DNA of 64,000 bases, from assembly GCA_028015205.1 (NCBI GenBank), contig JAPWFG010000025.1:2418001-2482000 (forward strand), written 5' to 3'. The notes below the pieces were generated by a model. That model had not been told where the DNA came from. It worked only from the letters and a program-made list of their open reading frames with translations, and ran no database searches. This DNA is from Mytilisepta virgata. Its lineage: Eukaryota > Mollusca > Bivalvia > Mytilida > Mytilidae. Of this stretch, positions 1-64,000 are shown one piece after another (position 1 is the first letter of the stretch; each line of letters starts with the position of its first letter). The translations under genes and the position numbers were made by a program.

Positions 1-506
1 TTATTTACCTCTTAATTGTATGTAGGCAAACGATTCAAAATGTATATGTTTGTTTATTCAAGTACATAACGTTTTATCTGTTTTAGCCACCAAGTATATT
101 TACTTGCAAGAGAACGTTAAAAAATATTCTGATCATTTGAGAATAATAATTATTATTTTACTTTACTATAACAATTACTGGTAAAATAACTACGTTGCTT
201 TGAGTGTGCAAATCAAATAACTACAGTTTTTTCTCCGCCAGTGGAAAATAACCAGTTATCTTACTCTCGTCGAATTACCCGATCATTAATGAGAGCAAGA
301 TTACTCTCTAGAATCGACGAAAACGTAATATTTTGTCAAGGAGTTTAGTTCAGTATAATAATAACGTTGTGGCCTTCAGAAGGCGGTAATATCCATAATT
401 ATTTAATCTCGAAAGGGTTATTTTTCCTTGGAACAGAGGCCCTAGGAAAAATCACCCTTCCTCGATTTAATAAGTATGTATATTACCTTCTTCTGAAGCC
501 CATCAT
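1..506. other. AT-rich intergenic start of window
   Basis: No gene recognised. The short reading frames lack splice context or family similarity. The stretch is plain AT-rich sequence up to the palindrome at 507. Confidence 0.5.
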
Positions 507-540
507 TATACCCGCACTTTCGAATGAAAGTTCGGGTATA
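507..540. repeat. Short palindrome, edge of a dispersed repeat
   Basis: TATACCCGCACTTTC and its near-perfect reverse complement (one mismatch) are separated by GAAT, giving a 15-bp-arm hairpin. I recall similar palindromes next to GTCC-rich microsatellites in bivalve repeats; that association is from memory. Confidence 0.6.
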
Positions 541-552
541 TTGTCGTTGCGG

Positions 553-590
553 TCGTCCGTCCGTCTGTCCGTCTGTCCGTCCGTCCGTCA
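553..590. repeat. GTCC/GTCT tetranucleotide microsatellite
   Basis: About nine units of GTCC with two GTCT variants, directly after the palindrome at 507-540. Probably part of the same dispersed repeat. Confidence 0.8.
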
Positions 591-639
591 TACTTTCCTG
601 TGCAGCAAACTCCTTCACTTTTTAATTTTTACCCATTTT

Positions 640-1130
640 TTGTGCCATATTGTTGCTTACTAACTGTAGAAGCGCAATAAGGTTTTGGAATTCCAAATTT
701 TTAAAAGAGGGCCTGGAGGGACCAAAAAGTGCCAAATTATACAAAGAGCCTGGTGACGTGAACTCCTCTTTCATTTTTGAATTCAAGTCATTTTTATTGT
801 TGCCATACTGTTGCTTACCAACTGTAAATGCGCAATAAGGTTTTGGAATTCCAAACTTTTTAAAAAGGGGTGGGAGGCACCAAAAAAGGCCGAAACAGAA
901 AAAAAAACATAATTACTAAAATAACTCTGTCATATTGTTGCTTGCTAACGGCAGATGCGCAAAAGGTTTTGGAATACCAAATTTCTAAAAGGGGCCTGGG
1001 AGGGACCAAAAAACGGCCAAAACAGACAAAGAGCCTTGTGCGCAATAAGGTTTTGAAATACCAAATTTTTTTAAAGGGGGTGGAGGGACCAAAAAGGGCC
1101 GAAACAGAAAAAAGACCATATTACTAAAAT
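640..1130. repeat. Tandem array of a degenerate 100-150-bp unit
   Basis: Four diverged units share the order: TTGTTGCTTACTAACTG, then GCGCAATAAGGTTTTGG, then a G-rich block ending GGAGGGACCAAAAA, then GGCCGAAACAG. Units begin near 650, 805, 931 and 1038. Short reading frames crossing them are repeat translations, not genes. Confidence 0.75.
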
Positions 1131-4100
1131 TTTATCTATGGAAAAAAATGAAGAAATTTGTGAATTTCATTTAAGGGGCTATAGTGGGTTGTGATATATT
1201 TGTGAAAAGGTTATTTATTACAGATGCAAATTGTAATGCTAAGCATGCTTTTATTTTGCATTTTTAGGATTTAAAGGGCCAAAAAGATAGATTACAGTAA
1301 AAGTGGGTTGTGATATATCTCTGCAAAGGTTATTCGTTACAGATGCAAACTGTAATGCAATCGAAACTGAAAATGTTAAGAATGTTTGTTTACAAATAAT
1401 GTCGGGTGCGGGTATAGCTGTCGTTCCAACAGCCCCTACCTCTAGTTTTAAATTGTTATTAGTTATTCTTGTGGTGTTTTTTTAAATCTAAGTTTCCTTG
1501 TGTAGTTCTATTAGATGTTGATTGCAAAGTAAAGGTGAATGCTATTTAAGTTGAGAAAACTTTTTCGGGAAGAAATATTTTACTGGTTGAATGCTTCCCA
1601 CACGGGAAACAACATTTTCTGTGCACACGGTGCATTACACTGTGGGATATTTTACTTTCGATTGTGAAGAAAATCGGCTGTTTTGGAGTACTGTTCGAAA
1701 AATTAAATCCTCATGCTGATCGAAAATTCAAATAAAAAATTTAGACAAAATTCGAGTCTCTGGTAAATTTTAAAACTTTTCATCGTGAGGGTTTTCTTAA
1801 ACTATCTAAATTTTTTTTTTGATAATTGATCAACATTAGGTGAAATTTATTTTATTTTGTCAAGTATTGTGCTTCCCCGTCACGAGATTATCAACAAATT
1901 GGAAACATTAAAGCTCTGGATATCCATGTCAAACATGGAAAATAATTAGTCGAATTGCTCGCTCTAAGGCTAACACTAAGAATTTAGGTTGGAAGTTGCC
2001 TATAACATGTATGATGTACATTTATACTCTAAATGTGAATGTCAAAGGGCAATTGATTTTTTTTCACCGAAAATTATAAACTATTGTACTATCTTATTCC
2101 TCCAGTTTTTGCTCTTTTGTTATATCATTTTATAAAGGGGTCAAAAAGGAAACTTTGTATCATTTGGGTTTTTTTTACTTTAAAGAAGTCTTAGACCTCA
2201 GACTTTACTCTGGATCTACGGACAAAATCAAACATTGCAGCAACAGTCAAAGAATAAATTTCCCTTTAAGATTGATACATACACAGGTTATAATAATTCT
2301 ACTTATTTCTGCTGGTTTCATACATTAAACGCTGTTTTTTTTTATCTATCGCTGAAGATTAAAAGTTGAGGGCTGTTTTGCTTTAAGTTTCAATTTTACA
2401 GAATATTCTCAGTGTTTTACGGATGTGGTATCTTTTGCCGGTATTGGATTGGGTACTTGAATACAATTGGTTGTACGTAAATGAACCAAAACCTCGTGTA
2501 ACGTGCCAAACGCGATCGGGTGAGTGTAATGTGTGAATCGTGTTGGTGCAACGTGTAAATCGTGCGCGCGTAGTTTGCTTTTTGTTAGAAGGAGAGAAGA
2601 CGTGTAACATGTAGGAGATTTTATTGGTTTAGACAAATGTTAAAACGTGTGAACTAAAAGCATGTTTCGAACTCGAAATAAAAGATCGTCAGAACAAACG
2701 TTCAAAGGTGTCAACATTTTATTTCATATATTGTTTTCAAACCAAATTATGCTCAATGATTGAATAATTTACATTTGTATTTTAAGATAAATATCATGTG
2801 TACGGGATTATTAATCACGTGAATCGTGTGAGTGCACGAGTTCACTTTTCTACGATAATAATCATTTAAACATACCTCATTCTTTTTCGAAAAGTATTCC
2901 TCAAAACAGTCGATTTGCTTCCCGACTTAAAAGGAAATATCCCACAGTGCTATGCATAGAAATATTGCTTTCGTATTGGGCTTCAAGTAAAATGTTGCTT
3001 CCTCAACTCTTAATGCTACTAACAGGTTTTAAGAATATGATCTAATGGGGGGAATTCTAAAGCAAGATACATAAACACGGAATTTCATTTCAATTTTATG
3101 CAGCTTTTTTCCCAATGTCTGGTTTAATCCAAAAATGAGATTCTCTATATTTTAAAACTTCATTCAATTTTTAAAGATCGATTGCTACTAATCTATGGAA
3201 AAATTTATTCATTTTATATAATTATATGTTTACATTAGTACCAATTTTTAATAGGATATACTCAAAAATATATCTTTTTGAGTTTTACTGATAACCTTTG
3301 GTTAATTCTGGTGGTTTGAAGTATTCCGATATAAGACAATATATCGTTTGGTATAGCCCTTTTCAAAAACTCATTTCAGGTATCACGAATCTGACTCAAA
3401 AATTAAAATTTGAAGTAACTTATTGCTGGGAGGTACTACTGGTACAAAACATTACATGCAAATTAAGGGATACAGAACATCTAAGGGAGTTAACTCTTTA
3501 AAACTCTTTAAAAATCAGCTGAAAGTTTTTATTACATACTATTAGTAAAGAAGAATCAAGCTCCTCAATAATCAGAATTAATGTTTATCAAACTGCTATA
3601 TATCCAGTGAAATTAATCCCGTAAATTGTGTTGTTAAAATTTCTTGAAATTTTTATAATTTTTTCAACAGGTCAAAGTAAATATTTCATCAACATTTTAT
3701 GAAAATTAAACGAGCCAAATCTATTTAGTCAAAGTGTTGGGTACCTCCTTAACAAGTTTTAAAAACAGCTCATCCTTTACTCTTCATTGCAGCAAACCAG
3801 TACTACGTGCCAGAACATCCCAGCAAGGAAAATAAATTGGTTCAAATTTTAGTTTTAGAGTCAGAATCGAATGAGTTTCTGAAATGGCTATTCCGTAAAT
3901 AATTGTAGATGGTATAATTATGAAATATCGGCAAAATAATACCAGAGTGACAAAAAAAATCGTATACTATCAGTTTAGGTTTCTTCAGATCAGTTCAGTA
4001 AATGTATTGCTATGGTATCGCAAAGGGTACCAAGGATACTAAATTATTTTTTGATGAATTTAGTACCAATTTAACATACATTTCTTTTATGCAAAATTTA

Positions 4101-4324
4101 ATGCACAATTTTTGCAAGTTTCTACGATTTGGGACTCATCATTTGTGTCAAAGGCAAAAAATGTTGAAAAGCAGAGCAATCGCGAACTTAGAATAAATCT
4201 AAAAAGTAAAAAATATCTATTTCTTGCTAGAGTGAAATAGTAAAAACTGAGCTGATGATACCCAAGGAAACTTGGAGTGCACCAGCAGCTGTACACATCT
4301 TGTAACGTAAAGGTTAACATTTTT

Positions 4325-4510
4325 AGCGTCTGTACATCGTCCGTACAACGTATGTTCAGCGTCTGTACGTCGGTCGTTCAGCAATTTAATAGCGTTTAAC
4401 GTTTCGTTGATGGTACACTTTTATCGTTTGGTAAATGGTATATCGTTCGTCGTTCTGTTTAACGTTTGGTTCAGCGTACATCGTTCGTACGGCGTATCCT
4501 TCTGTTATTG
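4325..4510. repeat. Degenerate CpG-rich CGT/GTAC short-motif repeat
   Basis: Variants of TTCAGCGT, CGTCCGTAC, TATCGTTCG and TTTAACGTTT recur irregularly. CpG density is far above the flanking DNA. It looks like an old simple repeat; no coding or structural role is evident. Confidence 0.55.
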
Positions 4511-4751
4511 GTCGTATAAGCAGACCACGCCTCTTCTATGTGAAAACAGATTTTAGCCCTCCCATTTCATAAATAATAATAATAATAAATAAATAAATAA
4601 ACACTTAGTCAGGAAAGGAATACTATAGGCCTTCTAATGAGTGATCATTTGACAGAATTCGGCAAAGGCTGACAAAAACGTAATAAATTCATTATTTCTG
4701 CAAATTAATGAACTACATATTGATTTATTTTATTTTTTTTTTATTCATGCA

Positions 4752-4770
4752 ATATATATATATATATATA
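4752..4770. repeat. (TA)n microsatellite
   Basis: About nine uninterrupted TA units. A similar run is at 7,392-7,409. Confidence 0.85.
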
Positions 4771-5739
4771 GTGTAAAATTATAGAACAAAGCCATTTTCA
4801 TTACAGGATAATTGCTTTTCAAAGGGCCAAGTGCATTAAGCCCGAGCTATGCAGTGTTTAGACGGCCCCCTTTTTTATAAAAAAATATCTTTCAAATGAA
4901 CTTTTTCTACTAAATTAGAATAAAAAGCAATAAGCACTACAACCTCAAAGTTTTATTCTAGCTCAATGGAATATTTATTTTCATACAAAATTCTAAAAAA
5001 AGGAATCGATATCAAGTAGCTTGGAGCATAGATATTACTAATTAAATGTTTATTTGTTTTGGGTTTTTTTTTTCTCTCATTTCTTTGCTTTCCATACTAA
5101 GACATTGCTATGAAAATTAATGAAATGTCGACAAACATTTCCATTGTATGGTTTCAGAGGACTCAAATGTCTTAATTAGTGAGCTCGTTGACAATTGATC
5201 TTCTGTGAGTTACCCTGTTGCTAGCGTTCAAAATCAAAGGTAGGTAACTGACTACGGCTATCCTTGCAGTAATTATCTATAGGAAAGAATAGGCTTTATC
5301 CTTAGGGACATAATAAAATGACCTGCATTCTTTTAAAATGTATACCAATTTACATGTAAAAGAAATTTCAGGGGACCACCTAGTGTTTAATGATCGATAA
5401 GCAACCAAGAGAACAGGTGGAAGGAATCATTTCTTAGTAGATTTTAAATCCTACGGTTTGATAAATATCAAATAGAAACAAACATTTTATAACAAGAAAA
5501 TATAAAATTTTAAAAAGTCTATTGCAGAATAATGGGCTGAAATAATAAAATTTAATCACATAAAAATTTAATTTATTTATTGAATTAAATACATGTAAAA
5601 AGACGTAATCAATCGAGCAATCCCGAATTGGTATTGTTATGTTGATTTTAGCATGTGATTGTCTAGTCCATGCGACCTTAATTCTGTAGCGTGGCTCACT
5701 TTTACAATGGACTTCAAGGAGAGAGGACATTACGTTCAA

Positions 5740-6330
5740 AGTTTAAGATATGCCTAGAATTGCTCGGAAGAGAAATGCAAGACCCGCAGTGCCACAGCAC
5801 CGAAGACGGGAACGAGGACGAGGATGTCGAAATGTTGAACGTAATCCACCACAGAGGCATGCACAAGCCCAGCTTATTCCAACTATTGATCCTGCAACCA
5901 ACCTGTTCAAGGACCAGCAGAGTTTCCACAAGGAAATATTGTACCGGTTAATGTACCATTTCCAGAGCCTATTAATGTTCCAGCGCCCGAACCAGTCGAT
6001 ACACCGGCCCCTGTTTTAAGCCCGGTACTCAATAGTGAGCTTTATTTTGACCCCGTTCGTATACCAAATCAGTCCTGGTGCGATGTTTATATTACACAAA
6101 ATTTAAAAGAAAAAAAAAGAGAATATATCGATTTGTCATTGCTCTTATACCAAAATTTTTTCAGTTAAGTAGATAAACCTCAAGGTGTTGCCAGTTTTTG
6201 TAACGAGACTGATGCACTAGTTTTTAAATCGAACAAAAATAATAGGACACAAATTATCAAAAATCTTGATCCATGGACTGACGCCTTTATTAATTACATG
6301 TACAAGAAAAAAATTTTGGAGATTTCCTAA
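5740..6330 (+). pseudogene. Degenerate gag-like mobile-element ORF fragment
   Basis: An Arg-rich segment (5,750 onward) is followed, after a frame change near 5,900, by a Pro-rich stretch and then YIDLSLLLYQNF, a stop near 6,164, and DPWTDAFINYM about 40 residues later. The order of Pro-rich linker, a Leu-rich helix and a W-x-x-AF motif resembles the N-terminal ORF of retroelements common in molluscs and cnidarians. At least one frameshift and two stops make it non-functional. The family assignment is tentative. Confidence 0.35.
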
Positions 6331-7029
6331 TCTTGCAATAGAATAAGACCATTATAAGAGGCACAAATGTTGGATTTGACACAAACGTTACGATCAACAA
6401 TTCCGACTGAGAATAGCAAATAATCCTAATGGATCTTCGGCATCAATTAATGGTATTCTATGGTATACTATAATTGCAAAAAAGAAAACAGTATTTTTGA
6501 AAAATATACTGTAACCATTAATTGATGTTAAATATGAATATTTCATAATATACGAAATATCTACTTTTATCCTGCAACCAGCCTATTTAAAGTTTGTATT
6601 ATGCACCTTAAAAGTGCCTTATCAAATAAGCTACACATGTTCAGTTTTCATGATTTTCCCCAAAATATAACATTTTTATCGTTGCAGGATGAAAACATCA
6701 TATGTACATTGTTGGAAAATATATATTTTCTTACAATGTAAATCTGTTGTTTATATCTAAATTGTATTTTTATATAAAGATAAATGTACTTTAAAATTGT
6801 GACAATATCTCCATGAAGCAAACATTAACAACCCTATAATTTATAATTCAATGGCCATTGACACATGTAGTAATAATATAACATAACAAGAGTTGACAAG
6901 CAACATTGTCTCGCCGCCTTCTACTAATGATTATTATCTTGTTACAAACAGTTACATTAAAGCAAAATTTCAACAAGAGTCAATATTGTACTGTTCCACG
7001 CACAGACTGACATATATATATCTAACGAT
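6331..7029. other. AT-rich intergenic DNA
   Basis: I see no gene, strong repeat or RNA structure in this stretch. Confidence 0.45.
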
Positions 7030-7031
7030 TA

Positions 7032-8055
7032 CCCTTAGCAAAAATGAATTTTTGCAGCAAGCTTGACGCTGGCCTGCATCAAACCTGCTGCAAGCAAATC
7101 TTTTTGGCAGGAATCAAGATTATATGTTCGCAGATGTTTGTAGGTAGTCGCAACCTTCTTGCGAACAACGCAGAAAATCAATATTTGCAAGAACATTCCA
7201 GAAAAACTAATTAAACCTGAGCATGCTTAGTTTCCACTTCCTGTTAGTTTAAATTTGAAATTGATGGGAATGACCACGAGCTAAGTTGTTCTATGAATAG
7301 CTGCATAATTTGAAGAAACAAAGGTGGTATTCCATGAAGTACCATGTCTCATTTATGTTGATTTAAACACAAAATTCATTGTTCAATGTTTTATATATAT
7401 ATATATATAATAATGTATAATTATGGCAATTACAGTTGCATGCATGTATAATTAAAAACTGAAATCAATATAAGTATATATACCACATCTATAATTTGTA
7501 TTATGGAACTTTTTTTTAATTTAGGACGAATAGCAGCTAAATGGAATGGTTGCTAATTTTTGTTGTGAATTTACACATGCAGACAATTGTGTCTTCACAA
7601 ACTGAATTCTTCCAACAAAAGACTTCAGATATATCATAAATGACAATAAATGCAGCTGAAATATTCATGCCCACCTAAGCCATTTATTTCTTTATTTTCC
7701 TATAATACAATAGCCATGTTTGATGATCATTGCAAAGTTTGATAATCCATACAAGAATTGATGTGTATTATGTGTATAGAATTCTAATTTTTATATATAT
7801 AGTGTAATTCTGCAACATTGCTAAGGCTACCTATGTTTGCCGCAGATCTGATGCGATAAAAATTTGTATTAGTCAAAATCTTTCTCCGACCTGCTGCGAT
7901 GTTCGCAGAAACATCGCACAAGCCATATAAGAAATTTTATTAGTTTGCGGCAAGTTTGCAGCAATACTTATTTGCATGGTAAACATATTGCAGCACGTCT
8001 GCCGCAAACATTTGCTGCAGAAACATTCGCAGGAAGACTTTTGTTTCGGTAAGGG
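7032..8055. mobile_element. Candidate non-autonomous DNA element (MITE-like)
   Basis: The left end CCCTTAGCAAAAATG and the right end, read inverted, CCCTTACCGAAACAAAAG are similar, and both are bordered by TA, compatible with a TA target duplication. Both ends are rich in GCAGCAA/TTTGCGGCA motifs in opposite senses, and the centre is AT-rich with no coding capacity. The inverted repeats are imperfect, so this could be a decayed element or two unrelated pieces. Confidence 0.4.
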
Positions 8056-8057
8056 TA

Positions 8058-9159
8058 TTCAATAAATCAAATAAAATTTGACTCCTCATATGTTTTTCCT
8101 GACAAAAAAAACGGCTATTGACAAAATGCACAGAAGTCAGTAATTGACTTAATTTATATCAAGTTCAAGTGACATATGTCAGATGATATGTAAACCTAAC
8201 ATTAACTGCACACAGTAAATATGCGATTCCAAAACATCCCTTTATCAAATAAAATATTCTATGGTAAGTGATGTTTTATCTTATTAGAAACTGAATACAT
8301 CGATTTTGAAAATATGCATCAGTTCACCAATACATGTTTTCTGTTTCTTTTCTTTGGATCATTTTGTCGATTTATCACTCTGCACAGGATAGAAAATCTT
8401 CAAAAGCGAAATTAATAACTCAGAGGTTGAATAGCATATTCAAATGTCAAAAATAACTAAAAGTACCATCTTAAAAACAAAAAAAAAGAACAGGTGTTAT
8501 CTGATAGTTATCCTGGATCTATGTAAAGACTTTCATTTATCGCTAAAATTAAATATTAAAAACTTGTTATATATACTTATTAAATGTCAATTAATGGAAA
8601 AGAATAATTTTAATTCATTCCCTTTAATATTTCATCAGATGACTTTCATGGTATCAATAGCTCTTGAAATACTGAGTGTTAGAGTAGTGGTCGTTAAAAA
8701 ATTAGCCTTTTCTAAAATCTAATTTTAAAGCTTTGTTTTAAATCTCAAAAAGAGGCAAACCAAGCGTGCACAGATTATGGTAAGAATTATAACATATATA
8801 TTGTTTTCTTCAGTAGGAATTTGAAATATCATCAAAATTGTCTTCATCCAGTCCAAAAAGGATATATGAGGTCATAAGATTTCTCGATCAGAAAAGTACG
8901 TACATTTCGTTATAGTTATCACAAATTACTTTTACCAGATACAAACAATTTCATTTTCTTTAAAAAAAAACAGTCTATTAAAAACATAAAGGCTTATTCC
9001 AGTGATAGAAAATGTGTGCCACTTTGTTAAATAAAAGGACAAGAATGACAAATTAAGATTATGCTCTATGCATTTTTTATTAACAACATAGCATGTTATT
9101 TTAATTATTTAGCAGTATACTTCAGGACAAATTTTATCATATGAAATATAGGTGTGAAG
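8058..9159. other. Upstream region of the LRR gene
   Basis: No exon recognised, and the reading frame at 8,444-8,722 has low-complexity AT-rich composition. The promoter and 5' UTR of the LRR gene should lie here or beyond. A possible splice acceptor (TTATTTAG) ends at about 9,112, so a separate non-coding first exon further upstream is possible. Confidence 0.4.
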
Positions 9160-9317
9160 ATGAAATACACAGAAACGTTTCTGCTCATGATAATTACGAT
9201 GTTAGAAAAAGGCAAGTGTGAATCTAAACCATGCAATACAGCGGTATCTGAGGTTGTTTGTAAGAAGTATGGACTAACTACAGTTCCACATGGATTCACT
9301 GAGGATAATTTGGTTAT
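9160..9317 (+). CDS. LRR gene exon 1: signal peptide and LRR N-cap
   Basis: ATG at 9160 opens MKYTETFLLMIITML, a short hydrophobic signal peptide. It is followed by a Cys-rich cap with C-x4-C and later VVC, then GLTTVPHGF, the usual transition into the first LRR. The exon ends after AT (phase 2) at donor GTGAGA, and the A opening exon 2 restores Ile. It is short and easily missed because no long frame covers it. Confidence 0.8.
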
Positions 9318-12300
9318 GTGAGACTTAAAATTTTTTATCATTATATCTAGAGTGGTTTAAAGGAAGAGAATGAAATGTGAAATAAGTGTTGCTGTACATC
9401 TTTCACTTAGGGAAATAACATAATAGACGCAAAACAATGGGTGTCGATTAATAACCTAAATACATAATTCTTCACATTAATTTATTTTGATAAAGCAAAT
9501 AACAAAATAATTAAGTTTGATATAAAAAATCATGGAACATTTATTTTGGAGTTTATTGACTGTACCCTTCAATTTCATTGCAATCGCTAGAGATCTATTT
9601 TGTTTAACTTCGCAATGATTGATTGATTGTTGTTTAACGTCCAGTGGCAAATATTTCATGCTTCTTCAGGACGAGAACTAGTTGAATTGATCAAAACAAT
9701 CCAAACAGAGATGGGACGGGACAAACGAAGAACCAGTTTTGACTGCCACTGTAAAAGGAGGATGGTTGGATAGGGTCGGATTATTTAACCTTCTGTAGTG
9801 GCCACCAGCCTACTCTTTTTCGAAAACTACAGAAAAAGTCTTTAGCGTTCATGGAGCGTGGCTTTCTCCAAACACGTTACCCACTATGGTCAGAAGTCGG
9901 GTTTTCCGTATTATGACCTGACACCCCCCCCCCCCCCCCCCCCCCCAATAAGACTGTCTCCCCTATCCTCCACCTGGGGACGCGCTAGGTACTAGCATAA
10001 CGTTTTAATTTTATTTTTTGTTTAAAATATACAACTACATTAATAATAACAGGAGCCAGTATCAAAAAAAGAAAAACAGCACGATTAACATATTTGAAGA
10101 AATGTCAGTTTAAACTGTAAACCTAAAATAAATCCACGTTTATTTTTGTAAAATAAATTAAGGTACGAAAAATACGATTAAAATATTTTGCTTTGCTGAA
10201 AATTTACTATTGGTGCCCTGTTTTATGCAAAGTTTTGCTCTGATCGGGTCTGAAATATCCGAGAACGCTTGCAAACAAAGAGTGACTGGAGAAAATGTAA
10301 TTATTATAATAATAACCATAATTAATTAACTACTGTATCATTGGCTTTAATACGACTAAAAATTTCCTTTTAATACAGAATCATCAACTCAGCCGATATC
10401 TAGTTTTTGCTGCATTGGCCGACTTGTACTCGGCCAATATAGGCTTGGTCGATTTTCCATAGACATTAGATTAAATACATACAAAACTCCGAAATCTTGA
10501 CATTACGTATATTACGTATATCTATTGGCTGATCTAATTTTAAGTAGGGTGCTTCAAAATTGATAATATATAATTAATAACTGATAATTATAAATTTTTC
10601 AGTAATAGGTCTGTCTAGAAATATCTTCCTAACCCTTTCAATGAATGTACATTTTCTGATTTTAAATCGCATATATATTAACTAATTTTCAATGAGTTGA
10701 TTCAGAAGAAAAAATTCACCAATAATTAATATATATTGTGAATACTAGTTAATCAATAAAGATATGATTGTATGGTTGTTTCTGTATAGTTCTTGTTATT
10801 GGTCCTCTTTGGCCATCTTTGATTTTTCAAAATGGTGTCTATATCATTTTCGATGATGCTGAACATTCTACGCTATAACCAAGCTGTCCAGAATTGTTTT
10901 CTGTTTTGGAAAATCGTTTTAAACTTTGAGGGTGGCCATTTTGAAAATCTTGGGGGAACATAAGTAATGTTACGACTTATCAAAATTGTGTAATTAAGCA
11001 ATTTCGCATTCGAACCATGCAAAATTTATCGTTACATTTAACAATTCTTTGTCAAATTTATTACTAAATCATGTTACCTCATTCAGTGTTGATAAGGACA
11101 AGATCTTTGAGGTACGGAAATATATCTTTATTTAAATACGGTAATAATTAATTTAGACAATTTAAAGAGTTATTAATAAATTGGAACAAAATGTCCTATC
11201 ATTCAATTTAGCACTAGAAACCGATTTTTATCTTAACATGCATTGCATGTCTTGTTTAATCTTGAATGGCTTGATTTTTACAATTTCTCACATGTTAGAC
11301 AAACTCGGAATAACAAGATCACGTGAATCAAAACAATATATAAACAGGTTGTCGAGTAGTCAATCAAGACTGGTTCAGACCATTCCATAAAAGATAAGAA
11401 TGAATTACTCAATGTTTGAGTTGGCCTGAACAGATATTAGCCTTTTTCTATCGATCTTCATTGACTGCCTTGTCGTGCTGTGGTATTTTTATCTTAATTT
11501 TAACTCAGGTATAAAGTTGAAGAAAATTAGGATAAACTCAGAATCAAGATCAGAATTGTTACTACTGTAGTGTAGATTTTCCAAAACACATTGCTATTTA
11601 TTCCTCGAACGAAGGTCAAATGAAGGTTTCCATACAGTACTGCTGTGTACATGTGTATGTCCATCACATCTCAATGTGTGTTATGTTTAAATTTGCATTT
11701 TAGAGACTTGTCACATAATGAAATAGAAACAGTTCCTGTAGGTGTGTTTGACACAGCAACACAAGTCTTTAAACTGTGAGTAAAATTAATTATGAATATG
11801 AATATATTTACGAATATATTTATATAAGTTAACTTATACTATTTTGTATATTATATATCCAACTCAATCGGACACAGTGTGCATATTTAATTTTTGGTAA
11901 ATGAATGTACAATAGGGTAATGCAACATTGATATAAAATCCACCCTCATAGTGCATAATTTTGAAGATGAACCGTGAGACCTACATGTATGTACATAGTA
12001 TCAGGTTTTCTGCAAACGTATATCGCAAAATATCAGCCGCGAGACACAATGTGAAGCTTTTTCGGCGAGTGAGCGTAGCGAACGAGCCAAAAAGCTTCAT
12101 ATTGTGTCGAGCGGCTTATATTTTACAATGTTTGTTTGAAGAAAACTTGATGATAAATTTATCGTATTGTTAAGTAGCAATCTAAATGGAATTTCTTACT
12201 TTTCTACGGCCATGGGCCTATAACCGGATGTTTTCCTGATATATTCGGGTCAACGTTGGGTCAAACATTATGAATTCGCTCATATATTCTGGTCAGCTCA

Positions 12301-15300
12301 TATTAGGATCGGGTCAACTCTTTACGACGTCACAATGCAGAAATACGGGAAATTCTGAAGGCCTCAGCAGGTCGATATAGCCATAGGGAAATACTATAAG
12401 CTATTCTAACATCCTTAGTTGTAGTTGCAGATAGAAAGAAAGACAAATCGTTGGATTCAATAAGTTTTACATTTGTTTGTAAACAATACCGTCCTTGGAA
12501 GGCATTGGCACTTGTGTGATAGTTTGCATGTTCCATACGTCAAAGCTTTGAACAATATAAATAACAAAATTATTTTTTTTTCAACAGCATTGTACAGTCT
12601 GCCCTTACATCATATATAAAATGAACACGCATTGTTCTTAATCATAATCTAAGTATATGATCGCCGAACGCCTTGGATTTCTGTTTCCACGAGTCTCCAG
12701 ATCTTTATTTAATTTGTACTTTGTCATTTTGTTTCTTCATTTGAAGCAGTGATAGAATAATATTTTAATAACTATATTTCTTAATAAACAAAGATAAATT
12801 CAAAACGCGATAATATCCCATTTTGGTTTTTTTAATGTCAACATGTTGTTCTGAAATGCAGTTTTTCCATAAACTACAAACGTTCAAGGAAACTAGATAA
12901 GATTGCTTCAATCGCAATTTACTATTTTGTGTTAGTAATCAAAGAATTGTTATTTATATTAATGGTGAAAGACTCTTAGATACACATGCACATTTATATA
13001 TGCCTGTGAATTTTACCTGGTACATTAGATCTGGAAAATGAAATTTATGAAAACTAAAACCATTGGATATGTAATTAAACATGAGCTGACAACGAATAAA
13101 TATCAGTCACAATAGGATTTAATTATTAATCTTTTAACGGATTTGATGTAACAAAAACCGTTCTAGGATTGCCCTTGTATAATTACAATGCTATACGGAA
13201 GTCTCTTCAAGTTAATGATATTTCATTATTTCAATATTTCAATAGTTTATAATTATCGAATTTTCAGAAACTTAGAAGCATCTTTGTCCCAATATGGTAA
13301 CGCGAGAACAAGATACATTTTTAACAATATAATCCCTAGTCTCTATAATCCATGGTTTCGTATTTTCTGTAATGAAATGCTTAATGTAAACATGTTTTGA
13401 TGCAATTAGCTCAGTGGTTTCTAAAGCAATCCAAATTATTTATTTTGTTTAAATAATCTCCTCTAAAAATATTTGACAAACGGAATTTCCAAGGTAAAGT
13501 GGAGGCAACTCATATTCTTAAATAAGATATTACATCCCAGATTAACACCCTATATGAACGAAACGACGATTTCACAAATTCTATCTCAGGATGTTATTTT
13601 CAAATTTTCAATATTTTGAATTTTCCATGAGTATTTATTTTCAATTTCGTATTCGAAACATGCAGAGGTTATCTTTACAAATGTTTGTCAATGTAACCTG
13701 CTACGACATTAACTGGTGTTGTACACAGTTTGTTTGGGCGAAATTCCCTATTCAGAATCATATGTGATGTGCAGAAATATAATTCTAATAGAATATGTTA
13801 ATTTTGTATGATTTCTCTGACAACTCCTCATCGTTTGTTTGTTTCTTTAGTTGGGATTTTACGCCGTTTTCAGCACATTTGGCTATTTCGCGGCGGCCAG
13901 TTTTTATTGGTGGAGGAAGCCGGAGTACCCGGAGAGAACCACCGAACTTCGGTAGGAAAATTGGCAATCCTTGTCAATTTAGATCCACAGGTGAGATTCG
14001 AACTCATAACCTCAGTATTGATAACTAATGATCATTAGTAGTCAAGACGTACTAGCTAGACCACTCTTTCATCATCGTTAATTAACGAAAAACTTACCAA
14101 TTCTGAAATTATTATTTCAAAAACGCAAAAAGTCGTTCTCCCAGACTGACGTATCAGGACAGTAATTCTGTATATTTATATCACAATCTAATTAAAATTA
14201 GATCTACTAATTGCTCCTTTCAGTCAATGCAGGTAGATCTAACAACACTCCATTTTACTTTCTTATCTGATGACCTATTGAGAATCCTTGATTTAAACCT
14301 TAGGCTTATGCTTTCAAAATCATGATGGATGAAAACTGATCGGTCATCAAAACAGAAAATAAAATAGAGTGCTGTTAGATCTTCATGCAGTGACTGAAAG
14401 GAGCAATTAGTAGATCTAATTTTAATTAAGTTGTTCATATCACTTCTAAATGTGTGATAGTTTACTTTTTAGAGATCTGTCATTCAACAAAATAAAAAAC
14501 ATTCCTGCAAACCTGTTTGACAAAGCTACAGTACTCTATTCCCTGTGAGTATTATTAACACGTATACTGTTTTCCCTGTGAGTATTATTATCCGATATAC
14601 TGTTTTTACTGTCTATTTCAATACGATAAGTTACAAAGTACAAGAATAATTTGAAGATAATAAGACAATAAACGGTTTCGTTGTCCTAATATTGTTTGCT
14701 TATAAGCTAAAGGTTTTTGCATTTATCTATTTTTGAAGAGATATACCTCTTCGTGAATAACAGAAGTAGAATCGACATTCTCTGGTTTCTCGAAAAAATA
14801 AGAAACCTCCTGTCTGCACTATGAGAGCATTCGTAGTTTAACAGTTAAAACGAGCACATTCTTACCGTACTGTCTAAATTATATACGGTCCACTCTAATT
14901 TTACAGTTCTAGCAAGCGGTTACTTTGTTGTTAATCATACTGTATTGGTTTTTTATATTGTGTTTTATACACCCGAGTATCAGGATAGATAAGGGAGATG
15001 TTTTGGTACCCTAAAAATCGGTTTAACCCAAACACTGTTCAGTGTCGTTACCAAGTCAGACTATCCTGACCCTGTTGTTTTCATGGTTGTGTTTGGCACT
15101 CTTTTATGTTATTTTGTTGTCCAGAGTTCTTTTAAGTTGTGTTGCTTTGATTGTTTAGTATGTTATTGTTGCTCTTTCCTGTTATCTATTGTGTTGTTTA
15201 CCTTAGAAAGGAAACCTTAGAAAGGATGGCTCTGAAATGTGATATAATATAACACATGTTTTCTAGAAAAGAACATTAAAACTGTATTAGCGTACCGTAT

Positions 15301-18300
15301 AGCACAAAGGGAAAGCAGATAAGTGATACCGGCGATTTTTGTTTTGACGACCCATTCCACAACAATGTAGCGAAGGAATGTTTAATTTCCTAAGTTTCAT
15401 CATCTTTCATAACAGTTATATTATTCTACGTAAGTTAATATCTTTTATTAAAATATGTTGGAATATGCAGCAACTTGTTATGGTTCCTGTTCATGAACTC
15501 TTCCACGTGGATTATGCACATGTGTCAGTTTTTTTTTACAATAATGTTTTTGCATCACTAGCTTAGCATTAAACAGGAAAACTAACTTTTAGTAACCTAT
15601 CACATTTTCTTTCAAAGCATGGATGTCATGATATTAGCCCCCTATTTAAATCAAGTTGCTTTTAGTTGAGTTTCTAAAAAACAATAGACACCATGTTTTG
15701 GGTGTAAAAGTAAATCAGGACAGCTTAAACTATTACATGTTTTAAACCAGATTAAAGTGTAAAAGAACCTCTAAATCGAAGTATGTGGTGCTTTCTTTTT
15801 CCCTTATGTAATCTTAATAACAAGTTCCATGTAATGAATAGCGTGCTTTGGATATAACAGTAAGTAGACGACCTAACACTATTAAATCTGATTATCAAAA
15901 AGACACCCCAACATGGACGCATGTCCTGCTTGTCTTGTGAGTGCAATGCAGCTAATATAAAGTATATCCATATCTTATCTCATAGAATGGTGTCTATACA
16001 AAATAAACGATTTCATTTTTACATTACTACAAACATTTTTTTTTTCGTTTTAGGGAATTGAGCTATAACGAAATTGAAACTTTTCCAGCAGGCATTTTCA
16101 TGTATACTTCGAGGTTAGGGCTACTGTAAGTAAATTTTAGCATTTTCATTAGAGGTTTTCCGTCTGCTAAAGCCCTAATATATATTTTATTTTTTTGAGG
16201 CAATGTATTCAAATAACAAAATACATTGGAAATACATTTGAAAAAAGGAAAATGAGATCTTTAAGGATGTTCGCTGCTCAGTGTCAGAATAACAAGGTTT
16301 TTCATAACACTGGTAAATATTGATAGTGTATTAATCAAGGACCTAAAAGAGCGAAAAAATAGGTCCGTATGTTTGTTTTCGAGGTACAAGCCATTGAAAA
16401 TTTGGCGGGAAAAATATGCTCTCTTGATTTTAGATATCTTTATCATTGACAAGTTTTATTTCTCAAAAAATAACAAGGATTTTATAAGATTTTATAAATG
16501 ACTTATTATTCTGCATGCAAAAGATTTATGAAAAGAAAAATGGGTGTTAGTGGGAAAAATAATGTATGGCATTCAAATGGATAAAACCAGATAAATTCTG
16601 AACATATGACAAAAATTCAAAAACATGACCAGTCTTCGGGATGATATTGGTCGAGAATTGATATAGGATTTGATATAGGTTTGACAATTTTTTATTTTTA
16701 TATCGTATATTTCAACAATAAAAGCTTGTTCCGACTAGGGGTGCGATGCAGAATATGCAATATAGGTTAAAGGGCGATAAAGGGTATGTGATATAGATCT
16801 TGCAAAGGTATAATCCATATTAAAAAATATATGTATTTTACTCTAAATATATGATATAAAAATGTATTGCTCCAATGAAAATATCGCAAAAATTCTTTTA
16901 TCTTTTCCCAGGGGTCTAAGGGATGTCTCTTTTCGAATACTCCAAGGAGATATATTCAGTACTCTTTTTAAATTACGGTATTTGTAAGTATGTAGACTAA
17001 AATTAGATATATATAGTTCCTATTACTAGCGTTATATAGTTAGTTGATAACTGAGATAAAATAATATAAGTATCTCGTTTTAATTATTTTTGAATCTGTT
17101 CAAGGATTACTTATGGTATAACTGTAATATCTAAAATGATTGACAGAACAACACATTAATTCATGAATGTGTAAAGGTCAACTGTTAATTATTAGTGGTT
17201 TTTTTGTACAATTTTGTAATTCGAATTTCAAGATTAATTATTTTATGTATTACATTATCCAAATGATCAAATTTTACTTTTAAATATTGGGGATTAATTG
17301 TTCAATCTTATTTCGCATCGATATTTGTATAGGTTACTTCCTTGAGTAAACGAACAGCGTTTATTTCATGGTGAAATATCGAATTTTCTTTCCCCGGAAA
17401 TCGTTGTACTTCACAACTTTAAGGGAATAAATGTTTGTTATCAGTTTATATAATAATTTATAAAAACACTTTCTCACTCACAAATAAATAATCAATGATA
17501 GCTGCCATGTCTGATTCAGACATTTATCTTGTCTGACATGATTCATTGATTTGTTACAGAAATTACCAGTATTTAGCAAAATTCAAAAATAATAGAAATA
17601 CTAAGGATTCATTCCTTGTATTGCACATGGTAGATCTCCTTAGCTGAAATTGGTTTCCTATTTCGGTATTTTTTTGTTATGAGTACTTCTTGTTTAAAAA
17701 AAAGTTTGGTTTTTGGTCTTCCAAATGTTTCGGTTCAAATGCTGCTGATGCGAGGTAACTCCTTGAAATGCGTCGTATACAGCATAGTATACATTTGCTG
17801 TATCTAATATTAGTATCTTTGGATTTTTATTTTTTTTTTATTTACAAAACAGATAAATTCCTTCTTCTCTTTGTTATGGTCAAGCATCTAATGAGAGAGA
17901 TAATGATGACCAATAGAGTCACGTAGTATTCATAATCACTGTTGCTATATTTCATCATTCTTTTACTTAATAAGTTTTATGAATAGAAAATAATGCGTAG
18001 GGCAACTAATAGCAATTCACTCTGATAATCGGATTTATTCTTTAAAGGAATAAATCGCGTTGTTGAAAACTGAAACAACATCCCTAACATTGAAGAACAG
18101 ATCACTTACTTTAGTAGACCTACGTAGCATTTCAATGTATGTTACCAAAACGGTGATACTCTCTAGGACTGAAATTCCAACAGTGGAATCATCCGTTTAG
18201 TGGAAGTATGAAAATCTAACATAATATTCTAATAATTATAAGATTTGCATATAAATTTATCTTGTTTGTATAATCCATATTTTACTTTAGTTCCGAATGT

Positions 18301-21300
18301 AATTTCTAACAAAAAAAAAGAAGAATAACATAAAAGTTACTTACTATTCTTTAGGTACCTAGACCATAATACGATTACAGATTTAGATCCAGATACATTT
18401 ACAAAACTCACAGAACTAGAAGGGTTGTAAGTACACTGTACTTGTGTTGATTATCTTTCATGTATTCAATCCCACAAATCAAGTGCACAAATGTATAATC
18501 AAAGTCGATTTGACTTTTCATCTCAACTCTTAACTGAATATTCCTGACGCATGACTTTTAACAATTAGAACATGCTTATCTTCAGACAGGACCCAGATTT
18601 TGTAGACTGTCACTTGATAAATGTTTCAATGAATCTTCAATATTAACTATTGGAATGTTAATAATAATAAAAACAATAAAAACTATACTGCCTCCTTAAA
18701 TTTATCCTATTAATACACTACTACATACCCCGATTATATTTCTTTTTGTTCATATGATCATATCTCGTCTCGTTGGTTGTAAACTCTGAAATTATATATA
18801 TGATAGTTATATTTCCATATTGATTTTTTTCAGAGGTCTAAGTAACAATGCACTCAAAACTCTTCAGGCAAATTTATTCAAAAACCTGCATAATCTTTTA
18901 TTATTGTAAGTAGTTTGTTAATATGCAATGTTGTAGACGTTATTCGTAGGTATTCATAACACATTTTATATGTTGTTCTGTGTGACTGATAAAAACATTT
19001 TAATCGTTTACTTTTCAGTATCCTTTATAAGCATATCTTATCTCGAAAATGTATACATCCGTTATTTTGTGTATAAACACGTATCAATGTTCATTTAATT
19101 CCCATCAAATGTTCCAAAGTTTCGTCTGGCGGCCTACTTCAAGGTGAAAAATTGTATCAAAATCATATATTTCTGCTATTCCATTAAGTCACTTTAAAAT
19201 TAAAGTAAATTCTAAATGCGGTATAATTTTAAAGTGACTTGATAGACTAGCAGAAATATGTTATTTTGATATAATTTTTCACCTTCAAGAAGGCCGCCGG
19301 CTGAAAGGTTGGAATGTTTGACGGTAATTAAACGAACATTGATATATTTGACCCCCCCTTTTATTGGGAAAAATTTGAACAAGTTCATAAACACGTAGTT
19401 TGAAATGTGGATAAAGACGATACATGATGAACATGACAGCAGAAATATCAACAAGACAATCAGTAAGAGAAATGGAGAATACTATAGGAAATACGTAGCA
19501 AACAAAACAAACACAATCACAAAGCCACCACAAGAAAAGTTATGTAAAGTAAAACATAAAAAATATGACATCTGGTGCTTATTAAATGTAACAAGGCCTC
19601 TATCAATTTAAAGGCACGGATTCAATTGGCACTGGGTAAAATCAGGGGTGGGAATTATGGCTGCAGAAACTTATGTTTAACTTAAAATCGTGAAAAAAAT
19701 TCTATAACGCAAAATAAATCTGAACAATTATTTAAAAAATAGTTTATTCTTAGTCACAAAAACTCGTTTAGTTCGAACCTAACCAGTGAGAGGTAAACTG
19801 AGAAGAATACACAATAAAAAAAATATCAGATTTTTTTCATCACTTCGGGTTTAGATGATTTAATCTCACCCGCGTAATAACTCTTCGGTCACAAGCGAGA
19901 GCAAACATTCTATAGATATTGTAATTTGAATTTGATGTTCAATCTGTCTAACATAAATTTTATGTCACATGTAACACATTTTTGTTACCTGTACGGCTTA
20001 AAATTAATCTGCTTTGTTATTGTGTGAATAAGTTTAAGGTTGTTTAATATTGTAGCTTATGTTCACTGTGCCTTGCTCTTGTCGTTATTGAATATAATGT
20101 AAATTGTCATGATTTGACATCTTGTACACATTGGTATCTGGGGATTAATAAAGGATTTGTTTGTTTGTTTGTTGTTTGCTTGGCAATCAATCATTGTCTA
20201 ATATTGACGTCCTGGTTTTTATAATTTCAACGAAAATCAAGATAACAAGTACAAAACACAGTATTATGCCTTGTAATTGTTGAAAGTAAATAATAAATTA
20301 TTTCATGAGTAAAATTATGGTGCAGAACTGATCTGATATTGACAGATCATTATATTATTGTATCTTGATTTTGATCTTGTTGTCTTAATTTTTTGGGAAA
20401 GTATTGTGATTTCCATAATCAAACACAGTATAAATAAATAAGTCCCGAATGACCGTTTTACGATCAATACTGTGTTATTTGTATCTTGCACATTTTGTGT
20501 CTTATTTAACAAGATTAAAATAGCTTACCTTAGATGTAATCAATTATAAAATGTATATATACATGTAAGAATCTGTTTTGCGTTATTGCAGTCATTTACG
20601 ATCATCTAGTCAAGACGGGAATGTCTATTTCTATAGTAAGGTTGTCGTTGTTTCTCGTCAATGCGAGGCTCTCCAACATAACAACTTGGTTTTGAATATC
20701 CAAGTCCCCTTTTACCGATTAGACAACTTTTGCAAATAACTACATGTATATACTAGAATAAAAATATATTTATAGTTAAGACGTACACATGGTTTTTTTT
20801 ATATTACATGTAATTTTAGGGAAGAATCTATTACCCATTGACGAAATAATATTGGTTTTGGGAAACAGCTGATTACTTTTTTTCTATGCTCCATATTTAA
20901 AGTGTACTGTTGATTTCACTAGTAAACTTTTCCAATTCATATAAATTTCATGGAATCTGATAAGGTCAAATTCAATTCAAGTAAGATGTGGGGTCAATAT
21001 TGATGGACATTACATCGTTAACAATATTATTCTGAAAGTAAAAAGGAAGTCCCATCGTAGACTTCCAAAACCGGCACAAATTTGTACGAGTGAGGTAGCA
21101 AATCAAGGATAAGAATAAGCATGTCCTTCTTAGTATGTTGAGGTGTCAAGTCCAGTGAGACGTCAATTCCAGAAGGACTTGTCATCTACCTGATGATATC
21201 TAGTCTCATACGCGAAATAGAAACTTCGTATCTGCCAATTAATTATTGATGACGACTGTAAAACTCATGGAGTGAGGAAATTAACATATACTGAACCATA

Positions 21301-24300
21301 CCCTGTCTTACAAGTTTATGTGACAGCAATCTCGGCTTGTCGAGAGGTGGCCATATAAATCACATGTGTGTCAGTAACGAATCAACTGAGAAATGCACAC
21401 CACATAGGCTGAAGACCTTGGTATGTTACTGCTAAGAAAGGGGAAGTTCACAATCGGAAAATTAAAATCACCACGTTTGTCATAAAGTTTTAATTTCAAC
21501 CGCCCATTGTTATTTATGCATAAGTACAAATCTAGATATAAAGCAGATGTGTGTGCGTGTGTCTGGGGTCCCTTGAATTGCAAGTTCACTGGGATAGATG
21601 AGATGTAAGTAATCCTTAATGTAAGGATTATTAAGTGACAAAACTATTAATTGATCTATACCATATGGCTACATTAATGCTACTTCCTGAATTTTATTTA
21701 AGGCATTAATTTGATTTCAAAGAAGGTGACTACTTATCATGAAAAACGCTGGAGTATTTAACTAACAAACCATAGTCATGCTTATAGTTTTATGCACGTT
21801 GAATGCATGTCAGTGCGTTTTATATCCTGTTTTACCTGGTTATCCAGGTAATGGAGAAATGGATGAAACATTCAAAGTTCATGTACCATATGAATACAGG
21901 AAAGAGAAAAGGGGTGAATAACCTTATACACAAATATTTATATATACAGAACCGATAGATTGAAATTAATTAATCATAAATTTATTTCTTAGGTATTTAA
22001 GTTTCAATTATCTAAACAGTATCCCAGTAGACATATTCCACAATTTAGATAACCTACAAGAACTGTAAGTGTAAACTTTATAATATGGATAAATATCTCT
22101 TTAGTTAGTATTTATTGTATATATAAACATGATTTTATACTAATTTTGAATTGTTTAAATAGGGTTTGTCAGCGGTGCCAAACGTAAAAACATAAAAAAA
22201 ATGTTCGCAACTAAAACAATAACAAAAGAGCAGATTCAATCCGAAAATAAAAATAAAGTTAAAACCAAAAATTGTTAAAGTACAGACCTATATGCGAGGG
22301 AGACATAACTTAAGAAAAATAACAAATTGATGATGAAAATCAAAGCAGTTAAGCTCATGTATAAATTTTGGCTATTCATGTATTGTTGGAATCAGAGTTT
22401 AATTAAAGTGATTACAGCAAACCATACTCGAAGGTCATGTATCATGTGGATAGACTAAGTGTAGGAAAGAAAATTCCAGGACAAAAATGTTTACATTCAT
22501 GTTCATATACAAAAATATAGATTGAAATAAATAAAGAATATTTGTTTCTTAGGTATTTACTTTCCAATAGTCTCACCACTATTCCAGCAGACACATTCCA
22601 AAATTTGGCTAACCTTCAGATATTGTAAGTTTTGTCATTTATTATGCAAAAGAAGCATCTTCATATATTTATTTTTCACTGTCCAAATCTTGTCAAGATA
22701 CGGATAAAATTTTTGCGGCCGAATCAATAATTCAAAGTATTGAAGAGTAGGTTTAAATCAAAATTCGAAAGAAAAGTTACACTAAAAAATATTGAAGGAC
22801 GGATTTTAAGATATCAGCGGATAAGGCAACTAATAACGTTGTATTTATCGATGTTTTAAGAATGCAATTCGTTGAAACTAGATTTCTAGTAAAAGATATA
22901 AATGTACATCACATTAAAGGCACTGAACAGTTCCAAGCTCCTACTCAACATCACAATGTACTGTACTAATTGTTGACAAATCCTAGTTTCTAAATGTGGT
23001 AGATATTATCTTAAAGAGCTCTAACCTGTAATGGTTCAAGGGAGCTCAACCCACAGAGCTGTCTAGCACGTCCCCAGATGGCAGATAACCGAAATTCCCT
23101 CGTTGGGGCGGGGGGGTGGGGGGTGTCAGGTCATAATGCAGAAAGCCTGACAGAGTACCATACGTGGGTAACGTGTTTAGAGAATTCCACACTCCCTGCA
23201 GGCTAAAATCACCTTCTGAAAAATATGCTAGTTGCTGCCAAAAAGGCTAAATTATCCGTCCGTACCAAACTATCCATTCTTTTTCAGCAGCAGTCAAAAT
23301 TGGTTTCCCTTTGTGTCCCGTCCCAATCGCAAGGTTCTAATATTTTAACGATCAACAGTACCATTATTAATTTTTTAAAAAATCTATTATACGGATATAG
23401 GTTGCAAAATTTGTTTAATGTCTTTTCGTAATTCTTAGAAACGAGAATGCATTTAACTCTTTACCAGGGTGTTATTTCTGACTATTTCGGGTAATAGAGC
23501 GACAGAGTTTGATCACCATCAGTTAAAACTTGGACATCCTAAGCCTGCTATTTAAGTTATGTACCGTCCAGACAATTTGTGCAGATCTAACAAGGGATCA
23601 CCTTGTTTGTTATCATTTTTTACACCACAGTGTCAGGGAAAATAATATTCGGTGGGCAACTATAAAGCCGGTTTTACCACATCTCTATTCAGTATGTGTA
23701 TCAAGCAGACTATCCCGACTCTCTGCTGTGTTTATCTTTGTGTTTTGTGCTCGATTATATTATTTCTTTCGTCCGGTTTATGTTTGTTAGCTAGGTTCAT
23801 TGATCTTTATGTGATAAGATAAATCAGGCACAGGTGTCAACTCTTAGATAGAAATATTGTCTATCAGAATTCTAATAACGTTTAAGGATTAACAATAATT
23901 TTGTTTTCGATGTACTCGAAATTTTCAAACAGGTGGTGCTTTGTTTGACCCCCTTGATTAATATATACTTACAAAATCTACTCTTGCCATTTGTACAATA
24001 CTTAAGATGTTCATTGCCTGTTTTCTTCTATTACGTTATCCATTTTAATTTTGACCTTCACCTTTTATTTTGGTTTCAACATTTAACACAACTGATGAGT
24101 CGAACATCGACGAAATGTGCACATCTTGTGCATCGAAATTGATATCAAAGAATTATATTTTAACCACTGAGCCGATACCACTGCTGGTAGAATCCATTTC
24201 AGTTCAGTTGATAGTATTTCGATACTAGTCCGAAAATTGATAATTGATATTTACTATTACCAATCTTTTAAAAGTTGTGATAACTAAGGATTATCTCCTT

Positions 24301-27300
24301 TTGGAATGCAATGCTGGTCAATGTTAGGCCTTGAGCACAAGTGATGAGCACAAGTGATGAGTCGTAAGTCTACGAAATGTGCACATCTTGTGCATATTAA
24401 TTGGTATCAAAGAATTATAATAAAGAACTGTTGTTGAATACAACGGCATCGAAATCGAAATACATAGGGCACTTAAATTGGATTTGGGTTACCCACTCAT
24501 TGAAGATCATGTCATGCGAATTTGAAAACAAGAATAGTTCGGCCAAAAGTGGTGCAGTTTGTCCCCCATTGGTATGCTGATCATCTGTTGAGAAACTGTC
24601 CTCCAAAGTCAACAAAGATGTTGTCGATGAAAAATTCCAGCATGTAAACCCCATCAGTCTAAAAGTATTGTTTGTTAGAAATAGTCTGTTTTTTTCACAA
24701 AATAATCCTGATCCTTACCTAATCCCAGATAGGCTTATCTTTGTAAACTTTGTTTCGTCCAGAACAGAATTAGTTCACGAAAAAAGTTTATCATATCGAT
24801 TGGTCGAATACAGTGTAGATAAAACAATAGAGTCAGTCAGGTCACTAGAAGATAGATAACCCCGTATATCTTAAAAAATTTTAAAAATCCACATCTGATT
24901 TACAGGACTAGTTGAGTAACTCTTGAGACCGTCCTTATTGCTGCATGTAAATAGTAATGAGTTTCGAAACTAATTTAGTAGTGCATTTGGAAGAGCTTAC
25001 TATGCTCTTTTGTTTGTGTGGACACTTATGAATTGTTGGTGTCCTGTAAATGGAAGGGAGATCAAAATTGTCGTTACTTACAGCAATACCGAAGGAAGAT
25101 AAAACAGAAATATGATGTAATATGATTGAATGTAATAACAGCTTTTTGGATTATTTGATAAGACTTGATTGATCATGATTAATAATTAATCAAATATAAA
25201 TTAAATTGTGTTTTTAATATTTGCTATAATAGTACCGGGGGTAGATTTAAACGGTGAAAAAAATGCATAGTTAATATGTTTTACGAATTCAATTCAACTT
25301 TGTATTGATTAACACTGTTAAGACGTTGCCGATGTGCTCTAAAAGAAATTCAACTATAAATAAACGGTACATGTACAAGGGCACCTGTGAAGAAAATAGC
25401 CTGAACGCATTTAAATGAATTTATAAATTATTTTAGGATATGCATGGTTCAAAAATTTAAAAAAGAAATCTTTCTTTATTAATCTTTAGGCGTATAGATG
25501 AAAATATCATTAAAAGTTTACCAGTGGACATTTTTAAACCCCTCGGAAACCTTCGGGTCCTGTAAGTACGATATCTTCAAAATTATTTTATCATACAAAC
25601 AAACAATTAATAATTCTATTTCTATGAGTTAGTATTATTTGTATTTAACAGAATTTAAAAGGCCGACTTTTTGTAGTAGTTCGCCCATCACTATTGTAAA
25701 AAGGACGTTAAAATGCCCCATCTAGTGGATGCCTTCGCAACAAATAATTAGAGAAAGGTGTGTTGGAGGATTGGGTAACCATAAAACCATTTAACCCCAT
25801 CACAGTTCAGTGTCAGTAACAAGTCAGACTATCCTGACTCTCTGCTGTGTTTATGTTTGTGTTTTGTGCTCTTTTATGTTGTTTTATGTCCGAGGTTCTC
25901 ACTTTTGGCTGAGTTGATTGATTGATATGTCATCGTTGACCTATCCTCTTATCTATTCTGTTGCTTTCCGAGCTGTTAATACCATAGACGACATGAATCA
26001 GTCACAGCTATCAATAACTGTAATTTTTTCAGTCTATTCAAAATTTTAAAATTCAATAAGGTGGTGCACAGTTTGCCCCATGTGATTTAGGTTATCTCTT
26101 AGTAGACTAATAAACTTTAATCAATTTTCCAATAAACAAAATTTCCACTGCCATCATTTTTCTATATATCTCTGTTATAATTGTGACGTCAAACGGTTTG
26201 AAGAACTGCTGTTGAATAAATGTTTAATCAAATAAAAATATCTTGGAATAAGTTATAGCTATAGACTAATCGAGTCTGTATGTGTGATTTATTCTACACA
26301 GTTTGGGTAACACGTCTTGACCCGAACGACGTAGGAGTTCGGGTCAATGGGTCACCCAATAAATGCAGAATAAATAACATACACCGATCTGATTGGTTAA
26401 CACATGACACAACAGATGGCGATTTGGCGTGCTAAATATACGTCTGCTGCGTATACGATAGAACGGCCATGGAAGAATTTTTGAGGGACAGAATGTTTTA
26501 ACACAGAGGCTAGTATATTTGGAGAAACACATATCAACACAGTATTGATGTGAAACCGACCACAATTGTGAAAATTTCTAGGTAAGGATGGTATTTATTA
26601 TTTTAGCAGACCGCTAATAAATTTCGCTTCAGAAAGTTTTTCAGGGGAAGATTTATTTGGAAGTGGTCTCCTGGAAAGCAAAAATTAAAAAAGGCTTTAT
26701 GAAATATAAGAACATTATCAACTAGTTTCAATCGGCCATGATTTTTGTCTGCCTACTCTCAGACCGTTATATTTCGTAACTATAAATCGCCCCTTCCATC
26801 ATGGTAAAAAATTGCAGTGCTTTTAAACTTACAGCGATAGTTCTGTGTCTGCATATCCACCAAATTTTACCCTTCTTTCCGACTGATAAAGATTTTTTTT
26901 TTTTTGGTGAGGGGGAGGGATTTGGATATGCTCTAAAAATGTGCAGTCTTTCGTGTGGGTACTAATCATTTAAAGAACGCAACTTGCAGGTTTTTTACCA
27001 CACGAGTAATTTTGTATATTGAAACTGTGTTATATGATGTATTTCTGTTTTCTGTCGGTTTTAAGAGATGATCAAAAGTTATTCAAATTATAATTAACTG
27101 TGCAATATTGTGATTAATTCATATTTAACTAATTTTTAAAAATTTCCTGAATGATACTTAAGTTTTAATTCATATTATATTGATTGCTAGTTGATTCAAA
27201 GACGCAAAAACCTTTGAGTAAATCAATATAATGTTTTTTTATATATTTTTTTTATTTCAGAATGCAGAACAGAAGGGAAATACCCAGTTGAAGAAACTTT

Positions 27301-30300
27301 ATAATTTGACATCAGACAATAAAATTGTCTATACAATAATTTTCATAAGAAACTTTAGAAAAAATGTTGTCTTATATATTTGCCCTGAATTTTACAATGT
27401 TTTATACCATTACATTTCATATATTCCTAGCTAAGATTCTTTCTTGATCTATATTAAAGTTTCAGTATCTTTTATTGCCACCACATAGAAACAGCTGTCG
27501 CCTGTCAATCATTTGGAGATATTATAAAAATTAATTTAGTTAAATTTATTGTTTTTAATAGTACTGCAAAAATTTGCAAGGTTCTATATATCTAGGTTTA
27601 TATATCATGTATATCCGGTAATATGTCTAATAATCCACTTCTTGATAATTCTAACAAAACGAGGAAAATGAAAAATGTCTATAGTAGCAATAGAATCTGT
27701 TAAAGTTGACCTTCTGTGGTTTTTTCCATATAGTTTGTTAATTCACATATGACCTATGAACTATCCAGTATACGTTAGGAAGTTATAGCACAGGTGACCT
27801 GCACATTAAGTTAGTTATACGAACAGCAAGGTCAAAGGAGTTTGGCTCGTGTCATGTGTTAAGGTTTAATGATATCAAATGGTAAATATCAGCATTGAAT
27901 CTTTCAATCTTTCGATGTAACATGGTAGCATTTACATCCCTAACTGACACACGATACATTAGTCGTTTGATTGAAATTGGAAGAACGTCGCATATTCTGA
28001 ACCAAGATGTAGCTCGGAAAAATCATATAAAGCTAATGTAACAAGAGATTCAGGATAGCAGGATATCGTCGAGAGTAACACTTGTAAATTCACGATGGCT
28101 GTGAACAGATGGATGAGACACAATATCTTCGTGTTAGTTGCAGAAAACACTCTGGTGATATAAAAATAAAATGGCGGAAAATACGCTTTTTTCATGACAA
28201 ACAGTAACATGAATTTGTGGAAATGCAATGCGCCGGCGATACAAAAAGAAAACAAATATGATAATCATATCCATGTTATCATGTTAACAATTGCATAGGC
28301 TATACCTTTCTTTATCGGAAGATGAAAATATTTTCACCGAGATAGAAAGCAAATTTTCTTCAAAAGCCAAAAGAAATCTATGGAGAAATCTGTGTGTCGC
28401 TTTCGATCGAAGTCGTGTTTTCTTGAAAATGAAAGGAAAAGTCAACATCAGAGAAAAGAGCAGAATATACAAAGCTCATTAATTATTATTCATGTTATGA
28501 TCGTTATTTTTCCTGTAAATGACGTAATTGTTAGGTCATCTTACATATGTTTAACAGAATGACACCGACTTGAAAGAAAACTGACGTCTTAAGTCTTGAC
28601 ATTCAACTTTCCATGCATATTCATAGAAACAATTGAGAAACGTGGATATTTGACTTTGTTTCATAAAATTTCACTTTCTACTTTTCACTAATTTTTGCTT
28701 TGTCACTTTCTATATTGGAATCACTGTGATGCATGTGCACTGTGAAAGGATTTTTAATATAGAAAAACATGGAATCTAATATCTATTTTATCAAGTTAGC
28801 GAAACATCCAAAATGCGCATGAAATAATCTGAAACGGATTTCTTTAATGTATAATTAAGATTTTTTAATTCTCTTGGTAAAGATAAAAAAGTTGCTATTT
28901 AATATTGAATATTGAATTTATTTCTATTATCAAAGTGTTTTCGTTTTGTCAAATGTATAAAATATTTTGTAAAATCATTGGGTCGATTTTGGAAGCTAAA
29001 ATAATGTATCAAACATATTCTTTCTTACCGTTTATTATGATAATACTCTACAAAACTACACAGGTATTTTGATGCTTTGTTCGGATGCACATCAGATAAT
29101 CTTGGGCTAGAGTCCTGGGTTATTAATCACAGACGTCTTGGTGTAGAAATCAATGTAATGACAGCTGGTGGTGGCAACGGCATCAGTGAATGGATATCTG
29201 CCATGAACAATTGTAGAACCTTACAAAGTATGTGTTTAATTATACCTCAGTATGTTTTTCTATAAATACTAAATTAGAAACATTCTACTATATTTTTTTT
29301 AACATCAAACTATTTGCCGGTCATTAATAGACAGACATCCAATGGGTATTATGGCAATAAACTATAATAGTTGGTCCGAGGTACTTCAAACTAAATAAAT
29401 GTTCTAGTACCCGAATCCATCTAAAGTTTTAGTTATGTCCAAATAGTCAAAAATGTAACACATTCTAGTAAAAACTTAAAAACTATGCATTATGGATTTG
29501 AAGTATCAGTTTTGAGTTTATTTTATTTTGTCAAAATTTTTTGTGATAGCCTCAAACTAGTATAATTTTCAAGTAGGTTTTCAGGCATTCTTTTTTCTAT
29601 ATGTGTTAACAGCGTCGCTAAAAAGCGGATGGTGGAAATCCATTCAATGGTCTGGACAAATATTATGTATTATGTGTTGGGGAAATTTATCCATCGTTTA
29701 CTTTCTTACTCATCAACTAAACGACATGCTCTGCTAATTTGTAAAGAAATACAAAAAAAATGAATGCAAAAGTGAGACATTCTGTTTAAATTTTTCTACT
29801 TTAGTTTTCAAAACAAACTTTGAGATGGCTTTCCTCTGATTGTTTATTCTAGAAGTTGAATTTCTAATCTCAAATATCAAATTTCAGATATCGAATGTCG
29901 GATTTAGAATTTCGAACTTTATATATTGAATCTCGAATTTGGAATTTCGAATCTCGCATGAACCTTCTGGGGTTTCTTATAAATGATACTGAACCATGAG
30001 AAAAACTAGTACAAGCATTTTAAAACATATGCAGTTTTTACCATGAAAATAGAGTTCTTCCCAATAATCTAGGAAATCAATCTTACAGCAGACTTTTACT
30101 CTTTTTTAAGATATTTTCATCAATCTATTGACAGGTCATTGTCCTCAAACATGTTTGAAAAAAAATACAAAAACGACGTGATAAGTCTCTTCCTTTCTGC
30201 TGAATTTTTAAAGGTCGTCTTAATGGTGCTTATATCATATCCTTCTTAAAATGTTTATATACATATTAAATAGTAGGTCAGGATTGCTGCGACTCTTTAG

Positions 30301-33300
30301 CACTTTTTTAGATATATGTGGTGCATCGGTCTGATATTTAAAAATAAATTTCTGTAATTTTTCTTTTACCATACAATTACTATGAAACGCTACCACAGGA
30401 GTTGAAAACATATGCATTCGCAAACAGTAGAACGACCTTTAGAAAGGACTGTTTTGGAGTCGTATTGACATTTTTTCAAAGAATTATATAGATTCATTCT
30501 CATTTTGTAGATTCAACTGAAAAAACTACAGTTATGGAAAGATTTACATCAACAGGTATCCAAAATTACTTCGCAGTCATACATGAAATAGAGTATTAAT
30601 AACAATAAAGAACCATTTTAAATAGTCTACAGCACTTGCCTTAAAACTACGTTATATATGCTTAAACGTTCCTCGAAAAGTGCAGATCTGGTCTAGATAT
30701 AGCTTGTGCTAAATGCATATATACTGTAAATATATACTAACATTAATTTTCCACTTTTATTATTTGTCAGTTATCGTCGTGACATAAAGAGTAACAAGTG
30801 CAGACCCAAACTCCTGGGTGATCTAAAAATATATTAATGGTAAATAAAAAAAAAGTTCATCTACACGACTGCTAGGAGTCGATACCAAGCCCTCCATTGA
30901 TTATATGTTTGTGTCATGAGCTTTTTTTCTCCTTTTTTGTCTGATGGTTATATGGATTTTTTCTTTTGTCTGTTTTGTCGTCTTTGTTACAGATCTCTAA
31001 AATATAGCTTTTATTTTGTTTTGTCAAACTATAGAATCATTTTATTGCAAATAATAGATTCAATTGACACAACAGTAGAGTCTGGATCTTCAGAAGTAAT
31101 CAGACCAACCAAAACGAGTAAATTTTATGATACAAATCTACAATAAGGCCACACCAAATTAATCTTTCGCGTTCCAAATTCTGGACTATGTAAATTAAAA
31201 TATCTTTTCGTCTCTTCATTTTGCAAAAATGCTGAAAATGCATGCCCGAATTCTTCATTTATCGAGACATTAGAAATAAACATTGTTTTCATATTGCAAT
31301 TCCTTAGTTAAAAGAATGTGTTCCGCACTAAAATTTCATCTCCTCACACAAAAAACATCCAAAAATCCAACAGAACTAAAGGTACTGATATTTTCTGTAT
31401 TTTTTTTATTCTAACATGAAATGATTCACGAGGAGCCACTGTTCAGAAGTGGACGGCAGTGTTATTCGCATACCCAGTATATCTACCTTTAAGAAGACTT
31501 TATTTAGAGTCAAATTAACATAATTTCAAAAAACGTTTACACATTCATTCTCATTCTGGAGATTCAACAGAAAAAAACAATAGTGATTGAAATATTTGTA
31601 TCAACGGGTAACCAAAATTACTTTGCGGTCATAAATTTGGATAGAGTATTCATCTAATAAATGTTTAACTACCTTTTGAAATATAGTAAAGTTTTTGTCA
31701 AAGAACTACTTTATAATTATCTCGAGGAGTGCACCTCTGGCCTGAAATTAGATTGTGCGAAATGCATATATGTACTGTATATATGGATTAACATTCCGTA
31801 ACCATTTTTTAAAACCAAGACTTCGTCGTATCATATAGTGATAACGATTTAGTTTTAAAAATCCGAGTTAGGTCGAGTTAGTGCATTTATTCAATAGAGA
31901 CCCAAGTTAGCCCGAGCAAGAACTTTCATCGAATTCCGTAAACTTACCGTTGTGCAATTTCAACAAAAAAAATTACTTTCAATTACGCGATATAAAATAC
32001 GATACAATATGATACCAATTTCTATGGAAAAATATATGCTTCATTCATTTATAGCTAATTAGTTGTTCCGCTCCGAATAGGTGATGGAATAAAGAACAAC
32101 AGGTGCAGAGTAAAATTCCTAAATCCATTATGTTAATGGTACTTATAAAACCAGTTTAACTCCACCAGTGCTAAGAGTCAATACCAAGTCAACCCTCCTT
32201 CGTCTGTTGCTTTTCTTTCTCTCATTTTTTTTTTGTCTGATGATTAAGTCGATAAATGGCCGGTATTTTATTGTTGATATTTCCTGATGTTTTTTTTATT
32301 ATCGATGATATGGATCTTTAAAATACTCTTTTATTATGTTTTTTCAATCTATAGAATCACTGATTTTTTTTTTCAAATTGTACTGTCAGTGGACACAACA
32401 GTGAAATCTCGATTTTCAGATGTGATTCGATCAACCACACAGGGTAAGTGTTATAATATAACAATTAAATTATGGAAAAGATAGAAATACAAGGCAAAGG
32501 CAAGGTGGTTTTGATTTTGTGGATGTAAAATATTTGACATAAATGGGCCAAATATGCAAAGATGCGTTTAATAAGTATAAAAGGTATTGAGTGCAATATC
32601 CAACCAATACACCGGGCAAGTGGCAGAATCAATGTGACATGCAACACCAAACATAAATAAAATGTATATAATATAAATTATAGGGAGATTCCATTTTTTG
32701 TGAAATTGACAAAGTTCCATAACATGAATAATCTAGGAGTTTCCTCTAAATGGTATACAACGCCTTCATACACATCTCATGTGTCTAAACATTCTCCAAA
32801 GTCACAATGATCGGGTTAAAGCTGTAGGACGAGTTAATAACATAAAAATGACTATGAAAAAATAAAAATCTGAACACAATTATTCAAATGACATCACACT
32901 CCTTCATGCACATCTTCATTATAACCATAAGCCAAGTTTAAAAGATCTTGATTAAAAGCTATATTGGTAGGTGGTACCCGCCCAAAAAAATTATAAAATT
33001 CCACTGATGATATTGCATGTATGAATGCAGAAATTATGCATCATTGTGAATTACATTGGCTAGAGGTATGGGGGGAGGGTGGTTGAAATCTTATAACACA
33101 TGTTTAGCCCCGCCGCATTTTTGCGCCTGCCCCATGTCAGGAACCTCTGGCCTTTGTTAGTCTTGTGTGTTTTTTGGTTCATTTTTATGTTTCGGAGTTT
33201 AGTGTCTTTGCTGAACTAGTATGCATTATTGTTTAGGGGCCAGCTGAAGCCCGCCTCTGGGGGGGATTTTCTCGCTGCCTTGAAGACCCATTGATAGCTT

Positions 33301-36300
33301 TGAGCTGTTTTCTGCTCTTTGTTGTCTCTTTGACACATTCCCCGTTTCCATTCTCTATTCTATTCCAGGCAATCACATCCAATTTTGATTTTTATAGTTT
33401 TACAACTATTTACTAATATTTGGTAATTATTAACCAAAATTTTAAAAAAATAAACAAGAAATAGTCCAGTCAATCTAGCATAAATTTGACCCTAACCTTA
33501 AAGTAATTGCAAAAGAAGATTTTTAAGTTTTAATCTTTAGCATTATACCCCAAATATACACAGAAAAAAGTCCCAAAAAATCTAACTTGAGGAAGATTAA
33601 AATATCATGATTTTAAAATTCCTATGGACATTTGCATTGAAAATGGGAGATAACTCTGCAAAAAAGGCAGAAATATCAATAAAAATTGATACAAAATTAT
33701 AACTTCACCGCTTCTTTTCAGCAGAATGTATTGATTCTTGATATTTTAGCCGTCTTTAGAGTATAACAAACAACTCTAAAGTTTTTTTCATATCTTTTAT
33801 CAAGCTACAACCTAGATTTCGTAATTCATTAGTTGACCATTTATTAAATTTTCAACTTGTCAAGGTAAAGAATCTCAAATTTAATAAAAAATAATTAAGC
33901 ATATATTCTTCTTTTTGTGGTTTAACGTTTCTTCAAACAAGGTAGATGCTGATCAAATATAATTTACAGATATAAGCAATACCAATTTTTCATATTATTT
34001 TTTCAAAATGGTCACAAAGCCACAAATTTGCAATTTCTTTAATGAAAAATGCGCAAAAAAAATAAAAATACCCATAACATTTCGGTTTTGTACATTTCAT
34101 GAGCAGGAGATTATATGATATAGTCAAATACGAACTTATAACCCCATCATAGTATCATACTTTACATGAATTTTAAGAAAATTAACCAAAAACTGACAAA
34201 AAAGACTCATTTTTGCAGAGTTATCTCCCCTTTCCAATGTTAATTTCCATAGGAAATTAAAAATGCTGATTTTGAGTTTTCCTTATGTTAGATTTTATGA
34301 GACTTTTTTCTGTGTATATTTGGGGCTTAATGCTATAGATTAGAACTAAAATATTTTCTGTTGCAATTAGTTTGAGGTTAAAACTTAGTCTGACTGGACT
34401 AAAACCCAAATAAACACATTTTGAAATCTTTATTAAACATACGATTTAAAGGTAATTTCCGATATTCTTGATCTTAACCGTCTTGATTTTCACAATTTCT
34501 TAAATTTAGGAAAAACGCCAGATGAAAATACTAAAATAAAATAACAATCCAAAGATACTTATATTAGATATAGTAAATGTATACTATGCTGCACCAACAC
34601 TGCAGTCAATCGTTACTAGCTAACATCATTAATAAAGTTTCAGAATGAATGATATAATTTTTTTCGCTATTTTTACTATTTAAATTGTGTGTATAGCTAC
34701 TATACAGACAAATAATTGTAATGTAAGTGAATATAAAAATTCTGACCAATATGGACCAATATGGCGATGACATACTGTTGACTTTAGTGTATTTTGTTTA
34801 CTTTCGTCAACAACAGTTAAAACCTCCCACAGGAAAAATACATTGTGTATATATACTGAACCGCAAAAGAAACGTCGCTTTTTCAAAATGTTAGCAAAAT
34901 TCAAAATAAATATTAATTAATGATTTTTATATAATCAGTATTACGATTACATCACCAGGTAAGATTAAATTACCTGTGAATTAAATTTTCGGTTGAATAA
35001 TTTTCAGTTGATATCGTAGAGCGACCGTACCTAAAACCGCTCGTGGGACACACTTGGCGGTAATTTTTCTTAAATCTTAAATGTTCGTGAAATTCATGCT
35101 CCTTTATGGGTATAAAAGGCCGGAGAAAATTAAAGAGTGTTAGTATCAGTGTTGACAGAGAAGCTATGCCACGTCTGACTCCACAACAGAGAGAACAGAC
35201 CATTGGTCGATTGGATGCTGGGCAATCTGCCAGAGTTATTGCCAACGACTTCAACTGTGCTGTTCGAACAATTGAACGTCTACGGACACGGTACAATGCA
35301 ACAAACAGCACAAATGACCGTCCACGGAGTGGTAGACCCCAAGTCACTACCCCTAGACAGAATAGAGGCATTGTTCGTCACCATTTGATGAATCGGTTCA
35401 CCCCAGCTGCCGAAACTGCCAGAAACACTGTTGGAACACATGGACGACCCATAAGTGATGATACGGTTCGTCGGCGATTAGCTGCTAGAAACATGAGATG
35501 TCGCCGTCCAGCAAGAGGACCTATTCTTACTCCTCGACACCGTCAAGCTCGTCTTCAGTGGGCCACTCAGCGACAGAATTGGCGAAATCGACAATGGCGT
35601 AACATCATCTTCTCTGACGAAAGCCGTTACTGCATTTCAACAGCCGATGGCAGAACCAGAGTGTGGAGAAGACGCGGGGAACGTTACGAAGACAGCTGCA
35701 TTCTGGAAACAGACGCGTGGGGAGGACCTAGCATCATGGTATGGGGTGGAATCGGCCTTAACGTTAAACTTGGTCCAGTCATCTTTCAGAACCTTGGCCC
35801 AGGCAGAGGAAATGGCGTAACAGCTGCCCGTTACATCGACCAAGTCTTGACACCCCATGTTCAGCCCCATTTCGCACGTCATCAAAACAAGACTTTCCAA
35901 CAGGACAATGCACGTGCGCATACCGCAAGAGCTACAAGAGACTTCCTACAGCAGAATAGCATTAATGTTATGGATTGGCCGGCTTTGAGTCCAGATTTAA
36001 ACCCTATTGAACATTTATGGGACGAAGTTCAAAGACGGTTGAATAATGAGCAGCCAAGTCCGACAACTGCAGCTGAACTTTCACAAGCGTTTCAGAGAGT
36101 ATGGGCACGTATTCCGATGGCGTTTATTAATCGGCTCATCAACTCCATGTACCGAAGATGTGCCGCAGTAATTGGTGCCGGTGGAGGACATACACGTTAT
36201 TAACGGACGTGGGAGCACAGCATTGAAAACATGTGACGTTGCGACAATTGTGACGTTTTTGTGAACATTGTAACCAAAAGACTGTAAATCATTCATTAAA

Positions 36301-39300
36301 TTTTGTAAAAATTAATTTAAAATATATAAATGTCACTTTGAAATAAATGTATGTGAACATGTCATTTTGTGCGACGTTTCTTTTGCGGTTCAGTGTATGT
36401 AAGAATTTAGTGTGATTGTGCTAAACCACAGAAAGTTAAGTGAATAACCTAAATAATGGTTCTTTTTTAATTAAAATTAAGGAAAAAAATAAAGCAGAAT
36501 AAGGCGCTATTCATGTACCTACGTCTTTCATCTTAAAATGTGCTAATATACTAAGCGAACAAATTGAACTGGGATTCTTCTTAAATTAAGCGAAAGATAC
36601 GATACAGCACTTTGGTATGTAATAGAAGCGTTACTCACTTGCTACCTATATTTCTTATGTCTCATAGTCTAACGTTGAGTTGACTAATGGCAAAGTTTTC
36701 ATTTTTTAACAGCAAATTTTAAATATTGATTTCATTCTAGTATGAATTGAGCTGGAGATACTATGCGGACCTTTGGGTCAACCAGCAGAGGTATCGACTA
36801 ATAAATATTCCGTGAAATCAATTTTAATGCACAAGATGTGCATATTTCAAGTCATCTGTTGTGCTCAAGGCCTACAATATTCAAAGCCGATGTAATAAAC
36901 CCAAAGAAGGTTGTAATATAAAAAAGCACGAGAAAATAAAAGAGTTCTCAATTTACCTAATCCAAAATGCATTCTAACGCACTAAGAAAACCATATATAA
37001 CTGGGGGGAAAATCCACACGTCACTGATCAATTGATAACGCTTGTTCAAGCATGTTCACACTGGTTATTCAAAGCCAATTTAACTTTAAATTACAATGTC
37101 AATGAAAAGATAAACATACTGTATATAATATGTTTATTAACAATAACGACGTAAAGTCTTCTTGTTCTATAATTATTGACTAATATTTGTTCTCTTTCGA
37201 TATTTTAGAATTAGTTGATACAGCCACGTATCGTGTTATGCCAGCAAAACCAAAACCAACTATAGACGGTCAGTTCTGCTTGTTAATGAATTCACTTAAA
37301 TATCATAAAAATGTATCAGTGACAAATCAGAGGAAAATACCTAACTCAAAGTACAAAAAAAACAATTTATTACAAATTTATAAACAAAAGGAAAAGAAAC
37401 GAGCAATCCAAAGTGAATTTGAACAACTATTTGACAACACTGTACAAATCATTAATTAGTTAATTAGGTGACACCAGTTCCTCGGAGAGGAACGCACTTT
37501 ATTTGATGCAAATTGTGATGCACAAGATGTGCACATTTCCCTAAATGCTGACTCATCAGTTATGTTCTAGGCTGAAAATGTTGACAACATAATTAAATGA
37601 TAAATTAAATGATGAGATTATATTAATTCGTGTCAAACCTGGAAAATAATATATCTAATCTCTTTCGTGAAATAGAAACTTCATATAATTTGTTTATTGT
37701 TCAAACATAAGGAACAATATTTCATTCCCACAGAACAAAAAAGTTTGTAAAGTTAATTTTTTAAGTTTGCAACCACGACTAAAAATCTCATTTTTATATT
37801 AATAGCTTAGGCCACTCCAAATCAATATCTAGTTCGTCGGATTCGCCGCGTGTATTTCGGCAACGGGAAGAAAAAAATAATTTTTTTTTCCGCCGCGTCA
37901 AATCCGGAACCGCCCGCGTCCGAACCCAAATTTAGAGAAAAAAATTTTTTGTCACTTGTGCGTTTGATACACAAAGGCCGTAATAGCGTATTCAATCGTT
38001 AAATCATGTAAATTATCGATACAGAATGACTTAGAAGAAAATGGGCAAAATATTTGTGGTGTCTGTTGTTTCAAGACAGTCAACTCTTATCAATAACACA
38101 GCTTTAGATATAAGTGACGCCGATTCAACTTTCTTACAGTTATTCCAAATTTTGAAACAGAAACCCCAAAATCATGACATTTTGAAAAAATACAGTTACG
38201 ATGACATCACAAAAATATCCATCTCCGGGACCGAGCCACATTCGCACTCGCAGGTATCTTGCATTGAAGTGTCAACGGACATGAAACTGACAACATGTGA
38301 GGACCTTAAATGCAAATACATCAAATTTTATGTCTCTTACAAAGATCAAATCAATCAAACACTCTCAAGTGACCCACAGGCACCAAATCGGCCCAATGCA
38401 TTTGCAATCATGATAGCAGCACAGAATGAATTTCTGTTCCCACCAAAGCCAGTTGGGGAAAAGCTTAGCGGTCCACAGAAACTTCTCTCTGATATAATTT
38501 CCTGGATAGAAAATTTTGATAAAGGGTGGACAAAAGATGTTATAGAAACGGGGAGTATTGTGTGCAAAAAATTTGCCAACGCTCTATGGTATATAGACCA
38601 CTGCCATAAAAAAATGGAAAACAATGGCTGTCCTGTTCCCCAAGCCTTGAGGGCATTTCATGGGTATAGCGATTATAAAAAGAGTCACCATGTTCCACCG
38701 ATTATAACTTCTGAAAAACTAAATGAACATTGCATGGAACTAACAAAATGTCTGTCATTTCCTTCAATGGCTACTACACAGCATAAAGTGCTAGCAAACC
38801 ACATTGAATCTCTTTTACAATGTCTGACAAAATATAAGGAAAGGCTTGACAAAGACAATTTTAGACATCAGACTATATACCATGCTAGATCTGAGCCAGC
38901 GCGCAGTACGGAAAGTGATACCACTCTGCAACTAATACATGAAACATGTGATGTAAATGACATTTATGCAGAATTGGACAAAGAAGTTAAGAATGCTAAT
39001 GAATATACAGTCATTCCATTGATAAACTTTGAACCAAAAGATCGCATCGAAAGAAGAAAATATATTAAGGGATTAAAGCTATCAAAACCAATCACCATTT
39101 TTAGAATGGCATATGGTGGTGGATTAGGGACATTGAACTTTATTTGGAGTGTTGATATGGAAGATCCTTGTGAAATGACACAGAAAAACACCAAATTGGT
39201 TGCTGAAATTTCTAAAGATTTACCGAAGTATTCAACCAGAACAATGCGAAGGGATTTCATTAATAGGTATTCTGATTATATTAAAGCACCAAAATCTGTA

Positions 39301-42300
39301 CTGCGGTACATGTATCATGAATTGACAAATACTGAACAAATATCTATAAACGAGGAACAGCATTTGATCAATGAGAGAGTAACACAGATTTTATTAAATG
39401 GTGACGATCCACAACTATTATTAGACTATCGGTCACTGAATGGAAAAAATGTTGACACAAAATTTAATATCTTTTTTGAAGAGCTTAACAAATACTTTGA
39501 TGAACAATTAATGGCTGTCCATGAACGTAGACATGGGGATGAACTATTTTTACCCTTAGCAATATCAGTGGAGGACTTGAAAAACGAAATTAAGAAAAGA
39601 CTACCGGATGATGAAAACATACCAATCCCAAGTTCAGAATTAATTCGCCTCCAGTTCATGCCAACAAATCCGTTACACAGAACATCGCTTAAATACACAG
39701 GCCGTTTTAATGTAAAATACAAAGTACAAACTCGGCAAGCCAGAATAAATCATCCAGATGCTAGATATGTGGCATGTTTATTCCGATACCTCAAAGAATT
39801 TTGTGTCAAATATAGAATGGATACGTATTTTGTCTGTCTTGATGACAAAGCAATAGTTCCAGTAGGGGAACCAGGAGTGCCAGTTTCAACTGGAGTAAGG
39901 GCCCATAATAGAGCTTTAGCTCCAGCAAGTGGTCAGCAGTTGACAGCATTAGACCATGACTTTCATGTAGGAGGCCTTGTACCTTCAGTCACATTAGTGA
40001 CCAATATTCCAACTGATGCTAATGATAGCTTTTATGATGGCGAGGTGTTTGTAACAACAAAGGACAAAGTATTTCAACCGTCTTCGCCTTTTCGTCATTC
40101 CACAGAACTAACCAGAATTCTTCAAGATCACTATGCAATCAATGAAGGAGATTTGGCAGTACCCATCTTATGTATAATGACCGATGGAGGCCCTGACCAT
40201 AGAGTGACGTATGAAACGGTTAAAGCATCTTTGGTGCATGTTTTTATGAACTTAGATCTAGACTTTCTCATTGCTGTAAGGACTGCACCAAATCACAGTT
40301 GGGCAAATCCAGCAGAAAGGGTGATGTCCCTTCTTAATCTAGCTTTACAACATTGCGCGTTGGATCGTAGTGAAATGCCTGAAAAATTTGAAAAAATGGT
40401 AAAGAATAAAAGTAGCCTGAATGCCATCAGAAATACTGCAACAATTCGTGCAGGTCTGAAAGATGCTTATGAATCCAGTATCAAGCCTGTTATTGATCTG
40501 GTAAATGGAAGATTCGAGAGAATGAAATTTAAAGGAAAATCACTCAGAGTGTATGAAGGTCTTCCAACGGAAGTTATAGATAAAAGTGTAGAATTTCTGG
40601 CAGAATCAATTGGTGCATGTAATGATAGGCTTAATCAGAATGCATCCAGTAAAGATCTAAGAGAATGCAAAGAGCTGCAGGTAATTTTATTAGGAAAAAG
40701 AAAAAATCTTTAATCTCTTCACTTCATATTAAGAAATGAAAATCTTTGGTGGGGAAAATGGGGGGGGGGGAATAATGGGACATTTTTGAAACATTGAAAA
40801 AAAAAACCGACAAATGGAGTCTGGTTAACAAGTAGGAAACTTTAAATAAACAAAAACTAGGAACATTGACAATTCAATATAAAGCAACAAATAAAAAAGA
40901 ATATTAAAATCAAGAAAATCATCATGAGCAAAAGGGACAATTACTGTATGTATTTGGGCACTTTGACGTGAGTGCATTTTAACTTGTATTGATATATAGA
41001 AACTCGTTTCTCTCCCCATTAACCAAAAATCCCTTCGACAAAAATATACGCAGCAGGCTTAATTCATTTTTATTAGCCCTTTATAGGGTGATCAAGTAAG
41101 TGTTGCATTATATATTCAGTTTTTTGTGTTGCAGTGTAAAATCAAGCTCTCAGATACATTTGTACATGTATATAATATCCAAATGTTTTTATTTCATGTC
41201 AATAAGGGCATTGCCAATTGAAACCACATCTCAAAATTTATCTTGAATTGAAGAAAACAGCAGTAAAAATTAAAGGAACTCAAGTATAAAACAAAAAATA
41301 TAACACCCAACAACCATACACAACAAAATATTGTATATATATATAGTATTACACATTTAGAATTTATATGTATGGATTTGGTACTGGCAATGACACTAGC
41401 AATTGCTACAGAATTTACTTGGTTTATTTGTATTCAAACATCCTGTTTCCTATATCCAGTTTCCATGTAGTAACATACAAAAATATGTGATTATACATGT
41501 GTATAAATTATTGACCTGGATAACCACCTTACAAAACAAGACATTCACTTTATAGATGGATGGAGGATTAGTGTTTTATGCCAAGTCAGTTATGATGTCT
41601 GTGAGATGATCCCTGATCTTTATTAATAGAAAAAAGTCTATAAGTGTACTGTAAACTAAATATGTTTATATCATTTCAGGAGTTCATTTCAAGGCATTGT
41701 AGAAGCAGCCATTACATATTTCAAATTAAAAAGTGTATGGGAGAGGAGCCATGCTCATACTGTGTTAAGAATCCACCAAACTTGGAAGACGAAGTTATTG
41801 AGGGGTTGAATTTCTTGCCATGCCCAGTTCCAGCTGATGAAAACCAACAGTATAAAAAATTTGAAGAGGTTTGTACTTTTTACTGAAAATTTTATTTGAA
41901 GAGTTGTTTCTATTTCACATTGCAATGAAAAGCTGCATTTTTGGCTGTCAAATCAACTATTGAGGGCTCCAACTCTTCAAATACTATTCTGTTATGCCAC
42001 AGTATATGTAAATAGTCTTGGACTAGAAATATGCAAAAGTACTTTATTGCTATTTGTGACAGTAAGAAAACAACCATATTTTAACATAAACTTGTCTCGT
42101 ACGGGACATATGGTATACAAATGTAGTACTATATTTCTGTCCATCCATTTTCACTATGTTACATACTGCAAAATGTAACTTGAGAACCCTTGAACCAATT
42201 CACTTCAAACTTAGTTATTGTGTATGATAGTCTCATAAATCTCTATTTTTTTTTACAGATTTTTCAGATTTTCCTTTCAAGGGTTATGGGACTTTATTGA

Positions 42301-45300
42301 AAGCCATGCAAGTTTACAATAGGTGTATTAAGAAGTTGGGAGCATTTGGTACAACCAATTTTTTTTCAGATGTTATTTAAAATCTGATATGATTATGATT
42401 ATTTAACTTAATATTTTGTTATTCTATTACATTGAATTACCGTCTTATGTTTTTCAGTTGTACGGACAAGCCTTTGATGATTCTCACAGACCATCAGCTT
42501 CTGCAGTCACTGAATATGAAGCTGAAGCTGTTGAAGCAGACAAAAGAAACAAAGACCTGTTGAAGGCGGGAAAGGCCAGGGATGCAATTTTATGCTCAGA
42601 ATGCAACAAGCCTAGAGTTATCTATAGCAGCAATAGATTAAATGATGAACAGGTATAACAGAAAACAAATAATGAGAAATATAATTCAAAAAATTGTGAA
42701 TCAATAACATGGCAATAAAAGTAAAAGGACAAACATAACAGCATAATGATATAAGATGACTCATAGATATAAAAAAATGGAGATCTGGTATGATTGTCAA
42801 TGAGACAGCCATCCATCAAATAGTTAAGATTAAATAATTAAACTTCTACAGGTCACCATAGAGACTGTTCTACTCACCCATCTGTGTACTGCATAAAACA
42901 TGACACCCAAACCAGTGCAAATAATATGAATAGTTCTTTAGTTCAGTTTCCTATAACTTCATAATCATTATCAAATAAATGTTAAATTGAAATTTATATA
43001 GTAATATTTATTATTTCATTCTTCTATTTTAGGATGCAGTTTTAAGACGACTAAAAGAAGAGTCCTCATATATCTGTGGTGATGCCATGCCAGAGGAATG
43101 TGGTATGATAACAAGAGAAAGTCTTCATTGTTCAAGTGAAATAGAGACAACATACTATGGTTCCACCGTGAAAGCCTTTCTACCACCTTGTTGTGTTTAT
43201 TGTGGAAGTTTTGAAAACTTGATGGAGTCGTCTGATGATTACATATCAGAATTATTACGACAGTACTCAGTTGTAAGGCCATTATGTGTTCAATGTAGAC
43301 AAAACGGGTTAGAAGCAAAATTATGGGGGAAAAAGTTTTTGAAAAAGTCTACGAAATAACTCTGTAATCTTGTATTTGTTACAGTTTGATGAAGCCAAAT
43401 GTGTATTACATATACAAGTGAAATATGTTTAAATTGAACCAACTGTGTGAAAACATGCCTTGAAGTTCTTATGCATCAAAATTTATACATTCTAACCATG
43501 TTAAAAATTAGCATATCTCTTTAAGAACAAAATAAAATCTTCTGGCCCAAAGGACTTTTGGTTTGACAGGTTTTGATGTAATATGTTTTTGACACCATTG
43601 ATGTTAAAAAGACTATTATTTTTATGATCTTTAGGTGGTTAATTGGTGTCAGAGTAACTGATTGTGGTTTCCTTACTGACAAGCTAACTTTAATCATATT
43701 AAATTTTTCATATGTTAAGAAATAGGAATTTCTTATTTTGTCTCCTTTCAAAGCTTGTAGAATACATTTTGTTTAATCAAATAATTGTCCAATTTAGCTT
43801 CATAATTGATTGTATTTTTATATTGAAATATATCTTGAGTTTCCAGATGGAGTATGCTAAATCTTGGTTTCAGTTTTTATATTTTTAAAGTAGTTGGAAG
43901 TTTAATATTTTTAAAATTGTTTTTCTTTTTTTATTTCTTTTTTGGTTGGAAACTACCACTAAATGCATATCAACTTTGTATTTTTCATAATAAGTATAAA
44001 CAAAATTATTTTAAATTCTGCAGTTTTAGAGAGTTTAATTTGACTATCCAAATATTACATTTTACTTTATTAAATAATTCTATATAAAATTTAAAAAGAA
44101 AAGCATTGAAAAAAGTATACTGAAAGTCATGAATATTTTTCAATGTTATGCCTAGTTTACCAAAAAAAACCCAAAGTATTAATGACATTAACAGGTATTC
44201 AGTCTCATCCAGGTGTACATCTTTTGATATTTATTATTGATATATACATGTGTATTGTTTACAAACAAATGTTTTATGCATTTTTTTTGTATTTTTATGA
44301 TACAAGAGTATCTGTGATAGTTTATAGAGGTTTATCTCATGTTGTTTTATTATTATACCCCCACTAAGAGGAGTAGAGGGTTTTGGTGCTAATATTCCAA
44401 GGAGGAAACAATCTGTTACTTTTTTTACATTTGTTTTATTTATTTTAATTAAAATAAAAAATATTTACTTGTAAAATCTTTGTTTTATGCCATATATAGC
44501 AATAGTGCTTCTGGTAAATCTGCAAACTAACTGCATGCAAGGGGAATACCATTACATCATACTACAAATGTTTATATAAATACAAGCATATACAAGTGCC
44601 AAAATGAAGTAAGCATCTCCTGTCAGTTGAAAAAATATTGAGTCAATACAGTAAAGCCTGATTTCTAGTAGCATTTTATAAAGTAGAGGAAATTACTGCA
44701 TGAACTTTTATTATGACCTGATGACACAAATGCACAAAAATTATTATCGCTCGCTCAATTTTTCATCTTTGGTGAAATTTAATTTTTTATAAATTTGAAG
44801 AAAAAAATCGCTCGCTTGGTGAAAAAAGCTTCGCTTCCAAAAAACTGATTTTTGAAAAAAAAAAAAAAAAAAAAAAAATTTCGCTCGCTCGCTACATTTT
44901 TTTTCATATAGTTGTCCGAAGAACTAGGAATTAATTTGGAGTGGCCTTAGGACTAGCTGTAAAATTCATGTCACGACGAACTTTAATGTGGAAATATCAA
45001 AGTTTGATATACAACAAATTGCCGTTGTAACAGGGGCACCGAACAATGTTCCGTTTTTGAATATGTTTAACCAAGTTTTATTGTATTGTATTATCGTGTA
45101 AATATTTTGTGTTCTACAGGAATTCTTTTTACCACAATAAGTGCTATCATCGGGTCTTTTGCCAGTGCTGTGATTTTCTTACATATGATACAGATTATAG
45201 GCGGGAGACGGTTTATTGAAGAAAATGGACGATTTTTGGTAAAATGTTTCAAATTTTACAAAACGCCAGTCCTTTACCTCTAAAGTACACATTTAGTGTA

Positions 45301-45829
45301 ACTTCCGAGTGAATGGCCCCTTATCTACTAGAAGATATAGATCACAAATTTATGAAAGGATGTGAAGTGTCCGTAAAAAATATATAAAACAAGCCGTTTT
45401 ATGAAAGAGAAATATCGGAAAAAATCACAAATTTTAAGCAGAAAGGGCAATATATTTGTCAGACATAAAGGATAATTTCAGATTTCTAATTTCTCGCGTT
45501 GACCAAATATAACAAAATGCAATGTATCATTTTTACTTTCATTGTTTTATTTACCTAACTTCAAATGGACTCAACTTGTATTTGTACGGTGGAGTATTGG
45601 TTTAAAATCATTACTGCTCAAATCTGTAAATGAACACTTCAGATATTTTAATTCATTTTTTATATATTTGCAGAAAGAGATACAACACAAAAACCCCGGG
45701 GAGGCTATTACTAAATATGTTGAAATTGAAGTCCCCGATTTTGAAGATCTTGACGAATATTTAATGCGAAATGTGAGAAATTCCCATAATATTCCACCCG
45801 AAGATTTTTATGACATAATTCGTGTATAA
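9160..45829 (+). CDS. Leucine-rich repeat single-pass membrane protein (17 exons, 487 aa)
   Basis: Spliced model: 9160-9317, 11704-11775, 14473-14544, 16054-16125, 16912-16983, 18355-18426, 18834-18905, 21993-22064, 22553-22624, 25490-25561, 29064-29227, 30511-30555, 31058-31117, 32390-32443, 37209-37268, 45120-45238, 45674-45829. All junctions are GT-AG, phases are consistent and the total is 1,464 nt with one terminal stop. Domain order: signal peptide (about 1-17), LRR N-cap, nine 24-residue LRRs, C-cap, about 75-residue Ser/Thr-rich stalk, one hydrophobic helix, about 65-residue tail. The family role is ligand recognition or adhesion at the cell surface; the ligand is unknown. It resembles the modular extracellular LRR class (Slit, LRR-TM and VLR-like architecture) without being identifiable as a named gene. 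No enzymatic or TIR domain is present. Stalk exon use is the least certain part. Confidence 0.82.
9611..9990 (+). repeat. Dispersed bivalve-type repeat, copy 1
   Basis: Begins GATTGATTGATTGTTGTTTA, continues through a Lys/Arg-codon-like stretch and a CACGTTACCCACTATGG block to TATGACCTGACA, a C-tract and a GGGGACGCGCTAGG end. A minus-strand copy is at 23,060-23,345 and a fragment at 52,640-52,676, which shows it is interspersed. It may be SINE-like; no clear RNA polymerase III boxes were identified. Confidence 0.7.
9924..9946. repeat. Poly-C tract (23 nt)
   Basis: Uninterrupted C run inside the dispersed repeat. Its minus-strand relative at 23,106-23,128 has an interrupted G run at the same place. 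Confidence 0.9.
11704..11775 (+). CDS. LRR gene exon 2: LRR1
   Basis: 72 nt, acceptor TTTTAG, donor GTGAGT, phase 2-2. Encodes DLSHNEIETVPVGVFD plus the following helix-side residues, matching LxxNxIxxVPxGxF. Confidence 0.88.
12029..12122. repeat. Fold-back palindrome with 36-bp arms
   Basis: The arm AGCCGCGAGACACAATGTGA... and its imperfect reverse complement flank a short loop carrying GAGTGAGCGTAGCGAACGAG. Probably the end of, or a whole, small hairpin transposable element. Confidence 0.75.
13849..14075 (-). mobile_element. tRNA-derived SINE with conserved central domain
   Basis: Read on the minus strand, a tRNA-like head has an A-box-like GTGGTCTAGCTAGTACG and a B-box GAGTTCGAATCTC. The body carries TCTCCGGGTACTCCGGC and CTTCCTCCACCAATAAAAAC. 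That body resembles the deeply conserved central domains of metazoan SINEs (Meta or Nin-DC types, recalled, not aligned). The 3' tail near 13,849 is not sharply defined. Confidence 0.7.
14189..14428. mobile_element. Hairpin (fold-back) MITE-like element
   Basis: Arms of about 84 bp start TAATTAAAATTAGATCTACT and are inverted with roughly 85-90% identity around a loop of about 70 bp. It has no coding capacity. It ends only about 45 bp before the acceptor of LRR exon 3. Confidence 0.75.
14473..14544 (+). CDS. LRR gene exon 3: LRR2
   Basis: 72 nt, phase 2-2, acceptor TTTTTAG, donor GTGAGT. Encodes DLSFNKIKNIPANLFDKAT, a canonical repeat closely similar to LRR1. Confidence 0.88.
14545..16053 (+). 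other. Intron 3 of the LRR gene
   Basis: Contains one copy of a dispersed repeat at about 15,040-15,220 and otherwise AT-rich sequence. Confidence 0.6.
15040..15220 (+). repeat. Dispersed repeat family R2, copy 1
   Basis: Shares ACCAAGTCAGACTATCCTGA, then GCTCTTTTATGTT-like and TATCTATTGTGTTG blocks, with copies at about 23,670-23,815 and 25,795-25,975. Probably the 3' part of a retroelement. Confidence 0.65.
16054..16125 (+). CDS. LRR gene exon 4: LRR3
   Basis: 72 nt, phase 2-2. Encodes ELSYNEIETFPAGIFMYTS. The acceptor is preceded by a long T tract and the donor is GTAAGT. Confidence 0.88.
16126..16911 (+). other. Intron 4 of the LRR gene
   Basis: AT-rich, with no recognised repeat or exon. 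Confidence 0.6.
16912..16983 (+). CDS. LRR gene exon 5: divergent LRR4
   Basis: 72 nt, phase 2-2, acceptor TTTTCCCAG, donor GTAAGT. Encodes GLRDVSFRILQGDIFSTLF. Length and splicing match its neighbours, but the conserved Asn of the LxxN motif is absent and no Pro precedes the GDIF segment, so this repeat is structurally atypical. Confidence 0.82.
16984..18354 (+). other. Intron 5 of the LRR gene
   Basis: AT-rich, no recognised feature. Confidence 0.6.
18355..18426 (+). CDS. LRR gene exon 6: LRR5
   Basis: 72 nt, phase 2-2. Encodes YLDHNTITDLDPDTFTKLT, with the LxxN Asn and the F of the repeat core. Donor GTAAGT. Confidence 0.88.
18427..18833 (+). other. Intron 6 of the LRR gene
   Basis: 407 bp, the shortest intron between LRR exons. 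AT-rich, nothing else seen. Confidence 0.6.
18834..18905 (+). CDS. LRR gene exon 7: LRR6
   Basis: 72 nt, phase 2-2. Encodes GLSNNALKTLQANLFKNLH. Gln replaces the usual Pro after the beta-strand side. Confidence 0.88.
19082..19344. mobile_element. Long hairpin element, arms about 123 bp
   Basis: Left and right arms are inverted copies over TATCAATGTTC, TTTAATT, GGCGGCC, AAGGTGAAAAATT and CACTTTAAAATTA blocks, with about 14 bp of loop. No coding potential. It is a MITE-like fold-back that would transcribe into dsRNA within the intron. Confidence 0.75.
21180..21600 (-). pseudogene. Penelope-like element reverse-transcriptase fragment (C-terminal part)
   Basis: On the minus strand the frame contains KLYDKRGDFNFPIVNFPF, then SSNIP and ISQLIRY, the segment after the catalytic motif in bivalve Penelope-like reverse transcriptases. 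The same order occurs in the plus-strand copy at 62.8 kb. It is interrupted after about 70 residues by stops and has lost its N-terminal part. Confidence 0.65.
21993..22064 (+). CDS. LRR gene exon 8: LRR7
   Basis: 72 nt, phase 2-2. Encodes YLSFNYLNSIPVDIFHNLD. Acceptor TTTCTTAG, donor GTAAGT. Confidence 0.88.
22065..22552 (+). other. Intron 8 of the LRR gene
   Basis: 488 bp of AT-rich sequence. About 60 bp before exon 9 resemble those before exon 8, suggesting exons 8 and 9 arose by local duplication. Confidence 0.55.
22553..22624 (+). CDS. LRR gene exon 9: LRR8
   Basis: 72 nt, phase 2-2. Encodes YLLSNSLTTIPADTFQNLA. It is the closest relative of exon 8 and shares its acceptor context. Confidence 0.88.
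23060..23345 (-). repeat. Dispersed bivalve-type repeat, copy 2 (inverted)
   Basis: Reverse complement of the 9,611-9,990 repeat: GACGGGACACAAAGG-like block, CCCACGTATGG, TATGACCTGACACCC, then a C-rich tract and the CTGGGGACGTGCTAG end. Confidence 0.7.
23670..23815 (+). repeat. Dispersed repeat family R2, copy 2
   Basis: CAGACTATCCCGACTCTCTG followed by TGTTTATCTTTGTGTTTTGT matches the copies at 15.0 and 25.8 kb. Confidence 0.65.
24092..24134 (+). ncRNA. Hammerhead-ribozyme-like motif, copy A
   Basis: CTGATGA is followed by a GTCG/CGAC stem with a 5-nt loop, then GAAA, then a TGCACA/TGTGCA hairpin ending in TC. This is the order core 1, stem II, core 2, stem III, cleavage site of a type I hammerhead. 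Stem I is not convincing: the flanking bases do not pair directly. Catalysis is unproven. Confidence 0.45.
24354..24395 (+). ncRNA. Hammerhead-ribozyme-like motif, copy B (decayed)
   Basis: GTGATGA (G for the essential C), GTCG-loop-CTAC with one mismatch, GAAA, and the same TGCACA/TGTGCA hairpin. The core change suggests an inactive relative of copy A, 260 bp away. Confidence 0.4.
24415..24660 (-). pseudogene. Penelope-like reverse-transcriptase fragment (central part)
   Basis: Minus-strand translation gives FIDNIFVDFGGQF, a stop and frame shift, then a GTNC-like segment and APLLAELFLF. This matches the block before the catalytic YxDD in the plus-strand element at 62.5 kb (LLDFLIDNIFVELW, then ADLFLYSY). 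Multiple breaks; non-functional. Confidence 0.6.
25490..25561 (+). CDS. LRR gene exon 10: LRR9
   Basis: 72 nt, phase 2-2. Encodes RIDENIIKSLPVDIFKPLG. It is the last regular repeat; the next exon opens with a partial repeat and then the C-cap. Confidence 0.87.
25795..25975 (+). repeat. Dispersed repeat family R2, copy 3
   Basis: CAAGTCAGACTATCCTGACT, then TGTTTATGTTTGTGTTTTGT, then TATCTATTCTGTTG, the best-preserved copy of the family in the window. Confidence 0.7.
26278..26382. repeat. Fold-back palindrome, arms about 48 bp
   Basis: GTATGTGTGATTTATTCT...TTGACCCGAAC is inverted after a 7-nt GACGTAG loop. Arms are imperfect (about 80% by eye). The GGGTCAA motif also recurs near 12.25-12.32 kb. 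Confidence 0.7.
29064..29227 (+). CDS. LRR gene exon 11: C-terminal LRR cap
   Basis: 164 nt, phase 2 to phase 1. It opens with YFDALFGCTSD, continues LESWVINHRRL and ends near WISAMNNCRTLQ. One Trp before and two Cys bracketing the segment are compatible with a disulphide-closed cap. The classical NPWxCDC signature is absent, so this is an atypical cap. Donor GTATGT. Confidence 0.75.
29228..30510 (+). other. Intron 11 of the LRR gene
   Basis: Contains a TTCGAA-rich repeat at about 29,835-29,965. The left boundary of the tandem duplication starts near 30,415. Confidence 0.55.
29835..29965. repeat. AATTTCGAATCTCGAA-rich degenerate repeat
   Basis: A run of variants of AATTTCGAATTT and AATCTCAAAT. 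The same block order, starting TTTCCTCTGA, recurs inverted in the arm of the fold-back element at 59,150-59,290 and again near 60,030-60,090. Confidence 0.65.
30511..30555 (+). CDS. LRR gene exon 12: stalk exon
   Basis: 45 nt, phase 1-1, acceptor TTTTGTAG, donor GTATCC. Encodes (N)STEKTTVMERFTST, Ser/Thr-rich. The donor is weak but the phase fits exons 11 and 13. Confidence 0.6.
31058..31117 (+). CDS. LRR gene exon 13: stalk exon
   Basis: 60 nt, phase 1-1, acceptor AATAATAG, donor GTAAAT. Encodes (D)SIDTTVESGSSEVIRPTKT. It is paralogous to exon 14. The acceptor has a short pyrimidine tract, so use may be partial. Confidence 0.62.
31145..31180 (+). repeat. Orphan terminal-repeat-like sequence
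   Basis: TAAGGCCACACCAAATTAAT resembles the inverted end of the transposon at 37,810 (GGCCACTCCAAATTAAT form) with the expected TAA in front. No matching right end was found nearby, so it may be a broken or related element. Confidence 0.4.
31562..31607 (+). pseudogene. Dead duplicate of stalk exon 12
   Basis: 46 nt against 45 in exon 12. One base gained in the A run shifts the frame and exposes a TGA about nine codons in. The acceptor (GGAG) and donor (GTAACC) positions are retained. Inclusion would truncate the protein before the membrane segment. Confidence 0.7.
32390..32443 (+). CDS. LRR gene exon 14: stalk exon
   Basis: 54 nt, phase 1-1, acceptor ACTGTCAG, donor GTAAGT. Encodes DTTVKSRFSDVIRSTTQ, clearly homologous to exon 13 (DTTVESGSSEVIRPT). 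It has the stronger splice sites of the pair. Confidence 0.68.
33080..33360 (+). repeat. Mytilid-type dispersed repeat
   Basis: Recognised from memory by the CCCCGCCGCATTTTTGCG, CCTGCCCCATGTCAGGA, TTTCGGAGTTTAGTGTC and TTGTCTCTTTGACACATTCC block order, typical of repeats in mussel introns and UTRs. A minus-strand relative is at 42,765-42,910. Confidence 0.6.
33462..34400. mobile_element. Fold-back element with arms of about 200 bp
   Basis: The left arm (33,462-33,675) and the right arm (34,205-34,400) are inverted copies containing TAGTCCAGTC, CCCCAAATATACACAGAAAA and GGGAGATAACTCTGCAAAAA. The middle of about 530 bp is AT-rich and non-coding. Target duplications are not obvious. Confidence 0.75.
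34854..36395 (+). mobile_element. Complete Tc1/mariner transposon
   Basis: 1,542 bp. Both ends carry the same 24-bp inverted sequence ACTGAACCGCAAAAGAAACG + TCGC (34,855-34,878 and 36,371-36,394), offset one base from TA dinucleotides at 34,852 and 36,396. It encloses one intact transposase. Identical repeat cores and an uninterrupted ORF indicate a young insertion in intron 14. Confidence 0.92.
35166..36203 (+). CDS. Tc1-family transposase (345 aa, intact)
   Basis: Cuts and re-inserts its own element at TA sites. The ATG at 35166 (MPRLTPQQREQ) is preferred over 35106 because family N-termini start just before the first helix-turn-helix. Order: paired-like helix-turn-helix domains (about 1-110) with a GRPR-like AT-hook (DRPRSGRP), then the catalytic core with FSDES, QDNARAH and LSPDLNPIEHLWD; 34 residues separate the second D and the E (DD34E). 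Length is typical for Tc1. A likely polyadenylation signal AATAAA is at 36,342. No breaks were seen, so it could be functional. A 20-residue in-frame extension upstream is probably 5' UTR. Confidence 0.93.
   Translation: MPRLTPQQREQTIGRLDAGQSARVIANDFNCAVRTIERLRTRYNATNSTNDRPRSGRPQVTTPRQNRGIVRHHLMNRFTPAAETARNTVGTHGRPISDDTVRRRLAARNMRCRRPARGPILTPRHRQARLQWATQRQNWRNRQWRNIIFSDESRYCISTADGRTRVWRRRGERYEDSCILETDAWGGPSIMVWGGIGLNVKLGPVIFQNLGPGRGNGVTAARYIDQVLTPHVQPHFARHQNKTFQQDNARAHTARATRDFLQQNSINVMDWPALSPDLNPIEHLWDEVQRRLNNEQPSPTTAAELSQAFQRVWARIPMAFINRLINSMYRRCAAVIGAGGGHTRY
36827..36861 (-). ncRNA. Hammerhead-like motif, copy E (decayed)
   Basis: Minus strand: CAGATGACTTGAAATATGCACATCTTGTGCAT, preceded by AGGCCTTGAGCACAA as in copies B and C. 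Stem II is largely lost, so probably inactive. Confidence 0.35.
37209..37268 (+). CDS. LRR gene exon 15: juxtamembrane stalk
   Basis: 60 nt, phase 1-1, acceptor GATATTTTAG, donor GTCAGT. Encodes LVDTATYRVMPAKPKPTID. Pro/Lys-rich, immediately before the membrane exon. Confidence 0.68.
37517..37559 (-). ncRNA. Hammerhead-like motif, copy D (decayed)
   Basis: Minus strand: CTGATGAGTC, a changed stem II, GGAAA in place of CGAAA, then the TGCACA/TGTGCA hairpin and TC. Core 1 and stem III are intact. Confidence 0.4.
37810..37841 (+). repeat. Left terminal inverted repeat of the 7.1-kb transposon
   Basis: GGCCACTCCAAAT followed by CTAGTTC and TCGGA blocks, paired with 44,915-44,946 inverted; four mismatches in 32. 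Confidence 0.9.
38041..40680 (+). CDS. Transposase exon 1 (880 codons, DDE-like core)
   Basis: Open throughout. Donor CTGCAG|GTAATT at 40,681. Contains NAFAIMIAAQNEF near residue 120 and the putative D602, D715 and E759. Confidence 0.85.
38041..43359 (+). CDS. DDE-like transposase gene, four exons, 1,116 aa
   Basis: Spliced model 38041-40680, 41680-41868, 42458-42652, 43033-43359, all in phase 0 with GT-AG sites. An in-frame TAG lies three codons upstream of the ATG. Without splicing the first frame ends at 40,713. No domain is recognised in residues 1-590. A catalytic-type region follows: CLDDKA (D601/D602), MTDGGPDH (D715) and WANPAERVM (E759), the spacing and context expected of an RNase H-fold DDE enzyme. 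The C-terminal exons carry CxxC pairs (CSYC, CSEC, CVYC, CVQC), probably zinc-binding. A likely AATAAA is at 43,531. The gene is intact and lies inside matching inverted repeats, so it is inferred to mobilise the element; domestication is less likely. The exact DDE residues are inferred from motif context. Confidence 0.78.
41680..41868 (+). CDS. Transposase exon 2 (Cys-rich)
   Basis: 189 nt, phase 0-0, acceptor ATCATTTCAG, donor GTTTGT. Encodes CMGEEPCSYC and FLPCPVP. Confidence 0.72.
42458..42652 (+). CDS. Transposase exon 3
   Basis: 195 nt, phase 0-0, acceptor GTTTTTCAG, donor GTATAA. Encodes an acidic helix (EYEAEAVEADKRNKDLL) and CSECNKPRV. Confidence 0.72.
42765..42910 (-). repeat. Mytilid-type dispersed repeat, inverted relative
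   Basis: Plus strand reads GATCTGGTATGATTGTCAAT + GAGACAGCCATCC, then CAGGTCACCATAGAGACTG, the reverse complement of a common mussel repeat tail (recalled). It lies in intron 3 of the transposase gene, so it inserted into this copy of the transposon. Confidence 0.6.
43033..43359 (+). CDS. Transposase exon 4 (C-terminal zinc-ribbon-like end)
   Basis: 327 nt including the TAA, acceptor CTATTTTAG. CCVYCG and PLCVQCRQNG form two CxxC knuckles 27 residues apart; the tail is Lys-rich. Confidence 0.75.
   Translation, partial: DAVLRRLKEESSYICGDAMPEECGMITRESLHCSSEIETTYYGSTVKAFLPPCCVYCGSFENLMESSDDYISELLRQYSVVRPLCVQCRQNGLEAKLWGKKFLKKSTK
44747..44894. repeat. Right subterminal CGCTCGCT repeats and poly-A
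   Basis: TCGCTCGCTC at about 44,747, 44,809 and 44,882, GCTTCGCTTCC at about 44,828, and a 24-nt A run at 44,855-44,878. Clustered CpG-bearing motifs next to a terminal repeat are what transposase-binding arrays look like in several superfamilies (inference). Confidence 0.65.
44915..44946 (-). repeat. Right terminal inverted repeat of the 7.1-kb transposon
   Basis: TCCGAAGAACTAGG...GGAGTGGCC followed by the TTA target copy at 44,947. Confidence 0.9.
45120..45238 (+). CDS. LRR gene exon 16: transmembrane segment
   Basis: 119 nt, phase 1 to 0, acceptor TTCTACAG, donor GTAAAA. ILFTTISAIIGSFASAVIFL is a clear hydrophobic helix followed by a basic GGRRF stop-transfer, placing the tail in the cytoplasm. 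Confidence 0.82.
45674..45829 (+). CDS. LRR gene exon 17: cytoplasmic tail and stop
   Basis: 156 nt, phase 0, acceptor TATATTTGCAG, TAA at 45,827. Acidic tail with YVEI and YDII (two YxxI-type sorting or SH2-binding candidates) and an EVPDFEDLDEYL cluster. AATAAA follows at about 45,943. Confidence 0.82.
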   Translation, partial: KEIQHKNPGEAITKYVEIEVPDFEDLDEYLMRNVRNSHNIPPEDFYDIIRV

Positions 45830-45942
45830 AGCTCCTGGAAGCTCAATGAAAAAAAATGTGACTATGTATGCAGACAGAGCAACTAACAATACAACTTTAG
45901 TCTAGATTACTTTTAATTCTAGTATATGTGTTATTCCTATAG

Positions 45943-45948
45943 AATAAA
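45943..45948 (+). terminator. Likely polyadenylation signal of the LRR gene
   Basis: AATAAA 114 nt after the stop codon, in an A-rich context. Confidence 0.55.
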
Positions 45949-46227
45949 AAAAATATTTAAAAAAAAGTTTTGACCAAGTATGCAACTGATTGTCTTAATA
46001 TTTTCGTTTTTACTTCAATTACATTCTATATATAAACTATAAAGGCAGTATGATTCCTTTTTTATCTGTTATCATAGTGGTACACATGTAACTGTCCGGT
46101 TCAAGATAATATTTACAAACAAGCTATGCAAACGGACACTTTAGTGCTGTTTCAAAATTTGTAAGAGCCAATACTGCAAGGTTTATTCGTGGAATTATAT
46201 AACGGAACAAAAATATCAAAAAACCGA

Positions 46228-46255
46228 GATGCGCATGATATGCACATTTCATCAG
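46228..46255 (-). ncRNA. Hammerhead-like motif, copy F (stem II deleted)
   Basis: Minus strand: CTGATGA directly joined to AATGTGCATATCATGCGCATC, so core 1 and the stem III hairpin remain but stem II is lost. Inactive as it stands. Confidence 0.35.
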
Positions 46256-46329
46256 TTTAGCACTCGTTAATTCACGTTTTACACCTTTATAAAAAGTAAA
46301 ACAGGATACACCTTTATAAAAAGTATACT

Positions 46330-46990
46330 AGCGGCTCAGTGGGCTGAGCCTGTATCGCTCACCTGACAAAATGCTTCTACAAACTTCCATTAATTCTTTG
46401 ATTGAATTTGCTTCAAAAGTTTCAGAGCAGATGATCAAAATATATTTTTCTCAAAGGGTCCAAAGTTAAAAGTATTTCCCCTCTGGCGGCCATGTTTTTC
46501 TCAGATTTGAACATAATGAGCCAACTTTTTAAAGGACCTTCCATACATCATTCCAGTACAGTTTATTCAATTTGCTATTATAGTTTTAGAGGAGATGATC
46601 AAAATATGTTTTTTCCATAGGCATGTATTTTAAACTATGTTCCTGATGTCAGCCATGATGTTTGTCGCATTCGAACGAAATGAGCAATCCCTCTAAAGGA
46701 CCTTCCATACATCATTCCAGAACAGTTTGGTTAAATTTGCTCAAGTAGCTTCAGAGGAGGTGAACTTTAACATGTTTTCCCATAGTGTCCAATGTTAAAC
46801 TATGTCCTGCTCTGGCAGCCATGTTTCATGGCGGAACGGAAAAATTTCGGCAATCTTAGTAAAGGACCATCCATACATCATTCCTGTAACGTTTGGTTAA
46901 ATTTGCTCATTGGTTTTAGATGAGATGATCAATATGTGAAAGTTTACGGACGACGGACGACGGACGCCAAGTGATGGCAGGTGAGCTAAA
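46330..46990. repeat. Tandem bivalve repeat, about 3.3 units of roughly 190 bp
   Basis: GGACCTTCCATACATCATTC recurs at about 46,537 and 46,698, and as GGACCATCC at 46,863. Each is followed by GTTTGGTTAAATTTGCTCA-like and GATGATCAA blocks. It ends in GGACGACGGACGACGGACGC and CAGGTGAGCTAAAA, a layout I recall from many bivalve genes' flanks. Confidence 0.75.
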
Positions 46991-47157
46991 AGGGAGACTG
47001 GAAAGAAAATAATATCTAACATACGATTCAAGAAGTAAAAAATTATTATGAAATTTAATGATATAATGAGATATAATTATTTTTATTTTATTATCTTATT
47101 GAAATGTAAAAACTCAGATAGTTTGTTTATTAGATTCAACTTTTAAGTCTGATATTT

Positions 47158-47231
47158 AATAGTAGAATATTACAAGTTCACCCTGGTACCTCTCATATGT
47201 AAAATATGGAGAACAACAAACCGTAAAACGG
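47158..47231 (-). repeat. 74-bp direct repeat, outer copy (candidate B2)
   Basis: AATAGTAGAATATTACAAGT + TCACCCTGGTACCTCTC, nearly identical to 47,602-47,675. In Ngaro-type elements two B repeats flank a copy of the A repeat at the 3' end. Confidence 0.65.
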
Positions 47232-47601
47232 TAAAAATGAGAGGTAAAAGTGAACTCGATACTAATCATTTTATTACTGCATTAGATCAAACAGAGTATA
47301 CTACATTATTTTCAACTCACAGTCTCGTTGTGTTTATTTTTTTTTCTTCCCTCTAAGACCAGTATTATGATTCCGCCTGTACCTACATGATCTTTATACC
47401 GGGAAGCCTAATATATGGTGAAAAAAAAAAAAAAAACACTGGACCACTGTTGTGTATATTGTGGAACATGATTAAAACATTGAAAATCACACATTTCTGA
47501 TCCATATTAACCGTGACCTTACATCGCAAACTCCAATCAACTGAAGATGGCCACGAGAGGCCGCGCTTTCTTACTAATCGAGGCACCTGAGGGTTAACTT
47601 G

Positions 47602-47675
47602 TAATAGTAGAATATTACAAGTTCACCCTGGTACCTCTCATATGTAAGATATGGAGAACAACAAACCATAAAACG
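47602..47675 (-). repeat. 74-bp direct repeat, inner copy (candidate B1)
   Basis: Two mismatches from the outer copy. It lies about 200 bp beyond the recombinase end and about 370 bp from its partner. Confidence 0.65.
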
Positions 47676-47875
47676 TTCAATTTTAGGTGAATATGAAACA
47701 AAAGATGTTACGTACTAAATTTATTTCTCTCAAATTCAATGTCCAATACTTACAATACCATAACTAAAAATAACTACACTGTTTTAAGTAATGTAATTAT
47801 ATGACTAAAATTTACTTTTCTCAACTTAAATTGTTTCCACCAGTATAAAATAATGTATTTATATAACAATCAATG

Positions 47876-48300
47876 TCAGCCATTAAATTGTTGCAAATTG
47901 CTCAAATTTACACAATTTTTGCAAACCATATTTAACAAAGAAGAACCTTGTCCTAAATTGTTAACTGCTGATGACAACGTCTGAGCAGGACCTGCGGGTC
48001 CTATTAATTTTCCTATATATGCATAATGGCCAATCATGCCCTTGGACTTCCAGCCTACATGCTGGTTAATATCACACCTACCATTCGTAAAGTAATAGCA
48101 CAACCTCGTCTGCTACTGTGAGATGTTTCATCCCGATAAAGATTAATTGCCTTTAAATGCATTCTTAACCTGTCCGTCATGCAAGATGAAGATACAGCTT
48201 GATTTACAATTTGCCTTGAACGTTTGTCTCTGGTGACCCTCGTTTAAATTAATATCTAATTGGTTTGCAATTCGCTTATAATCCTTTTAAAATTGTTCTA
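47876..48300 (-). pseudogene. Tyrosine recombinase C-terminal fragment
   Basis: Minus-strand frames contain HSSRRGCAIT (the H-x-x-R box) and, after a frameshift, INQHVGWKSKGMIGHYAYIG, the second His and catalytic Tyr region of phage-integrase-fold recombinases. N-terminal parts toward 49.3 kb are too decayed to follow. Confidence 0.6.
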
Positions 48301-49447
48301 TTGGACAAATATCTTCATCTAACGACGGTTCAATTATAAAAATTTTGGGCTGTCAAGTGAAGCTGTTTTTACCTGACAGTTGTGAAACGAATATGCCGTT
48401 AGAATCTGGTAAACTAAATAAAATTCTCAGCTTTTAGCTGACCAAGGTCTCCACCCCTATTCCCAGAATGGCAAAACAAAGAAACTTGCTAATAAAAACC
48501 TAGTTGTTACGTCCTTTTCTGTAAACACTTTGTAGGATAGGTACCTGCAGAGCCTTCCTAATTTGTCCAACATTAAAGGTGTGGCTTGTTTCTCAACTAT
48601 GTTAGCATTCGATTGCTCTGGAGTTACCGCTTGAAGATGCTTTTTAAGAACATGAGACGATGCAGGATTGCCGCTATATAGCCCTGAATGCCATTACCCA
48701 GTTCTTCAAATGTCCCAAAAAATGGTTCTTATCTTAGGTAAGATGCTATCTACTGACTTTGCCGTGAGAGTTTCTGGACAACTACAGTTTTTAGGCCATG
48801 GTCATTTCGGAACTCACATGTGTTCTCATGCAGTTGTGTCCTGCCTCTTTTCTCCTTAATATTAAAAACTTTCTTATATCATCGGGTATAGCGTTTGTTA
48901 AATTTTTCTCTGGATCTAATATGCGTAAAAATATTTCTTATTCTGTTTGAAGGTTACATTTTTGTTTGGCATAACTCCCAGAATCTAACAAATTATTAAA
49001 TTTATCACCGTGTTGCTCAATTCCCTGTAACATCGCATCCCTGTTTTCTGAATCTTCTAAACTATTCGATGACCTATCTCGGGGACACCCCCAATTTTAC
49101 AAAATTTATAATCTATGTCATTCGCACTTGCACATTCTTTGCATGAAATGTGCGGACACACAAAATTTTTCAAACAAAAGACCTACAACAAGAAATCAAA
49201 ATAAAATAAAATTAATAGCAAGAGAAAAAATGTATATAAATAGTAACATAATGCCAATAGCCTTGAGAACAGTGAACATTTTTTGAAAAACATATTCTAA
49301 AAACTACACAGAACTTAAAATATCTATCTAAAGCACAGAACTCAATACATTAATATATAAATTGTTCGTAAATATACGTTGGCCAACCTTTATATGCACA
49401 TTATCACTTAAATGTAAACATTCAATGTGAGCATTATCTACAAGTGA

Positions 49448-49855
49448 TCACCTGTTATCTTTACAGATTTGTTTTATTGTCGAATTAATTATCGTTGCTC
49501 TTGCATTAATAAAGTCGTCTTTAGTAATAGTTATGGACGACATAATAACACGTCCTTCTGGCAATTGTTTACACACTACTTTTAACCACAATTTCAATGA
49601 TTCCAGCTCCTGCTGTACTACATACAATTGGTGATATTCATTCAAATACAAGGGACATTTACTCAAATTATTTACACCAGCAAGCACAAAAATAACATTT
49701 GGTTGATATGTAGCTACAAGATTTTGTAGATTCATATGTACATCATTAATTAAACCTCCACCTTCTGAACTTATGTGTACCATTGAATTTTTATAAGAGA
49801 AATCACCTACAGTACCGTGAAATTGTAGAATTGTGGAGAAAAAGTATTTTCTCAT
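49448..49855 (-). CDS. SGNH-hydrolase-like ORF of the Ngaro-like element
   Basis: 135-aa open frame with EGGGLINDVHMNLQ (Gly block) and NVIFVLAGVNNLS, the GxND-like block III of SGNH/GDSL esterases, then a helical segment and RVIMSSITITKDDF. The N-terminal GDS serine block is not visible in this frame and the C-terminal His block is uncertain, so it is probably a partial domain. A hydrolase ORF is known in some Ngaro elements; its role is unclear. Confidence 0.55.
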   Translation of the reverse strand: MRKYFFSTILQFHGTVGDFSYKNSMVHISSEGGGLINDVHMNLQNLVATYQPNVIFVLAGVNNLSKCPLYLNEYHQLYVVQQELESLKLWLKVVCKQLPEGRVIMSSITITKDDFINARATIINSTIKQICKDNR

Positions 49856-50122
49856 AAGACGACCCAGAACAATGGTCCTTTATTCTAATGGCCCACAAAT
49901 TCCAAGATAACCCGTGCCTGTCGGGCATATACCCCTTTTTGTTGGATATTTCAGTACATCCTTTTGACCTTTAAAACCTAGCACAAATGCATCTTCTACA
50001 AAATTTTAAAAACCTGGCAACCACGTAGGTATTCCCATCTACTCGCAAAACAAGTTTACAATAACTTCTGTTTTCTTTTAAAAAACTTACTATTAGCAAA
50101 AGCCAATCAAAAGGCGGAAAAC

Positions 50123-50485
50123 TTAACAGTTTTCACATTTGTTAATTTCCTGAGTAAAAACGTTTACACCTGAAGATAAAGGAGTTTGAAAATGTGTAAA
50201 ACGTTTTAAGATGTTGCCTTTTTTATCCCTCATACTATTTGAATCTAAAGCCATTAGATCTGAAGTATGTCCAGTATCTTCACCAAATGTTCTTGAATTT
50301 TTTTGCCAACTATCTTTAGTTATGGTTGCGTCACACTTTGGTAAGGTTCTCGACGGTTCACTAGCAATATTGTTTTTTGAAGCTATATAATATAGGTTCA
50401 AGACAACATCAGAATCTTGATTACAGAATTTAGCTGGGAAGACAGAGCCCTCACTATTCCAGGCGTATATTAATGCTAGCGTCAA
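50123..50485 (-). pseudogene. RT/RNase H C-terminal fragment of the Ngaro-like element
   Basis: 120-aa frame with NLYYIASKNNIASEPSRTL, the RNase H-end signature, then DLMALDSNSMRD and TPLSSGVNVFTQEI, a tail characteristic of DIRS/Ngaro polyproteins. Upstream frames (to about 50,600) continue with NRKAQALLNLLSLF but are broken. Confidence 0.62.
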
Positions 50486-50600
50486 CGCGATATCCTTTAA
50501 TTTGATTTTTAAATAAACTCAGTAAATTTAGTAACGCTTGCGCCTTGCGGTTTTCTTGTAAGTTTAGATCATACAAATTCATATTTCTTATTTACCCCCG

Positions 50601-51620
50601 AATTACTTTGTATCATGTAGGAACATGTTTTCTATTGTGACGAGCCCTAAATGATTTTTATATTTACACACATATATGCAACAATTTGAAGAATGTACAT
50701 GTTTGGACCATATTTTTTTCATAATAATTATTAAAAGATTTCCATAATATTACAAAATGCACTTCAACCCCAAACTCCAAGCCCAGACTCTAACGCCAGA
50801 CGCCACTCCACACCCCACACAATGTACCATGGAAATGTGTTAAAAATTAGCGCCTCCAGCAACATTCAACAACTTTTACCATGTTATCAAAACAGTTACT
50901 GAGATCTCTCAATACACATTAATTATGATTGACTCCATCATAAATTACCGACCTTCATGACCGTACTACAAAATAAACACGGTAAAAAGAAATGAAAACG
51001 ATTTATCATGAAAATAATGCTTCAGAGGAACTTGTGTTAAAATCACCATCTCCCGCAGCGTCTAAGCACTCATACCGTGCTATCAAATATTTTACAGGTT
51101 CTTCAAAACACACGAACTCTAACTAACCTGAGAAATGACAACAATTAAAACTTTAAAAATCCATCATGATATCATGGAAATTTATTACCCAAATTAATTT
51201 TCCATATCATATATTAAATTTTCAGATACGTAATTTAAAAAAAAATTCGCATTATATCAATTAAATCATTCCTGATCATATCTGTTTAATAATTTCTTCA
51301 TTTCTTGTTAAAACTTCCACTATCATTTACGGATACGCATGACATACTATGTTTTAACAATATTTGAGAGGACAAAAAGATTTAATTTGTAATAAATTGC
51401 TTCGCTGAGCGCAGCTGGATACGACCGCAGAGCTCCAACCCTGAACAATTGGGGTAAAAATGGACACAATTTTCGCACTTGATACAGGTCTGAATTTGGA
51501 TTGTAATTAAATATTTGACACATAATAGGCTTCTGACACAGAATAACTGTAATCAAAGAACTTAGAATTGGTCATATGATTTGAATTTATATTCAGTTTT
51601 TTGCTTTTTGTGCAATACAA
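50601..51620. other. AT-rich intergenic DNA
   Basis: No gene or clear repeat recognised. The 5' part of the Ngaro-like element was looked for here and not seen. Confidence 0.45.
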
Positions 51621-51627
51621 TATGCTG

Positions 51628-51712
51628 TGGCGAATTGCCCCCCCCCCCCCAAAAAAAAAATAATTTACCCCTATTTTGCTTTTGTGCAATACACTATGAA
51701 GTTACACATTGA

Positions 51713-51744
<32 letters not shown>

Positions 51745-51860
51745 AAACAAAAAACAATAAAAATTATTGTAACCCCCCCTTTTTTTGCCAAAAAAAATTT
51801 CTGAAAACTGAAATGAGAAAAAAATTGCCCCCCCCCCAATTTCTCATTTACCCCCCCTAA
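51628..51860. repeat. Poly-C/poly-A low-complexity block
   Basis: Alternating C8-C13 and A7-A10 runs, with TTTTGCTTTTTGTGCAATAC and its near copy about 65 bp later. A translated frame here is an artefact. Confidence 0.8.
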
Positions 51861-51954
51861 ATTTTGTTTTCACCTCCCCCCATCCATGTCTTTTAATCGA
51901 ATCATACACATTTTACTTTAAATGTGTTTGGATTACCTCCCTTACACCAAGATA

Positions 51955-52265
51955 ATAACCAAAAATGCTTCTTGGGCCCTTTTTGGCCCCTAATTCTTAA
52001 ACTATTGGGACCAAAACTCCCAAAATCGATCCCAACCTTCCTTTTGTGGTCATAAACCTTGTGTTTAAATTTCATAGATTTATATTAACTTATACTAAAA
52101 TGATAAGGGAAAACCAAAAATGCTTATTGGGCCCTTTTTGGCCCCTAATTCTTAAACTGTTGGGACCAAAACTCCCAAAATCAATCCCAACCTTCCTGTT
52201 GTGGTCATAAACGACGACGCCAACGTCATACCAATACACGACCGCAAAATTTTTGCGGTCGTATA
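51955..52265 (+). repeat. Bivalve dispersed repeat, two tandem units of about 180 bp
   Basis: GGGCCCTTTTTGGCCCCTAA and CTTAAACT(A/G)TTGGGACC occur twice; the block ends in CGACCGCAAAATTTTTGCGG + TCGTAT, a palindrome. I recall this repeat from several bivalve genomes. Confidence 0.7.
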
Positions 52266-53327
52266 AAAAACAGGAAGAATGACAATCTTTTATGCCTTAT
52301 TAGAAACTAAGGCATGGTGCATGGATAAATTATTAATAATTATTAAAAGATTTCCATGTTGCCGTCTCCCGCTCTTTTTTTCTATGTTATAATAATGATT
52401 ATTTTGTCAAATCTTTACTTATTTAATGCGTTCTTGACCTGCTTGAATTTCCAATAAGGAATCTAGGTGTAAGGATCGATCGATCGGCTCTGAGTTAGTA
52501 TAAAGTGTCGAAGTGGGATGATATGTCTTCCTGCAGACTGTTACCCTGTGAGCTAGCACTTTAAAAGTCCGGCTCATTGTGTCAATCTTGTACAAAGCAA
52601 TGGTCATATTCATTATCATATCAACATGTCTTGACATGCACCTTGGTTGTCACTGGACGTTAAACAATAATTTATCCATCTATCCAATGAGTAATATCCG
52701 GTGACGTGTCAAGTCAGATTTGGGTTCAATTCAAGGAAAGTGCTCTTGATACATATGACACAGATTTGTATTTCTTTCTCTAATAAGATTTGAAATACAA
52801 TATTCTTGCTACTCCAAAACCAAAATTAATGAACTAATTAAGAATGTTTATTATCACTTTAAACAGGATGCAATGACAATTCACGTCTTTTTATGAGATT
52901 AAAATATTACAGGTGTACCTGCTTATAACTGGCTTACGGTTGTATTGTATATCTTATGTATGACATTAGTTAGTATATAACGTTGGCGTCTAACATATTC
53001 TAAAAGAAAATCTGCATATTACTTCCTGTCACATGATTGAACCGTTGAAGATGCTTTGTCTAACTAAAAAGAACCGCAAATGATCAATAAATTCACAACG
53101 AAACGACTATCAATATTGTCAACACATAATTGGAGATTTCTTTTATCAAATAAAATTTGGATTACACATTTTTTAATCCAGCACGAGAGAAATAAACAAC
53201 AATTACGAATTCTGGCCATATAATGTGAATGTAACAAAACTTATAATTTGGTTTAATTCATCCGACACCTTATAATTTATAAATAAAATATATGCATTGT
53301 TATGATATTGTATTATTATATTTAGTT
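52266..53327. other. AT-rich intergenic DNA
   Basis: Only a fragment (52,640-52,676, minus) of the 9.6-kb dispersed repeat is recognisable, by GTTTAACGTCCAGTG read inverted. Confidence 0.45.
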
Positions 53328-53932
53328 TGTTATGATATTGTAATTATTACATTATTTATCTTGGCCTAATTTGTTTTGTGTGGCCTTATAACATGTAAAG
53401 TATGTTTACATAATATTTATAGTTGTTTACCAAATAATTTTATAACTGCGCAGTTTAGAAATCACTGGAACGATAATAGATACTGATGGAATGACTAGAA
53501 CTTTCTATTTGACTTACGTAATAATTCTGGGGTAATTCAAACTTCTACCGTATTCACGAAGTTTCCGTTCTACAGTATATATACGGACAAGAAAGTTAGA
53601 CTTTCAGAGAGCAGAACGTGTTGGACCAGACATTCTTGTGTTCTCAGCTGTTGGATTTATTTACGTTTCACACATCATCCTTGACATACTTTTATTTACG
53701 TTACATCATACTAGATTGTGACTGATTGGATATAATATTCCGTTTGGATTCCCGCAACAGTGACGAGGAGAATTCCGGATTAGGAAAAGACGAAGGATTT
53801 TGAACAGTTAAGTTGACATTTTAGTTTGTGTAATATTTTTTGGTAAACTTGTATATAATAAATCTTGTTAAATTTTATTATTGATTTGTGTCTTTTGTTG
53901 GCTACAATTTAAAAGTGATTTCGGCCGTAACA
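53328..53932 (+). mobile_element. Possible solo LTR (605 bp)
   Basis: Begins TGTTATGATATTG and ends CCGTAACA (TG...CA with short inverted ends). Internally it has CAGTATATATACGG (TATA-like, 53,573) followed by an RNA-start-like GAGAGCAGAACG, and ATAATAAATC (53,858) as a polyadenylation-like signal. No target duplication, primer site or polyprotein was found, so the call rests on internal layout. Confidence 0.4.
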
Positions 53933-54084
53933 GCGTACCAAGATGTGGAAAATAGGCAGTCAACAGAAAATACACGAAAGTTAATGCAATTTTCTATAAT
54001 AAAATACGTCATCAATTTAGATTAATCTGCATAATATCATTAAGCAAAAATATGCAAATCTATTCATTTGTTCCATTATTATTT

Positions 54085-56815
54085 AAGTCTCCCAAACGAA
54101 GTGGGAGACTTATAGATTTTGATTTGCGATTTTTATCGAACGTTTTTTTTTTTTTTCTTCTCTCCGATTTTGTTCGTCCGAGTTCTCAATAACCGTCAGA
54201 GATTTGGATTTGAGATGTTCTAGGATGAAAGATCAATGTTTCTAGATGTTCCTAATGCTACTCATTTTTGATGGGGGTCATAGACGTATAATGAGGAGTT
54301 CAAAAAGGCTATGGGTCTACTATAAGACCCTGTTTGGAATTTTTTTCATCAAAAAACTCTACGAAAGTGATCAATAACAATCTCATATCATATATTTTAT
54401 TGAACACTATGTCAACACAAATTAAATGACATATACCTCGTTCCTCTAGCGGCCACCCTCCCCCTCCCCCCCCCTAAAGTCGATAATTTTGAAAATTTTC
54501 ATATGAGATTAAAATCCATAGCTTTAAATCATATATTTTATTATTCTCCGTAACAAGACACATTAAATGACATGTACCTCATTCCTTCAGTAGGGTGATC
54601 CTCACCCCCATAAATCAATAATATCCAATTATCTCATAAACCATTAAAATCCTCAGCCCTAAACCATATATTGTCTTATTTCCCATGGTAGGACGCGTCA
54701 AATGACGCTTACCTCGCTTTTCCGGAGGGTTATCACCACTCACAACAAATCAATAATGTTTAATCATCTTATAAACCGTTACAATTCCCACACCTAAACC
54801 ATATATTTTCTTATTCCCCATGGTAAGACGCGTCAAATGACACATACCCCGCTTCCCCAGGGGGTTATCACCAGTACCATCGAATCAATAATGTTCCATT
54901 ATCTCACAAATCGTTAAAATCCTCACCCTTAAACCATATATTTTCTTATTTCCCATGGTAAGACGCACCAACGGACACATACCTCACTTCCCCAGGAGGA
55001 TATATCACCACTCCCATCAAGTCAATAATGTTCAATTATCTCATAAACCGTTAAAATCACCACCCTAAACCATATATTGTCTTATTCCTCATGATAAGAC
55101 GCACCAAATGGCACATACTTCACTTGCCCATGGGGTTATCACCACTCCAATCAAATCAATAATGTTCAATTATCTAGTACATTTTCTACGGTCAAGCGCG
55201 ACGTCATAATGATGAAACGGCATAATAGCGGCGCTGAGAGCGATGCGTATAAACAATACCGTGATTCCCCTTTGAATGATACATACCGCATTACCCAATG
55301 TGCGTCATTCTGGCCCCCTTAAACCAAATATCTTGAATTATATAAAAGTCTAAAATCTGTAAGAAACCCGACACGTAAACCGTATATTTTCTTATTCCTC
55401 ATGACTAAACGCATGAACTGATATATACCTCATTTACCCAAGTCTTCATCCCCACCCCCTCAAATCAGTAGTCTTAATTATTTCTTAAAGCATTGAAATC
55501 CATACCCCAAAATCATATGTTTTCTTTTTCCCATTATAAGACAAATTGTTTGATAAAAACCTAACACTCCACCAAAAGGAGGAGGGGATGTCATCCTCGC
55601 CCCTCAAATTAATATTTTTTCATTATTTCAAATCCGTAAAAACGTTTATCCCTTTATCACGTTTTAATACACAATGTTTAAATCTTATAAACCACATGTA
55701 TTTCTAATTGCCTATTAGGAGACACAATAAATGATTTTACATTTTATTCCCTCGTAAAAAATCAACAAAAGACATTGATATCCTTGGCCCTTAATAAAAC
55801 ATTTTTATTCTTTGTAAAAAGCTCAGATATCCTTAGAGTTCATGTCCCACCCCTTAAACATTGGATGTATAATCAGTGTTTCTGAATAGCTTTGAAACTG
55901 CTGGCCGGAATCATCATTATGCTCATGACAATACCTAGTGAATGCAAAATTGGTATTGTTCGCGGAAGAAAATACATTGTTATATATCATAAAAAAATTC
56001 TTAAATAATATTTTATGCTAAACTGTATTGGTCTAACTTTTTTATTTTTTGTCTGATTTCATGGGGCTTGTTTATTATGTTTATTATTATGTTTTGTATA
56101 TTATTGCTGGAAACAGGTTCTTTCGATTCGTTTTTGTCTATATTTGTTATCGCTTTTGAGATATAAGGTGACGCGCTTTTTTTTTGAAACTTTTTAATAC
56201 TTCATCGGATTTGATGATTTTTTTAATGATTCCTCACGAAAAACTCAACAAAAGTTACTGCAGAATTTTATTTTGTATCTTTCACCAAAACAAACAAAAT
56301 TTTATCGGGTGAATGTGCAACTCAATTATTTTTTATTAGTAATGTGGTGTTTTATCTTTTAATTATTCTATTTTCTGTCCTTACATCATATTGTAGATTT
56401 AATATAATATTGATACAAGGAAGACACCAATGTATCAGACAAAATATGTAATAATAGATATTATTTCATTTGCTTGGTCATAATTTAAAAACATGTCTTC
56501 TTCTGTTGCAAATGAAACCTAATTCATTTTATAACACCATACAATAAAATCAGTTCATGTAAACAGTTCTGAAATTTTGGGATATATATCTGTCAATGCA
56601 GCATGTCGACAAGCAAAAGTTGATCAAATGTGACAATGTATGACTGTAAAAATTGGGTAACAAAATATATCCATATCACGATTTTCAAGTTACCTCTCCA
56701 TTAAGTATGCAAAAACTTTATAGGAACATTTCCCAATTTCAGTCTCTGAAAAACAAATAATTTATTGAATACAATGTAGGCATTCGAGATATCAGTTACT
56801 TCGTTTGGGAGACTT
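54085..56815. mobile_element. Repeat unit bounded by 18-bp inverted ends
   Basis: AAGTCTCCCAAACGAAGT at 54,085-54,102 is perfectly inverted at 56,798-56,815. The interior holds a minisatellite and AT-rich non-coding DNA. The left end is itself partly palindromic (GTCTCCC...GGGAGAC). No target duplication is evident. Confidence 0.5.
54395..55600. repeat. 135-bp minisatellite array
   Basis: ACCATATATT(G/T)TCTTATT-type anchors fall at 54,528, 54,663, 54,798, 54,933 and 55,069, spacing 135-136 bp; degenerate units follow at about 55,378 and 55,511. Each unit carries CCCATGGTAAGACGC and a C-rich ATCACCACTCCC segment. One unit near 55,178-55,300 is interrupted by a GC-richer insertion. Confidence 0.85.
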
Positions 56816-57068
56816 CGTAATAGTTCACTGTTACAGTTATTTCTCGTTATTCTTTAGTCAATGGTTTATTATTCGTAACACACAGCAATTTCATTTTTAT
56901 TTTTTTTACTTTTTGGAACTTATTTACTGTGAGGTTTTGCAATAGGCAGTAATTTTTCCTCAGTACTACAGCAACTGAATAAACTGCAATGTATGTAATT
57001 AAGTTATGGATTAACGTGAAAATCTTTGATGTAATAAACAGGACTAACAATAGACACTTCTTTTTCAG

Positions 57069-57377
57069 CATCACCAACATGCTTAAAGACTGATCACTGG
57101 ATTAAAAACAACATAGGTCTAATCGGGATTCATTTGTTTTCTTCCCTAATTTTTGGTCGCAAAGAAATTGTGTGGTCCTGGCAGAAAGATAGTAAATTAA
57201 TCAACGAAACAAATACCAAATATTCATCTCAAATGTTGCTTCCAAGGCCTTCCCGGGGAATGTTTATCTTGCAACTACAAGTAAATCAATTGAATTAAAA
57301 TGACTATGGAAACTATACAGCAATCGTTTCCGCCTTTTATGGAAATACCACGTGTGCTTTTAGATTTCAAGGGCAAG
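57069..57377 (+). pseudogene. Ig-like domain exon with an in-frame stop
   Basis: 309 nt between acceptor TTTTTCAG and donor GTAAGC, phase 1-1, the usual format of an Ig exon. It encodes PTCLKTDHW, IVWSWQKDS (core Trp), YSSQMLLP, then NDYGNYTAIVS (the D-x-G-x-Y motif) and TTCAFRFQG. TAA at 57,296-57,298 interrupts it just before NDYGNYT, and the residue where the second Ig Cys normally sits is Ala. It is probably a dead exon, or an allele or error if the stop is not real. It may belong with the exon at 63,738, but no connecting exon was found. Confidence 0.6.
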
Positions 57378-58399
57378 GTAAGCATATACCTCACCAAAGT
57401 ATTTTTTGTATTTTTTGCGGAATTTCATATCTTCTTCTGATATCATGCAAAGAGGAAATTGATAACAGGTCATCGATGACTCGACAGCCAGTTAATAGCT
57501 ACCGACAAAAGACGGATACAACAGGTAAATTACTAATCTAACGACATTTTAAAATGACGGACAGTTCCAATTCCAAAAAGACTACTCAGTGAATATCTGA
57601 ACAGTATTACTACGAAAATACCATTTTTGTTTCGCTTGATGAATGTACGACAACACCCACCCCTCCCCCTTCTCACCCCAACCCCCTCCCATCCCACCCC
57701 CTTGAGCAAGGATACTTTTGTGTCCTAAAAACTGCTTAAAAAACTCGACGTCAATGAACCCTGAAAGGTTAACGCTGAACAGACGAACCACAACTTATGT
57801 TCTTGGTTAACATATAGATGATTAAATGAAATACTTCAATGACAACTTTTACAATTTACGTCAGTGATTTTGTGCATTTTTTCAATTCTCTTTACAAACT
57901 CTGTGGTAATTTCATATTCCGTAATTACTGACAACCACTTCGAATGCAGTATTCCAGAACATATGAAAAAGAAATATACATTCTATTTTCGTCAGATATT
58001 TCAAGTTTAAACATACATAAAATGTGGAATAAACAAATAAATTATTCAGTGTCATGTAAAACATTAAAATCAGCATCATATTTTTCTACTTCTTTAAACA
58101 CAGTATAAACAGTAAATCTAAGAATAATTGACAAGTAAGCAACACGTTTCTCAAATTCTATTTTATCACTACATATAATACATACCGTTTCATTTCAATC
58201 TTTGTTTTCATACCTCCCCGTTTCCAGTCTACGAGGAGCAACCCGGTATCTGAATTTACAAACAGTGGATCGATATCTTAAATATCATTCAGTACCCTAA
58301 TTAACTTTGTATGAACTTTTTACCATCTTTCATTACATAACTTTTAATTGCCAATTCCGTTTTATATGTGTCAAATATAACTTCTTTGAGATCAAGTTT
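57378..58399. other. AT-rich stretch with a C-rich block
   Basis: C-rich CCCACCCCTCCCCCTTC-type block at 57,652-57,712; otherwise nothing recognised. Confidence 0.45.
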
Positions 58400-58442
58400 G
58401 ATGCACAAGGTGTGCACATTTCGTCGATTTACAACTCATCAG
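58400..58442 (-). ncRNA. Hammerhead-like motif, copy C
   Basis: Minus strand: CTGATGA, GTTG-loop-CGAC stem II (with one G-U pair), GAAA, TG, then a TGCACACCTTGTGCA hairpin and TC. All core bases except a convincing stem I are present. Stem II varies from copy A while still pairing. Confidence 0.45.
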
Positions 58443-59149
58443 TTGTGCTTAAGGCCTAAAATGTTGACATCCAAAAGGTTGAAGGGCCATTCAAAATTAC
58501 CACAATGACCAAAATAAATTCTTCCACCTGATTAATTCTTACTTTACAAATAATATTATTTAAATTAACGTAAACCTCAGTATACGCAATGTAACGGGTG
58601 TCGTAAGCTCGGCAGGAGATGCTACCGATGTTACACCTGGTTTCCCTGTGGGGGTAACATTGAAAGTAATTTAGTTTTGTCTCGTCTTGTTTTACATTTC
58701 TTCAGTTTTCTGTGTTTAATACATCTTTTTGATGTATTATATTTTAGTGTTAGTTCTCCTTGTGAATGAATTCGTTCCAACTTGTAGTGTGACGAGTGTT
58801 TCGATAGGAGCAGGACATTTTTAATCTACCGAAGCAACTTATGTCACTCTCGTTTTTAGTGGGAGTTTACATTGCCATTGATTAAGTTTCTGAGTTGTCT
58901 TGTTCTTTTTTTATTAGTTAACTATATGCTTTTTCAGTTATACATGTATCATTGCGGCGTTTGTTTGCTGTGTTCCATTCTCATGACTCTCTTCGAATAT
59001 ACAGACTTTTCAAACTGTTTTATCGCTTCGTATTGTTTTGCCGATATTCTCTAAAATTACAAATTACTCTGTTAAACAATTTTTTTCTCATTGAAATAAG
59101 AAGCATTTCTATAGCATCAATTAAAAATTATATTAAACGAAAACCCAGA
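58443..59149. other. Intergenic or intronic DNA, no gene recognised
   Basis: GTAACGGGTGTCGTAAGCTC and GATGTTACACCTGG near 58,590-58,650 look like part of a dispersed repeat; the rest is AT-rich. Confidence 0.4.
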
Positions 59150-60095
59150 ATGATCGTCGAGATTCATTATCCGAAGTTCGAAATTCAAAATTTGGAATCC
59201 GACTTTCGAGATATCTTACGTGTTTCGAAATACGAAATTTGAGATTCAGTATCGAAAGTTCGAAATTCAACAACCTATCAGAGGAAATCTTCCGTAAGGT
59301 TGTGAATAATATTTGGCCAATGAAAATTGTATACACGTTATTAATGAAGAATTACAAGAAATTGTATCTAGTAGCAGAATGTTCTTAGAATTATCTCACA
59401 TTTTCTACATATATGGGTTTTACTGTACAAGCCCATATTTAAGTTGATATCCACATTAGATAGAAAAACAAACGGCAAAAATACGGGGATTAATACTGAA
59501 GTGAATTATCTATACTAAAAACCATGGGAAACTTAACTAAACTATGAGCGTATAAAGCAAAATTTATATTGATTTAATATAGATTCTTCTTTTAAAAACA
59601 TTCTATTATTAGGTAATTCTTAAATTTTTCAATTGAAAACTTGTAAATGAGTTTCTATAAAGATATCAATAATAATATCAATGTTTTAGTTATACACACA
59701 TGTTATAGTACACAGAAAACGTGTACAACTACAATCATGTATTTATAATTATACACGTGCTTTTGAATCGAACTAAAACATTCCTTTCATATATAGCAAA
59801 ACCCATAAATGTAAAAAAAAAAAAAGTAAGATGATTCAAACACCATTCTCCTACTTTGTCTAGATATTTCGTAAAATTCTTCATTAATGACTTGTAAACG
59901 AGTTCTTATCGAAAAATGGAAAGAAGCACCAATGTTCTTCTCATAGCTATCTCTGTAGTTTAAATTTATTTCGTTGGCCAAATACATCACATCTTTGAAT
60001 CGTTACTTTGATTGGTTAATCTAGATGCTAAATTTTAAATCTCAAATTTAAGATATCGGATATCCCATTTTGAATTTCGAATTTGACAGTACACC
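59150..60095. mobile_element. Large fold-back element of about 0.95 kb
   Basis: Left arm (59,150-59,440) and right arm (59,780-60,095) are inverted copies: TTTGGCCAA, CATTAATGAAGAATT, a CTAG...AGTAG block and TATGGGTTTT-type blocks match in order. The outer arms consist of TTCGAAATT/AATCTCAAAT repeats shared with 29.85 kb. No coding capacity. Confidence 0.65.
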
Positions 60096-61900
60096 TCGAA
60101 CAGTGTCTAAAAGCACATGACTGGATGCTTCCAGCCCATACCCCTGTTAATTGAATCGTTGGGGTATGCTTGCCTACTCCCATAAAATAGCTTGGCTGCA
60201 TCATAAATTTTTACCGACCGAACAATCCCATCGTATATATAAACTCAAAGACGAACTTGCAGAATTTTGCAACCGCTCTTGTCATTTCAACAAATCTAAA
60301 TATTATATCAACAGTAAACCAAAGTACCGAGAGCTTGATACAATGTATATTTGTTGACAATCATATAAAATCAGGTGTTCTGTTTGTTGTACATATTGAC
60401 TTTTCAAATGAACAACCTTAATTGTACTTAAATTCACATTAAGAACTTTTTTCTAAGACCATATATTAAGAGTATTTAAAAGCAACTGTCATGACTGTAG
60501 ATAATTTTCCCTTTAAGCAATTAACGCTGTGTCATCTGCATACAGCAAAATAGACACTTTGTCAGTCTGAATGTTTAAACCAACACTAACTGCTCTAATT
60601 TGGGTTAATTAACACTTTATGAATATATGAAATAATAGTGATAAAAAACACCCTTGACTTTAATTGTACGCAAAACATGTACTAAGTTCATTTAGATCTG
60701 CACATAATAAATTTTTGTTGATTGTACAAATAAAAAAATCAACAAATACAACAATTTTCGTAATTTTCTTGACTCATTAACAGAAGTGAGCGAACTAATG
60801 TGATGTAATTAATACGAAACCCAGTCTAATCATCATGTTTTATCTCCCTTAAGCTTGTCTCCAACCATATATTATTCAACATACTACAGTGTAATTTGTA
60901 AGGTTTGGTATGCGGTAAAACCTGGTTTAACCCACCATTCTCATATAAATGCCTGTACCAAGTCAATAGTATGACTGTTGCTTTCCAGTTATTTTGGGAG
61001 TTTGCTTGTCTCCCGCCCAGTTTTTTTTACTTTGATTATGACATTTTTCTTGGAGTTCCAAGTTTTGTTATGAAACTTTATTTAAAACAGTTATTTGAAA
61101 TGGTACTTAAAACATGTAACAATAAAAAGGACAAATATACCTAGGGAGCAAATCAAAAAACCTAATCCATTGGACAGACAAACTATTTGTTGGAAGTTCA
61201 ACAGGAATTACAATGCACTTTGCATTCGTTAATTTCACAATCTAAAACTCTAACCGAAGGAATAATTTTATCCCTTTAAGAATTATAATTTAATAAAAAG
61301 TTTTCCATTTATTCGATACTACATTTTCTCATTGTTCACACTCAACACAAATTTTGTGTTTTTTCAAAACTCCAGGGGTCGCTGCTTTAAATATAAATCT
61401 TTTGATTGCGATACCAATGTTGTCTTTTAGCTTTCAACACTTTTTTCACAATTTTACGCTTACTTACATTCATTTATAGATGATATTTGTTATTTCGAAC
61501 TAGATTTTTGCTCTGAATGCAAATACGTTCGAATTCGCAGACCCCATTCCTCAAATTAGTTAGCTCGTCGTTCCACAAAGGTTTCTTAATTCGCCTAAGT
61601 TTGTAACTAAGAGAATGTTTTCCTTTAATTTTGTGTTTCAATAATTTTAAATTCATTTCACTGTGTATAATATTAGCAAAGACTTTGTATCAGCTTAAAT
61701 ATTTGCAAAAAAAGCTCAAAGTTGTTGATAAACTGATTTAACTCATCTACAGTCACTTCATCCGATATGCAATCGTATGCCCTTTCATCAGACATCCAAT
61801 AGTTATGTAGATTACAAGTATCAAATGGTACCGCTTCAGTTATGTTCTTTTCCTCTCGAGTGTCAGTCAAATGTCAACACAATTGCGAATGTGCTCATAG
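60096..61900. other. Repeat-rich AT DNA, no gene recognised
   Basis: A dispersed repeat around 60,905-61,080 (CCTGGTTTAACCCACCATTC, ACCAAGTCAATAGTATGACT) resembles common mussel repeat tails. No exon was identified, although an exon linking 57.4 and 63.7 kb could be hidden here. Confidence 0.4.
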
Positions 61901-62037
61901 TCCTCTACTTTGGCTATTTTGTCAATAACGTTTTGTGCTCACAGTCACAGATGAAACTCTCGTACCCCAATTTATACACCGATGACATTCACTAGGCAGG
62001 AAGTCCTTGATGACCACAAGACCGTTCTTCACTAAGG

Positions 62038-63340
62038 GTGAAAAAATTGACCTTCCCGTTCTTTATACGATTCCTACACAAGAATCCATTTAAACAAAGG
62101 TACATTGCTGGGTTAGCTAATTGCTCTACAAAACATTTTTCAAAGATTTTAACATTCATATTGACATGTATTAAAATGGGCCTTCAGAATTACTTTGAAA
62201 TATCATATTCCGCCAGTGTCGTCAATCAGTTTTGGATTCTCAAAAATTCAATAAAATTACTACAATATCTAAAATCAAAATCTTTGACCATATGCAAGAA
62301 CATAAAAACATTTGACTTCTCTACACTCTTCACTACCATATCACATTCTCAATTAAAATATCGATTGAAAAAATAGTTCAGCAATGTTTTTTTCAAGAAA
62401 ATTGGCAGACGCAGGTATACATTTCTAGTTTCAGGTAGAGAAAAGGCTTAATTCGTGAAGAACCACTCTGACAAAAAGTATTCTGAAGATGAAAATACAA
62501 ACTTGTTAGATTTTCTCATAGACAACATATTTGTTGAATTGTGGTCTAATTTTTCAGTTGGGAACCAACTGTGTCCCTATCTCGCCGATCTGTTTCTGTA
62601 CTCATATGACGCGGACTTCATTCAAGGGCTACCACGTGAAAACCAAAAAGAAACTAGCCCTAATCCTTTAATTTCACTTTTCATTATATAGATGACGTGT
62701 TGCCGTTAAATAGCGACAAATTCCAATACTTTCTATATCGAGCTTGAAATTAAGGATACCACAGATACATCGACGTCCGCTTCATATTTGGATTAGTTTC
62801 TTGAAATAGACAATGAGGGACATTTTAATACAACACTTTATGACAAACGTGATGACTTCAACTTTCCTGTTGTTAACTTTCGCTTCTTGTGTAGCAATAT
62901 ACCAGCATCGCCTGCATAAGTCATGAATTAAAAAAAGAGGATTACTGCTGTCACAAAACCTTCTCAACCAGGACCTTATCAAGGATAAGCTGATGTCATC
63001 ACTTAGGAAATTTTACGGTCGTCATCACTAATTGATTGACCGTGACAGTGTTCCAATATCTAAGATGATGGGCCTGTCGTAACATTTCATGTACCTCCAC
63101 TGATTTTTGACTACCATCGGATTGACTTTGTTACACTTAATGACGGGTGCCGTATACGGATTTACCCTTCTGATACACCTGAGTTCAATCCTGGTTTTTA
63201 TAGGGGTTCGTGTTGCTCATTGTTTTTTAGGTTTTAGTGTTTATTTGTTGTGATTGTTGTTGTTCTTTTGTCTTCCCGGGTTTGTCTGTCTAATGGATGC
63301 TGTTTTTGGTTTGCTCCTTCGGTATATGTGTCCTCTTTAT
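62038..63340 (+). pseudogene. Penelope-like element, reverse transcriptase remnant
   Basis: Successive frames give LHKNPFKQRYIAGLANCSTK, then IKTFDFSTLFTTI (a conserved RT block), LLDFLIDNIFVELW, ADLFLYSYDADFIQGL, HYIDDVL (the catalytic YIDD at 62,685-62,696, in a shifted frame), IELEIKDTTDTSTSASYLD and LYDKRDDFNFPVVNF. That is the full order of a Penelope-type RT, broken by at least four frameshifts or stops. The usual mussel repeat tail (GGGGTTCGTGTTGCTCATTG) follows at about 63,200. No GIY-YIG endonuclease was recognised. Not functional. Confidence 0.8.
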
Positions 63341-63737
63341 ACCAATACAAAGGTAAAATCATTTTGTAGGCTATTTCTTCCATTTAGAATCAAAAAGTTA
63401 ATGTTACTAAGGAAGTCACATATAATAACTCTCATTCTTATTATTTGTAAAATCTATGATTTGAAGTCAAGGTAAAATGTCAAGTCCTTGAATAAAATCC
63501 GGTATATTTGACACTCGACTGTTCCATTCACTATACATGAAAAACGGATTTTCACTTGATATTACATACATGTCAACCACTAATATATCGAGAAATTAAT
63601 GAAACTTTACATATAATGATGAATTTCTTGATGAAAGGTAACTATACAAACATAAAAATAGCAATAATCGACACCATAAAATATCATAATGTCTATTGTT
63701 ATCAATCTAAAAGGTTTTGTTTGTCACTGTTTTATAG

Positions 63738-64000
63738 GCATCGTTCAGTATGGAAAAATGGAATTTCTTGGGATTTTAACTCTATCTTTTGGTGTATTGC
63801 TGATTCTGTCTGTGATGGTGGGTAGCTTATTTCAGCATCATCGTTTTAGGGAAAAAAGATGTCAAAACAACACGACTGAATCGTCCGACATGTATACTCT
63901 TGGAACACGTTATCATACAATTGATGACGGCAATCTTCTTCCGGACGAAGATATTTTTGAATTAAGAAGAGAAGCAATTAATACTGAACGTACAAGTTCA
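63738..64000 (+). CDS. Transmembrane and cytoplasmic exon of a second membrane protein (partial)
   Basis: Acceptor TTTTATAG at 63,737, phase 1; open to the window edge (263 nt). It encodes a hydrophobic helix (FLGILTLSFGVLLILSVMVG), a basic HHRFREKR stop-transfer and a tail with MYTLGTRYHTIDDG and an acidic NLLPDEDIFEL segment. The format matches the C-terminal exon of a type I receptor, perhaps of the gene that owned the Ig exon at 57,069. The exon or gene end lies beyond the window. Confidence 0.7.

What the first reader, a model, noticed from the sequence alone, without database searches (positions are those of the whole stretch)
37810..44946. Intact 7.1-kb DDE transposon of unassigned superfamily nested in an intron
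Seen directly: 32-bp inverted ends with 28 matches, TTA on both sides, and an uninterrupted four-exon gene predicting 1,116 aa with D602/D715/E759-like motifs (LDDK, TDGGPDH, NPAERVM) and four CxxC pairs. Known: a 3-bp TTA/TAA target occurs in PIF/Harbinger, but those transposases are about 350-500 aa and have no such C-terminus. Inference: a large-transposase lineage that may not be described, at least as an element with defined ends and target site.
Basis: partly seen in the sequence, partly recalled or inferred. Interest (0 to 1): 0.87.

Follow-up and report, generated by a model that had tools for sequence, protein, structure and literature searches.

The report
Large Zator-like cut-and-paste transposon
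This is an apparently complete jumping gene whose very large transposase belongs to an animal protein family that the Pfam domain library does not recognise, and whose core and target site point to a distant kinship with the bacterial ISAzo13 insertion sequences and so with the known Zator group.

Summary
The main observation holds. Window 37810-44946 is a 7,137-bp element with 32-bp inverted ends (28/32 matching) between two TTA copies. It carries an open four-exon gene for 1,116 aa.

The protein belongs to a large family seen in bivalves, a limpet, a starfish, a lancelet and many unnamed contigs. None of 52 members scanned matches a Pfam transposase model at E<=1. The second and third catalytic residues are 43 residues apart in all 91 members measured. 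The predicted core is an RNase H-like transposase/integrase fold; Foldseek ranks mariner Mos1 first.

Two lines place it near bacterial ISAzo13, the prokaryotic counterpart of Zator. First, weak but specific profile similarity to one ISAzo13 lineage: 23 of 26 proteins beat all 540 shuffles, against 0 of 14 controls (but 0 of 5 classical ISAzo13). Second, that lineage inserts at CTWAG with 3-bp TWA duplications and GG..CC ends; this element sits at CTTAG with GG..CC ends.

So "unassigned superfamily" is only partly right. I read it as an autonomous cut-and-paste element on the ISAzo13/Zator side, with an N-terminal ubiquitin-like domain and a C-terminal cysteine-pair region. Whether Repbase already lists it as Zator could not be tested. 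No second complete copy was available.

The parts
37807..37809 (.). Left copy of the 3-bp target duplication, TTA (context CTTA|GG)
   Evidence: Sequence; printed with flanks
37810..37841 (+). Left terminal inverted repeat, 32 bp, begins GGCCACTCCAAAT
   Evidence: 28 of 32 match the right end
38041..40680 (+). Exon 1 (880 aa): N-terminal ubiquitin-like region, helical region, probable helix-turn-helix region and DDE catalytic domain
   Evidence: homologues; fold of the Ostrea homologue and of this protein's residues 401-860
38041..38337 (+). N-terminal domain (about residues 1-99), beta-grasp/ubiquitin-like by homology to the modelled Ostrea protein
39241..39660 (+). Probable helix-turn-helix DNA-binding region (about residues 401-540)
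   Evidence: Foldseek aligns 433-444 columns with full-length Mos1 and VIA-align pairs model residues from 1 with Mos1 from residue 9, at rmsd above 20; moderate confidence in the model here
39724..40542 (+). Catalytic RNase H-like domain (about residues 562-834), triad D601 (or D602), D715, E759
   Evidence: D-43-E in 91 of the 92 aligned cores, the other having a gap
41680..41868 (+). Exon 2
42458..42652 (+). Exon 3
43033..43359 (+). Exon 4 with stop codon; with exons 2-3 it carries the C-terminal cysteine-pair region (CxxC at residues 905, 989, 1062, 1093), probably zinc-binding
   Evidence: of 17 relatives of at least 985 aa listed, 16 have four or five CxxC pairs after the catalytic Glu and one has three
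44915..44946 (-). Right terminal inverted repeat, 32 bp
44947..44949 (.). Right copy of the target duplication, TTA (context CC|TTAG)
   Evidence: Sequence
31147..31178 (+). Solitary related end outside the element: TAA|GGCCACACCAAATTAAT, no partner end found in the window
   Evidence: 1 mismatch in 16 specified bases; 21 of 32 to the right end, 20 of 32 to the left

Best explanation
The stretch 37810-44946 is an autonomous cut-and-paste DNA transposon. Its one gene makes a 1,116-aa DDE transposase that should bind the 32-bp inverted ends, cut the element out, and join it at a 3-bp staggered cut in C-TTA-G, leaving TTA on both sides. The catalytic core belongs on the ISAzo13/Zator side of the mariner-like (ITm) DDE transposases. 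It differs from the bacterial enzymes fetched here (mostly about 340-420 aa) by an N-terminal ubiquitin-like domain and a C-terminal region with four CxxC pairs, probably zinc-binding. SHOWN: ends, TTA copies, open gene, family, triad spacing, predicted fold. INFERRED: transposition itself, ISAzo13/Zator kinship (two independent but individually modest lines), roles of the outer domains.
Against: Only one complete copy was available, so target duplication and ends rest on one insertion plus one solitary end. Classical ISAzo13 proteins give no signal (0 of 5), and no member reaches PF07592 (0 of 52 at E<=1; all matched families seen). The all-ISAzo13 profile only just exceeds the best of its shuffles (26.2 against 25.2). 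The 26 signal-giving proteins are related to each other, so they are not 26 independent tests; several align over only 64-88 columns, and for L082 the first Asp is not aligned. All 30 flank pairs come from one genome. PIF/Harbinger also prefers CTTAG-like sites (recalled), so the target alone does not decide. VIA-align ties Mos1 with retroviral integrases, and Foldseek's TM-scores to Mos1 and Metnase over the whole chains are low (0.2-0.5).
Confidence: 0.75

Rival explanations
1. It is simply a Zator as already catalogued in Repbase: same superfamily, only missing from Pfam and NCBIfam.
For: Zator is described as the eukaryotic partner of ISAzo13 with 3-bp duplications (PMC10045372; PMC5718144 passage). 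A bivalve census counted 44 Zator elements with long ORFs, restricted to bivalves, and curated three (PMC10294476). Our family is ISAzo13-like with a 3-bp duplication.
Against: Zator was defined by kinship to Pfam PF07592 (recalled), and 0 of 52 members here reach PF07592 at E<=1. No Zator protein sequence was available to compare. The family is also found in a limpet, outside bivalves.
Confidence: 0.45
2. It is an unnamed, superfamily-rank lineage beside Zator: a large-transposase group of animals derived from the same ISAzo13-side ancestor.
For: Not recognised by Pfam or NCBIfam; about 1,100 aa with added terminal domains; signal only to one ISAzo13 lineage; no title or abstract start listed by my ten literature searches describes such a family.
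Against: Repbase and Dfam could not be searched, and most subscription papers are not held.
Confidence: 0.4
3. It is a divergent PIF/Harbinger element.
For: The 3-bp TTA duplication fits (canonical Harbinger makes 3-bp TSDs: PMC12730594 passage); GG..CC-type ends also fit (recalled).
Against: No PIF/Harbinger-type or other transposase match in 52 members; IS5 proteins show no profile signal (0 of 3); Foldseek ranks mariner-type proteins first.
Confidence: 0.04
4. It is a domesticated host gene, not a mobile element.
For: Open reading frame and first intron conserved with relatives.
Against: Sits between matching inverted ends with TTA on both sides; a second related end lies 6.7 kb away; several protein clusters stand for tens to hundreds of sequences, though these may be repeats across samples.
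Confidence: 0.03

Closest known systems
ISAzo13 family insertion sequences (Pfam PF07592), lineage of locus L006
   Same: Order D-x-K, LDHDF, DGG, NPxE(H)R in the core; D-E spacing 43 here, 42 counted by eye in the L006 protein; GG..CC ends; 3-bp TWA duplication in CTWAG
   Different: Bacterial, L006 343 aa, no outer domains seen; sequence similarity only at profile level; PF07592 does not recognise the animal family
Zator superfamily (eukaryotic)
   Same: Eukaryotic, 3-bp duplication, ISAzo13 affinity (literature); placed in the IS630-Tc1-mariner group (PMC7386202 passages)
   Different: Not comparable here: no Zator sequence in the tools I used
Tc1/mariner (Mos1, Sleeping Beauty)
   Same: Predicted catalytic fold; D-x-K / DxxPxH / NPxE-type motifs (Tc1/mariner motifs partly recalled; the window's Tc1 ORF has QDNARAH and LNPIEH)
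   Different: TTA rather than TA duplication, about triple the size, no Tc1/mariner Pfam match, no hhalign signal to the window's own Tc1 protein
PIF/Harbinger
   Same: 3-bp TTA/TAA-type target, GG..CC-type ends (partly recalled)
   Different: Transposase unrelated at the sensitivity used

Membership tests
Zator | 3-bp target site duplication | tested here: met
   TTA on both sides of one copy
Zator | Transposase groups with named Zator transposases | not testable with these tools
   No Repbase/Dfam sequences at hand; no Zator sequence was seen in the listings or passages of the ten literature searches
Zator | Kinship to ISAzo13/TP36 transposases | tested here: inconclusive
   Profile signal to one ISAzo13 lineage (23 of 26 above 540 shuffles; 0 of 14 controls; 0 of 5 classical ISAzo13) but no PF07592 match
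ISAzo13 (PF07592) | Match to PF07592 | tested here: not met
   0 of 52 members at E<=1; three real ISAzo13 proteins reach 4e-107 to 5e-149
ISAzo13 (PF07592) | 3-bp TWA duplication and GG..CC ends, as in the L006 lineage | tested here: met
   TTA in CTTAG for the window element; 26 of 30 distinct flank pairs carry TTA or TAA duplications in one Cupriavidus genome
Tc1/mariner | TA duplication | tested here: not met
   TTA; reading it as TA would make the two ends unequal by one base
Tc1/mariner | Tc1/mariner-type transposase by Pfam | tested here: not met
   No such match in 52 members; the window's Tc1 ORF does match PF13358
PIF/Harbinger | 3-bp TWA duplication | tested here: met
   TTA
PIF/Harbinger | IS5/PIF-type transposase | tested here: not met
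   No such Pfam match in 52 members; 0 of 3 IS5 proteins with profile signal
CMC (EnSpm, Mirage, Chapaev) | C(2)C and H(3-4)H between second D and E | tested here: not met
   Of the columns between second D and E only two are over 30% C or H: one invariant His (+5) and one mixed A/C column (+34); definition from PMC12730594 passage
hAT/Kolobok/MULE/P/Dada | C/DxxH between second D and E | tested here: not met
   The one conserved His lies at +5 from the second D, three after an invariant or nearly invariant Gly, so no conserved C/DxxH; definition from PMC9587614 passage
Academ | Academ-type transposase | not testable with these tools
   No Academ sequence or model used; the AcademH paper is not held

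The most novel reading that the evidence does not exclude
A previously unnamed superfamily of animal DNA transposons: very large (about 1,100 aa) ISAzo13-derived transposases that gained an ubiquitin-like N-terminal domain and a zinc-binding C-terminus, widespread in bilaterians but invisible to Pfam, with the CTWAG target kept since the bacterial ancestor.
Probability: 0.35. Interest if true: 0.72.

Novelty: new variant of a known kind. Interest (0 to 1): 0.56.

Why it matters
The family is frequent among bivalve proteins and reaches a limpet, a starfish and a lancelet, yet the named records listed mostly call it 'uncharacterized', 'hypothetical' or 'unnamed'. With defined ends, target and catalytic residues it could be masked properly in genomes and tested for activity. 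It would give a concrete case of a bacterial-type 3-bp TWA inserter enlarged in animals, and of a transposase with an ubiquitin-like domain, for which I know no precedent (recall; the one search that named this domain, listed 12 of 33 papers, none of the 12 holding the phrase).

Tried and rejected
PIF/Harbinger, CMC, the C/DxxH superfamilies and Tc1/mariner proper were considered and rejected on protein features. Classical ISAzo13 proteins gave no signal, and the first small ISAzo13 profile (six proteins) gave only E 0.22. hhalign with the window's own Tc1 gave nothing. Sequence search of PDB with one protein gave nothing, with a profile two irrelevant weak rows. Pfam rows for exon 1 (DUF249 E 0.04, PB1 E 0.15) lie below their cut-offs and were taken as chance. 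Relatives were sought in viral contigs, prokaryote genomes, phages and plasmids: none convincing. Best plasmid matches were E 0.2-0.7; the Ensifer one over the D2-E region (H62, E 0.5) was not followed. Control loci sought in viral contigs were few: one IS5, one IS3, three IS66 (one of these used), none for Tc1. The end-like site at 53369 (3 mismatches) is at chance level. No inverted partner for the end at 31147 was recognised. The VIA-align rows are a second look at Foldseek's matches; families absent from them are not excluded.

Dropped rows: A2 held 93 of the 123 proteins then known plus the window (94), A3 51 plus the window (52), A4 61 plus the window (62). Of 94 in A2, 14 missed one of the motif patterns (P0014 and P0015 are cut short); one search used the 92 rows with the core and measured 91. 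In one search, 132 of 170 sequences had a recognisable core. Of 11 ISAzo13 loci fetched, six gave an ORF over 300 aa and were used. In one search, 98 loci encoded a relative and 80 were kept; 69 ORFs matched L006 well enough and were cut to 26 by removing those identical over a 160-residue stretch (my notebook says 27, which is wrong). In one search, 34 copies with both ends gave 30 distinct flank pairs; three of the 30 do not share 3 bp. One search showed only 25 of 39 matched Pfam families, so I scanned the same 52 members again in two halves, where all families are shown.
Full report
WHAT IS THERE. The sequence shows two 32-bp ends in inverted orientation at 37810-37841 and 44915-44946, 28 of 32 bases matching, with TTA directly outside each. 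An ungapped pair that good is expected about 9e-5 times anywhere in the surrounding 7.6 kb (analytic estimate). The element is 7,137 bp with G+C 0.33, like the window. The pre-insertion site, read by joining the flanks, is ..AGC-TTA-GGAC... A further related end, TAA|GGCCACACCAAATTAAT, lies alone at 31147.

THE GENE. Four exons (38041-40680, 41680-41868, 42458-42652, 43033-43359) with GT..AG introns give 1,116 aa without a stop. Six database proteins were compared with it: five of 1,095-1,115 aa (Ostrea, Mercenaria, Pecten, Pinctada, Patella) align from window residue 16-89 to the C-terminal end at 36-55% identity, and one of 1,029 aa from Patiria aligns from residue 111 at 38%. The alignment printed for the first five crosses all three exon junctions with small gaps. 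In the truncated ORFs printed I count 12 close relatives that read through the same first donor site (10 with LQ^V, one VQ^V, one FQ^V); many other members instead end at an FQ^V site about 15 residues further on. The gene model is therefore well supported, though no transcript was seen.

THE FAMILY. One search with exon 1 found 16 proteins. Two searches with catalytic regions found 292 and 318 at E<=10, 120 listed each. Named sources in these lists are bivalves (Ostrea, Mytilus, Pinctada, Mercenaria, Pecten, Mya, Magallana, Saccostrea, Dreissena), the limpet Patella, the starfish Patiria, the lancelet Branchiostoma and one record filed under a bacterium that is probably host DNA; many contigs are unnamed. 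No member scanned matched a transposase model: Pfam 0 of 52 members at E<=1 (one search showed 25 of 39 matched families; searches show all of them, each matched by one member per half, best E 0.006); NCBIfam 0 for the two window pieces scanned, exon 1 and exon 4; PDB by sequence 0, or two irrelevant weak rows with a profile. In 92 aligned cores, the second Asp and the Glu are D and E with 43 residues between in 91; the other has a gap at the Asp.

ISAZO13 SIDE, PROTEIN. I took ISAzo13 proteins from plasmid records (six of 11 loci usable; PF07592 verified for three), and relatives of one of them, L006, from prokaryote genomes. A family profile against single proteins: L006 alone scored 5.5 sd above its 60 shuffles, with five other ISAzo13 and nine further proteins at or below 1.6 sd. 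Profiles scored 28.4 (L006 group) and 26.2 (all ISAzo13), against 100 column shuffles of the latter with mean 16.1 and maximum 25.2. With a broader profile (132 of 170 sequences had a core), 23 of 26 L006-group proteins beat all 540 pooled shuffles; 0 of 14 controls and 0 of 5 classical ISAzo13 did. Alignments pair D-D-K with D-T-K, ALDHDF with LDHDF, DGG with DGG, and NPAER with NPIEHR. This is remote and partly non-independent evidence: the 26 proteins are related to one another, several align over 64-88 columns only, and for L082 the first Asp is not aligned.

ISAZO13 SIDE, DNA. Thirty distinct flank pairs of L006-group copies, all in Cupriavidus necator UYPR2.512, could be read: 27 share 3 bp (TAA 16, TTA 10, TAT 1), C precedes in 27 and G follows in 24, and the ends are GGAACG..CGTTCC. 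Two of the three pairs that do not match have a right flank also seen at another copy, which suggests recombination between copies. Three other loci printed (L006, L015, L030) show TTA or TAA and GG..CC ends by eye. The window element has GG..CC ends and TTA in CTTAG. PIF/Harbinger also has such a target (recalled), so this supports but does not prove the kinship.

MECHANISM. Most likely, dimers or higher forms of the transposase bind the ends through the probable helix-turn-helix region. The DDE site cuts and joins, and the 3-bp stagger at CTTAG is filled to give the TTA copies. The cysteine pairs probably hold zinc and the N-terminal domain probably mediates protein contacts. All of this paragraph is inference from anatomy.

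KNOWN OR NEW. Zator is described as the eukaryotic partner of ISAzo13 with 3-bp duplications (PMC10045372, first two of five parts of the text read; PMC5718144 passage), and as a superfamily of the IS630-Tc1-mariner group (PMC7386202 and PMC8533490 passages). A bivalve census counted 44 Zator elements with long ORFs, found only in bivalves among the molluscs studied, and curated three (PMC10294476, sections 11-12 read, passages seen). No title or abstract start listed by the ten literature searches describes this large family, but most subscription papers, Repbase and Dfam were out of reach. I therefore do not file it as a Zator member. I call it an ISAzo13/Zator-side transposon whose rank is open.

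WHAT WAS NOT SHOWN. No second complete copy, no natural empty site, no activity, no host gene around it, and no proof of the host species: the search of the window's own genome did not complete.

On re-reading the calls I closed one gap (the capped Pfam list) and corrected wording on alignment extents, intron distance and the sizes of bacterial proteins.

Noticed in passing
34848-36401: A second, ordinary and apparently complete transposon: Tc1-type, 31-bp inverted ends (94% complementary) around an open 370-aa ORF (35091-36203) matching PF13358 and PF01498.
   Followed up: partly
31147-31178: Solitary end related to the finding's element (TAA|GGCCACACCAAATTAAT) with no partner found in the window.
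   Followed up: partly
49448-49879 and 50123-50518 (minus strand): Two ORFs that look to me like fragments of a retroelement (an SGNH-hydrolase-like piece and a reverse-transcriptase-neighbour-like piece); resemblance recalled, no Pfam match at E<=0.01.
   Followed up: no
62014-62376: 120-aa ORF resembling a piece of a reverse transcriptase (recalled), no Pfam match at E<=0.01.
   Followed up: no
54525-55175: Tandem array of a 135-bp unit, 4.8 copies.
   Followed up: no
protein P0069: Family member filed under uncultured Candidatus Thioglobus: probably host DNA in a symbiont assembly (my inference).
   Followed up: no
proteins P0016 and P0125: Family stretches inside proteins annotated PIP5K (Mytilus edulis) or carrying kinase domains (Branchiostoma belcheri): gene-model mergers or fusions.
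   Followed up: no
L035-L078: A Cupriavidus necator genome carries dozens of copies of one ISAzo13-type insertion sequence with a clear CTWAG preference.
   Followed up: yes
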